Of a stretch of 64,000 bases of DNA, positions 1 to 64,000 are shown one piece after another; position 1 is the first letter of the stretch; the number at the start of each line of letters is the position of its first letter. The position numbers were made by a program, and so were the translations under genes. Below the pieces are notes generated by a model. It was not told the DNA's origin. It searched no databases and was given only the letters and a program-made list of their open reading frames with translations. The stretch is from Ascidia mentula. Its lineage: Eukaryota > Chordata > Ascidiacea > Phlebobranchia > Ascidiidae. The DNA is taken from positions 6,399,001 to 6,463,000 of the forward strand of contig OX387202.1 of the NCBI GenBank assembly GCA_947561715.1, in the 5' to 3' direction.

Positions 1-118
1 ATAAAAAAATAATTTCTTATCGCATTCATTTATCAGTGGGTGCCATCTATATATCAGCAATGCATTTATATTCAGCAAATATTTCAGAAGTAACTTCACG
101 ACGCTTGCAGATTGTTAC

Positions 119-133
119 CTGGAGGTTCGACAT
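119..133 (-). CDS. candidate first coding exon, gene runs off the left edge
   Basis: After the TATA box and a short leader, the minus strand has an ATG followed by four codons (M-S-N-L-Q) and a consensus donor, CAG followed by GTAACA. A very short coding part in a first exon is common in compact animal genomes. The rest of the gene would lie in an intron at positions 1-118 and beyond the window, so the product cannot be named. An exon upstream on the same strand (399-481) may be an alternative first exon of the same gene. Confidence 0.3.
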
Positions 134-255
134 GACGTTGAGTGTAACTGTCTTCTTGTTGATATTCGGTTTCAAACTGAACCTTTGCTTCTTAGAATCC
201 TGATTACTGATCTGTGAGCGTTTTACGAATGATGGTTACGCTCGCACCCGCACCC

Positions 256-263
256 CTTATATA
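256..263 (-). promoter_or_regulatory. TATA box of a minus-strand gene at the left edge
   Basis: On the minus strand the sequence reads TATATAAG, followed about 30 nt downstream by a stretch that could be a start site near position 230. A leader of about 100 nt then runs to an ATG at 133-131. TATA boxes of this quality are rare in the surrounding non-coding sequence. The position relative to the ATG and to a good splice donor supports a real promoter, but no transcript evidence is available. Confidence 0.4.
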
Positions 264-398
264 CACTCACGGTTGCCTGGCAAAACGCCACCGAAACTAA
301 CATAATTTTTTTTAAAACACCTCCACTAATTGTTCGTTTCCTGTGGCCATCGGCCCCTTCTACGTTTGTGGAATCTTTGCCAATCTTTGCTATCTCAC

Positions 399-481
399 CT
401 AAATTGCCAGAGGGCAAATTCAGTGCGTTTTTCACCTTGCTCTTGGGCGGCTGTTGGGAGATTTTTGAATATTACAGCCAT
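399..481 (-). CDS. candidate first exon with good start context and splice donor
   Basis: The minus strand has an ATG in a good context (AATCCATGG) opening 27 codons, beginning M-A-V-I-F-K-N-L-P-T and ending at AG followed by a consensus donor GTGAGAT. The flanking DNA upstream is CpG-rich. No family is recognisable from 27 residues. It could be a first exon of the gene whose TATA-driven start lies at 133-263, or chance. There is no direct evidence of transcription. Confidence 0.3.
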
Positions 482-499
482 GGATTTTTTCGCCACTTT

Positions 500-3400
500 C
501 TGCGCGCTTCGGTTGTGGGCAATTGAAAACAACAAACAATCCGGCGATTGTGTGGATGCTCGCCACTAAAATCCACGCAAAAAAAGTTTTTCCATTCGCT
601 GAATTGTGATTAAACTATTAAAGTTGTGACGAATTGCGTCATCTAATCGGATATCAGATTTATTTTCGGGTCTTGTGTAAAATGGAACAGTGGCAGCATT
701 GATATTGCATAATTCTAATGTTTAATATAGACTTGCTGTGGTGTTGGATTATCGACCTAATCTGCAATTATAGCATTGGAATGGGTTTGGCGACATGACC
801 ACTTGTGCATCTGTTGTCAGTTTGAAACAAATTCCCTCACCTCAACCTAATTATCAGGTTATGTTTTATTTAGATTTGAATATGTTTTAGGCGGATACGG
901 AAAATGCAAAATCTCCATGATGAAATCAACCAATATTTTCACGTCCCCGTAAATGTAACAAATAGGTTTCGATCGCCTACAAAGGGTCTTCTTCCCCGTG
1001 CTAAGCACTCTAATTGGGTGGGCGGATGTGTTTAGTATGATTTTCACTTTAAAATCTCAACGCGACTTTCCTCGGTTCAAATTGAAGCTTGGTTAACTGT
1101 ATCCCCACATCGCGTGTTCACAACGGGTTGTGGACAATAATTTTGCCGTGAATATTCGTTATTAATGCAAACGATACTGGAGAAATAAACAAGACATCTT
1201 CCATTAAAGGTCGCACTAACCCCCACCCTGGTTCGATTCACGGAGTTTCGGAGTAATTTTCGGCGCTCATCGTTGGAGAAAACATGTTGCCACGCAACAA
1301 GTGAAACTTTCCAGGACATATTCGGTCATTTTATCGCTCCTGCATCTTTTTAAGGAGTTGCCTCATTCCACTTTGAAGCAAGTTGATATTTGCATGTCAG
1401 TGTATGTTGTTTTTACACTTTGCAAGTAGAAACCGTATGCCCTTTGCTACGGGAAACCAATGCATTAGCATAAATTTTCTGTGCGAATTAGTTTAAAAAT
1501 GGATGATATTTTTACCAATATACAACATCACCAGACAAATATACGCGACAGTACGTCAGTGGCAAGCTGCGGAACAGTTGCGGAAGTTTCTGCTTGGTGA
1601 CAACCTTCCTTGGTTGCGCACAGGCATACCACGTCACGTGCACGTTGGCAATAATGTATTCGCAAAAGACAGGTTATGTATGTCAGCTTTACAGTTTTAA
1701 GCCGTTCAAAAATGTTGGTCTCATTTTTTGTTAAAGCTGCAGCTTTTGTGTCTGTGCAATATTTCTTTTTAGTAGTTTGCACAAATCGTGTAATTTCATT
1801 TACAATCAGTATCCAGTTTTATATAAATGACCGACAAAACCCATGTAGTACCTGGTGTTGTGCCGGTATACGATTTTCAACAGTGACACTGTCGATTATT
1901 ATGGTTGGATCGAATAGTTTTAATTTCTTCTGGTTTTGTTATTTTTTTCATAGCATTTACTTGTAAAATTTGAACGCAAATCAAATTCTTATCAAAACGA
2001 GGTTAAATTTGACAAAAATATTTTTTGCAATATTTTTGCGTTTTCAAATGTCCGATTTTATTTTTATGTCAAAAAGAAACAGGCTACGTCAAAGTTTAAA
2101 GTGGCGTGTCACTATAAGTAACCGAAGGAGGGGGAAAGATTTATCCTACAAGCGTAGAGCAGACGCACTTGGAGCCGCCGGTCGCAATTAAATCAACACG
2201 TACCATTAGATCGCGAACGCCCGAATTTCTCGCGGGTTTTTCAAACTGTTGCCAGCAGTTTCACTGGCCCGGTTTCGTGTTTCGCCGCACAGAAAGTGTG
2301 AGCACATATGGAAATTTAAAAGTGATTTGAATATGAACGGCCCAACCCCAATCCGGCAAAATTCGAAAGACTATCGTTATGGAGTTGCACTCAGATCGAT
2401 TAAAACACAAATCCAGGGGCGAATGTCTTCCTATTGATTTTACTTCGGCAAAGACGAATGTCGCCTGTCTCGAGTGTTCGTGCTCCTCAGCTGCATTTAA
2501 AGTGGAAAAAGGCTGTTTTTTCGAATGAGCAAAGTTAACATGGCTGATTATTTTTCCCTGACACGACATGTGCAACTATTACCACAATTTTGTTAAAAAA
2601 TGAAGTACATTTGTATCGAGAACCAATTAAAGGCATGTTTCAAAACCGTACCAAGGTTATTCAAATGTGCATAACTTACTAGATCCAAAACAATCTTACG
2701 CTTTCACTTATTTTGCGTAAAACGGTGCAATGATTTGAATGCCGTGTAGACGAAAAATACAAAACTAACACTCTGATGTACACTGACTGTTTGATGTTAT
2801 CCTTGAACAACATTTGAACTAACACACGCCTTTGTTAACAGACATGTCGCACGACATATCGATATTGCAATAAATGTACAGAAATTTGTGAAAGGCCAGG
2901 AAAGTAACACGGAAAGATTAAAAATTTCTTCAAACTTTTGCAGAAAACTTTAGGACACACTGCGATGTTCTGTGTTGCGTAAGAACACAAGAACTTAAAT
3001 AGCTTTTCTAAAAATAAAACTGTAAGCGAAAACTTGTGTTATATTTGGTCTGTTGAAAGGAGATTAGACGGAAGATAATAATGCTTGAGGCTTTACGTTG
3101 ACCCCACGTATTTACGTTGCCATTTGCGAATCGTATGTCTGGATATTTTGACTAAAAACCTGTTTTTGAAAAATGGATCATGAGATAAAACTGTGTCGTA
3201 GGTTGGACAAATTACTCCATGTTTTTGTCGAAAGTCTATAGAAATATTTGCATTCAGTGGCTTGGTGACAAATAGCTGTCTGTATACTGTTGTTTTTGTC
3301 GTCGCTGTCCCGTCCGAGTCGTGAAAAGTGGTGTCGAGATTTTCAAAAATAATATTTACTTTCTAAGTGTTTGTGCTCTCATTAGAAACAGTCAGGATAA

Positions 3401-6400
3401 GACAATTTATTTGCAATATTCACGTTGGATACTTTTCTAATTGCCTTAATTGTGCTTTCTGTAGTGATGGTTTTGCTCATCACTTTGGCGGATCTAACAA
3501 ATTACAAACAGGCTTGGCAAGCTCCCAACCAACTATCCTTTGGTGTCAAAGGCTTTTATTTGTTCCAAATATGTTTTGCTGAGTTTTACAAACAAATCAT
3601 AGCTTATGATTAAAGCCTACGCACAGGCTTGCCATAATTTATAAGGCAGAACTATTTTAATCATTAGATAAAGTATCGCTATAGTCGTTTACACAACAGA
3701 AATGGAAGTATTGCCCTATGTAATTGTTTGAAGTTTGACCTTGAAACAATTTCTCCAATTCTCCTGTTTCCATCAAACGTTGTTACTTATGTACAGGAAG
3801 TTGCACAGATGTCGCTTTATGCTAATTCCATTATTTCATTGGCATCAAATCCAAAAAACGTGGACACGCTTACCCTTAACCCGCCCATCAAACCTATGTT
3901 AGAAAGGCAATTAATTTCATTAGGAACAGTTGATGCTCCGCCAACGCACTGCACCCAGCGGTGTTGAGAAAATGATCTTTGGAAAGCAAACTGAGTTGAG
4001 TCACAGCGAGATGCCACAACTTCATGAGCTTACGTCACCACAGATGCTTTATCTTTAACGGGCGGTATGTAACAGCGGTTTACGTCGCGCGAGGCTGCCG
4101 AATTGTAATTTGCTTGCAACAGTTTACCGCGGGAAGTTCGACACCAGCGTCAAATCGCGCGTTTCCACAACAAACAAAAACTATTGTTTCTTTTCGTGCC
4201 AGGTTTGTGGCCAAATTCCCCACTTTTTAAATAGTGACTAGCTTATCCACGTGTCTTTTGGCGTGACGTCAGTTCACGACAGCTAAAAGCAGGCGAGACA
4301 CAGAAGTCGGGTTTCATCACAACATGTGGTGACGACACGCAAGTTTTTACTCACAGTAAAACCAAATGAGGTACAACATGCCTTCAGCATATATCGCTCC
4401 GAGTTTTTTCGGACATTCTGTTCTGCTTTTATTCTTGTAAATAGATATGGATGGCTTATCAATGGCGTCAACACATTTGTACTTCGAATAAGGGATGTTG
4501 AAATCCAATAATTTTCTTTGACGCATTTAGTCATTCACAATTACTGCAACGAAACATTGCAAACAATTTCATTGGTGTTGTGAACTTTATTTGTTGCGTG
4601 CAACATTTTGTGTTGTTTGTTATGCTTGCGTTGGGCAGTTTACATTTTGCTTTAGTATTGAGATAGTAACGAATTCACGTAGTGCGACCTTTTCCAAACC
4701 CATTCCTCTTCCACTTTTGGTTTTGCATCGTACTGAGGTGGATTGCAGCGTTTGGCAATCTACAAAATGTAAACCACGGCGACGTTAAGTGCGCGGCATG
4801 TAATTTTCTCATTCCAGGCACGCTCCACTGCAGACAGCGGTATTAGGAGAAACGGCGAATGACGTTTTGATGCCGATTTGCCAGCAGGAAGGCTTACCTC
4901 TATATATTATGCGCAAAGGATTTTTTGCGGCCATATTCACTTATTCGCGCATGAGAAGGTTACGGATTGGGAAGTTTTCATCCCAAATCGTGACATAAAT
5001 TTGCTCGGAAGGTTTAGGAATTGGAATTGACGGCGAACGTTGCATACGCAAGGACACCACTATATTTTCGTCACATAAAGTTAAACAAAGTACCACCGCA
5101 TGGGAAAATGTATTTAAGAATTGCGTAGAAATTAGAATATTCACATATACGTTCATTACGTTTTTTTCTCATTTTTAAACACATTATCTCAGAAAGTGTT
5201 ACAAGCGTCATCACTTCAAAATGTTCCAAATCCAAAAACCTCTTTTGTAATTAAATTTTTGAGGTTCAAATGCTACACACGGCACCAACATAGCGTCTGC
5301 AAAACTATCAACGCCTCAAAGCTTTTGGCTGGCTTTGAACCAACAGCAAATTTTCAGAGTTGCCGCAATAGGTTTTGCGCAGCATGGTGTTTCTGATTTA
5401 TCCTATATGCAGTAGGATTATAATTGAGCATTTAGAACAATTGGGGAATGGCTTCTGGAAAGAAGCTACGATGGAAAAACGACAGTTTTGGGTAGATTTT
5501 GTACATTTAGCATCAAATACTCCTACTTTATAACAGGTAAAATATAACACATCGCTTTCCAAACCACATTTGTTGAAACATATGCAAAGTTATATCTGTT
5601 GAGTTTAATACAAGACAATTATATTTCGCTAAAAACACCGTCAGTGTTTTGTTCAAATATAAATTCTTTACCCAAATTATTTTTTTCTTGCACTTATTGA
5701 TATCAGAGGTTGTCCACAATTCTCAACACGTTTTGATGCATTTATTTTTTACATTCAAGTTGATGCATTTGTTTAATAGGGTTAAGTATAAAACGTTAAA
5801 AGTTTCAAAACGGGGTTAAATGTAAAAAAGGAAGTAATAGACGCTCAGAACACCTTCACAACCGGTTAAACAGAATGTGAGAAAAACGCCTTGGAACATG
5901 AGGCAATTTCGACATCGGTTTCCTGAATGATGTGCAATGCAGCGAGTAATAGTAGAGTTAATAAATGGAACCAGTGTTTTTCTTGCATTAAACCCGAGAG
6001 AAGCTGCTTATTCTCACTGCACTACAGACGTAAACACAAATAAACAACACGTGTAATTTCGGGTCTTAAAGTAAGCGGGAAGAAAATACCGTGTTGTTTT
6101 TTAGAATCTTGCATGTTGTAAAGTACGTTGTTGCTAATATTATCAAGGCCAAAATAGTGGCCATCTGTCTGCAGCTTATACACATTATCAAGTCCGTTCA
6201 AGGGATTTTTTTGCCAGAAAATTTTAATGCGGTGCAAGGACAAGAAAAACATCGGCAAACCTGAAGGCAGTTAAATGGCTTTGAAGTGAAAATACGCAGT
6301 ATCTTGTACATTGACCTTTCAAAATGGGTTTGTCTGTGGTAAACATTTGCAGCGCTTTAGCAACACCCTTCCGTTGTTTATGTAATATGACAAATGTAAC

Positions 6401-8900
6401 ATTCGCCCACAAGCATCTGGCTCCCGTCGGGGTTTCTTATACATTACAAACGCCCTAACGGGAGAAGAGCTTAAGCGCCCATTATCTGCCACACCCGATG
6501 GCTGGTCATTGTGTTCTTCTCATAATGACCACTTTGCTGTTGCTCGACCCAAACACGTTTCACATTGAGAAGGGAATTTCTTTGTTTGACAGGGAGCTCC
6601 CGTTTGACCGCTGACCGAAAATAATTCCCATTCAAATTCCCATAAACAGTTACACTATAACGAGCGGCTAACGTAGCGACGTTATTTCCTGAAGGTTCAG
6701 ACGTCAGGTCGGACTTTCTGTTTCACCCACGGGCTTTTTACATATAGGGGTGCAAAAATTTTTGAGTTGCGAAACAGTTACGGATCAAGAGATATTTGGG
6801 TGTAAGGAGACGTCCATCCGCCCTTTTTACGTGAAACTTGTCAACTATTTCCGAATGCGAACTTTATACCCACTTCGAAAAAGTTTAAAAATGACCCCCA
6901 TGACAGCGCAGACAAATTTATTTGCATTGTGTATTTGCTGTATGGGTAATTGAAAGTTTTCAGCGAAAATGTTTGCCGGATTCTGTTTAACTTTGGTTTT
7001 AAATCTATTTGTAAATTGACCCAAAACTGCTGGAAAGGAATTTTATTACATTTTTGCCAGACATTATTTTTTTTTTTTTTTTTTTGCTTTGTAAGGAGGT
7101 TTGGTAACATTTAAGTTGAATATCCGGAAAACAAATTGGTTTTCTGAACAATATATCAAACAAATCAAACATTAGACAAGAAAGAAAGTAATAATCCGTC
7201 TTTAGAACAAGCATTTATTGTATTCATCATACTTTCATTACTACTGACGTAAGCACATTATGCTCAAACTCGGAAAACCGCAAAGAAAATCGCAATTATT
7301 TCTGACATTTTCCGATCGCTCACGCCCGGCAAAAGTACAAGTTGCGACGAAATTTGAACGTTTGTTTAATGTTCGTACCTGCTAATATATGTATATCTCT
7401 ATCCGTTTGATTAGTTGGGATTTTTGCAAATTAAATTTCAACACGTATGTCGGTGTCAGGAATTCAAGTATAAACCGCCGTCACCATGATTGACAACAGC
7501 ACTGCAACCTGCTGTGCGGTTTGCGAAAAATTTTGCACAGCGTGATATGAGGATTCAACTAATGGTGTAAAGGCTTGGGTGAGCCATTTATTCTTAGGTT
7601 TGCTTGAACTTGGTTAGGTATTGGTTACGCGGTGTTGATGAATCGTACTTTTCTCATCTGGCAACAGTTTGCAAAATTTCGTTCTCCAAGAACTTTTTCC
7701 GAAAGTTGGAAAAAACATACATTCAATGAATTCCTAATGAACAGTCGAAATCGAGTCGTGCCAAGCTCTTAAATATACGCATCGCATTGCAAGAAAGACA
7801 TTGATGTTTTACTTATATTGGTTTAAAAACGCATTTCCGTCGGAATTTCCGTTTAATATTTTTGAATGCAATTACTAACAAAAGGTTATAATAATAATAG
7901 TGGTTATAATAATGGTACTTAGCGTTGCTAGGTAGTGGCCACATTCTAAGAACAATCCTGGGCCTCCCAGAGGACTGGTAAGTCCTCCGAGGCAAAGAAA
8001 CAACACCGACTGAACAAGCGAGTCGTGAAATGAAGAAAAAAAAATAAAAAATAAATGGTACGTACCATTTTTACCTGTGCAAGGTATTAATCTTGTGGTT
8101 CAATTCTTCAAAGTCCAAATAGTTGCAAATACGGTGACACGAACGTGAAATCAGATATGCCCTGTATATCTGCTATATTGGTTTGAAATCGTATGAGCTA
8201 ATCGATGTTTGGAGGTACGAAAATGAAACTCGGTTCTGTTTACCCACTCAATATTTACTTTGCCGATATGAAAATTGATCAATTCTCTAACAAATATGAA
8301 TTGATTGGTTTTATAGACGGTTTCAATGAATGTGTGTTGTGGGGTTTCATAAACACGTGTCGTAAGCATTGTAAATTTGTATGGGTTATTGACGACTTTT
8401 AAGGTTTACTTGCACTGTTTGACTTGAAATTTCACCAAACGTTTCATCACGTCACAAGTATAAGCTCTTGATTACTTCCTTTGGAAGTTTAAAACATTTA
8501 ACGGCAACGTTGCTGTTAGCGTGCACAAGCAAAAATATTTTGGCAATGAAATTTATGGATTATTCGCAGTGTTGAAAGAGAAACAACGTTTGGTTCACCA
8601 GCGTCATTTTATTGATTCGGCGTGCGAGAAAAAAATGACATTGGTAATAAGTGAAACCAAGCAACAGCATGCGTATAACTACAATAATTCTAACCAAACA
8701 AACACTCCGATTCTCTACAGTTTCTACATATACGATATGTACAAGTTCGGGACAAAATAAACCCAATATGTGATATTTAACTTGACTTTTTGTAAGATGA
8801 GCCATAAACCAACTCTGTTTAGGAAAGTAACGTTAAGAGCAACAGTATTTCGAAACTTGCGCATTTTTTCCGAACTGTTTCATTACCAATTTTTACCATT
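500..8900. other. long stretch with no recognisable gene
   Basis: Only short open frames with no recognised motif occur here. A hydrophobic plus-strand frame near 3398-3613 could be a membrane-segment exon, but it has no start codon or clear splice pair. CpG-richer patches near 2160-2480 and 4030-4270 could be promoters. A T-run of 19 lies at 7067-7085, and an 18-bp perfect palindrome (AAATGGTACGTACCATTT) at 8053-8070. A fragment of the hammerhead element lies near 6151. Confidence 0.5.
6151..6182 (+). repeat. 3' fragment of the hammerhead-ribozyme element
   Basis: The stretch from TAGTGGCCATCTGTC to TGCAGCTTATACA matches the stem III loop, the GUC cleavage triplet and the 3' strand of stem I found in the full elements at 38.6, 46.9, 54.3 and 61.6 kb. 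The upstream half (CUGAUGA core, stem II) is not recognisable. The fragment shows that the element is dispersed outside the receptor array, but this copy cannot fold into a ribozyme. Confidence 0.55.
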
Positions 8901-8911
8901 TCTAGTATTCA

Positions 8912-9382
8912 CTAGTTTGAACTCGCCAAAAGCAAAGTAGCAAAAGTGCAAAGTGTGATTAAGCCGGCGGCGTTTTTCATGCGCGAGGTGGCGCCATTGA
9001 TCAAACCGCTGTTGCAGAGATTGTCGGAACAACAGATCGAACATTCCGTCTTGTTATTTGCTTTTTGGCAACTTTCTTTCATAGTTTCATCTGTACATGA
9101 ATCTTGGCATCCGCGCCGATACGACATCACCCCATCATCTTCAGTCCTCCAAGTCTGGAAAAACAACTACTAGTGAGAATCACTGACGCAAGCAACAAAT
9201 TTCGAATACATTCTCGGATTCACGCAGATATAATTATTAAGAAAGTCAGGGTGTTGGGATGGCAACAGAAATTTTACCCAGCATCCTTGAGAGTCCTCAC
9301 AAGTCGCTTCATCATGCGTTTCCTCCTCTTGTTCCTCACTACAGGCATCTTCGCTATCGCAGGTAAAGCACTTGAGGGCATC
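8912..9382 (-). CDS. Ly6/uPAR three-finger protein, GPI-anchored (partial, 3' two exons)
   Basis: Two minus-strand exons join in frame: 9382-9278 (35 codons, acceptor TTGAAG, donor GTAAAAT) and 9154-8912 (80 codons plus stop, acceptor TTTTTCCAG), with a 123-bp intron. The product starts near DALKCFTCDSEDAC, shows the Cys spacing of the Ly6/uPAR fold, and has the diagnostic CCSDNLCN motif near its end. It finishes with a hydrophobic tail after a small-residue stretch, as expected for GPI anchoring at the cell surface. I count 12 cysteines, one pair more than the usual ten. The signal-peptide exon should lie above 9400 but I could not find it, so the 5' end is open. Ligand and pathway are unknown. 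Confidence 0.82.
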
Positions 9383-9399
9383 CTTCAACAGAAGCAAGC

Positions 9400-12290
9400 T
9401 ATTGGTTTAGGTTGGCTGTGGGACGGCGTATTGCACCATTTTATAATAGGCAGTTAGCAACTATCTCAATTCAATATGTATGATGATCTGCACCATCGGC
9501 ATTAAAGAGTTTTGGACACTCGTTAGTAGAAACTTCTAGTGTCAAGCAGAAGTAAACCGTGTAAAATTATAAAAAATACACCCAAAAGTGCACTAAAAAT
9601 CAGTAGAATATTTTACGATGGTGGATGGAACAAATCAGTACTTTAAGGAACGACACGGGCAATTTCTATCAACACTTCCGGCTAATGTTGCCTTTTATTC
9701 AAATGTTTTTAGCGAAACTTCCATACTGTTTCGTTTCCATCCTGCTCTTCTGCTGGTTCCGCGTCGTCATCTTGCGCATGCGCGTGATGGTGAAAGATCA
9801 CGTGACCTGGTGATGGTACGGCATGGTTTTGATTCGTGAAATTTTAATTGAAATTATTAACTGTGTGTTTTGGGTCAGTTGATTGGTCGTAAATTGCTTT
9901 AAAAGTCGCAAAAACATGGTAATTTTGTTACGAAACAACACTCGCGATTTCGGCACGGACAAATTACATTATCAACGCGCAACAAACTTGCTAATTCATC
10001 CCTGCGCCTTTGTCGTGGGGACTAATGGGTTTGTAATTACAGGTCTATCACTCACGACTGTCGGCCTACCGTAGAGGACAATGGCGGCACTCAAGAAGAA
10101 AAGGAATTTCCGTTGGAACGTCATCTCGTGGTCTTGTGAGGGTTTGCTTCTTACAGTAGAGCAAAGCAAAAGAGAATTGACCTAAACCTGAAGTAGAGAA
10201 ATGCAATTCGTGACAGACCGTGGTCAAATTAGTGGTTTCACGCCTGGTCAATAATTTTTTTCAATTAAATGTGTTGAAATTCCAAAACGAATGTCGCATT
10301 ATTCCCTACTATTAAAAGTAAAATGATTTGACTTGTGGCTTGATACCTCAGCAGGAATAATGTTTCAGACCTTTTTTTTAGAAAAATGAGCTGCTTTTCA
10401 AAAATTGTTGGCTTGTATGAGAAAACCTTAAATTTGGAGTTTCATGGCACGTATTTTCCACAATGTCTGATACAATGGTGAACAAACACACATTCGATCG
10501 AAACTTATCGTTAAACGTCCGTAAGTCACAGATTGTCGTCCCGCAAATTTACCAGTCATAAGTCAATAGTTGTAAGTGCTTAAGTTCAAAAGTCTATATC
10601 GCCAGGAACACAAGTACAGTCGCTATTACGTATAGGCAGCGAGTCGCGACAATCTTCCAATTAATTTCTCTTTATTCGTTTGCTACAACAGTCGTTTGTG
10701 AAGCATTTTGCGATTTAAGTTCTGCGTAGGTTTCAAATACACCTGACCCGAGGTTCTGCTCAAATCATAAAATGTATCCTTTAGAAAAGTCTTCCGAACC
10801 AGCACTTTTGACAACAACATAGACCACTGGTACATCAACAAATTCATGTAAGTACACGGAATGTTTTCACCTTTCAGCACACAATATCTTGCTTTAACTT
10901 CAGCGAAAATTTTCAAATGCAGCCAAGCTTGTGAGTCGAATTTTAACTTCAAATTATTCTTTTCGCCATGATTACCATTTGGAGTATATTGGACGGTTTC
11001 GTTGGTGATTTTTATTCATTATTCATTTTGTCACAAAACAAAAGTTACATTTTGGAATGCTCGTGTTGAAAGATAATCTATTCTATGCAGTGTTTTAGAT
11101 TTTTGCCATGAACCCATGAGCCATTTCCCTGCTGCAAAAGGTAAAACATCACTGGTTTCTTTGAGGCGTGAATTTAATTTTAAACCACCTGTTGCTTGTC
11201 AAAAAATTGTCAGGCGTCGAATTAATATTGGAGCAAATATGCGCCCTTTCTTCGAATAACCAAAAGTAATTGAATAAATATCTGCTGCCACCCAGCGAGC
11301 ACCAATTAAAAATATTTATTTCATTATTTCAAATTTATTTAAAAATGAAGTTTTTACATAAGGTTTATAAAGTTCAGTGCCAACAGTGGAAAAGAAACAC
11401 TGAAATCACCTTACACAGTGAGGCAAAAACCGTAAATGAAACTCTTTCTGAAAAATAATACCCTACAGAAAACAAAATAAGAGCGCCTGTTGGTTTTACT
11501 TTCGCTCCGTCCAAGTTAAACCCGAGATTCTGCCAGCTAACCATGGATATCAACAATGAAAAACATGTCTATCTTTTTAAAACATGAGAAAGCTATCATT
11601 TACAGCTATCTCTTTTTACTTGATACAAATCTCCTTTCCAATTTACCAATGTCGATTCGACTTCAAACAACAAGCCAAACCCTGTGTGTGAAATGATTAA
11701 CGAAATACGATCGATTCACTTTCGAAGTTCGGCCTTGTTTTGATGGTCCTTCATGCCACCCCCTTTACAGCTCAACAACCACTCGTCCTTTTGAAAAACG
11801 CTACCGGACGCGCAGTTTCTTCTTATGGTCACGAGATGCGACTCCTTGCGCTCTTGAAATTTCTGTCGCAAGTTGTTTCATTGGCTGTTCCGGATTTGCT
11901 TTTGTGTTTGTTTGAAATCTCCACGGACGCGATCGGCGCTCGTAGAAAATAAACCGCGCTATGTTTGGACGCGTTTTAATTCCTTACTGGCGGGTAAAAC
12001 GAGTCGGTACCAAAAAATGCGATTTTGCCACGTGCTCACTTGAGTTCCCCACGAGATATTTTTCGCGCGTCAAAGAAAGGAGAGTCAGCATTAAAACATC
12101 TATAAACGTGTTATATTGTCATGCTTTGAGATAAGTTTTACATTCAATAGATTATGTTAAGCAATATCATTAAATTATATATTTTATCATTTCATGAAAT
12201 GGAAAAAAGCACTCAATCGAACATTACGAAATGCGCAATTTATCGCCCTAATCATATTGTACAGCAAATGTAATGAAGCAATATTTCTAT
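9400..12290. other. no recognisable gene
   Basis: This stretch should contain the promoter and signal-peptide exon of the Ly6 gene, but none of the minus-strand ATGs I examined opens a hydrophobic leader followed by a donor. CpG-rich patches at about 9720-9840 and 11740-11990 could be promoters. The other open frames are short and without motifs. Confidence 0.4.
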
Positions 12291-12297
12291 ATTTTAG

Positions 12298-12946
12298 GAA
12301 TTCCAGTCAGTTTGGACATTCTCGCGGCAGGCACGACATCCCACCTTGAATTCCTTACGAAGCAAGGTCGTGATACCCCGCAAAGTAAGCTGTATAAACA
12401 GCGTCCAATTTCCTTGTTCCGGCCACTTCTTATATCTAAACACCATTAAAATCGTGCCAATGTGGTTAGCAAAAGTTTATTTAATCCGTCGTTGGTTTTG
12501 CATAGAAAAGAGACGCCAGTCAGTAGAGACGAGGTGGTATTGCCTTGTGACTCAACGTTTAGAAATGCTCCTGGGCCGGTTTTTCGATTCGATAATTACT
12601 CAGAAAGATAGGACGGCAAGCGACTTGGTAAGTGTTTTGTCAAACCTGTTTGGTTCCAGGTTCTGGTTGGGCACAAATTTAGTAACCCTTATAGTCAAAT
12701 CTTAGTTTTTGATCACAAAGGATTTAATGGATGTGGATAACTTTTGTTGAAAACGATATTAAATGTAGAAATTGCAATATAGTCTTAATCTCTAAATAAC
12801 CAGCAAATTTTACATCTTTTTCTGTTTTTTTTATCGGGAGCATTGACCGATCAGCCAATCGTCCGCTTCAAGGACCCTTTTTACTACACCGTGACTCCAC
12901 AACACAGGATATCCCGGCCACAAATCCCGATCAGGTTTTCTACCAG
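12298..12946 (+). other. cluster of candidate exons with good splice signals
   Basis: Three segments look exonic. 12298-12384 is open between acceptor TATTTTAG and donor GTAAGC; one frame reads I-P-V-S-L-D-I-L-A-A-G-T-T. About 12505-12630 ends at the donor GTAAGTG. 12841-12946 follows a pyrimidine-rich acceptor and ends CAG/GTATGT, reading I-D-R-S-A-N-R-P-L-Q-G-P-F. However, the phases of the three do not join into one reading frame with the sites I chose. A longer minus-strand frame (131 codons, 12831-13226) overlaps the last one. I recognise no family. Confidence 0.22.
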
Positions 12947-14674
12947 GTATGTGGGTCGGGAGCTTGACGAATGTTGCCAATCGCGCGCCTCGATTGTCAT
13001 TTGAGCAAAAATGATCATATTCTGAACACGACTGCCATCTGGTGTTAGCATTTGTCTGAACTACTTGACCTGAAGATGTCGCACTCCCATAAATTTGTTT
13101 ACTACCAGGCTTGGTTAGGGCGGGAGATTGGGAGAAAAGGTCAATGCATGAACCACGCACAAAACATGATCCAAATTTGATCAACAGCATTATTGGTTCA
13201 AATTGTAGGATGATAAACTCAAACAATTGTTAATGAACGAATCAAATCAAAAAGTTTTTGTAACAAGTTGGGGTGTTATTTTCGGATATTCAGAAAAACC
13301 GAAGTATCTCATGGAAATGCATTATTTGTCTGGTAGAAACAGCCACAAAAATTAAATATTTGTCCAGTTATCGTAATCACACAAGCTAAACAGGACACTT
13401 TAACATGGTAGCGCTATTTAACATTGTCGTGAAATGCAAAGTAAAGAAAAAATAATCTCGCATGAGAATAAATATAATATGTTGAATAACAAACAGATCA
13501 AGTAGAACGTGCTACAGAATGATAAAATGATTTCATCCACTATTCTACACGTTCTTACTTTTCTATTGAGAAAAAAGGCTAAAAGTAGCGAAATTACTCA
13601 AGTGTTGAAGCAAGGAGAAAACCCTTTGCTACAAATAAAGTAGCTGATGGCATAATCGTGCTTGTTTTGGTAAAGCCAAACTAACCCCACTCTTGTAACA
13701 TAACAGATACGTTTCAGTCCGAATATTTCAGTAAAACTTTGCAAAAAGGAAATTTGAACTTAATTGTATCTTACAAATATTAGTAAAAGCAATATTTTGG
13801 CCATAAAGACCTTTCAGGAATGTTTCGTAGGTGAAACTCCGAAACGTCATCCCCTTCAAGTTGTCACGCGAATGACAAGCGTCACATTCCAATTGCGGCA
13901 CAGAACAGGAAATGTACACACTTTCTCTACGTGGGAAATCGTTATAGCGAAGAGTCTGACCAGCACGGTATTGGGTGAGGCTGGGTCGGGTTCACCGGTT
14001 CAATGAATTTCTTTGAAAGCTATTTTTAGTTGGACGAAAAACCGCAATCAGTTTTAATGTTATCTTTATCTAACCGAATACCGGTTACAAATAGATAGCA
14101 AACTAATGCCCGTGAGTGAATACATACGTTAAACCTAATAAAAACAATTTGGTAAGTGCCGCATCACCAATGCTTCAAGCAAGATTTTTGTTAGCTGAAA
14201 TTGTAGCATTTCATTCAGTGTTAATTTTGTTTCAGTAGAAACTTCATTCAAGAAGTCAATCGAGAACACAACATCTAAAATAACCCGTGAAACCTTCTTT
14301 CCAATGGAAAATTTACTCGATGTTCACATTTCTTGGTCTTTTCATCGTACATCGTCCATGACGGCGCGCCCATATCTGATAGTCGTGTTTGAACATTGGA
14401 GCTTTGCATGACAATGTTAAACCACGTGTTGGGGATAATCCAGATGATGTATGACATGGGGGTGTGTCCTAATTCCCTTGTGACGTAACTATGAGTTGAA
14501 TGTTATGCAACAAACGCATTTGTGAGGTCCACGTTTAAATTGTAAAAAGGTACGAAAAGTTGGCGACAACCAGAAGAGTTTTTAGTGAAAATCAAACAAA
14601 ACGGATTAAATTGAAAACCAACCTGTTATTTTGTTCTTTTAAAATTCCTTAATTTACCAAAGTTTTGTGTAAAA

Positions 14675-14881
14675 TATGTATTGATTACTGAGTATAAATA
14701 GACTGGCCCATATTGTTATTAACACTGTCATGTTAAAGACGTTTCGACAAAAACTTTTGTCATCATCAGTTTGACTGACGCGATTGGTAGAGCTCCATCA
14801 ATATAAGGAGCTGACCTGACCGACGTCACAGATAAGGCCTTATGGAGAAAACCCGTGAGTTGTGTTCCTATGTATTGATTA
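14675..14881 (-). mobile_element. short non-autonomous retroelement with 13-bp target duplication
   Basis: A 181-bp insertion (14688-14868) is flanked by perfect copies of TATGTATTGATTA at 14675-14687 and 14869-14881. On the minus strand its 3' half holds CTGATGA, then a hairpin (GACAAA-AGTT-TTTGTC), then GAAACGTC. It ends near an AACAATATGGGCCAG segment. The element at 34514-34634 has the same architecture. The variable-length duplication points to target-primed retrotransposition of a SINE-like or Penelope-derived element. The core resembles a hammerhead ribozyme, but the expected stem III and cleavage site are not evident, so it is probably degenerate. Confidence 0.6.
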
Positions 14882-15894
14882 GTTTTCAAACAAGCACTAC
14901 GTACTGACAATCATTATATTTGTACCACTAGACGTCGCTAGAGCTGTTAAAATATTAGTTTTTGACGGCGCCACTAACATCGCAATAGAAAACAAAACAC
15001 AGGTTCCGAGAAATTTCTCTCCACAAAACCGCCCACGTAGAATTATTTCGGGCTATAGATCCTCAATTCCGTGCTTCGAGTTACCTCCAAATTACCCCCA
15101 CAAAATGCCACGTTCGTCCTTTGTTTTCCAACGGCAATCATTCAACCGACGAGCGAAAATACCACGCACAAAAACAGTTTCGATGCGGGATTTTCCTACT
15201 GTACCTAAAAGGCCTTCGGAACGAGCAAAACACGTCGATCCACCAAGAGGGCAGATGATGTAAATACCACCTATTCACAACTACAAAGACAAAAAAGACG
15301 AATTTGACATGTTGACAAAAGGTTGCGTTATGGAAACTTAACGTTGCTCATTGGAGCTGAAATAAGCGGCAGTGCTATTTACAGTTCTATCAATGTTTGT
15401 CGATCCAGAGCTAGATCTACAAAAGATTGACGGATGAGTTTTGCTACCAAACAAACAGATCCAGGTACTGTTTTAAGGTTGCCTTTGTTTTACAGGCAAC
15501 AAAGGGGTTTCCACCAATTAACGCCTGGGAATTTCCGATTGAAGTATCAGCTTTACACATTTGTGTTTGCAGGGGAACTCTGCGAATTACCACATTCCGT
15601 GCAAAAATATGTTTATGTGTTATTGCATTTCGTTACTTTATTTTGTTTGTGCGAATAAGTTTTTCTAGATAAAGGACCGTTAGACTTCCTCGAAAAAGCC
15701 CTCACATGTTGCCCGTCAACGGTCCATTGAAATCTACATGTAGCGACACATCATTGCCACTAAATTTCCCAGCAAGTCTCAAGAAGTTCTCTGTCGGAAT
15801 TTCGTGCGCCATTGAATATAAATAATGGCACCCTGTTCAACCGCCCGAAGTGATGGTCTTTAAAGCATTAGAAACATGTTTGGTTGATATTTTT

Positions 15895-15985
15895 AGGCGG
15901 TGAAGATAGCTTTTTCGCAAGAAGGACAGTTTATGGAAATTATACCATGCCTGGGCGCAACAGAAGCACAATATCTTACAAACGT
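15895..15985 (+). repeat. worn 3' end related to the short retroelements
   Basis: The segment ATGCCTGGGCGCAACAGAAG followed by CACAATAT closely matches the end of the insertion at 34514-34634 (ATGCCTGGCAGCAACAGAAA followed by CATTATAT). Upstream, a weak hairpin around TGAAGATAGCTTTTTCG may be the remains of the conserved fold. No flanking duplication was found, so the limits are approximate. Confidence 0.4.
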
Positions 15986-18900
15986 TCAATACCCAAACAC
16001 GAGTAGATGATTTACATGTTTTGTTTCGAATTAATACGTCAATTATGACTTAATATTATATTTTTTTTCTGAAGTTTGTTAATATTTTCAAAAGTGTGTG
16101 CATTGTTCGTGATTGTCAATCGCTTAATTTTGTGTGAATGCGTCTTTGTGTGTTTTGTATTGACAGCTCATTTACGGCCTAATATACGGATCACGTGATA
16201 CGTGTATTGAGAAAGTATGTGGCAACCAAAAAAGGATAATCGCGACTTAGCTCCGCCCCGCTGCGGTTTAATTAAGTTCACTACGAATGCGCTAAGCTTA
16301 AATTCCTCTGGGTCGTGTTTTCTATCGGTTCAGCGCAGTTCCCATAACAATCCTAATCCTTACGCCGTGAAACTGCATGCGATATTTTAAATCCGTGAGG
16401 TAGGGGTCAACAATGTCGCATGGGGAACAATGAAGGGCGTTTGTGAATGTTGTCACGACTGAACTATAGTTTTAATGCATTGACGTTCAACTCGCCCGCA
16501 AGCACACTTTGTAATTACTGCATCTCTTTAAAACAATTAAACCGCGTACCCCGGGGACAAGTTGCAAAAACTGATTTAACGCATCGCTGTGAACTGGTGT
16601 GATTATATGTGCTATGATTATAATTTATTGTTCTTTTCGCGGAGTAATTACAGGCGAAAGCGAAATACCGAAACACAAATATTTTAATGTCCCTCTTCAG
16701 ATGACTTTTTTGCCCTTCTAAGGTGACATGAAAATCGTCGCAGATAATATCAAAAGAATGAAACTTTGCCTGTGATAACAAAGTCAGAATATGCCGCGTG
16801 GTTTGCTGGTCTGCAAAACGAGTACTTAGAGAAAATACTCTTACAACCAAGTTGTGCTTGATAAAATCAGTTCGAGGAATGTTTTATTGGCAACAATTTC
16901 GTGGCGGAACACCAAAAAACAGAAATGCTGTGAGTAAATTGGTTGCAATAATAAATTGCACAAACACTCTTTCATCGTCAAAGGCACCTGAATCACTAAC
17001 AAACAAAATAAGCGCCATCGACATTTAGGGATGGAAAATATTTCAACGCCTAAAACGCGCGCGCAAGAAGTAAACAATGGCGTCTGTCGTGCCGAGTTGT
17101 TGAAATTAAATGCGGTTTCGCGTTTGGCCGAATCTCAATGTTTCGCTGCCGTGGAACTTTGCAGGGAAATGCCACTCGTTCCGGGTCGTCTTTGTTACCA
17201 CGCTTCCAATAACAACGGAGAATCTGGCGGAACCAAAAGTGCCTATTCCCGAAAAACAAATTATTTTTTGGATATACCGTGGTCTAACACCGAAAATCAT
17301 TGTGTCGTGTTGTACATTCCAGGGCTCTTTGCCAGCAATCTGAAGAATCCATTGACCAAGTAATGTTAATTTTAAGTATTCAGATGAAATATTTTGATAA
17401 TTCAAAACTGTACTTCACTGCATGATCCGATAGAATAAAATCAATCAGATACGATAAGCATTGGTTATTGCAACCATAAGATGTTTTCGCAAAAACCTTA
17501 AGTATCGACCAGCGTCAACCAAACAACTCGTTAGCTTATCTACCCCGTACACTTCTACTAGTACCTACTCGAGTTCCGCATCATCAAAATCTGCTGTCGA
17601 CGGTCAAAAGCAACTCAAACAACACACAAGTTACCTCGCCGAAACTAATATTTGCGACACACACAAAAGGGGGGTATATGAAACAACACTGTTGGTTCCC
17701 GCCAATGACGGCTTGACATCGCAATAGCCTTCTGGCTAGAAATAAAATATCCAGCGCTTGTCAGTTGCCAGCGGGAGGGCGCGCCGGTTTGATAAGGTTG
17801 TTGAAATAGCCGATAAAAAGTCACCCCGAAGGGGTAATTACTAATGCAACGTGCACGAGCAAAGATGTGCCTTATCACCATGAAGGTTTGCCGCGAAAAA
17901 AACGACATCCAACCAGTTTTGTGTGTTTTGTCCCATCAATTATTATACTTAATGACAGATTGTTGGTAACGCATAATGTACATTTAGTTGTTGGAGGTAA
18001 CATATAACCCAATATTGTGGTATGGGAATCAGATTTTATGCATTAACGGCAGAAGTGACGTAATCCTTAAACTCCACAAGCACATAACCCGCTGTCAATT
18101 ACACTGGCTTTTGCAAACTTTTTCCAATTTTAAACTGATACCCTTAACAAACAAAACGATGTTCATCTTTGCGTCGTTTGTTAATTTTAGGTTGTCATCA
18201 ATTACCCATATTTGTGATAACTTGTCAAAGTAAAATGCGAGCACAACAAAACAGTTTAACGGCAGGAAAATGGCGCAGGTGGAGGGAGCAGAGGTTTCAA
18301 TGAACCTTCACAATTCAGGCACATTCTTCTTAAGCCCAGGGTGGATTTAAATTGCGGGGTTCCCAAAACCCCACAAACAAAGTGACGTTCTTTCAAAATC
18401 CCTGGATTAACTTGATCACAGTCTTTATCCAGCGGCATGTGCGCGGAGATTTCGGCAACAAAGAAAAACACGGTTTATGTTCACGCAGAGAAACACGGAC
18501 CTTGTGAGGATAAAGCCGGTACAAACTATAGGGCTGCAATTTACCCTCGCACGTAATATCGGTTTGCTTGGATTTTGTTAGGATTTAAGAAGCTTCTCCA
18601 AGTACTAGTATCGTCAAACATTAACCATACAAGAACATACAAACAGTAAACAGTTTTGAAACATCAAGAGTAAGTTTGAAAACAATGCGTTGGGCTCCGG
18701 TAAAACCTTAGCGCTTGTCAAATCAGGCGCCCGTAATTCCTGTTTGACTTTTTTATTCCTAGAACTTTCTTTTATGTAACTTACATATTTAAATATAAAC
18801 AGGATATGATTGTAGTGCGAATATCTTGTATTTTGCTTGTACTCAAAGAATATCGATGGTTTAAATGCATTGTATTTCCACAAGGTTCCACATCTATCGC

Positions 18901-20956
18901 TCATTTGGTTCAGAAAAGCATTTCCGACGAATTTGCACGAACGTTGCGGAAGTGTTAAGTAAATGTAGACTTTTAAATTAACGCCGCCAACCAAATGTCC
19001 CTATTTGGTCAAACAAGGGTACAGCCAATAGCGACGGCGAAAATTAGGTACAAGTGCTCTCTTATCTTTAGTGTAAACAGAACATAAGCATCATATACAC
19101 TGCAGTCTGCGATGCGTTACCGAATTTCCATGAATCAGAAAACCATATGGATCTCCACAGGGCCTGCTTACACAACAAATACAGAAGATCTCTGTTTCAA
19201 AATGACGAGCTTGTGCAAACATGAATCAACTGAATACGGACACACTTTCGAATGTTCAGCAAACAATATTGTATCATGGGTTCCATTGTGATGGTATTGT
19301 GACGTTTCTATAAATCAGTCATGCGTTGACGGTAAACGTTCTCACTGGTACTGAGTTTGATTTTTCGATTGCTTTTGCGACGCCCATGTGTGTTATTGCT
19401 ATGCTGAAGATGTGTTGAGCAGTTTGTATGGGCGATCATTTATGTGACAGTTCTTGGTATGCAAGTCCATAGCAAAGCATTTCAATTTCTGTCAAAATGC
19501 CGACCTTTTTTTATTACGACAGGTTTTGTGTCCACACAAAGTTACTAATTTGTAAACCGGTTACAGGAAAGATTATTCTGACAACACGGTAACTTATGAC
19601 CAAGTATGTTATTCGCAAGCGTGTGGTCATAGGTCATAGTAATGTACTTAGGTCGCAGGGAGGGAGTATACAACTGGGTTTCTAATCTTGGATAGCCTGG
19701 ATATTCTCACAATTACGTCAAGCGGTGCAAATACGGCGACAGCCACCAGCGTCAATCGCCTTTGCCCTAAACGTTATCGCTTAACATTCGACCGCAAATT
19801 TCACACTAAGCACTTTTAGTTTAAAGGTTAGTGGCAGTGAAGGATCAGGCCAACACCCCTGCTGTGAGGTTAAACAGTTCCCGCGCCAAGCTTTGGGAGG
19901 TTGGTGAAAACCTTGATTCAGCATCGCTTATTTCGACCCGTCTTTGACGTTGCGACTCATTGATTTTGAACCAAGAAAATATCTTATGTTCATAAGAGCA
20001 GCTGTCACATAGGTTAGCTTTTGGGTTTGATAAAGTAACCAAAATCGCATTTTTGTCAACGTAGTTCAGTAAATGCTTAAAAACAATCATAAAATCAGTG
20101 TTTTCGTAACCTTTCTTGCAGTATTTGTACATAAGTTGGGAAGTGGCCGTACGTCCATCACCTATAAATCATTTCATTTCTGCTATTGACGACCAACTTG
20201 AAAGGACGTTTCGGTCTTTGAATTCAATACACAAAAATTAACCGCCCTCGCCATATCCTTCCCACGACGATGAGAAACGCAAACAAAGTTCTACAAATAA
20301 GTGGGGAATCCCCAGCATTGCAGACTTCATAGACCGCATTTAAAACCAAAGCATTGCGTTGAAAAATGAATTCCTCTTGTGTTGGAAGGTTGTCTTAAAA
20401 ATAGAAGTCAAAATAAAACCTATTACATGCTAAACAAAAAGCGAACCGAATACGTTGTTTAAGTACTCCTTATTCATTAGATAATGTTTGAACCCAACTT
20501 AAGAGCAAAAGAAAACAGGAGTGTTGAAAGAAAGTAAAAAGGTTTTGAAACGTAAATGAACTGCCGTTATCACTGTCGGTTATACTGTCAGAAAGACGGA
20601 AGCCCCAGGTAATCATTTTCCCTAGGTCACGTCAAGGTTGTATGACTCACAGCCCCAGTGAAGTCCCACACCCGGGACCGCCCCTTTATCTGGGGTCTGG
20701 CGAGCAAAGAGGGGGCCACAATTTCCGACCACATGACCCAATTAGATACGCATGACAGCACACGCTGTGCAATAATCATAATCGGGCATAACAGCGGCCT
20801 TGGATCAAAATCCGTTCAGAATTATCTTACTTGAGATGTATATTAACTAGCTGGTTCTTTGCGCTGAGGGATTTTGTGTTCTAACTGTCTATGGAACAAC
20901 GAAACAACCAAGGTTTTGTTGCCTGCCATCCTAACTGTTGTGTGCAAGTAATGTTT

Positions 20957-21289
20957 GCGGGGTCTCAAATTCGCGGCCCGGCTGTTTTTTTGTGCGGCCC
21001 GTGAAGCATTTTAAATCACCGGTTGTTTTAACATGATTGCGTTATTCGAAACGAAGAAGATGGAGCTAGAAACATATACAAGACAGTACAGTGTTTCAGC
21101 TTTGTTTAGTAAGCTTGAGCTGTCGGGAATATTACCGTTGTAAGTTAGTCTTCAAAGATTGCGACTGATTTACAGATGTTTCGTCTGCTTTGCTATGCAG
21201 TTCCTCCGTTTATAGTCTATATGGAAGCACCATTATGGCAAATAAACAATACCAAATTTAACTTATAACCCAATAGGTTGGAGGCCCCT
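20957..21289. mobile_element. worn hAT-type DNA transposon remnant
   Basis: The left end GGGGTCTCAAATTCGCGGCC is typical of hAT elements of the Charlie/Zaphod kind. The right end, read in reverse, begins GGGGCCTCCAACC and matches it at 9 of 13 positions. The interior of about 300 bp has no transposase-like frame. No clean 8-bp duplication is visible, which fits an old copy. Confidence 0.35.
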
Positions 21290-21299
21290 ACTTTACTGG

Positions 21300-23670
21300 C
21301 CTACGTGATAATGTACGCCTAATATGTATAATGATGCTTGTTCGATTAAACAAATAAATTAATTGACCATTGTTACAACATATTAGGGGATTAAGATCAC
21401 AGGATTGGCTCAAATACTTCAAAGGCGTGGGTGTGTTATTGTACGCACACTACACCGTACATTCGCTTTTAGGACGAAATAAACCGAGAAGAAAACGCCT
21501 AGGGCATCGAGTGACGATTTGGTGACTGTTGTGTCTGAGTCTCCAGTACATGATGTTGTGTAAAGAGCATACGATAGCCAAGGAATGCAGTTTACTCGCC
21601 TTAGCATATAAGAGGTTTACATACGCAAGTTAGCGCGAAAAGCGAATTTACTTATACTTTGTAATATGTGGGATAATTACAAATGGTGGAGGTATTTATT
21701 ACAGGCTTCCTACTTCAAAGAATAGTAACAGATAGCGGCAGCTTGCAAGGCATGCACGCAGTGCCTTGTAATTTACTGGCGTTAGAAAAAAGGAAGTGGT
21801 TCGGTTAAAAGTCTAGCGATCATAGATGTTTTTCGACCAATCTTGTACAGTTATACTGGGATTATGATGTCCAACAATTTAAAAATGATATGCACTAATA
21901 AAATAGCAAAGCTCATTCGCGTAATGCCGATTTTATGCGTTTACTGGTATATTGTTTTCACAGGCATATTAACAAAGCAATAATGTCGTTTCAGTATAAT
22001 TAATTACGTTCCCACTACATTCGCTAATGTCACATGATATTTTTGGGATTACAACTAATAGCATCCTACTTGTTTACTATTAAGCACCCGAAACAAACTT
22101 GCTGACGAGCCATTTCGATGACGTCAACAAACTTTCCTACGTATCACGTGGTAGAAATGCGCAGATTTGTTTTGACGTACATAAGATACATGAATGTGGT
22201 TAGCTGCTAATTCCTGCCAAGTTTGTTGTTATGAATTGGGAACTCAAGGTGCCATTCTAATGTAAACACTGTAATACTCCGAACAACAATATCATTGGAC
22301 TTTCATAGTTTACTGCGAACAAGTTACTTTTCAGTGACAGCTAGATTTTCAACTAATTTACCACAGGGTTATTATTTTGAACCAAACTTCAAATGCGGTG
22401 ATGAAAACTTGTTCTTTGTATCGAAACTTGTTGTCACCCAACACCACCCAAAACACGAACGGAAATTATGGGGGATTTGAAATACACCCACAAACGCAGG
22501 TTTAACTTCCTCCCTGTCACAACAGTTGGTTTAGGCTAGGGTATCTAAAAACGTTTTAGTTTTGTTCATAAAGGTCATGGTAAATTTAAGGATGGAGATG
22601 TGTTATTTGTTTAGTAAACGTGAAGCAATAGTTAGGGTGATTTTGACTTGTTGTTCTGCTACACTTTACTGACGTTTTCTACCGCAAAAATTTGACCAGA
22701 AAAACCACACAATGAATCACTTGCCACAACACTATCACCCCTTTTAAACTTGCCCTTTGTCTTGTTGCGTAATAATTGAATGTCAATTAGTATTTTTTAT
22801 TGATTGGTTCTGGTGCCTAATATCAAAACGGCTTCCAGACTTGGCCGTACATTATTAATCGATGTGTGTACAGCACATATTACAAAACCACTATTGCGGA
22901 CATGGACATATTGCGCGGGTCGAAAAATTACCGAAGACACACTTTTAGTTTTTCATTGTTTGCGTGCGGTTTGAACGTCATTTTATTTTCATAGTTTAGT
23001 GAAAGATAACATATGGCAGACACACATAAGGCACTTCTTAGCCTCTGGCATGGTGACAGACTTAAACCACGTACCGGGAAAAATGTAAAATACAAACTTC
23101 GTTGGTGGCCCGGACGGATAATTATAGTCAAACCACGTGCGTGCATATTATTATAACTATAATGTTTTGTGGTTTAAACCATTTGGCCTAAAGTGAAGGA
23201 GAGAAATTCAGGGGCTTTACAAATTATTGCCCATCCCCGGAGTAGAGCTATCACAACATACTTGGCCTTTCTGTGATGATCATGTAACGTAGGTGACGAA
23301 ATGTGATTAAAGGTGAAATGCCATTGCGATTAAAATGGGCATAACGAAAAAGCGGAACTTGGGCGTGTTAAATACGTTATCGCCATTTAAAGTTACGACA
23401 GCCATCGTAATATCCACGCAACCTACGTCAGTTGCTGCACTGTGACGGCATAAAAAAGAACCTTTCGTAACTAACGATGCGCAACTGGGCGTGACAGCGC
23501 GCGTTGCCGTGGCAACTGCTAGTAAATATTATCAATGTTGCGTGAGCTCCTTAGTATTTCCTCCGAGATACTTTTTAAAAGGGGTTTGTGCGTAACGACG
23601 CGCTATCGAAAAACCTTCTATGCAGTCTGCGATATTGGCTTTGAGCGTACCTATAGGTTTAAAAAACAGG
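21300..23670. other. no recognisable gene
   Basis: Short frames only. CpG-richer sequence at about 23395-23600 may be regulatory. Nothing further can be supported from the sequence. Confidence 0.4.
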
Positions 23671-23675
23671 TATTG

Positions 23676-23909
23676 GGTTACACCATAGGCGTCGACTTAG
23701 GGGTGACTGGGGTGACATGTCACCCCTCACAAACAAACAGGGGTGACAACGCATGCATTGTCACCCCTGGATTTCGTTTAAATTTACGTTGTTTACCGAT
23801 GTTTAGGGTGGTACGACTGACGAAATGTTTTTTGCGTGTTTCAAAAACCTGAAAAAGTCACCCTTAATATTTTACAAAACGGTAAAAAATCGACGCCTAT
23901 GGGTTACAC
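23676..23909. mobile_element. hAT-type MITE with perfect TIRs and 8-bp target duplication
   Basis: The element spans 23684-23901 (218 bp). It has perfect 12-bp terminal inverted repeats (CATAGGCGTCGA and TCGACGCCTATG) and is flanked by identical GGTTACAC copies at 23676-23683 and 23902-23909. An 8-bp duplication is the hallmark of hAT transposases. Inside is an 18-bp perfect palindrome (GGGGTGACATGTCACCCC). Next to it is a hairpin with 12-bp arms (CAGGGGTGACAA and TTGTCACCCCTG), probably sub-terminal binding repeats. There is no transposase frame, so it is non-autonomous. Intact ends suggest a fairly recent insertion. Confidence 0.88.
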
Positions 23910-23993
23910 GTAATATGCTGTACGCATATTTATTTTTAATATATCCAATCAATCTCAGTTGATTAGCAGAGACGCTAGTGACTGTATATTTCA

Positions 23994-24455
23994 TCAATCG
24001 CCCATTAAATGTCCGGTGTAATTTACGTAGGCGGCTACGCAGATAACAACGTGGTGTAATTCCCGTGCAATCACTATAGCTAATAATTCACAAACCCTTT
24101 TATCATCCGTTATATTAGCGATAAAGCTTCTGATGGTGCCTGGATCGTTTTGTTTGTTCGCTGCTGCCAGAGTGACCCAATAAAGGTCAGTTGAATGAGT
24201 GACCACTGCCTGACCAATGACCAAAGTCTGAAAAATGTTTTGCGTAATGTTGCACGTGCTGTGAACACTTACATTCCAAAGCAGACTCATCCGGCGTCCA
24301 CCATAGTTTAGTTTCACTGTAAGGTTGTTTAAAAAATGTGTAAATTTCGAGCTTAATTTGTTGTTTAAAGGGCGCACTATTTTCATATCATACCATATTT
24401 GGGAAATGAATAAAAATACCTTTTTGGGTACTTGGAACAGAAAATAACCCATCAT
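23994..24455 (-). CDS. unrecognised open frame of 153 codons
   Basis: This is the longest frame in the first 33 kb, about at the limit of what chance gives in 64 kb of such AT-rich DNA. It opens with two Met codons and a hydrophobic stretch, and has three N-glycosylation sequons (NLT, NVS, NIT). The last 60 residues have a balanced composition (for example NDPGTIRSFIANITDDKRVC). I recognise no family and see no clear upstream promoter. It may be a terminal exon of an unseen gene or a chance frame. Confidence 0.25.
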   Translation of the reverse strand: MMGYFLFQVPKKVFLFISQIWYDMKIVRPLNNKLSSKFTHFLNNLTVKLNYGGRRMSLLWNVSVHSTCNITQNIFQTLVIGQAVVTHSTDLYWVTLAAANKQNDPGTIRSFIANITDDKRVCELLAIVIARELHHVVICVAAYVNYTGHLMGD

Positions 24456-24888
24456 GTAGATGTGCTTGGTTCAAGCTATAGTATTGCACACTTCAAAATA
24501 TGTTGTTTTGCGTAATATGAATGTGAAAGAGGGGCAGCGTAAATGCAGAAGATGCGACTGATGCGCACATCGTAACGTGAGCTGTCTATTAAAACATCGT
24601 TTCTCAGTAGTCAGCGATATCGCAGTAGCCTAGTCACGAAGTCTGCCTCGAATGCCTCGGTAATTAAATTAAGTCTGTGTTGCGTAGCAATGCCAAACAC
24701 GGTAAATCGGCGCAACTCCAAACAAAGGCTTGGACATGAAATGGCTCCCCCGCGCCCTATGCACCTGTTTGTTACTCCCTAATATAGAAACTATTAACCA
24801 CATTCAAGCGATGCCAAACACAAGGTTAATGTGACTTTATCGCTTCTACAGTCGCAAATTTCGTAAATTTACTACTTCGGTTGATGAA

Positions 24889-24905
24889 GGGGGGGGGGGG
24901 GGGGG
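24889..24905 (+). repeat. G17 homopolymer
   Basis: An uninterrupted run of 17 guanines lies in otherwise AT-rich DNA. Such runs can form G-quadruplexes and are prone to sequencing and assembly error. Confidence 0.95.
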
Positions 24906-24909
24906 TAAT

Positions 24910-27900
24910 GTTGCTTAAATTTGTCAAGTTGACATACATGAGAAAGGTTGGTGCTTCGCACAAGGTTTTGTTGTTATCGTAAACACACTTTTAGCGCTAC
25001 GAATTCGTTTTCTGTTCAAGGCAGTTGAGGTACAACCTAAAAATCAACGTAATTGTTAAAAGAGTAAGACGATTTTCGCAAAAAATATGTTCTGTGCGAT
25101 TGTAGGGTTTGTTGGCACTCGCGACTATTTTATCCCTTCTGAGTAAAAAAAGGCGACCCCCGATTTGTGACAATGGGATAGAAGCAAGCAGTGTTGCGTG
25201 CGTGCAGCGCAAGTCGTGCATCTCACTTGATTGGTCACACAAGAGGCTGCAGCATCTGCAAATGTTGGCAACCGGTTTAAGACGTGTTGGGATAACACAA
25301 GAGGAGCGACCACGTGTAAAGTGGATCCACGACTGGATTGTTGACCTCGGTTCTTTTGTTGCATGATTTGAATAGACGGAACACGGTTACCGGACACTTT
25401 TGTTTACGCTGTTAGAGCCCGGTTTACGGGCTCTCAACTATACCAGGTTCGGGGGTAAGGGTTTGCAATGGGACACAAGTAGCTCTGTACGATAAAATGT
25501 GACTTAATAATGTCTTTTTTATTGCCATTTGCCAGAGCGGTGTTGTCGTTTCGGTAAAATGGTAACTTGTGTAAAATTGATGTCCATTACACGATGTTTG
25601 TGTATTACGTAGCGCGATTTGTAGATGCTTTTGCCTGACCAATGTCTCACCAATGGCTTTGGCTGACCAGGAGATACCTTAGCAATTCCGTTGAAATCGT
25701 AATCTTCGAAACTAGACCCAGCCCCGGGATTGTAGCTCCGAGCTGATGGATACTCTAGCGTAGCTTTTGTCACCCTACCCTTGCCAATCCCTACGCCCCC
25801 CTTCTTTGGATGACTTCACGTGAAAGATTAGAAGCGTGGGGATGCGAGTGCCCGAGACCGTCGTCCCTATTGATGCCTTGGAGAGCAAACAGCTCCTTCC
25901 GTAACCCTACACATGCCCTGGCCCTGTCAATATAAAGAGACCGTTAAAAATGAGGATCTAAAGCTAGATTAAGTGCAGGTCGGCAAGGCTTTTGTGCTGC
26001 CGTGTTTTCGGTTCGGTAATGGATCTCAGCAGCTCAAGTTAGGTCGGACTTTTTTCAGGAATGTGTTGCAATAACACACACTGGCCTACTGTGATTGTCA
26101 ATCCAAACGACCCACCCCTAGTACGACCAGATACGGTCCACGGGTTCAATCTTTCACGCCTGTCGTTGCGTTATTTCGACTATGTCGCCTAAGTGTGGAC
26201 ACGATAAAAACATAGACGTTTAAATACATTTATAGATAGTTTCACGCCATATTGAGACACTATTGAAAGTTGTGTGTGCTCACGCGCCATTGAATTTGTG
26301 TATTGGCATTTCCATGGTAAAGGTTTGTTTCCTAGTTAAACGCATCGGCGTGTTGTGCAGGCTTGCATAGAAATAAACGGTTAGGTTTAGTTCTGAATAG
26401 CGTCTCCGGTAGGTATAATCTGTGCATCAATATGCTTTAACATTTAACATGCCAATTCAATTTTGTAAAGGATTTTATACATGTGGCCCCAAATATGGGA
26501 CTATCAGGTTTCATGTATGGCGGCATGGGCACTCTATATCGGTGCCAACGATTGGACCGCAAACAAGGCACTCGAAATGCACGACTTTTATGGCGTATAC
26601 TCCGTGCCGAACGCTTAGAATCGAAGTCCCTGGGCTTTGTTTTCAATTGCTGCCACTTTGCCGTCTGATCTTCCCATTTGCCGTACCTACAAGGGGCTAA
26701 CGGTTGATACAGGTTGAAGCCAACGAATTTGGTTCCTTATCAAAGTGCCTGGCGACTGTCAGGCTAATGGAGGGAGCTGTTAAACCAGCATTGAGCATGG
26801 GGTCTTTTAACCTCACATCAGGTACGGTGATGACTTTTTGCTTTGGTGACTGATGGACCGGTCTTCGTTGTTTACTCTGGTAGGAGAACTGTTGGTGCAG
26901 TGGCCCGGTGTATTTTATTTGCACCTTATGCTGTGGTGCCACATTTCGGTTGACTCGTTTTGTGGCATCCGCGTAAAAACATCAGTGAGTGTTGGGAGCT
27001 GCAAGTTCCGGAAGGGTACCGATATGAATATGACGTCGTTATTTTTGTAACGGAGGCACACGTGTGAAATTAAATATTAGACATAATTTATGAGGGATTA
27101 TGGCAGAAAAAAAGGCTTAAAGCTTGAGGACAGTAGACTGTCAGTACAATAAAATTCCTAATTTAAATTTTTCAATACTCGATATTATAGTGTGCACATG
27201 CACTCCGTTTATGCGCGTGGAGGTCCTTGAATATGTTATGGAACCAATGATGGAAACACCCAGTTTCTTGTCACGTGGTTACAGTTCAATGAGTTCGGAT
27301 TTTCCGTTCGCCGTTTGTAGTAAAACTGTGAGAAGTAACTTGTCAAAAAAATTCTGACAGAATCGTCGGCGCCCGACCGTAAATAACAGCAACGGAATTG
27401 AGGGAAAGGAAACAATAAACCCAGAACCCCAGAAGACAAAAAGCGCGACCTTTCCGAAACCCGAGAATCTCACGGTTTCTGGTGACGTCAATAGTAGTAA
27501 CGCGGATAGAGACTCAGGTTTTCCCACTAGAATGCGTGATTCACAAACTGCTTCGAGGATTTATAGAGTTAGATAGAATGCTGTTTCCTGCGAGAAATAA
27601 TGTTATATTGCTTACGTTTCAAATCGTACCAATAGGATTTCCTATTACTTTAAAATGTCCATGCTGATGTTATTTAGTGGCAGGAACGAAAAATCGAACG
27701 TTATTTGATTCAACGCTCCGTCGAAATCCCTCAGTACCTTCGCGATCGAAGCTAATGGAAGTCAGTCGCAGGGGAAATTAAATTTTCATCCCTCGGCCTA
27801 TGGTCCGTCTGCCTGGATATCATGCTTTGCTTTGAAAGGGAAACACAGGCAGAGTCGTTCTTTGTTGACAAGAAAATCACTCGCATTACCAAGTTAATCA

Positions 27901-30900
27901 GCGTAAGATTAAATCAGTTGAATATGATTGTGGTTGTGGATTTGTTTGTACATACGGCACGGTATAACCCGGTAATGATTGAAACACGCGTGTTAGGGAA
28001 TGTTTCATCTCATCGTTTGTGTCAAGCGGTGTAAGTTGCGTTTTGACTGCTTTTAACAGGCTGCAAATCACATGGTCGCGGACGCGCGTAAAGTTTACGA
28101 TCCCTTGTGTCACGCAACGATGTAACGAGAACTGCGATTTTATTGCTCGTTTTATCGTTTGTGTCCCGATAATTTAGCGTTTTAAACCATAGCAAACTTT
28201 AGGTGCCAGGTACTCATTGGATCTACTAACTTTGTGTACTTATACCTTAGCGCCTGTATGTGCTCCGTGGTAATTCCTCAATAGATTACTGGTGGCATAC
28301 AGTTCTGGCTTGAATCTGCGCGTTTCAAAAACGTTGACTTTTAACTTTAAGTAATATTACAAAATCCGTATGTGATGTTCACGTTTTGTTTTCAATGTGT
28401 CTTAACATTGCCACCGATAGGATGATCAAAACGCCAAAACCTCGCGTTCGTAACAACACCCAACATTTTGTCATTACATCATATAAAAGCAGGAAGAAAT
28501 TATATGTTCTTAATTATTGGCACTTTGTTCTTAATTATAGGCACAATAGGATGAATACGCCTGGACACGTGAATTAGGTGCACACACTTCCATGTCATGA
28601 TTTCTGCCACGCGCCCGTCTATCGCAGACTTGTCGGCTGAAGAAAAAGGAAAAGGTTGTGTAGGTTCATGCGGAACCGGTCGATTTGAAAAACGCGATGT
28701 TTTTTGCTGGGGCCCAGTGTGGCAGTTCATACAAAGCAGTGTTCCGATGCACACGGTCTGATTGCTGGTGTCCATTTAAAAAAATCTAAAGCTAACATGA
28801 AGGTAATGCAGTTTGCAGAAAGAAAAAGCCAGACAACTTTGTAGGAAAGGTTTTGGCCAGACATGGTGTACCAATACTTAATAGGGAAAGTGTGTTATAA
28901 CGCATACGTAATAAAATACTTTGTTTTCGGCCTCGCAAGTCAACAAATTTACTGTAAAGTATTGGCAGTGCACTTGTTAGCTGCAAAGATCGCAATGGTT
29001 TGCATTAATAGCTTGTATTTGTTTGTTAACAAATAAGAGTATAAGTTATTCTTTGTTTAGCAAAGTTTCGAATCAAACACCGCTTATAAACCAGATCGTA
29101 GTCAAATAAAAAGAACGATTCATGTTTAACAAAATAAACATAAACTCGATGAAGTAAAGTCAGCGTGAAGACCACTAACGAGGTTTTAAGACAGCTTTTG
29201 TGTCTGACTGAAACAAACCAGACCTTTATTGCGTCATACTGTTGCATCTTAGCATGAAGATTATTGGTTTGTGGTAATTCTTGTCTGGCATTTGTATCGC
29301 CAAAAGCACGTCAGAAGGTCCTTTCATTGTTTGTCAAGTTGATCAAAGCAATGAGTGCAAAGCTAAGACACACATGTAACCTGTTAAAAACTGGGCCACA
29401 TCGGCAAGGGATCAGGAACGCGTGGTTAAACTTCTACCAGTCAGTCGATTTTTATTGGAGGGTGAAAGCAGTGAACCAATCCACAAGGCGTTAAAAGCCA
29501 GACGGCGATTTTATTAATGACTCGTATCTGGTTTCAGCAGAAACGGCGTTTCTTCTAGACTTTTGCTGGCAGGCATGCTTGTTGGTTCTAACAGGAACCG
29601 CACCCTTGCGTAGAACAAGTCCCTCCCATCTGCTGCCCTAGCTAGTCAAGGTGCGGCCCTTGCATCTCTGTACGGGCGTGGACAGGGTATAGACGCATTC
29701 AATCACCTTGGAATTCAACAACTTTAGAGAAATCACCTCGAAGATAGATTCATGCCAGTGTTAAAACTATTTTAAGATATATATATTAGTATTAGTTATA
29801 TTTAAGTTGTGTTTTCACATGGTATGCAAAATGCACTACGGTTATTTTTTTGGGGAAAATCCATGGTTATGCCACAAGTTGGATCTTTGTTTTACTCCAC
29901 CGACCTTTGAATCACGTGACATGCGAAAAAATGTCAGTCGAGGCGAAATTGATGTAGAGTTCGGCACTCTCGTCGTCCTGGACCAGAAAGTCATTACGTT
30001 GCGACGCTTTTGCGGTCGGGCCGTCTTTTGGCCCTCGGGCTATTGAAGCGGCATGTTTGGTCTGTCATGATGATTTGTGCGTTACCTTGCAACATACACC
30101 TCGGGTTATTCCGCATTTGACACAACAATGTTATATTTGTAATGGTAAAGTCCGTGCCATTGTCATCGAACGCTGCATGGCAGTAAAGGTTGCGTTAGTA
30201 ATTTTAAATGGTTCCAGCTGTAATTATGGTTTCAGGATCTGTTCTATTACCGACCACACATGAACAATTACGCACCCTTCCCATGGTTGTTCGTATGCGG
30301 CCCCTCCCGTAGGTTTAATGTGGGCGGTTTGTATTGATGCTGTGGCACGCGCCAATGCTAGTAGCTTGATGTGGCAGTATCAAGCCGTCGTCGCATTCAA
30401 GCGTGCATTGCACCTCAGGCCTCGCTTCACTGGCCGCAGTGCCTCAGTGGACAGCCTGCATATGCTCAGTGAAAGTCCTTCGGCAAGCTATGTATATTTT
30501 TTCATTGTATGGTCATTACTCATAGTTTGAAAGGTGCCGTTTTGTTTATAGCAGAATAATTCGAATTGTTTGGGGGCATTTTTGTTCAGCTTTGAGTACT
30601 GTAATATGTGAAATTAAGCTTTCACAGCAAAATTAAACCACATACAAATATATTTGTAAAATTAAGGAAAGTTCTTAAGATTTGTTTTTGTATAAAAATT
30701 ACCGATATTGTGTATTTCAAAGAGGCTTCAATTTTATGATCTTTGTCTAAATCTTATTCTTTGGAAATTTTGGTAACTACATGTTGTTTTCGAAACGTAT
30801 GACTTTCAAGGCAAGTGTGGCTTGGCACGGTTTGTAACACTAACTAACAAAAACAATCAAGTTTTGCTACGGTACGGTTGAATTACCAGTTAACAGTATG

Positions 30901-32040
30901 GGCAGATTGTGAGAAAACTGACTATGTCACGTGACCAACAAACCGGTGGAGCACAACAGGCAGTGGTGCGTGCGATTTTCAGGGGTAACACGTCGCGACA
31001 ATTTAAGTGTAACCTTTGACGGCGTTGCACATCTCGGTTTGGGGTTTCGTTACGTAAGCTTCGCCTTTATCGAAAGTCAAGTTTTCAGCGTCTGACAGAT
31101 TATGTTTACAAGATAAATCAATTAAATGAGCGGTTATTTCAGAATAAGACTAATGTGGCGATTTGGTGTTTTTGACTTAAGTGTGACTCACCAAATACTG
31201 AACATTTTAGGTCAGGAATCCAGGCTGGCCTACATACGAAATCGCATTCTACAAGGTTGCTGCCTGAATCGGTCTGTTGGCAAAAGTAAAGGGTGTGGCA
31301 GAGTACAACAATACCCGGTAGGTTCGCCTCAAACCTTTTACCAATTACCACCGGAATCTTGACTTTGAAAGGTGGACACGCATCGTTTCGATTGCTCGCA
31401 TATGTTGGCACTGAATGGCCGCTTTTGATAAAGGGCTTTCTGTGGGAACTTATAGGTTAAGTTTGTCCTTTGTGATCAACGGGTGTTCAAAGCAGGCTGT
31501 TGCTTAAGAAACTGAATTTATCGTATTGCTGTGTAACGAATTCTGAGATATGCGTGAAAGAAAAATAGCAAAAAGACTTTTCTGCTTTGTTTATTTCTGG
31601 TTCTTTTTACAAAGGCTGCTGAAACTTACACGTTTCAATAAAAGTCGTGTTTGGTGAACACCATCACTTGCCTGCTAACGAAGAGACGTAATTCCCAAAT
31701 GGTTCGTCGAGTCGATTAACGACGTGTCTCGAACTGCTACGCGTGCTTCAAACTGCCTGTCGCCATTGTTTCGTCATAATTCGTCTTGTCGTGATTGTAA
31801 TCATGAAAGTGAGGTGCGACGAACTGCTTTGGATTTTAGAAAGTTGTGGTTTGCCAGGGGACGACCTCTAAACGACTGCCGATGGATTTGGTGGAACGGT
31901 TTACGGGAAGTCATAACAGGAAAGATGGATTTCAGTCCCATACGTATAACCACTATTAGAAATACAGTCAGCTGTTTCAGTCTTCTGGTAGTGCGTAGAT
32001 ACAAGATACTGTATTAAAGTAATCAACGCCTTTAAAAATA
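24910..32040. other. no proven gene; a few coding-like patches
   Basis: Patches with balanced composition include: minus strand 25560-25960 (two frames, one reading TLEYPSARSYNPGAGSSFED); plus strand 26482-26619 (a 45-codon frame starting MWPQIWDYQVSC); and plus strand about 29807-30530 (GC-rich frames, one ending in a hydrophobic segment). None has a consistent chain of splice sites or a recognisable motif, so I do not call genes here. Confidence 0.3.
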
Positions 32041-32047
32041 CCTTTAT

Positions 32048-32130
32048 TTTCAACAGATAGAAGAATGGTTAGAAAAATGTAAAAAACAAACAAAACTTCA
32101 AGGAATAAAAAAAAACGCAAAATGCTCTGA
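32048..32130 (+). promoter_or_regulatory. leader with acceptor site and two tiny upstream ORFs
   Basis: A pyrimidine-rich acceptor-like sequence (TTTATTTTCAACAG) ends at 32056, 95 nt before the start codon. The leader then holds two upstream ORFs: ATGGTTAGAAAAATGTAA at 32065-32082 and ATGCTCTGA at 32122-32130. The second is in frame with the main ATG and its stop proves where the main frame must begin. The acceptor may belong to a 5' non-coding exon or be a spliced-leader trans-splice site, as is frequent in Ciona. Upstream ORFs usually lower translation. Confidence 0.45.
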
Positions 32131-32151
32131 AGCAAATCAACCAACAACGCA

Positions 32152-35100
32152 ATGGATTTACGCAAAGGCGACCTGTCATTGGATGAGATCCACAAGTCCA
32201 TCGAGTCAACCCTAAACTCGATCAAGCAACAGCACCAGGAGGTAAATCATCAATAATTTATTCACAAACCAGGGTGGAAATATAAACCACAACGTTGCAG
32301 TGCTTTGCTGAATAAAAAAATGCGGTAATGTTTAAATTTAGGAAGTTGTTTGATGTACTTCAGCAGGAATTTGGTACCTGTTTAGTAACAGGTAAAATGA
32401 TGTTAAATCACGTACCTGTGTTTGTCAAGCAATAGCGAATTCAACGTACAGCCTCATTAACAAGTTTACTTGCAAACCGTATTTCACCCAACATTGTAAG
32501 CTTACTGATGGCGAATTGTGAAAACGATTTGTAAGGTGGTGATTAGCGGTCGTTGAAAGTTAAACAGTGTGTTTTCCCAACATAATTAGACCCCGACTAA
32601 GGTTGACAGGGTCGAGCGTGCTATTGTGTACAATGCACTTAAAGCTTACTACAGTATGGGTGGCAGCGAACGTGCCGTCAATATTTACAATGTGCCGGTG
32701 TCAGGAATCACACGCTGTAAAGTTGAGACAAGCTCCGGGATTAAGAAGGAAGGGCTGGTGTAATGCGTGTATTCACAGAAACCCTAATTTTTGACTTAAT
32801 GGTTATGTTTTAAACTCCATCTTTCTTTAAAAAAAATACGACTACGATTTCAGTATCAAAAGCATTTAAATGTATCACATATTACGCAGCAAACACTTCA
32901 AAATAAATTTTAACATGTATGGACATTAATGTGCCACAAAATGGTTTTGGCTTCTTGCGTTTGCTGTTTGTAACGTATTTACAAAACAACTGATCCTGCT
33001 GTTTATTTTTGCCGCTGGTTTCGCGTTTACTGTAAAATCCTGTGATAATCGATCAAAGCGCGCCGCTGCAATGCCAGACGCGCGGTATCGCCGTGGGAAT
33101 TTCACCATCCACCCTGTCTCCCCGCAAACAGTTTCCTTGTTTTGCGAGGCCTCGAGGGACATTTGCAGGAGCATAAAAACTGTACGGAACAGCACAAAAG
33201 GCTGTCCACCGTTTCCGAAGGCGCGGTCTCCGTTGCGCCATATGTCGCTGAAGTCTAAACCCTTTCATCGAACGTGCAGATCAACCTGCCTCGATTCGGT
33301 CCAATCGCCGTGTATCCCTTGGCCGCAAAGTTGGCTTTCTTTGAGCGTAGTAGAGGGTTTTCCGGCTTTCCGACATTTTCCCATTACTTTCGGCTTACAG
33401 ATGTGTTGAGATATGTAGGGATTCAGATTTTTCGCCTACTTGCGGCTCGTTTGCCCTGGGCGCGTTATAAAGTAGGCGCTGGTTTTCACACGATTATTGT
33501 GTGCGTTTAAAATCACAGCGTTATTTCTTTTCTGCTCTTCATATTTGGCGAAAAACAATAATTGATATAAAAAACAAAGATGGCCGTCGCACATATGGCC
33601 AATTTCAACGTGGTCGTCTTAAAAACTGTTGTGAATTATTTGCGAATGTTCTCACATCAAACAATGATCAAAAGCAAAAAGTTAAATTTATTTCAATCAA
33701 GTTTTTATCAAAACATGGCAAAAAAACCACTAATAAATCAATTTAATTTTCAGATTGAAGACTCTGCATGTGACGTCACCCACTTGAACAAGATCGCCGA
33801 ACAGATATGTCTACCCATCAGCGACACCGTGCGGAAGAATTCGGCAACAAGTCTCGACGCTCTTCGTCTTATGCTCTCCCTCCACGAGTCTGTGGTGCGC
33901 GCCACGATTACTGGAAGTCCGATAAGCGAATCAATATCGCGATTAAAGCCATATAACAGGGAAGAAACAAACAGAAGAAATGTAAACTCTGGTGTTTGTA
34001 TACTCCCTCCAGTGGTTGGATCCACAAATACCCCCAAGCAGCGATCATCCTTTCCTTTGACGCGTTACCCACCTATCGTAAACCCAACCCTATCGACTTC
34101 CGGGTCACGTGGTAGCACACGATTGACGTCACCACAGCGCCGAAAAACTCCGCCTACGTCAACGGTTGCCGACGCGGCCGAAGTAAGCGAACGTCACGAC
34201 GCGTTACGTAGATACGTGGATGACGTGGAGAAGTACGTCCGAACATTACAGGGAACGTTTTCGACATTCACGCAACGAGTTCTCGTTCCTCTTCAAACCT
34301 TCTGCAAACTTCAAAGATCGAGGTGAATATATTTTCGTGCTTTTAATTCGACAATCGTTTTACAGACCAAATCGCTCACAATCTGTCAAAACAACAATAA
34401 AAAAAATATTTAGGCATAATATTTGTGGAGTATCGTTTGAAAACCAGCACTTTAGAATTATGGTCCCACCTTGATGCTGCTTAATTAACCGTTAAATTGT
34501 TCTAGTTTCGTTTACCCTGGGGAAGCCTTGTTGGATAACAGGCGAAACGTCGGTCAATAAAGTTACGTTTTTAGTGTGCCAGAAAAACAGACTATTAAAT
34601 TATAATATGCCTGGCAGCAACAGAAACATTATATTTGTTCTAGTTTCGTTTTGAGAAAATAAAACGGTGAATTATTCAATTTATCTAAGTTTTCGTTTTG
34701 AGAAAAAACGTATATAAATGACGCCCAGCATATCTACGGCTGCGCACAAACGTTCGACTTAAAACAACTTTTTGAACAGCGGCAAAACCCAGCCAAGAGA
34801 CGGAGGTCGATCGAAGGAGAACACAGAGGACAATTTCTTCCGCACAAAGAGCGGGGATCTCCATCAGAGCGAGTTCGCGATCGTCCAAACTATGAACCGG
34901 ATCCGGAACTTGCTGTGGCCTCCGCAGGAAGGAATAAACTCTGAATTGTTCACCAACACTGGGTTGTCCAAAAAGGTGTGCAGACGATTTTTGATTGGTT
35001 CGTTTCCTATAATCAACCATGCTTTCTAGTGCAGCCTATAACTAGCGTTTGTTTCCAAAACAGTTAACGTTGTCTGTGGCTTTGACATACTGTATGGGGG

Positions 35101-37421
35101 TTTTGTCTCAATTTTGAAACGTGACTAATAAACGTGTAAACAATCATGTTATTCACAAATGTAAATTTAATCAAATGTTTCTATTTAAACTAAAGTTTAA
35201 CAACTGAATTTAAACTGGTAAAAGCAAAAAAACATTCAAAACATTCAAAATATTCTGATTTTTATTTTTTATCATACCAGGTTGCTGACTGTGTAGCTGA
35301 ATGTAATCGCTTTCCCGTCTTACGTCTTCTACCTGATGTTCTTGGCAAGTTTGCGGAAGTTATACAGAAATCCAGTTTCTGGCTGAAAAGAGACGTGTTG
35401 TATACACAGAACGCAAAATCTGCATTGCACCGAGCTCACAGACGTTACGTGAAAACAGAACGTCTTTGGCAAGAGGTATATATTCTGAGAATGATCGTCT
35501 GTAATTGATGTAGTTAAAACAATAAAAACGCCTTAGTTTTATTTCTCATTCCAAAGAAATTTAAAATAAACGACCATTTTCAAGGATTTTATGTTACAAA
35601 ACCCAAATTCTATATCCCTATTTTGTGGCATGCTGTTTGTTACATTAAATTAAAAATATATAATATAATGCTTCGTTACCAGGCTCGTCAGTCGCACCGT
35701 CAGCTGCTGAGCGAATGGGAACACATGAATGCTGAAGTCCACACGAATTCCACCCGCTTGGAGACACTAGAGCACGATATTGATATGCTACGAGAGGTAA
35801 GGGAAAGTAACCATGCGACACCATGGGCATTAGACTGCGTGGATACAACCGTTATAAGTAATTACCGAACAGGAAATTTGAATGTAATATTGGTTAAAAT
35901 GTGAATTTTTATTGGCTAATTGCTCAAAATGCTTGATAACCTTGGCAACTAAAGATTTGTGCAAGGAAATTTTGTACAACGCGACAGATTTCTGCAATCA
36001 CTTTTTGTTCATGAAAAATTTTTTTTTTTTAAATGTGCTGGCAAATTAGAAATATTAAAATTATTCACGATTTTTTGATTTTTTGCTCGCAGGACTTGGA
36101 TCGATCGCAGGACCAGCGTCGAACTTTGGAAATAAAACTTCGCAACACAAACGACAACATCGACCACTTGAGGGCGCGCCATCGAGCATTGAGAAAGCGG
36201 ATAATTATGCTCGGAACTAAGATCGAACAGCGCGAGCGAAAGTGAGTAAAAAAACTTTAAATCCGGACTGAAAAGAACTCTTTTTGAAAATGTCCCGAAA
36301 CGGTAAATTTTTGCAAGCGAATCGAAAAAATTGCCCACCTCCTGGTTTAATTGAAATTCCAACACAACGAATATTTTCCTTGGCTTTGTCTGCGCTGAAC
36401 CTCCATCTTTAAAACACCATCATGTGTGTAGTTACGACTTCATGGAGTCACGGGTTCGATCCCAGCGCGCTGACCAAGACGCGATGCAGGAGAAAATCAG
36501 GATAAGTGAAGAGTATGCCGGCTCACTGCAGGCCAAAATGGAACAATTCTACAACAGTCGTGCGGCGTGGAACCGAAGGTATTGAGCTGACCCAACCGTT
36601 GTATTAGATTCGTACAATATATGTTGTGAATGTTTTGAACACTTGGAACCCCAACATTGCGTTTTTTCAGGTACTTGGAAAAATCTGACCCTGAAATATT
36701 ACGAACTCGATTGCAATCCGTTCAGTTACGAATTCCTCTTCCAGCCGTGAGAGAAAAAACCTTTATTCTGAAGTCCAGACTAGACAGTACGTTTTTTTAA
36801 TAATTTTCCAGCAGAGCATTTGCTCTTTAGCATTATGCCATTATGTAAATTGTTAAAAAAGTAACAACTTATTTCATAAAGTGTAGTTTATTCATTAGGG
36901 AAAGCTATAAACTAATATGAATATAATTTAAGAACTTTTCTCGTGAGCCTTTTAATTATTCACTGTTGTTTTGGATTTAAGATCTTCGAGAAGCTTTCAG
37001 CTACATCGAAGACGGCCTGGAAGACAGTAATGTACACTGGAGTTCTCTATGTCGCCACCTGAAATGGCCTGAAGAAATATTTCTAACATTACCCGAGATC
37101 AACACGCAGAAAAACAAGGCAGCGGTAAAACCAAAAGACCTCACAGACAGCGACGATTCTTCATCCACTACGTCAGCATCGTCTACGTCAGCGGGCAAAA
37201 CGGCGCCGTCGGCCATGCGGTCCGAATGGCGAGCTGCCCAACGAATAGTTGAACATATCAAGCGTCGATTTCCAAACCAAGAAAGTCAACAACGCTCATT
37301 TATGCTGCGAATGTGGCTGAGGTGTAATGGTCGTAAAGCTACCATCGATGATTTGTCAAACGGACTTCGGGCCGTTAAACTGCATGATTTGGCAGCGTAC
37401 GTAGAACGCTTGGTATCTTAG
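32152..37421 (+). CDS. coiled-coil protein with C-terminal split death domain, nine exons
   Basis: Nine exons join with matching phases: 32152-32241, 33754-34322, 34780-34975, 35281-35475, 35683-35796, 36093-36241, 36432-36578, 36671-36786 and 36982-37421. Together they give 2016 nt, 671 residues plus stop. All introns are GT-AG; exons 4 to 8 are small (114-195 bp). Residues 1-285 are mixed, with a Ser/Pro/Arg-rich low-complexity part near 140-190. About 330-500 is rich in charged heptads, a likely coiled coil. The C-terminus is death-fold-like: LREAFSYIEDGL to CRHLKWPEEI (about 527-566), then a linker with DSDDSSSTTSASST, then FMLRMW and RKATIDDLSNGLRAVKLHDL to the end. The W and the AT-DDL pattern match death-domain helices 5-6. 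Death domains bind other death domains in apoptotic or NF-kB signalling. The exact partner and family are unknown. Confidence 0.8.
34497..34651 (+). mobile_element. 121-bp retroelement insertion with 17-bp target duplication
   Basis: TTGTTCTAGTTTCGTTT occurs perfectly at 34497-34513 and 34635-34651, flanking a 121-bp insert in intron 2 of the death-domain gene. The insert begins ACCCTGGGGA and forms a hairpin (GCC-TTGTT-GGAT-AACA-GGC) followed by GAAACGTC. It then has a second stem (AAACGT with ACGTTT) and ends GCAACAGAAACATTATAT. It shares layout with the insertion at 14688-14868 and its tail with 15.9 kb. The hammerhead-like core is damaged (CTGGGGA in place of CTGATGA). Confidence 0.7.
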
Positions 37422-37424
37422 GAA

Positions 37425-38215
37425 ACTAATCATAGAGAACAAACAAAATTTGGTAATTAAGAGCAATCTTACAAAAACACGGTATTAATTACGTTCGTTG
37501 GATTTGAAAAAATTTAGCAAAAATCGTTGGACCCTTTCACAAAAAAATTGGGAAAAAAAACGTTTACAAAATTAATTCTGGTTAAAAATTTGCTCGTCAT
37601 ACCGCAAGACTTACATGTCAAGCACACTGCATCCCATTAAAATTTGTTATGCAAACAAACACCACGGGTTGGTTGATAAAAAGATCAATATAATCTTCGC
37701 AAATCATTTGCCCTCTTCGTACTAAGTGTTAGTGACCGTGACTTCATACTGTGGGTGATCTGTGTTTTATTGTGTTTTCGTCTTTTAACATGCTCTGCGT
37801 CTGGATTATTCTACAAAGGTGTGATAATACTCCAAACCAAATTCTAGATTTTTTTTCGTTCTGTTAATTGAATGTAAACTTTTTTGAATTGACGCGTTTT
37901 TTTTTCATACGAAATAACCCAAGTCGCAGTTTATGTAAAACTTCATTTTGCAATTTAGCAGTAGTTGTTAATACCGTAATTGTGTTTCCCATTCTTACAA
38001 TTCACAAACGTGATGCTCTAGTGATCGATTTGTAGAAATTAGATATTTTTCATCTGTTTTTAAATCAGTCATTGCATGTCTAACATATCCTGCAACTCAT
38101 CATCAAATTCCATACATAGGAAAATGGCCTTAAGGAACAATTCAGAACTCCTCGTCTTCCTTTTTGTGTTGTGAAATTTAAGCGAAGCCGGAAACTGCCC
38201 TCATTATTCAACACC
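37425..38215. other. 3' flank of the death-domain gene, no further gene seen
   Basis: AT-rich sequence with no motif. An ATTAAA at about 37637 could be the polyadenylation signal of the death-domain gene, but there is no AATAAA close to the stop codon. It leads into the receptor array. Confidence 0.35.
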
Positions 38216-38219
38216 CTTT

Positions 38220-38600
38220 GCCAAGATAATAGCATTCATATACCGCCTGTTGTTAACTTTGCTGCTAAGAAGAATCATCTGCTCAAAAACTGCTGCTAGT
38301 GGTGGACCGAATTTCTGCCTACATAGTATGCCTATCACCGCTGCCGTCCCCACTGAACCGTGCAATCACGTGGCATTCGCCGTAACCAATTCTCCAATGT
38401 CTTCCGGTAATAGGTTACCTCCTAATAGAGCTGCAGTCTTGGTATGTAACTGCATCGCCCACGCTATGTTATACATTTTACTGCAGACGAGGCGCAATTC
38501 GTTTTCAACCTGCTTTTCAAATTTTGTTTCATGGTGTCGGAACTTTTTGATTTCTTTCGTTATGGGTGCTGATTTCGAAAAAAAATTAAAACCATTGTCA
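38220..38600 (-). pseudogene. relic of a companion gene beside the receptor array
   Basis: The minus strand has a frame reading FEKQVENELRLVCSKMYNI and on to LLPEDIGELVTANAT, then a TGA, then further open sequence to NNRRYMNAIILAKG. The segment CSKMYNIAWAMQLHTK aligns with CNQMHAIVWRCRLTQN in the A-type spacers and with GQMYAMVKGLYGYV in the B-type spacers. All three classes share the TGA inside the GAACCGTGCAATCACGTGG block. I read this as remains of a gene duplicated with the receptors. The opposite strand is also partly open, so the coding strand is not certain. Confidence 0.35.
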
Positions 38601-38603
38601 TTT

Positions 38604-38812
38604 TGTATAAGCTGCAGACAGATGGCCACTGTTTCGACCCAAAAGGTCTCATCAGTGCAGCTGGTGTGACTATAAGACGACTTTGCTGACCAAACGGCCA
38701 AGCAAAGACTTCCACTTTGTGGTGACTATACAATCACCGTCATCCGTTGGGCACCAAGGTGCAACCAAAACGGAGAAAACAAGGTGGAAACACTATGGCC
38801 AAGCAAAGCTCA
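38604..38812 (-). mobile_element. hammerhead-ribozyme element, copy H1
   Basis: About 209 bp related to the copies in the receptor spacers but in the opposite orientation. On the minus strand it starts TTTGCTTGGCCATAG and holds a degenerate hammerhead-like fold. It then repeats TTTGCTTGGCC, and ends with the complete ribozyme and TATACA. The internal repetition of TTTGCTTGGCC about 105 nt apart suggests two tandem ribozyme units. There is no protein-coding capacity. No clear target duplication was found. Confidence 0.6.
38610..38662 (-). ncRNA. type I hammerhead ribozyme H1, all core elements intact
   Basis: Read 5' to 3' on the minus strand: stem I AGCUGCA, core CUGAUGA, stem II GACC-UUUUG-GGUC, core GAAA, stem III ACAG-UGGCCAU-CUGU, cleavage nucleotide C (giving GUC), and stem I 3' strand UGCAGCU. 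Stem I pairs perfectly over 7 bp and stems II and III over 4 bp each. All 15 canonical core nucleotides are in place in 53 nt. The family cuts its own RNA 3' of the GUC. Open stem I defines type I, the form found in animal retrozymes and Penelope-like elements. Confidence 0.88.
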
Positions 38813-39099
38813 ACCAATAGTGCCGTCAGGCCCCGTGTCACATTCATATTATTGGCTCCACATTGCTTATCGTTGTCATTTTGTTGAAAACGTGCTCGAT
38901 CAGGACGTAATCGACAAATATTTCCGTGCACACGAAATATTTTCTTGTCAAGAAACGATGATACAGAATTAGGTAAAACAAGGTAATATTTTCAGGCAAC
39001 AATATAATCAAATCAACATTTTGATAAGTTTCGAAACAAAAACATCCAGGTCTGCAATGCACTGTGCTTCTTGTATTGTAGAAGACTGCAAAGTTGACA

Positions 39100-39262
39100 T
39101 TGAGTGTGTATTCTGTGTACTCAACATTGGTACGAATTTTGAGTTCTTGTCTGAAATTCACAGGTGCTGTAAAATATAACAAGGCTGTTTTCGATGATAG
39201 CTGTCAATGCCACCATCCACACAGGGATCGTTAATTGGGTGTAAAGTAATGCATGTTTACGT
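39100..39262 (-). pseudogene. receptor gene fragment (TM1 to first intracellular loop)
   Basis: This segment aligns with the B-type receptors from the start of the large-exon membrane region. Matching stretches are GGTGCTGTAAAATATAACAA, ATAGCTGTCAATGCCA and TAAAGTAATGCATGTTTACG (plus strand). The minus-strand frame reads FRQELKIRTNVEYTE, where the intact genes have RRRFERRSTVEKIHN. TM2 onward is missing. It is a diverged, truncated copy lying between R1 and the start of the array, so at least one more receptor once stood here. Confidence 0.7.
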
Positions 39263-39703
39263 TAGAGAGGACCATAGTCTTATCACATTATGACAACTTT
39301 TTCTAAAAATAGCCGGTAGGAGTAAACCATCAAAAATAGCCGGATTCCGCAGCAGTGGCCATAAAGTGCTTAAGTCATGTTAGTTAAAGCAATAGCAACA
39401 TCGACAGGGTTTTCAATCAAATGAAGAACAGCTACTTCAATACCTGGTAAACGTCAAAGGTGTCAATATTGCTTCTACATGATTTTGAAGGCCTTCTCAA
39501 TGGGGCGAAATACAACAATATGTGAAATCACAACCACACAAAAACTGGAGCAAAAAAATACGCGGATCTTCACAAACACAAAAATGACCAGCATATAGCA
39601 AAGCCGGAAAATCAATCTATTGGAACTAGCATTAATGTCTACGACAGGTAATACCCTGCTGGACATCAAAATCGTCAAACATAAACACATTGATTTCTAT
39701 TAT

Positions 39704-41313
39704 TTAAAGTGAAGTATCGTTTAAATTGTCTCTCGCTGTTGGTTGAGTTCCTTCCAGATGGACCACAGCATTATCACGTGACCTTGACACTTCTTTCTTC
39801 GAATTTTCCGTGCATTTGTTTTGTTTTCCACAACATTCCTTTGTCACAAATGCAGAATAGAGAAATGGATTGATGGCACTGTTTAATGGCAGAATGATGA
39901 CTGCAAAAGTGGAAAGATTACGAGTAAGTCTGTTCAAATCCCTTCTGTCAGAACACTCAGAATTTAGGTTTTCGAACTTTATCCAGTGGGCTAATGTTGC
40001 CAAAGAGATCGGAATCCAACAAAGGAAGTCGGTTAAAATGATGAAGAAAATGCGTCTGTACATCCTCCTATTCTCCCTATCCCGTTGACTCTCCTCAAAA
40101 GATCCACCGATGTATTTGCGCAAGTTTGAAACGATGTTGGTTGAACACCAGTTGGTGTCGGATGTAGTTCGTCTACATATCATCAGATACGACACCAGCA
40201 TGTAAACGAACGCCATTACGTTGAACAAAATTATGACGTGGGAAAAAATGATCGCGGGATCTTCTTCATCAAAAAACAAACATAATGTGCACGTCGTAAG
40301 CTTGTTGTAATAACCTGTTTGGGTTTCTTCAAACATTTTTTCGGACAACCCAAAATCAAGCGACTCTTCTATAAAGAAATTGAGGTCGTTTTCATTGGCA
40401 TTGCAGTTGCTTCGAGCCAATGTGGCGTTGAGTATGTCGACAACGTCATCGCGTGGTACATACCAATTCTTGCAATTATCAAAGTTTAGCTGATAAGAAA
40501 CATCTTGGTCTTCCATGAAAGGAAACAAAGCCACAATAATCCAACCAACCCACGTGACAATAATGCTGATTATGATGCTGTGAATGGAGATTGTCTTGTA
40601 AGGCCGCAATACGCTGTACAGGCGACATGAAGCTATGATAGCCAAGATGCTCAAAGAAACTTGACTGGAAATAAAGTTTAGAATGGCCACAGCAGTGCAG
40701 GCTTTTGTATGTTTGAACCGAAACTTGTTTAAAACTCCATGTTTTGATTTACCCTGAGTGAAAACAATGCTCATAGTCAAAAGGTAAATTCCCATTAGCA
40801 AGTCAGCTATGCTTAGATTGAACAGAAGAATATTGTGTATTTTCTTAACCTCTGACCACTTTTTCGAGCGTCGTCTATAGTCACGGGTGCTGTAAAATAT
40901 AACAAGACTGTTTCCACTGATAGCTGCCAATGTCATCACCCACAATGGGATTTTGACATATGTTTGATTAAGAATTGTACTTTTATTTGTAAGGTGATAA
41001 AGTTTACGCAGGTTGCATGGTCTCAAATCAGTTTCACAACTTTTGTTTAAAAATGACCGTAATGCTTTAAAACTTTGCAGGGATTCGGCAGCCGTTGGAC
41101 AGAGTAAATCATCAGTAACTTTGAAACATTCTTCTTGAGTTATCTGGTCTGATCCATTACAAACAGTTGTGCAGAATTCCGATTGCGCGCCTAAAAACGG
41201 GTAAGTTGTAGTAATTTTGCAAGTAAAAATTCATACATGCACTCACCAACTGCAAAGAAAATGAATGCTGGTAAAATGCTGAAATAAGCTGAGTAAAAAC
41301 AATTCAGTTTCAT
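39704..41313 (-). CDS. receptor R1, A-type GRL101/LGR-like GPCR
   Basis: Two exons: 41313-41247 (signal peptide beginning MKLNCFYSAYF) and 41190-39704, intron 56 bp, 517 residues. The ectodomain (about 24-102) is Cys-rich with an NGS sequon and has no leucine-rich repeats. TM1 starts near 103 (IPLWVMTLAAISGNSLVIFY), TM2 has NLSIADLLMGIY, TM3 has NFISSQVSLSILAII. The DRY position reads C-R-L. TM6 has FLCWIP and TM7 NPFLY. These motifs match LGR and GRL101-like class A receptors. The second extracellular loop is unusually long (about 88 residues). The Lys/Arg/Glu-rich tail carries SRSRDNAV. Ligand unknown. It is the most diverged A copy. Confidence 0.88.
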
Positions 41314-41319
41314 AATTCC

Positions 41320-42500
41320 ATCTCTTTCTGATCCTTTTAATTGTCTGATGCTGTATTGCTATTAATAATACTGTGTAAAATTTTAAAGCATTCCTGTTAT
41401 TATAAGACAACGCGGTTTCCAGCTTGTTTCTATTTTTGTTCAGTGCACAAGCCTGAGTCATTGCCAGGGTGCATTGTTGAGGAAGCAGAGCAAACAGTGT
41501 GTCGAATGCGTTACATGTCACCAGATGTGTCTAGGTGCATGTCATTGACTGCTCATTGCTTGGGTAAATTTAGCATTTCCTCCGATTGCGACAGTTACAA
41601 ATACACCATTTGGAACAAAAAAATATCAATTAATTTGATTTAATTGTCACATATAATGTAAGGAAATGAGGAAACGTTCATCATTCTGTCTATAAACCTG
41701 CCAAACAACGTGGGACATGAACCAGAATATCTCAAAAACGGGGTTTTTGCCTTTTGTGCTCAAATGTCAAGACATCTGACGAATTTTAATCCACGCCAAG
41801 AAATTTTCATTAAAATTTTTCTGGTTTTCTCCAATATAAATTACTGAATGCAACTTGCTTCAAAAAAGCTTTCGCTCTAATTCATTTTTTCGGTGAATGG
41901 AAAATTTGTTTTTGAACCTGAGATGACATGTAGATGACGAGTTTCCATATAATGTAAAGACGTAAATCACAAAATGAATTACGGAAGTGTGAAACGTCGG
42001 TGACCCATGCATTGATAATCGAAAAACTCTCAATTCTTTGGCAAAATTATTATTGAGGTTTGTGCCATATGTAGCCTGCTTTAACGTTTCCTTTTGCTGC
42101 GGTTAAAGTAAGCCGATTGTATTTGAATAAGATGACAATAAAAAATGAATAATTTGTGAAAGCAAGCTGAATCTGTTTTGCTGATGTCTTAAATCCTGAC
42201 AATTTTATTCAGCTTTGTGTCATCGGCAAATCAGTGAATTCGTGTTCTCGTTCGAAATGCGTTACGTAAACCACGTGGTCCCTTTGTGATTGTGATAGTG
42301 AATGTGTGCAGAAAACGATGTAACTGGATGACAGCGGGGAGACCAGGTGCGCAGAGTGTTTACACATGTGGCTGAATAACAGCTATTATAAGTCTCCTAC
42401 AGATTTCCAAAAATATTAAATGTTTCTTGAGGAAGGAAAATGTGTTACAATCACCATCATCTGTATTATCTTGACTCCAGCACATCTGCCCATACGATTC
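41320..42500 (-). promoter_or_regulatory. conserved upstream region of A-type receptor R1
   Basis: About 1.1 kb upstream of R1 is closely matched at 49905-51060 (R3) and 57250-58390 (R5). There is no coding frame of note and no TATA box near the first exon. It presumably holds the shared promoter and enhancer of the A genes. Because the units are recent duplicates, similarity alone does not prove function. Confidence 0.4.
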
Positions 42501-42509
42501 CCCAGCTGA

Positions 42510-43860
42510 AAGATGTTCTCGGATGATGGTAAAATTTAGACACAGTTTGATAAAGGTTTATGTCTCGTTTGTGATTGGTGGTAAAGTGAATGCAAATTCG
42601 TCCACTCATACAATAAAAATTAATTAATATAGTTTTATGGTGACGCCCAGGGTTGTATAACATAAGTGATCGAAATTATTGCAGTTGTGTCGACTTCGGC
42701 AGACATAGATTATGACCGCGTTTCCACCTTCAATAACATGCTGCGCTTAAAACATGAGATTATTTTTGCCAACAAAGCCCGTTCCTGTTATTGCAAACAA
42801 AATTACAGCTTTCATGTTTGTTTGAAGTGAGTATCGCGTTGTTTTATGTTCAAACACCGATAACAACCAGTGTTGCTTAGAGTCGAAAATTTGGAGGGAC
42901 AAATACTTTGAAGATTCAACTGTTCAAGATACTTTTGCTTTGAAATATCTTATTACAAGTTTTAGGAAAAGACTCAAGGCGCATTTGAAGGCAATTGGTA
43001 CGAAAACTCATCCACGGTTCTTCAGCATGTATACAGTTGGGGATTTAGGAGATCGGATGTGTATGTATCATAAATGCTGTGAACTAAACCGACTTGACGC
43101 GTTTTTAACTGAAGTTTTTCAAAACACAATTTGTTTAATCCAATTTGCTGCAAATTTCTAGAATTCGCATTGAGGTCATCCAATATACATTATTGTGCCA
43201 TAATTACATTTATACGGATTTCACGTTTTAGTAAAGGGTTCATACGCGGACAGTGCACAAAAACTCGGAAAGTAGAAATGCGGGGGCGGTTTTAAAAATA
43301 TCAAAGATATTTGTACGAAAGAAGGAATAAATAATATTCTGTTCCAATAAGACTTACCAGAAATTTATAGCTAAATTCCTGGTGTTTAACTCTTTTTTTA
43401 AATTATTGGGGTCTAAAACAAAAGTTGGTGAATTGCAGACCTCTCTTTTCAAGTGCGAGCCTGATTAAATAAAATTGGGCGAATGTTCCAAACACCACTG
43501 ACATGCATGAGAATTAACGTGGATTTTACTTTAGCGTAAACGCGCTGTACGACACACTTCTCAAATGAAAAGAACGTGAATCCATGATTCTGCATGTCTA
43601 TCACTATATCACTAACACTCGAGGGTTTCAAGCTTATAGTGAGATGGAAAAAGAGACGCAATTACTTCCTGAACTGTGCGCATCATTCGCACTGTTGCTT
43701 TCTTCCTCTTTGCGTTGTAAAATTGAAACAAAAATGAAAAATCATTCTTCGACACCCTTTGCCAGGATACCATAATGTATAGGTTACGTTCGTTATACGT
43801 ATTCTACAAAGAACAAAATCATTCGCTTTCAAACTAATACTAAATATGATGGAATACATG
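42510..43860. other. sequence unique to the first unit
   Basis: About 1.1-1.3 kb with no counterpart in units 2 and 3. Short frames only (up to 73 codons at 42940-43161). Near its end, GACACCCTTTGCCAGGATA matches CAACACCCTTTGCCAAGATA at 38207, so at least part of it is ancestral spacer lost from the other units rather than new DNA. Confidence 0.45.
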
Positions 43861-43897
43861 TGTATATACCAAATTTATTGCCGCTTCTGCTCCAATT

Positions 43898-44192
43898 GAA
43901 CCGTGCAATCACGTGGCATTCGCGGCAAACAGATTTTTCAATTTCGTTCAGCAACGTATAAGACCCTGTTGTTCATTTCGTAATGCAGGTGCATGTTTTG
44001 CACATAACCGTATAACCCTTTCACCATAGCATACATTTGGCCAAGATAATGATAATATATCACTGGTAAATGCGTCCCTCTGATTTTGTTTAATTGTGCC
44101 AGCAACGTTTGATGAAATACACGAAGTAATTTCTTGTAAAGGAACGACAAGCTGAAATAGGGAGAGTAAATAATAAAATACTTCCATGCCAA
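43898..44192 (-). pseudogene. companion-gene relic in the B-type spacer
   Basis: The minus-strand frame from 44192 reads MAWKYFIIYSPYFSLSFLYK, then GQMYAMVKGLYGYVQNMHLH, ending at a stop just before the CACGTG block. The equivalent in unit 2 (about 51386-51530) differs mainly by K to Q and N to S and by an 86-bp loss. It aligns with KMYNIAW at 38.4 kb and QMHAIVW in the A spacers. It may be a broken exon; function unknown. Confidence 0.3.
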
Positions 44193-44468
44193 AATGTAAA
44201 GGAATCACAACATTACATAGACTTCATAAAAATATCAGTCATACAGAGACAATCTCCATTTTCCAGCATGGCTCAATTTCGCATGTGGATGTGTTTTTTG
44301 CGGAAACACATCAACCGCAAAGTGTCGCATTCACAATGACATGACTGGCGTTGTGTAGGTCGCATTTAACAAGGGAAAAGGAAACCAAACCACATAGCTG
44401 AAAAACAACGTGATTTAAACTCCATTGTGTGCAATCATAGTCGTAAATATGATATCGATTTTAAGAGG

Positions 44469-46084
44469 TTAAATCGAAGTTTCGTTGAAATCGACTTTTG
44501 AAGTTGGTTGTGCTTCATCTAGCTCGACCATATCTCCACGTGTAAGTCTCTTTGTCTTTTTCCGCTTTCCACAACATTCATTTGTCACAATAGGGGAGTA
44601 GAGAAAGGGATTGATGGCACTGTTTAATGGAAGAATGATGACTGTAACAACTGAAAGACTGTTAGTAAGGCTATGGATCGAATCTGAGTTGTTTTTAAAC
44701 TTTATCCAGTGGGCTAATGTTGCCAAAGAGATCGGAATCCAACAAAGGAAGTCGGTTAAAATGATGAAGAAGATTCGTCTGTACATTTTCCTATTCTCCC
44801 TATCCCGTTGACTCTCCTTCAAAGATCCACCGATCCACCATTTGCGCAGGTTTGAGACGATATTGGTTGAACACCAGTTGGTGTCAGATGTAGTTCGTCT
44901 ACATATGATCAGATACGACACCAGCATGTAAACGAACGCCATTACGTTGAATAAAATTATGACGTGGGAAAAAATAATATTGGGATCCTCTTCATCAATA
45001 AACAAACATAATGTGCACGTCATAAGCTTGTTGTAATAACCTGTTTTTATTTCTTTAAACTTTTTGTTTCCGAACAAGCCAGAAGCAAGCGCGGCATTTG
45101 TAAAAGCATCAACTTTATCGTTGCTGGCATTGCATCTGTTTCGACCCAGTGTAGCTTTCAGTATGTCAACAACGTCATTGCGGGATACATACCAATTACT
45201 ACATTCATCAAACATAAGAAGATAAGAAATATCTTGGTTTTGCGGGAGAGGTACCAAAGCCACAATAATCCAACCAATCCACGTGACAATAATGCTGATT
45301 ATGATGCCGTGAATGGAGATTGTCTTGTAAGGCTTCAATACGCTGTACAGGCGACATGAAGCTATGATAGCCAAGACGGTCACAGAAACTTGACTGGAAA
45401 TAAAGTTTAGAATTGCCACAGCAGTGCAGGCTTTGGTATGTTTGAAAATATACAAAATCTCTTCCCTTTCTTGTGATTTGCCCTGAGTTAAAACAATGCT
45501 TGTAGTCAGAAGGTAAATCCCCATTAGCAGGTCAGCTATACTGAGATTGAACAGAAGGATATTGTGTATTTTCTCTACCGTGGACCGTCTTTCGAAACGT
45601 CTTCTGAATTCACGGGTGCTGTAAAATATAACAAAGCTGTTTCCACTGATAGCTGTCAATGCCATTATCCACAATGGAATTGCCATTTTTGTGTGAAGAA
45701 ATGCATGTTTCCTTGGTATGCGTCCATGGCCTCGTAGCCCGCATAGTTGTAATACATTTTGACATACTTTGCTTGTATTGGTTGGCTGAGTTAAACGAAA
45801 ATTTTGCAAAGATTCGGCGGCGTTAGCACAGATTAGTTGATCAGTTACGTTGAAACAGGCTTCATAACGTAACTGGTCTGATCCATTGCAAATCGTTGTG
45901 CAGAATTCCGCTTTTGAGTCTAAAACACGGGTAAGTTTTAGTTTGTTTGCCAACTACGTTTAGTTTATCTTCATTGCATCCAGTTACGCAGTGGGACCTA
46001 AGTTACACATAAGTACTCACCAACTGCAAAGTATATGAGTGCTGGCAAAATGTAACATCCTGTGGAAAAGCATTTCAGCTTCAT
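44469..46084 (-). CDS. receptor R2, B-type GRL101/LGR-like GPCR
   Basis: Two exons: 46084-46021 (signal peptide beginning MKLKCFSTGCYILPALIYF) and 45919-44469, intron 101 bp, 504 residues. Joining replaces the in-frame intron codons upstream of DSKAEFCTTICNGSD. The ectodomain has eight cysteines or so, including VCQNVLQLCGLRG, and no leucine-rich repeats. Then follow seven membrane segments with NLSIADLLMGIY, SCRLYSV at the DRY position, FLCWIP and NPFLYS. The long second extracellular loop contains DECSNWYVSRNDVVDILK. The tail is shorter than in A (KRKKTKRLTRGDMVELDE). It has one extra Trp before IGGSLKESQ compared with R4 and R6. Ligand unknown. Confidence 0.88.
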
Positions 46085-46760
46085 AATCCACGTAATTATC
46101 TTGCAACAACAGAGATGCTCGTTTGTTTCAAAACTTCTAATGTACTCCCTTCTAACTAAATACTTCAGTAGGTTTTCAGGTTATATGGCGGTTAATTTTC
46201 ATTCTGTGGCAAAGAACTAGTACGTGAGTTTTTGCTGAAACAAATTGGGGTCTGAAAATAGTCAGAAACCACATTGAAACAGCGGCAGAAAAAAATGCAG
46301 CATGGAAACAACCACAAGAGCAGTATTACGACTGAGTTTCATGTCACAGTTATTGTCTGTACGACTGAATGCCATTTCCTACTACAGATTGCTAAACCGA
46401 GTCAGATAACGTTTTCATTTGCTTTACTAGGTATCGATACCAAGTAACAAAGAAGGAGAAATCGCTGAGCAATTTTACAGACAAAGTCGTCGTCAATCAA
46501 GGTAGCCTACATCTGCAACGAGGATATATCCGACACATAGCACACGTGCCCTTTTGTTAATTTAGTAAGATGTGACTAATTATACTCGACGATGAACAAG
46601 TATAACGATCAATTGTATTCAGTTAAATTGTTCTGGTTTGCATAATATTTGCTTGACTGCATTTAGCTTGAATAAGTATCGGCTGTATCGTTCGTCAGTT
46701 TAAAAAAAACATAGTTTGTTATCATAAACAATAATTATCACAACATAACCAAAGTCGAGC
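46085..46760 (-). promoter_or_regulatory. upstream region of B-type receptor R2
   Basis: Sequence upstream of the R2 start is nearly identical at 53425-54100 (R4) and, with more changes, at 60764-61430 (R6). No gene is seen. It ends at the hammerhead element. A promoter is expected here but no TATA box was seen. Confidence 0.35.
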
Positions 46761-46765
46761 CAATA

Positions 46766-46972
46766 TTGCTTGGCCATAGTGTTTCCACCTAGTTTTCTCC
46801 GTAAGGTTGCACCTAGTTAGGTGCCATACGGATGAGGGTGATTGTATAGTCACCACAAAGTGGATGTCTTCGCTTGGCCGTTTGGTCAGCAGAATCGACT
46901 GAAAGTCACACCAGCTGCACTGATGAGACCTTTTAGGTCGAAAGGGTGGCCATCTGTATGCAGCTTACACAA
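46766..46972 (+). mobile_element. hammerhead-ribozyme element, copy H2
   Basis: Same 207-bp layout as H1, on the plus strand, opposite to the receptor genes. TTGCTTGGCC starts it, a degenerate hammerhead-like fold lies at about 46810-46880, and the ribozyme lies at 46913-46965. It was copied along with the receptor pair, since it sits at the same place in all three units. Confidence 0.6.
46913..46965 (+). ncRNA. hammerhead ribozyme H2, stem III weakened
   Basis: Stem I AGCUGCA/UGCAGCU (7 bp), core CUGAUGA, stem II GACC-UUUUA-GGUC and GAAA are intact. Stem III is AGGG against CUGU, with one mismatch and one wobble. The cleavage triplet is GUA rather than GUC, which the family tolerates. Activity is likely reduced. 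Confidence 0.72.
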
Positions 46973-47479
46973 TAATTACTAGTTTCAATAAAATGTAAAC
47001 AAATACTGAATAAGTAGAAAGGAAGCACAATGACACTTACCCCATGTGCACATGTATTGTAGTCGTGGTACTGTGGTAGAGCGACCACTAAACGTGCTCC
47101 TATCATTTCCGTATAAATACTGATAAACAACAACGAATCAACGAGATGTATAGGTAACGTAGTATCGGTATATGTGAAATATAACACAATTCACCTAACT
47201 TGAGATTCGAACAACAGCAACACTTCACCTTCCAGTAGTTCCACTACCTGTGACCCACCAGATAAGGGGATTTCTGTGAGCATATTAGCTGTTACATGGA
47301 ATACTGATTCGACAACGCGTACGGGTTAATCGGTGTCATGCCATTATTTGCATTATAAGCAAAAATATTTGCCTCAAATAAGAAAGCTCACAAACTTCAA
47401 CCGAAATATAAACGTTTAAATGCTTGTGGTATCACGTATATAAGTTGGAAATCGCCACAGCAATTGTAATAGAATGGGG

Positions 47480-48240
47480 AATGAGTCCCAGGATCAATTC
47501 ATCAATACAAGAATTTATGTACCGCCTGTTGCTCATATAACAACCAGCAATTAAATTTCCTTTTAAACTGCTACTAATTGTAGAAGGAATTCATGCCAAA
47601 ATAGGAGTTTCTATAACCGCTACTGTCCCCAGTGAACCGAGCGATCACGTGGTATTGGCATTGGTAACCTTACAAGATGCAGATTCTGTGTTAACCTGCA
47701 CCGCCACACTATGGCATGCATTTGATTACAAGCAATCCCGGATGATATTTTCATGTTAAATCTCCTCTTCTCAGTTAATCGGTTAATATTACATGGACTA
47801 TTTGAATAAATTGGACGTGGAATCTAAATACAACAACGCTGACTTGGCTGCAAAGCCTGTCAACCTAAATACAAAAGTAACAAACATTGTCATTTTTTCG
47901 GTAAAGGTGGCAAAGTTTTTTTTTACGCAAAACCTTTTAGTGTAAAAACACAATTAACAGGCCCCGGAAGCAACGAAGATATTTTATGGTAAACATGGCG
48001 TCATGACATAATTTAGAGTTAAACAAAACCATATTTTTGCCAAAAACAAATATCAGTTTCAAGTCTTTCGACGGTACATGCGGTATTATTGTGGAAACAC
48101 ATGAACCTTTTAAAATCTCATTCACAACAACGCCTGTGAGAGCGATTATGCAAGCCGCGATCAACAACAAAGGAATAAACACAGCACTTAAATGAGCAAT
48201 ATAATTAAGCAGTAAAACTCATCAAATTTAAAGTACATTG
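47480..48240 (-). pseudogene. companion-gene relics in A-type spacer of R3
   Basis: Two coding-like pieces lie on the minus strand. The first (about 48182-47940) has an acceptor-like CTCTCACAG followed by VVVNEILKGSCVSTIIPHVP; without splicing it is preceded by a very hydrophobic run (PLLLIAACIIALTG). The second (47760-47480) has CNQMHAIVWRCRLTQN, the CACGTG block, and SNRRYINSCI. The B spacer at 44.3 kb keeps a matching VIVNATLCG-stop-CVSAKN. Copies in units 2 and 3 have stops at other places, so these are probably decaying remnants. Confidence 0.35.
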
Positions 48241-48297
48241 TGTACGATATATCCTGACCATGAAAGCGCACTCGTGTAACACATTGATTGCATTCTG

Positions 48298-49898
48298 TTA
48301 CATTAAAGTTTCGTTGAAATCGACTTTCGCTGTTGGTTGAGTTTCTTCTACAACAGCATTATCACGTGACCTTGACACTTCTTTCTTGGGATTTTCCGTG
48401 CATTTGTTTCGTTTTCCACAACATTTCTTTGTCACAAATGCAGAATAGAGAAAGGGATTGATGGCACTGTTTAATGGAAGCATGATGACGGTAACATAGG
48501 AAAGATTACGAGTAAGTCTCTTCAAATTTCTTCGGTTAGACAGATCCGAATTTAGGTTTTCGAACTTTATCCAGTGGGCTAATGTTGCCAAAGAGATCGG
48601 AATCCAACAGAGGAAGTCGGTTAAAATGATAAAGAAGATGCGTCTGTACATCCTCCTATTCTCCCTATCCCGTTGACTCTCCTTCAAAGATCCACCAATG
48701 CATTTGCGCAGGTTTGAGACGGTTGAACACCAGTTGGTGTCAGATGTAGTTCGTCTACATATGATCAGATACGACACCAGCATGTAAACGAACGCCATTA
48801 CGTTGAATAAAATTATGACGTGGGAAAAAATGATACTGGGATCTTCTTCATCAATAAACAAACATAATGTGCACGTCATAAGCTTGTTGTAATAACCAGT
48901 TTTGGTTTCGACAAACATTTTTTCGGACAACCCAAAATCAAGCGCCTCTTCCATAAAGGCATTGAGGTCGTTTTCATTGGCATTGCAGTTGCTTCGAGCC
49001 AATGTGGCGTTGAGTATGTCGACAACGTCATCGCGTGGTACATACCAATTCTTGCAATTATCAAAGTTTAGTTGATAAGACATTTCTTGGTCTTTCGAGA
49101 GAGGAACCAAAGCCACAATAATCCAACCAACCCAAGTGACAATAATGCTGATTATGATGCCGTGAATGGAGATTGTCTTGTAAGGGCGCAATACGCTGTA
49201 CAGGCGACATGAAGCTATGATAGCCAAGATGCTCAAAGAAACTTGACTGGAAATAAAGTTAAGAATGGCCACAGCAGTGCAGGCTTTTGTATGTTTGAAC
49301 CGAAACTTGTTTAGAACTCCATGTTTTGTTTTACCCTGAGTGAAAACAATGCTCATAGTCAAAAGGTAAATTCCCATTAGCAGGTCAGCTATACTGAGAT
49401 TGAACAGAAGGATATTGTGTATTTTCTCAACCTCGGACCACTTTTTCGAGCGTCGTCTACAGTCACGGGTGCTGTAAAATATAACAAGGCTGTTTCCACT
49501 GATAGCTGCCAATGTCATCACCCACAATGGGATTTCGACATATGTTTGATTAAGAACTGCACTTTTCTTTGTAAGGTGATGAAGATTACGCAGGATGCAT
49601 GGTGTAGATTCATTTTCACAACTTTTGTTTAAAAATGACCGTAATGCTTTAAAACTTTGCAAGGATTTGGCTGCCGTTGGACAGAGTAAATCATCAGTAA
49701 CTTTGAAACAGGCTTCCCCTTGAGGTATCTGGTCTGATCCATTACAAACCGTTGTGCAGAATTCCGCTTGTGCGTCTAAAACACAGGTAAGTTTTAGGAC
49801 TTTTCAAGTAAAAATTCATACATGCACTCACCAACTGCAAAGAATATGAATGCTGGCAAAATACTGAAATAAGCTGAGTAAAAACAATTCAGTTTCAT
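48298..49898 (-). CDS. receptor R3, A-type GRL101/LGR-like GPCR
   Basis: Exons 49898-49832 and 49775-48298, intron 56 bp, 514 residues. Signal peptide as in R1; ectodomain begins DAQAEFCTTVCNGSDQIPQG. Seven membrane segments carry the family motifs (NLSIADLLMGIY, C-R-L at the DRY position, FLCWIP, NPFLY). A 6-bp in-frame deletion in the third intracellular loop gives CSTVSNLRK where the others have CSTNIVSNLRK; this loop contacts G proteins, so coupling could differ. TM3 is of the A kind (QVSLSILAIIASC). The 3' end lies about 110 bp from a hydrophobic relic frame. Ligand unknown. Confidence 0.88.
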
Positions 49899-51811
49899 AA
49901 TTTCATCTCTTTCTGATCCTTTTAATTGTCTGATGCTCTATTGCTATACTGATAATACTGTGCAAAATTTTAAAGCATTCCTGTTATTGTAAACCAATGC
50001 GGTTTCCAGTTTCTTCTGATTTTTGTTCAGTGCACAAGCCTGAGTCATTGCCAGGGTGTGTTGTTGAGGAAGCAGAGTAACCAGTGTGTGAAATGCGTTA
50101 CATGTCATCAGATGTGTCTAGGTGCATGTCATTGATTGCTCATTGCTTGGGTAAATTTAGCATTTCCTCCGATTGCGACAGTTACAAATACACCATTTGG
50201 AACAAAAAAATTGTCATGTAATGTAAGGAAATGAGGAAACGTTCATCATTCTGTCTACAAACCTGCCAAACAACGTGGGACAAGAACCAGAATATCTAAA
50301 ATACGGGGTTCGTGCTTTTTTGCCTTAACGTCAAGATATCTGACGAATTTTAATCCACGCCAAGAAATTTTCATTAAAATTTTTCTGGTTTTCTCCAATA
50401 TAAATTACTGAATGCAACTTGCTTCAAAAAAGCTTTCGCTCTGTTTCATTTTTTCGGTGAATGGAAAATTTGTTTTTTTGCCTCGGATGACATGTAGAGT
50501 TTCTATATAATGTAAAAGCGTAAATCACAAAATGAATTACAGAAGTGTGAAACGTCGGTGACCCATGCATTGATAATCGAAAAACTCTCAATTCTTTGGC
50601 AAAATTATTATTGAGGTTTGTGCCATGTGTAGCCTGCTTTAACGTTTCCTTTTGCTGCGGTTAAAGTAAGCCGATGGTATTTGAATAAGATGACAATAAA
50701 AAATGAATAATTTGTGAAAGCAAGCTGAATCTGTTTTGCTGATGTCTTAAATCCTGGCAATTTTAGTCAGCTTTGTGTCATCGGCAAATCAGTGAATTCG
50801 TGTTCTCGTTCGAAATGCGTTACGTAAACCACGTGGTCCCTTTGTGATTGTGATAGTGAAAGTGTGCTGAAAACGATGTAAGTGTAATGACAGCGGGGAG
50901 ACCAGGTGCGCAGAGTGTTTACACATGTGGCTGAATAACAGCTATTATAAGTCTCCTAGAGATTTCCAAAAATATTAAATGTTTCTTGAGGAAGGAAAAT
51001 GTGTTACAATCACCATCATCTGCATTATCTTGGCTCCAGCACATCTGCCCGTACGATTCCACTACTGGTCAGTTGGGTTTGCGAGGGAGCCATGTAAGGC
51101 ACGATTTACATTCAAAACTATTTTATATCCAATTCCGTTATAAATTGTCAACGATGCTGGGTTCCCCTCCTACGAAATTTGTTTGCACAACGTCTAATTT
51201 CCCGACTTGACAAAAGACTTGAAGAAGTTGATGGTAAACATTTGAAACAGTTTGATACCAACGCTTCTTCCACAAAAGTTTATTGCATGAGTATAAACCA
51301 TACTTATTGCCATATCTGCTCCAATTGAACCGTGCAATCACGTGGCATTCGCGGCAAACAGATTTTTCAATTTCGTTCAGCAATATACATGGGCATGTTG
51401 TTCATTTCGTAATGCAGGTGCATGCTTTGCACATAACCGTATAACCCTTGTACCATAGCATACATTTGCCAAAGATAAAGACAATATATAACTAGTAAAT
51501 AAGGAGAGTAAATGATAAAATACTTCCATGCCAAAATGTAAAGGAATCACAACATTACATAGACTTCATAAAAATATCAGTCATACAGAGACAATTTCCA
51601 TTTTCCAGCATTGCTCAATTTCGCATGTGGATGTGTTTCTTGCGGAAACACATCAACCGCAGAGTGTCGCATTCACAATGACATGACTGGCGCTGTGTAG
51701 GTCGCCTTTAACAAGGGAAAAGGAAACCAAACCACATAGCTGGAAAACAACGTGATTTAAACTCCATTGTGTGCAATCAATAATCCTAAACATGATATCG
51801 ATTTTATCAGG

Positions 51812-53424
51812 TTAAATCGAAGTTTCGTTGAAATCGACTTTTGAAGTTGGTTGTGCTTCTTCTAGCTCGACCATATCTCCACGTGTAAGTCTCTTTGTCT
51901 TTTTCCGCTTTCCACAACATTCATTTGTCACAATAGGGGAGTAGAGAAAGGGATTGATGGCACTGTTTAACGGAAGAATGATGACTGTAACAGCTGAAAG
52001 ACTGTTAGTAAGGCTATGGATCGAATCTGAGTTGTTTTTAAACTTTATCCAGTGGGCTAATGTTGCCAAAGAGATCGGAATCCAACAGAGGAAGTCGGTT
52101 AAAATGATGAAGAGGATGCGTCTGTACATCCTCCTATTCTCCCTATCCCGTTGACTCTCCTTCAAAGATCCACCGATGTATTTGCGCATGTTTGAAACGA
52201 TGTTGGTTGAACACCAGTTGGTGTCGGATGTAGTTCGTCTACATATGATCAGATACGACACCAGCATGTAAACGAACGCCATTACGTTGAATAAAATTAT
52301 GACGTGGGAAAAAATAATATTGGGATACTCTTCATCAATAAACAAACATAGTGTGCACGTCATAAGCTTGTTGTAATAACCAGTTTTTATTTCTTTAAAC
52401 TTTTTGTTTTCGAACAAGCCAGAAGCAAGCGCGGCATTTGTAAAAGCATCAACTTTATCGTTGCTGGCATTGCATCTGTTTCGACCCAGTGTAGCTTTCA
52501 GTATGTCAACAACGTCATTGCGGGATACATACCAATTACTACATTCATCAAACATAAGAAGATAAGAAATATCTTGGTTTTGCGGGAGAGGAACCAAAGC
52601 CACAATAATCCAACCAATCCACGTGACAATAATGCTGATTATGATGCCGTGAATGGAGATTGTCTTGTAAGGCCTCAATACGCTGTACAGGCGACATGAA
52701 GCTATGATGGTCAAGACGGTCACAGAAACTTGACTGGAAATAAAGTTTAGAATTGCCACAGCAGTGCAGGCTTTGGTATGTTTGAAAATATACAAATTCT
52801 TTTCCCTTTCTTGTGATTTTCCCTGAGTTAAAACAATGCTTGTAGTCAGAAGGTAAATCCCCATTAGCAGGTCAGCTATACTGAGATTGAACAAAAGGAT
52901 ATTGTGTATTTTCTCTACCGTGGACCGTCTTTCGAAACGTCTTCTGAATTCACGGGTGCTGTAAAACATAACAAAGCTGTTTCCACTGATAGCTGTCAAT
53001 GCCATTATCCACAATGGAATTGCCATTTTTGTGTGAAGTAATGCATGTTTCCTTGGTATGCGTTCAGGGCCTCGTAGCCCGCATAGTTGTAATACATTTT
53101 GACATACTTTGCTTGTATTGGTTGGCTGAGTTAGACGAAAATTTTGCAAAGATTCGGCGGCATTGGCACAGATTAGTTGATCAGTTACGTTGAAACAGGC
53201 TTCATAACGTAACTGGTCTGATCCATTGCAAATCGTTGTGCAGAATTCCGCTTTGGAGTCTAAAACACGGGTAAGTTTTAGTTTGTTTGCCAACTACGTT
53301 TAGTTTATTTTCATTGCATCCAGTTACGCAGTCGGACCTAAGTTACATATAAGTACTCACCAACTGCAAAGTATATGAGCGCTGGCAAAATGTAACATCC
53401 TGTGGAAAAGCATTTCAGCTTCAT
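51812..53424 (-). CDS. receptor R4, B-type GRL101/LGR-like GPCR
   Basis: Exons 53424-53361 and 53259-51812, intron 101 bp, 503 residues. Nearly identical to R2 and R6: ectodomain DSKAEFCTTICNGSDQLRYE, membrane motifs and long second extracellular loop as in R2. It has TM3 VLTIIASCRLYSVLRP, EEYPNIIF before TM5 where R2 has EEDPNIIF, and SNMRKYIGG in the third loop. All splice sites are conserved with R2 and R6 and no break is seen, so it looks functional. Ligand unknown. Confidence 0.88.
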
Positions 53425-54105
53425 AATCCACGTAATTATCTTGCAACAACAGAGATGCTCGTTTGTTTTAAAACTTCTAATGTACTCCCTTCTAACTAAA
53501 TACTTCAGTAGGTTTTCAGGTTATATGGCGGTTAATTTTCATTCTGTGGCAAAGAACTAGTACGTGAGTTTTTGCTGAAACGAATTGTGGTCTGAAAATA
53601 GTCAGAAACCACATTAAAACAGCGGCAGAAAAAAATGCAGCATGGAAACAACCACAAGAGCAGTATTACGACTGAGTTTCATGTCACAGTTATTGTCTGT
53701 ACGACTGAATGCCATTTCCTACTACAGATTGCTAAACCGAGTCAGATAACGTTTTCATTTGCTTTACTAGGTATAGATACCAAGTAACGAAGAAGGAGAA
53801 ATCGCTGAGCAATTTTACAGACAAAGTCGTCGTCAATCAAGGTAGCCTACAACTGCAACGAGGATATATCCGACACATAGCACACGTGCCCTTTTGTTAA
53901 TTTAGTAAGATGTGACTAATTGTACTCGACGATGAACAACTATAACGATCAATTGTATTCTTTTAAATTGTTCTGGTTTGCATAATATTTGCTTGACTGC
54001 ATTTAGCTTGAATAAGTATCGGCTGTATCGTTCGTCAGTTTAAAAAAAACATAGTTTGTTTTCATAAACAATAATTATCATAACATAACCAAAGTCGAGC
54101 CAATA

Positions 54106-54312
54106 TTGCTTGGCCATAGTGTTTCCACCTAGTTTTCTCCGTAAGGTTGCACATAGTTAGGTGCCATACGGATGAGGGTGATTGTATAGTCACCACAAAG
54201 TGGATGTCTTGGCTTGGCCGTTTGGTCAGCAGAATCGACTGAAAGTCACACCAGCTGCACTGATGAGACTTTTTAGGTCGAAACAGTGGCCATCTGTCTG
54301 CAGCTTACACAA
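54106..54312 (+). mobile_element. hammerhead-ribozyme element, copy H3
   Basis: Orthologous in position to H2 within the duplicated unit, with the same upstream degenerate fold (about 54150-54220: GGATGA, a stem GGTGA/TCACC, then CAAA). It carries the intact ribozyme at 54253-54305. Plus strand, opposite to the receptors. Confidence 0.6.
54253..54305 (+). ncRNA. type I hammerhead ribozyme H3, intact
   Basis: Stem I AGCUGCA/UGCAGCU, core CUGAUGA, stem II GACU-UUUUA-GGUC (one U-G wobble), GAAA, stem III ACAG-UGGCCAU-CUGU, cleavage triplet GUC. Every conserved position is right, so self-cleavage is expected. Among the three array copies only this one keeps both the perfect stem III and GUC. Confidence 0.88.
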
Positions 54313-54799
54313 TAATTACTAGTTTCAATAAAATGTAAACAAATACTGAATAAGTAGAAAGGAAGCACAATGACACTTACCCCGTGTGCACATGTATTGT
54401 AGTCGTGGTGTGTGGTAGAGCGACCACTAAACGTGCTCCTATCATTTCCGTATAAATACTGATAAACAACAACGAATCAACGAGATGTATAGGTAACGTA
54501 GTATCGGTATATGTGAAATATAACACAATTCACCTAACTTGAGATTCGAACAACAGCAACACTTCACCTTCCAGTAGTTCCACTACCTGTGACCCACCAG
54601 ATAAGGGGATTTCTGTGAGCATATTAGCTGTTACATGGAATACTGATTCGACAACGCGTACGGGTTAATCGGTGTCATGCCATTATTTGCATTATAAGCA
54701 AAAATATTTGCCTCAAATAAGAAAGCTCACAAACTTCAACCGAAATATAAACGTTTAAATGCTTGTGGTATCACGTATATAAGTTGGAAATCGCCACAG

Positions 54800-55560
54800 C
54801 AATTGTAATAGAATGGGGATGAGTCCCAGGATCAATTCAACAATAAAAGAATTTATGTACCGCCTGTTGCTCATTTAACAACCAGCAATTAAATTTCCTT
54901 TTAAACTGCTAGTAATTGTTGAAGGAATTCATGCCAAAATAGGAGTTTCCTTAACCGCTACTGTCCCCAGTGAACCGTGCAATCACGTGGTATTGGCATT
55001 GGTAACCTCAAAAAAAGATGCAGATTCTGTGTTAACCTGCACCGCCACACTATGGCATGCATTTGATTACGAGCAATCCCGGATGATATTTTTATGTTAA
55101 ATCTCCTCTTCTCAGTTAATCGGTTAATATTACATGGACTATTTGAATAAATTGGACGTGGAATCTAAATACAACAACGCTGACTTGGCTGCAAAGCCTG
55201 TCAACCTAAATACAAAAGTAACAAACATTGTCATTTTTTCGGGAAAGGACGCAAAGTTTTATTAACGCAAAACATTTTAGTGTAAAGATACAATTAACAG
55301 GCCCCGGAAGCAACGAAGATATTTTATGGTAAAAATGGCGACACAACATAGTTTAGTGTCAAAAAAAACAATATCTTTGCCAAAAACAAATATCAGTTAT
55401 AAGTCTTTCGACGGTACATGCGGTATTATTGTGGAAACACATGAACCTTTTAAAATCTCATTCACAACAACGCCTGTCATAGCGATTATGCAAGCCGCGA
55501 TCAACAACAAAGAAAAAAACACAGCACTTAAATGAGCAATCTAATTAAGCAGTAAAACTC
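54800..55560 (-). pseudogene. companion-gene relics in A-type spacer of R5
   Basis: Counterpart of 47480-48240. VVVNEILKGSCVSTIIPHVP is still readable on the minus strand, but the frame then stops after SKDL. The CNQMHAIVWRC-like piece is also present. The plus strand here is open for 69 codons (55326-55535), which I regard as a shadow. Confidence 0.3.
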
Positions 55561-55638
55561 ATCAAATTTAAAGTACATTGTGTACGATATATCCTGACCA
55601 GAGAAAGCGCACTCGTGTAACATATTGATTGCATTCTG

Positions 55639-57245
55639 TTACATTAAAGTTTCGTTGAAATCGACTTTCGCTGTTGGTTGAGTTTCTTCTACAACAGCAT
55701 TATCACGTGACCTTGACACTTCTTTCTTGGGATTTTCCGTGCATTTGTTTCGTTTTCCACAACATTTCTTTTTAACAAATGCAGAATAGAGAAACGGATT
55801 GATGGCACTGTTTAATGGAAGCATGATGACGGTAACATAGGAAAGAATACGAGTAAGTCTCTTCAAATTTCTTCGGCTAGACAGATCCGAATTTAAGTTT
55901 TCAAACTTTATCCAGTGGGCTAATGTTGCCAAAGAGATCGGAATCCAACAGAGGAAGTCGGTTAAAATGATAAAGAAGATGCGTCTGTACATCCTCCTAT
56001 TCTCCCTATCCCGTTGACTCTCCTCCAAAGATCCACCAATGCATTTGCGCAGGTTTGAGACGATGTTGGTTGAACACCAGTTGGTGTCAGATGTAGTTCG
56101 TCTACATATGATCAGATACGACACCAGCATGTAAACGAACGCCATTACGTTGAATAAAATTATGACGTGGGAAAAAATGATACTGGGATCTTCTTCATCA
56201 ATAAACAAACATAATGTGCACGTCATAAGCTTGTTGTAATAACCAGTTTTGGTTTCGACAAACATTTTTTCGGACAACCCAAAATCAAGCGCCTCTTCCA
56301 TAAAGGCATTGAGGTCGTTTTCATTGACATTGCAGTTGCTTCGAGCCAATGTGGCGTTGAGTATGTCGACAACGTCATCGCGTGGTACATACCAATTCTT
56401 GCAATTATCAAAGTTAAGTTGATAAGAAATTTCTTGGTCTTTCGAGAGAGGAACCAAAGCCACAATAATCCAACCAACCCAAGTGACAATAATGCTGATT
56501 ATGATGCCGTGAATGGAGATTGTCTTGTAAGGCTTCAATACGCTGTACAGGCGACATGAAGCTATGATAGCCAAGACGGTCACAGAAACTTGACTGGAAA
56601 TAAAGTTTAGAATTGCCACAGCAGTGCAGGCTTTTGTATGTTTGAACCGAAACTTGTTTAGAACTCCGTGTTTTGTTTTACCCTGAGTGAAAACAATGCT
56701 CATAGTCAAAAGGTAAATTCCCATTAGCAGGTCAGCTATACTGAGATTGAACAGAAGGATATTGTGTATTTTCTCAACCTCGGACCACTTTTTCGAGCGT
56801 CGTCTATAGTCACGGGTGCTGTAAAATATAACAAGGCTGTTTCCACTGATAGCTGCCAATGTCATCACCCACAATGGGATTTCGACATATGTTTGATTAA
56901 GAACTGCACTTTTCTTTGTAAGGTGATGAAGATTACGCAGGATGCATGGTGTAGATTCATTTTCACAACTTTTGTTTAAAAATGACCGTAATGCTTTAAA
57001 ACTTTGCAAGGATTTGGCTGCCGTTGGACAGAGTAAATCATCAGTAACTTTGAAACAGGCTTCCCCTTGAGGTATCTGGTCTGATCCATTACAAACCGTT
57101 GTGCAGAATTCCGCTTGTGCGTCTAAAACACAGGTAAGTTTTAGGACTTTTCAAGTAAAAATTCATACATGCACTCACCAACTGCAAAGAATATGAATGC
57201 TGGCAAAATACTGAAATAAGCTGAGTAAAAACAATTCAGTTTCAT
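55639..57245 (-). CDS. receptor R5, A-type GRL101/LGR-like GPCR with B-like TM3 tract
   Basis: Exons 57245-57179 and 57122-55639, intron 56 bp, 516 residues. Overall very close to R3, keeping the CSTNIVSNLRK loop. From about 56531 to 56630 its sequence is identical to R2, not R3, giving QVSVTVLAIIASC and VLKPYK in TM3 and the second intracellular loop. This suggests gene conversion from a B gene. Signal peptide, Cys-rich ectodomain, long second extracellular loop, FLCWIP and NPFLY as in R1. No breaks. Ligand unknown. Confidence 0.88.
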
Positions 57246-59150
57246 AATTTCATCTCTTTCTGATCCTTTTAGTTGTCTGATGCTCTATTGCTATACTGAT
57301 AATACTGTGCAAAATTTTAAAGCATTCCTGTTATTGTAAACCAATGCGGTTTCCAGTTTCTTCTGATTTTTGTTCAGTGCACAAGCCTGAGTCATTGCCA
57401 GGGTGTGTTGTTGAGGAAGCAGAGTAACCAGTGTGTGAAATGCGTTACATGTCATCAGATGTGTCTAGGTGCATGTCATTGATTGCTCATTGCTTGGGTA
57501 AATTTAGCATTTCCTCCGATTGCGACAGTTACAAATACACCATTTGGAAGAAAAAATTGTCACATGTAATGTAAGGAAATGAGGAAACGTTCATCATTCT
57601 GTCTACAAACCTGCCAAACAACGTGGGACAAGAACCAGAATATCTAAAATACGGGGTTCGTGCTTTTTTGCCTTAACGTCAAGATATCTGACGAATTTTA
57701 ATCCACGCCAAGAAATTTTCATTAAAATTTTTCTGGTTTTCTCCAATATAAATTACTGAATGCAACTTGCTTCAAAAAAGCTTTCGCTCTAATTCATTTT
57801 TTCGGTGAATGGAAAATTTCTTTTTGTGCCTGAGATGACATGTAGAGTTTCTATATAATGTAAAAGCGTAAATCACAAAATGAATTACGGAAGTGTGAAA
57901 CGTCGGTGATAATCGAAAAACTCTCAATTCTTTGGCAAAATTATTATTGAGGTTTGTGCCATGTGTAGCCTGCTTTAACGTTTCCTTATGCTGCGGTTAA
58001 AGTTAACCGATTGTATTTGAATAAGATGACAATAAAAAATGATTAATTTGTGAAGGCAAGCTGAATCTGTTTTGCTGATGTCTTAAATCCTGGCAATTTT
58101 AGTCAGCTTTGTGTCATCGGCAAATCAGTGAATTCGTGTTCTCGTTCGAAATGCGTTACGTAAACCACGTGGTCCCTTTGTGATTGTGATGGTGAATGTG
58201 TGCTGAAAACGATCTAAGTGTAATGACAGCGGGGAGACCAGGTGCGCAGAGTGTTTACACATGTGGCTGAATAACAGCTATTATAAGTCTCCTAGAGATT
58301 TCCAAAAATATTAAATGTTTCTTGAGGAAGGAAAATGTGTTACAATCAATCACCATCATCTGCATTATATTGGCTCCAGCAAATCTGCCCATACGATTCC
58401 ACTGCTGGTCAGTTTGATTTGCGAGGGAGCCATGTGAGGCACGATTTACATTCAAAACTATTTTATATCCAATTCCGCTATAAATTGTCAACGATGCTGG
58501 GTTCCCCTCCTACGAAATTTGTTTGCACAACGTTTAATTTCCCGACTTGACAAAAGACTTGAAGAAGTTGATGGTAAACATTTGAAACAGTTTGATACCA
58601 ATGCTTCCTCCACAAAAGTTTATTGCATGAGTATAGACCATACTTATTGCCATATCTGCTCCAATTGAACCGTGCAATCACGTGGCATTCGCGGCAAACA
58701 GATTTTTCAATTTCGTTCAGCAATATACATGGGCATGTTGTTCATTTCGTAATGCAGGTGCATGCTTTGCACATAACCGTATAACTATTGTACCATAGCA
58801 TACATTTGCCAAAGATAAAGACAATATATAACTAGTAAATAAGGAGAGTAAATGATAAAATACTTCCATGCCAAAATGTAAAGGAATCACAACATTACAT
58901 AGACTTCATAAAAATCTCAGTCATACAGAGACAATCTCCATTTTCCAGCATTGCTCAATTTCGCATGTGGATGTGTTTCTTGCGGAAGCACATCAACCGC
59001 AGAGTGTCGCATTCACAATGACATGAGTGGCGCTGTGTAGGTCGCCTTTAACAAGGGAAAAGGAAACCAAACCACATAGCTGAAAAACAACGTGATTTAA
59101 ACTCCTTTGCGTGCAATCATAGTCGTAAATATGATATCGATTTTAAGAGG

Positions 59151-60763
59151 TTAAATCGAAGTTTCGTTGAAATCGACTTTCGAAGTTGGTTGTGCTTCTT
59201 CTAGCTCGACCACATCTCCACGTGTAAGTCTCTTTGTCTTTTTCCGCTTTCCACAACATTCATTTGTCACAATAGGGGAGTAGAGAAAGGGATTGATGGC
59301 ACTGTTTAACGGAAGAATGATGACTGTAACAGCTGAAAGACTGTTAGTAAGGCTATGGATCGAATCTGAGTTGTTTTTAAACTTTATCCAGTGGGCTAAT
59401 GTTGCCAAAGAGATCGGAATCCAACAGAGGAAGTTGGTTAAAATGATGAAGAAGATGCGTCTGTACATCCTCCCATTCTCCCTATCCCGTTGACTCTCCT
59501 TCAAAGATCCACCGATGTATTTACGCAGGTTTGAAACGATGTTGGTTGAACACCAGTTGGTGTCGGATGTAGTTCGTCTACATATGATCAGATACGACAC
59601 CAGCATGTAAACGAACGCCATTACGTTGAACAAAATTATGACGTGGGAAAAAATAATATTGGGATACTCTTCATCAATAAACAAACATAGTGTGCACGTC
59701 ATAAGCTTGTTGTAATAACCAGTTTTTATTTCTTTAAACTTTTTGTTTTCGAACAAGCCAGAAGCAAGCGCGGCATTTGTAAAAGCATCAACTTTATCGT
59801 TGCTGGCATTGCATCTGTTTCGACCCAGTGTAGCTTTCAGTAAGTCAACAACGTCATTGCGGGATACATACCAATTACTACATTCATCAAACATAAGAAG
59901 ATAAGAAATATCTTGGTTTTGCGGGAGAGGAACCAAAGCCACAATAATCCAACCAATCCACGTGACAATAATGCTGATTATGATGCCGTGAATGGAGATT
60001 GTCTTGTAAGGCCTCAATACGTTGTACAGGCGACATGAACCTATGATAGTCAAGACGGTCACAGAAACTTGACTGGAAATAAAGTTTAGAATTGCCACAG
60101 CAGTGCAGGCTTTGGTATGTTTGAAAATATACAAATTCTTTTCCCTTTCTTGTGATTTGCCCTGAGTTAAAACAATGCTTGTAGTCAGAAGGTAAATCCC
60201 CATTAGCAGGTCAGCTATACTGAGATTGAACAAAAGGATATTGTGTATTTTCTCTACCGTGGACCGTCTTTCGAAACGTCTTCTGAATTCACGGGTGCTG
60301 TAAAATATAACAAAGCTGTTTCCACTGATAGCTGTCAATGCCATTATCCACAATGGAATTGCCATTTTTGTGTGAAGTAATGCATGTTTCCTTGGTATGC
60401 GTCCAGGGCCTCGTAGCCCGCATAGTTGTAATACATTTTGACATACTTTGCCTGTATTGGTTGGCTGAGTTAGACGAAAATTTTGTAAAGATTCGGCGGC
60501 ATTGGCACAGATTAGTTGATCAGTTACGTTGAAACAGGCTTCATAACGTAACTGGTCTGATCCATTGCAAATCGTTGTGCAGAATTCCGCTTTGGAGTCT
60601 AAAACACGGGTAAGTTTTAGTACTTTTGTCAACTACATTTAGTTTATTTTCATTGCATCCAGTCACGCAGTGGGACCTAAGTTACATATAAGTACTCACC
60701 AACTGCAAAGTATATGAGCGCTGGCAAAATGTAACATCCTGTGGAAAAGTATTTCAGCTTCAT
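59151..60763 (-). CDS. receptor R6, B-type GRL101/LGR-like GPCR
   Basis: Exons 60763-60700 (leader MKLKYFSTGCYILPALIYF, Tyr replacing Cys 5) and 60598-59151, intron 101 bp, 503 residues. Close to R4, with GSCRLYNVLRP in TM3, ILTNFLCWIP in TM6 (Asn for Asp) and GDVVELEE in the tail. Ectodomain, long second extracellular loop and NPFLYS as in R2. Splice sites conserved and no breaks. Ligand unknown. Confidence 0.88.
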
Positions 60764-61434
60764 AATCCACGTAATTATCTTGCAACAACAGATATGCTCG
60801 TTTGTTTCAGAACTTCTAATGTACTCCCTTTTAACTAAATAGTAGGTTTTCAGGTTATATGGCGGTTAATTTTCATTCTGTGGCAAAAAACAAGTACATG
60901 AATTATTGCTGAAACGAATTGTGGTCTAAAAATAGTCAGAAACCACATTGAAACAGCGGTAGAAAAAATGCAGCATGGAAACAACCAGAAGATCCTATAA
61001 CGACTGAGTTTCATGTCACGTTTATTGTCTGTACGACTGAACGCCATTTCCTACTACAGGTTGCTAAACCGAGTCAGATAACGTTTTCATTTGCTTTACC
61101 AGGTATCGATACCAAGTAACGAAGAAGGAGAAAGCGTTGAGCAATTTTACTGGCAAGGTCGTCAATCAACGTAGCCTACATCTGCAACGAGGATATATCC
61201 GACACATAGCACACGTGCCCTTTTGTTAATTCATTAAGATGTGACTAATTATACTCGACGATGAACAACTATAACGATCAATCGAATTCTTTTAAATTGT
61301 TCTGGTTTGCATAATATTTGCTTGACTGTAATTAGCTTGAATAAGTATCGGCTGTATGGTTCGTCAGTTCAAAAAAAACATAGTTTGTTTTCATAAACAA
61401 TAATTATCATAACATAACCAAAGTCGAGCCAATA

Positions 61435-61641
61435 TTGCTTGGCCATCGTGTTTCCACCTTGTTTTCCCCATAAGGTTGCACCTAGTTAGGTGCCCAACGG
61501 ATGACGGTCATTGCATAGTCACCACAAAGTGGAAGTCTTTGCTTGGCCGTTTGGTCAGCAAAGACGTCTGAAAGTCACACCAGCTGCACTGATGAGACCT
61601 TTTAGGTCGAAAGGGTGGCCATCTGTCTGCAGCTTACACAA
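61435..61641 (+). mobile_element. hammerhead-ribozyme element, copy H4
   Basis: Third array copy at the equivalent place upstream of R6. Its upstream half is closer to H1 than H2 and H3 are (GTGCCCAACGGATGACGG, AAGTCTTTGCTTGGCCG), so it may keep the ancestral sequence better. It contains the ribozyme at 61582-61634. Confidence 0.6.
61582..61634 (+). ncRNA. hammerhead ribozyme H4, stem III weakened
   Basis: Stem I, CUGAUGA, stem II GACC-UUUUA-GGUC, GAAA and the GUC triplet are intact. Stem III is AGGG against CUGU as in H2. It probably folds poorly at stem III, with reduced activity. Confidence 0.75.
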
Positions 61642-62129
61642 TAATTATTAGTTTCAATAAAAAGTAAACAAATACTGAATAAGTAGAAAGGAAGCACAAT
61701 GACACTTACCCCGTGTGCACATGTATTGTAGTCGTGGTGTGTGGTAGAGCGACCACTAAACGTGCTCCTATCATTTCCGTATAAATACTGATAAACAACA
61801 ACGAATCAACGAGATGTATAGGTAACGTGGTATCGGTATATGTGAAATATGAATCATTTGAGATGCGGAAAATAGCAGCTCTTCACCTCCCAGTAGTACC
61901 ACTACCTGTGACCCACTAGATAAGGGGATTTCTGCGAGCATATTAGCTGTTACATGGAATACTGATTCGACAACGTGTACAGGTTAATCGGTGTCATTCC
62001 ATTATTTGCATTTCAAGCAAAAATATTTGCCTCAAATAAGAAAGCTCACAAACTTCAACCGAAACATAAACGTTTAAATGCTTGTGGTATCACGTTTATC
62101 AGTTGGAAATCGCCACAGCAATTACAATA

Positions 62130-62900
62130 GAATGAGGAATGAGTCCAAGGAACAATTCAACAATACAAGAATTTATATACCGCCTGTTGCTCATTCAACA
62201 ACCAGCAATTAAATTTCCTTTTAAACTGCTACTAATTGTTGAAGGAATTCTTGCCAAAATAGGAGTTTCCTTAACCGCTACTGTCCCCAGTGAACCGTGC
62301 AATCACGTGGTATTGGCATTGGTAACCTCAAAAAAAGATGCAGATTCTGTGTTAACCTGCACCGCCACACTATGGCATGCATTTGATTACGAGCAATCCC
62401 GGATGATATTTTCATGTTAAATCTCCTCTTCTCAGTTAATCGGTTAATATTACATGGACTATTTGAATAAATTGGACGTGGAATCTAAATACAACAACGC
62501 TGACTTGGCTGCAAAGCCTGTCAACCTAAATACAAAAGTAACAAACATTGTCATTTTTTCGGGAAAGGACGCAAAGTTCTATTAACGCAAAACCTTTTAG
62601 TGTAAAAACACAATTAACAGGCCCCGGAAGCAACGAAGATATTTTATGGTTAAAATGGCGTCATGACATAATTTAGAGTTCAACAAACCATATTTTTGCC
62701 AAAAACAAATATCAGTTTCAAGTCTTTCGACGGTACATGCGGTATTATTGTGGAAACACATGAACCTTCCAAATTCTCATTCACAACAACGCCTGTCATA
62801 GCGATTATGCAAGCCGCGATCAACAACAAAGAAAAAAACACAGCACTTAAATGAGCAATCTAATTAAGCAGTAAAACTCATCAAATTTAAAGTACATTGT
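62130..62900 (-). pseudogene. companion-gene relics in A-type spacer of R7
   Basis: Counterpart of 47480-48240 and 54800-55560. It has SNRRYINSCI, the CACGTG block at 62292-62310, CNQMHAIVWRC and VVVNENLEGSCVST pieces, with several changes between copies. The 93-codon plus-strand frame at 62139-62420 overlaps it and also contains a conserved VPSEPCNHV; the true coding strand, if any, is unresolved. Confidence 0.3.
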
Positions 62901-62957
62901 GTACGATATATCCTGACCAGAGAAAGCCCACTCGTGTAACACATTGATTGTATTCTG

Positions 62958-64000
62958 TTACATTAAAGTTTCGTTTAAATCAACTTTCGCTGTTGGTTGA
63001 GTTTCTTCTACAACAGCATTATCACGTGACCTTGACACTTCTTTCTTGGGATTTTCCGTGCATTTGTTTCGTTTTCCACAACATTTCTTTGTCACAAATG
63101 CAGAATAGAGAAACGGATTGATGGCACTGTTTAATGGAAGCATGATGACGGTAACATAGGAAAGAATACGAGTAAGTCTCTTCAAATGTCTTTGGTTAGA
63201 CAGATCCGAATTTAAGTTTTCGAACTTTATCCAGTGGGCTAATGTTGCCAAAGAGATCGGAATCCAACAGAGGAAGTCGGTCAAAATGATGAAGAAGATG
63301 CGTCTGTACATCCTCCTATTCTCCCTATCCCGTTGACTCTCCTCCAAAGATCCACCAATGCATTTGCGCAGGTTTGAGACGATGTTTGTTGAACACCAGT
63401 TGGTGTCGGATGTAGTTCGTCTACATATGATCAGATACGACACCAGCATGTAAACGAACGCCATTACGTTGCATAAAATTATGACGTGGGAAAAAATGAT
63501 CGCGGGATCTTCTTCATTAATAAACAAACATAATGTGCACGTCTTAAGCTTGTTGTAATAACCAGTTTGGGTTTCTACAAAAATTTTTTCGGACAACCCA
63601 AAATCAAGCGCCTCTTCTACAAAGGCATTGAGGTCGTTTTCATTGGCATTGCAGTTGCTTCGAGCCCATGTGGCGTTGAGTATGTCGACAACGTCTTCGC
63701 GTGGTACATACCAATTCTTGCAATTATCAAAGTTTAGTTGATAAGAAATTTCTTGGTCTTTCGAGAGGGGAACCAAAGCGACAATAATCCAACCAACCCA
63801 AGTGACAATATTGCTGATTATGATGCTGTGAATGGAGATTGTCTTGTAAGGCCGCAATACGCTGTACAGGCGACATGAACCTATGATAGTCAAGACGGTC
63901 ACAGAAACTTGACTGGAAATAAAGTTTAGAATGGCCACAGCAGTGCAGGCTTTTGTATGTTTGAACCAAAACTTGTTTAAAACTCCATGTTTTGATTTAC
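62958..64000 (-). CDS. receptor R7, A-type GPCR, cut by the window edge
   Basis: The large exon is open from the stop at 62958 to the right edge; the signal-peptide exon, ectodomain, TM1 and TM2 lie outside. The frame runs from KSKHGVLNKFWFKHTKACTA through TM3 to the tail SRSRDNAVVEE. TM3 reads QVSVTVLTIIGSCRLYSV, which with the underlying bases matches neighbour R6 over about 63878-63930, another probable conversion tract. Long second extracellular loop, FLCWIP and NPFLY present. No breaks in the visible part. Confidence 0.85.
   Translation of the reverse strand, partial: KSKHGVLNKFWFKHTKACTAVAILNFISSQVSVTVLTIIGSCRLYSVLRPYKTISIHSIIISNIVTWVGWIIVALVPLSKDQEISYQLNFDNCKNWYVPREDVVDILNATWARSNCNANENDLNAFVEEALDFGLSEKIFVETQTGYYNKLKTCTLCLFINEEDPAIIFSHVIILCNVMAFVYMLVSYLIICRRTTSDTNWCSTNIVSNLRKCIGGSLEESQRDRENRRMYRRIFFIILTDFLCWIPISLATLAHWIKFENLNSDLSNQRHLKRLTRILSYVTVIMLPLNSAINPFLYSAFVTKKCCGKRNKCTENPKKEVSRSRDNAVVEETQPTAKVDLNETLM

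What the first reader, a model, noticed from the sequence alone, without database searches (positions are those of the whole stretch)
38610..38662. Complete type I hammerhead self-cleaving ribozyme in a dispersed repeat
All conserved hammerhead positions are present on the minus strand: CUGAUGA, GAAA, GUC cleavage triplet, a perfect 7-bp stem I (AGCUGCA/UGCAGCU), 4-bp stem II and 4-bp stem III. Hammerheads of this type drive retrozyme and Penelope-like RNA biology. The copy in opposite orientation to the array copies shows independent insertion.
Basis: partly seen in the sequence, partly recalled or inferred. Interest (0 to 1): 0.9.

Follow-up and report, generated by a model that had tools for sequence, protein, structure and literature searches.

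The report
Sea squirt retrozyme with Penelope-type ends
A self-cutting RNA motif in a sea-squirt genome belongs to a small jumping element whose insertion scars look like those of Penelope-type retrotransposons, which points to the machinery that may move such elements in animals.

Summary
The hammerhead is real: minus strand 38662..38610 has every core position and three stems; a strict descriptor finds it and nothing in 100 shuffles, though no Rfam family reaches its threshold. The core (up to 2 mismatches) occurs 1270 times in this 195.8-Mb genome, whose longest contig matches Ascidia mentula exactly. The repeat unit is 285 nt, often tandem: a metazoan non-LTR retrozyme. New here is the insertion anatomy. 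The window copy (38607-38872) has 12-bp target duplications and two opposed arms. Of 49 insertions read, 32 have two classified ends, and in 31 of these one end is at RNA site A, the other at site B about 29 nt downstream. Targets are cut before GTT on both strands. Resident Penelope-like elements (PLEs) follow the same unequal-end rule (13 of 15 clearly, none with equal ends) with 12-15-bp duplications; one PLE family shares the GTT preference. I infer that PLE-type enzymes insert the retrozyme, priming from both cut strands, probably on a circular RNA. Published work suspected PLEs without a diagnostic feature. Catalysis, circular RNA and the enzyme were not tested.

The parts
38595..38606 (.). 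left copy of the 12-bp target-site duplication TTGTCATTTTGT
38607..38872 (-). retrozyme insertion as a whole; left end = site A, right end = site B
   Evidence: bounds set by the duplications
38607..38842 (-). main arm, antisense to the window, carrying the hammerhead
   Evidence: alignment 38601-38842, minus
38839..38871 (+). short opposed arm (unit positions 14-46) ending at site B
38610..38662 (-). complete type I hammerhead; predicted cut between 38617 and 38616
38873..38884 (.). right copy of the 12-bp target-site duplication
46766..46977 (+). one-armed older copy, right end at site A; hammerhead 46913-46965 with damaged stem III
54106..54317 (+). duplicate of the same insertion; hammerhead 54253-54305 passes the descriptor
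61435..61646 (+). duplicate of the same insertion; hammerhead 61582-61634 with damaged stem III
6146..6184 (+). 39-nt remnant of the unit around the cleavage site

Best explanation
The hammerhead belongs to a 285-nt non-coding retrozyme of Ascidia mentula. Its transcripts are cut by the hammerhead into unit-length RNA that is ligated into a circle (inferred from the biology of the family). A Penelope-like (PLE) enzyme cuts both strands of an A/T-rich target before GTT, about 12-13 bp apart; each freed 3' end primes reverse transcription inside the RNA, one at site A and the other at site B. Going round a circle gives tandem units, and the two antisense cDNAs are joined head to head by short microhomology. 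Shown by sequence: unit, tandem arrays, unequal A/B ends, target duplications, GTT motif, variants shared by the two arms, and the same end rule in resident PLEs. Inferred: self-cleavage, circularity, the enzyme, and that one RNA serves both ends.
For: Exact 285-bp tandem units. 31 of 32 two-ended insertions unequal, p about 8e-9. Duplications scoring 10 or more in 38 of 49 against 2 of 49 with swapped flanks. GTT beyond the duplication on 24 of 60 sides, background 2.4%. Opposed arms 99.3% identical (median) against 97.1% between insertions; 28 of 97 rare variants shared between arms, 2.85 expected. PLEs of the same genome: 13 of 15 resolved insertions with one end at each site, none with equal ends, duplications 12-15 bp; PLE-d GTT on 6 of 12 sides. 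A PLE protein in vitro cuts and extends both strands and starts at two adjacent internal RNA sites, the published tail lying between them (PMC11167929).
Against: No sequence similarity between the retrozyme and PLE start-site regions and no PLE-retrozyme chimera in 49 insertions, so no partner family is proven. PLE-b shows no G after the duplication on 0 of 10 sides, and PLE-a shows G but no GTT. The stem-loop around the start sites is not supported in the retrozyme (z +0.8) and clearly only in one of six PLE examples. Rotifer PLE duplications are 8-10 bp and the lizard PLE prefers ATT. In vitro, PLE insertion did not need hammerhead cleavage, and start sites did not differ between strands. 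In L076, L017 and L023 the arms are no more alike than different insertions. No RNA data.
Confidence: 0.72

Rival explanations
1. Snap-back: one cDNA primed on a single strand folds back and is copied on itself, as proposed for Penelope by self-priming, which makes the inverted arms without a second priming event.
For: Arms are nearly identical and joined at short overlaps; Arkhipova 2013 read inverted PLE units as self-priming.
Against: A folded-back copy would end at the same RNA site on both sides, but 31 of 32 two-ended insertions end at different sites, and the target is cut symmetrically on both strands.
Confidence: 0.1
2. The template is a long linear multi-unit transcript of a tandem array, not a circle; the rest of the PLE-type mechanism is the same.
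For: Tandem arrays exist as sources; Frangieh 2024 proposes multi-copy mRNA as the PLE substrate and saw no need for ribozyme cleavage.
Against: Units within an insertion agree more with each other than with other insertions, as expected from one circle, though a homogeneous array would do the same; many insertions have fewer than two units.
Confidence: 0.3
3. A LINE-type or other non-PLE retrotransposon moves the retrozyme.
For: PMC7229834 names LINEs as possible alongside PLEs; the genome's LINEs were not examined.
Against: Opposed arms, two internal start sites and unequal ends are described for PLEs and found in the resident PLEs; no poly(A) or simple-repeat tail is seen at the retrozyme ends printed.
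Confidence: 0.12
4. A cut-and-paste DNA transposon whose two ends are the A and B sequences, which share ATAAGC as a short inverted repeat.
For: Unequal ends in 31 of 32; ends read TATAAGC inward at A and GATAAGC inward at B.
Against: End positions vary by several bases, 17 of 49 insertions have only one classified end, and length ranges from 74 to 1828 bp with variable inversion points.
Confidence: 0.03

Closest known systems
Metazoan non-LTR retrozymes (Cervera and de la Pena 2020, PMC7229834; parts 2-4 of 6 and passages read)
   Same: Type I hammerhead in tandem non-coding units of a few hundred bp, GC below 50%, no LTR, duplications longer than 4 bp
   Different: Opposed arms and the A/B end rule are not described in the parts read; the word 'inverted' does not occur in that text
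Penelope-like elements (Arkhipova 2013, PMC3846280, passages; Frangieh 2024, PMC11167929, parts 1-2 of 4 read)
   Same: Opposed units, tail of about 30 bp at one of the inverted ends, two internal start sites, both strands cut, hammerheads
   Different: PLEs encode reverse transcriptase and GIY-YIG endonuclease; the retrozyme codes for nothing of the kind, and its start sites lie next to the hammerhead cut
Plant LTR retrozymes (PMC4918200; search listing only, described in PMC7761336, passages)
   Same: Hammerhead-bearing non-autonomous elements with circular RNA
   Different: Type III hammerheads, LTRs, primer binding site and 4-bp duplications, none of which fits here
Hammerhead loci in the sea squirt Didemnum vexillum (PMC8704543, one passage)
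   Same: Type I hammerhead loci in a tunicate
   Different: Nine loci in a list; the passage gives no element structure

Membership tests
Type I hammerhead ribozyme | conserved core, three stems, open end at stem I | tested here: met
Type I hammerhead ribozyme | match to an Rfam hammerhead model at its gathering score | tested here: not met
   best 21.0 bits against 48.5
Type I hammerhead ribozyme | self-cleavage | not testable with these tools
   needs a bench assay
Metazoan non-LTR retrozyme | type I hammerhead in tandem units of about 150-450 bp | tested here: met
   285-bp units
Metazoan non-LTR retrozyme | GC below 50% and no protein-coding region | tested here: met
   GC 47%, longest frame 94 codons
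Metazoan non-LTR retrozyme | target duplications longer than 4 bp | tested here: met
   30 of 44 scored duplications are 12 or 13 bp
Metazoan non-LTR retrozyme | no LTR, primer binding site or polypurine tract | not tested
   none noticed in the units printed; no search made
Metazoan non-LTR retrozyme | expression as circular RNA | not testable with these tools
   no RNA reads at hand
Penelope-like element | ORF with reverse transcriptase and GIY-YIG endonuclease | tested here: not met
   no frame over 94 codons in the unit
Penelope-like element | opposed units with a tail of about 30 bp at one end only | tested here: met
   31 of 32 two-ended insertions; distance A to B 29 nt
Penelope-like element | stem-loop at the start sites | tested here: inconclusive
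   z +0.8 in the retrozyme; -5.7 to +0.5 in six PLE examples

The most novel reading that the evidence does not exclude
Animal retrozymes are satellites of Penelope-like elements: one self-made RNA circle carries two start sites, A and B, and two reverse-transcriptase units, each primed by one of the two cut DNA strands, copy the same circle at once. This would explain why insertions have one A and one B end, nearly identical opposed arms and tandem units, and would be the insertion mode of PLEs too.
Probability: 0.5. Interest if true: 0.78.

Novelty: new member of a known kind. Interest (0 to 1): 0.6.

Why it matters
The review PMC7761336 (passages) states that metazoan retrozyme repeats show no conserved motif that could reveal the autonomous element whose machinery they use, and names PLEs as likely candidates because both carry type I hammerheads and occur together. 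The unequal ends, duplication length and target motif found here are such a diagnostic. They turn the question into a direct test with a PLE protein and give a rule that can be checked in coral, mussel and axolotl genomes. They also bear on how PLEs themselves insert. The searches listed no paper whose title or abstract start reports this for retrozymes; only open-access papers are in that library and most listed papers were not opened.

Tried and rejected
Snap-back alone predicts equal ends; 31 of 32 two-ended copies are unequal. A DNA transposon does not fit variable ends and one-ended copies. Covariation within the family: too little variation. A hairpin pairing hammerhead loop III with the stretch before site B was seen by eye but is not supported by folding. 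Homology of the unit with PLE loci: a retrozyme-like decayed stretch at 70-71% beside a PLE in L030 and L037, which does not identify a partner. Chimeras: the only PLE-locus hit in 49 insertions with 400-bp flanks lies in the right flank of L083, outside the element. A first pass on ends lost alignment pieces and was replaced. One search timed out and was replaced. Eighteen further PLE-family ends (L122-L139) were read one-sided and not used in any count; several (for example L125, L126, L134, L137) show no GT 12-14 nt beyond the end, and L124 shows no recognisable PLE end. Rows dropped before counting: retrozymes - L004 (same left flank as L003), L008 (the window copy again), the third array copy in the window, L022 (cut by the locus edge) and matches spanning under 50 bp; PLEs - C69:12190k (nested in another repeat, duplication unresolved) and L031 (duplication only approximate). 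The literature search with tunicate words listed 10 of 2135 papers, none of the ten containing 'retrozyme', so it does not show absence.

Full report
Observation. The segment 38610-38662 holds a complete type I hammerhead on the minus strand. A strict descriptor (stem I at least 5 bp, stem II 3, stem III 4) finds it and the array copy at 54260, and nothing in 100 dinucleotide shuffles of the window. Rfam gives no match at its thresholds. With relaxed settings the RAGATH-1 hammerhead model aligns in register over 38612-38660 at 20.8 bits (threshold 56.3) and the type III model out of register at 21.0 (threshold 48.5); tandem copies at another locus also match only the type III model, at 20.6 bits. 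The observation therefore rests on descriptor and copy number, not on Rfam. The 27-nt core with up to two mismatches occurs 665 times forward and 605 reverse in the genome, reversed control 0; the 49-nt ribozyme with perfect stems occurs 519 times. Of 139 hammerhead-like 53-mers in the loci read, 101 keep the core and all 15 pairs; 87 are identical, so covariation cannot be tested.

Host. The genome has 195.8 Mb in 79 contigs. Contig C1 is 27,920,005 bases long, exactly the longest scaffold of Ascidia mentula kaAscMent1.1, and the other eight large contigs whose lengths I saw agree with its chromosome table to about 0.01 Mb; the published span is 197.0 Mb (PMC11109543, passages). The Ciona spliced-leader word, recalled from memory, occurs 2157 times, and 54 of the 100 places listed are spaced 719-720 bp in clusters on C1. 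The host is a sea squirt.

Unit and arrays. Elsewhere the hammerhead sits in tandem units of 285 bp: 5.9 copies at C1:3.33 Mb, 3.6 by the repeat finder at C1:17.58 Mb. The unit has 47% GC and no frame over 94 codons. As a circle it folds better than 100 shuffles, z -2.8, 67% paired. These are published features of metazoan non-LTR retrozymes (PMC7229834, parts 2-4 of 6 read).

Insertion anatomy. I read 49 insertions, of about 1270 copies of the core, from the window, L001-L028 and L074-L093. They came from search hits, some chosen because hits of opposite orientation lay close together, so the share of inverted forms is biased; the pairing of end types was not selected. Unit position 1 is the first base after the cut. 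In the classes A and B the RNA's 3' direction faces outward; A means an end at positions up to 32 (after GCTTATACACAAA), B at 33-60 (after CATTGCTTATC). Classes: AB 20, BA 11, AA 1, one classified end only 17 (xA 5, Ax 5, xB 5, Bx 2). Thus 31 of 32 two-ended insertions are unequal, one-sided p about 8e-9. The exception, L001, has no clean duplication. Duplications score 10 or more in 38 of 49, against 2 of 49 when flanks are swapped between insertions; 30 of the 44 lengths listed are 12 or 13 bp. The window copy is A on the left and B on the right, with TTGTCATTTTGT at 38595-38606 and 38873-38884. The array copies have only an A end, and no duplication was found for them; they share flanks, so one older insertion was multiplied with the GPCR unit.

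Target. With A on the left, 30 insertions show AAC before the duplication and GTT after it. GTT lies outward on 24 of 60 sides, against 2.4% of 1500 background positions. Both strands are therefore cut before GTT, 12-13 bp apart, as a symmetric pair of nucleases would do.

Arms. Opposed arms of one insertion are 99.3% identical (median of 70 unit pairs in 21 insertions), units in the same direction 99.6% (87 pairs), different insertions 97.1% (6659 pairs). In L076, L017 and L023 the arms are no closer than insertions are to each other, and in L018 some pairs are far apart. Of 97 rare variants in minus arms, 28 recur in the plus arm of the same insertion, 2.85 expected; 24 of the unshared ones are in L018. 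Arm junctions overlap by 2 nt or more in 16 of 33, 16% at random; 10 of 33 have extra bases, which in L011, L020 and L087 look like copies of neighbouring unit sequence (read by eye).

Resident Penelope-like elements. At least 121 GIY-YIG matches were scored (150 of 382 candidates). Open frames in L041 and L042 carry GIY-YIG and RVT_1; that in L034 carries GIY-YIG and RVT_1 below its cut-off. PLE loci carry hammerhead-like motifs near their 3' ends (recognised by eye). Fifteen PLE insertions of four families (my labels: PLE-a 3, PLE-b 5, PLE-d 6, PLE-f 1) have a resolved duplication of 12-15 bp. In 13 one end lies at an earlier and one at a later RNA site; in C73:2196k the earlier-site end falls about 10 nt short; in C1:13532k it is truncated further; none has equal ends (read by eye). 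The two sites are 27-38 nt apart in the five PLE examples measured, 29 in the retrozyme. The base after the duplication is G on 18 of 20 sides in PLE-a, -d and -f and on 0 of 10 in PLE-b; GTT is found on 6 of 12 sides in PLE-d, 1 of 2 in PLE-f and none of 6 in PLE-a. PLE-d is thus the best candidate partner, but no sequence similarity to the retrozyme was found, and it was not searched in the whole genome.

Mechanism. Frangieh 2024 (parts 1-2 of 4 read) showed in vitro that a PLE protein cuts and extends both strands and starts at two adjacent sites inside the RNA, the known tail being the stretch between them; it also found an ATT cut preference, no strand difference in start sites, and no need for hammerhead cleavage. 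Arkhipova 2013 (passages) reported opposed units, a 31-bp tail at one inverted end and duplications of 8-10 bp in a rotifer PLE, and favoured self-priming. The retrozyme has the same kind of ends, so I infer PLE-type insertion. Unequal ends with alike arms suggest that one RNA, probably the circle, is copied from both sites at once; this step is inference. Copying by fold-back would give equal ends and is disfavoured.

Novelty. The element is a new member of the metazoan retrozyme kind. How it inserts bears on a point left open in PMC7229834 and PMC7761336. The searches listed no report of it, within an open-access library and mostly from titles and abstract starts.

Noticed in passing
window 39704-64000: Tandem array of rhodopsin-type GPCR genes (PF00001 in the three frames tested), two alternating versions in a repeat of about 7.3 kb.
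   Followed up: partly
G000 contig C1, 15.24-15.30 Mb; L140: Arrays spaced 719-720 bp of the Ciona-type spliced-leader word, 2157 exact occurrences in the genome; in L140 the word is followed by GTGGAG, like a splice donor.
   Followed up: no
L030 933-1038 and L037 933-1038: Decayed retrozyme-like stretch with a broken hammerhead core (about 70% identical) beside a PLE end; perhaps an older or second retrozyme family.
   Followed up: no
L031 and L040 3' ends: Paired stretches seem to enclose the earlier start site in several PLE families; folding supports this strongly only in L031 (z -5.7).
   Followed up: partly
285-nt unit, sense strand: The unit length is a multiple of three and one sense frame has one stop per turn, leaving 94 codons; probably chance.
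   Followed up: no
window 44538, 51881, 59220: Weak mir-316 model matches (22.5-23.5 bits, threshold 80) recurring in the GPCR repeat; most likely chance.
   Followed up: no
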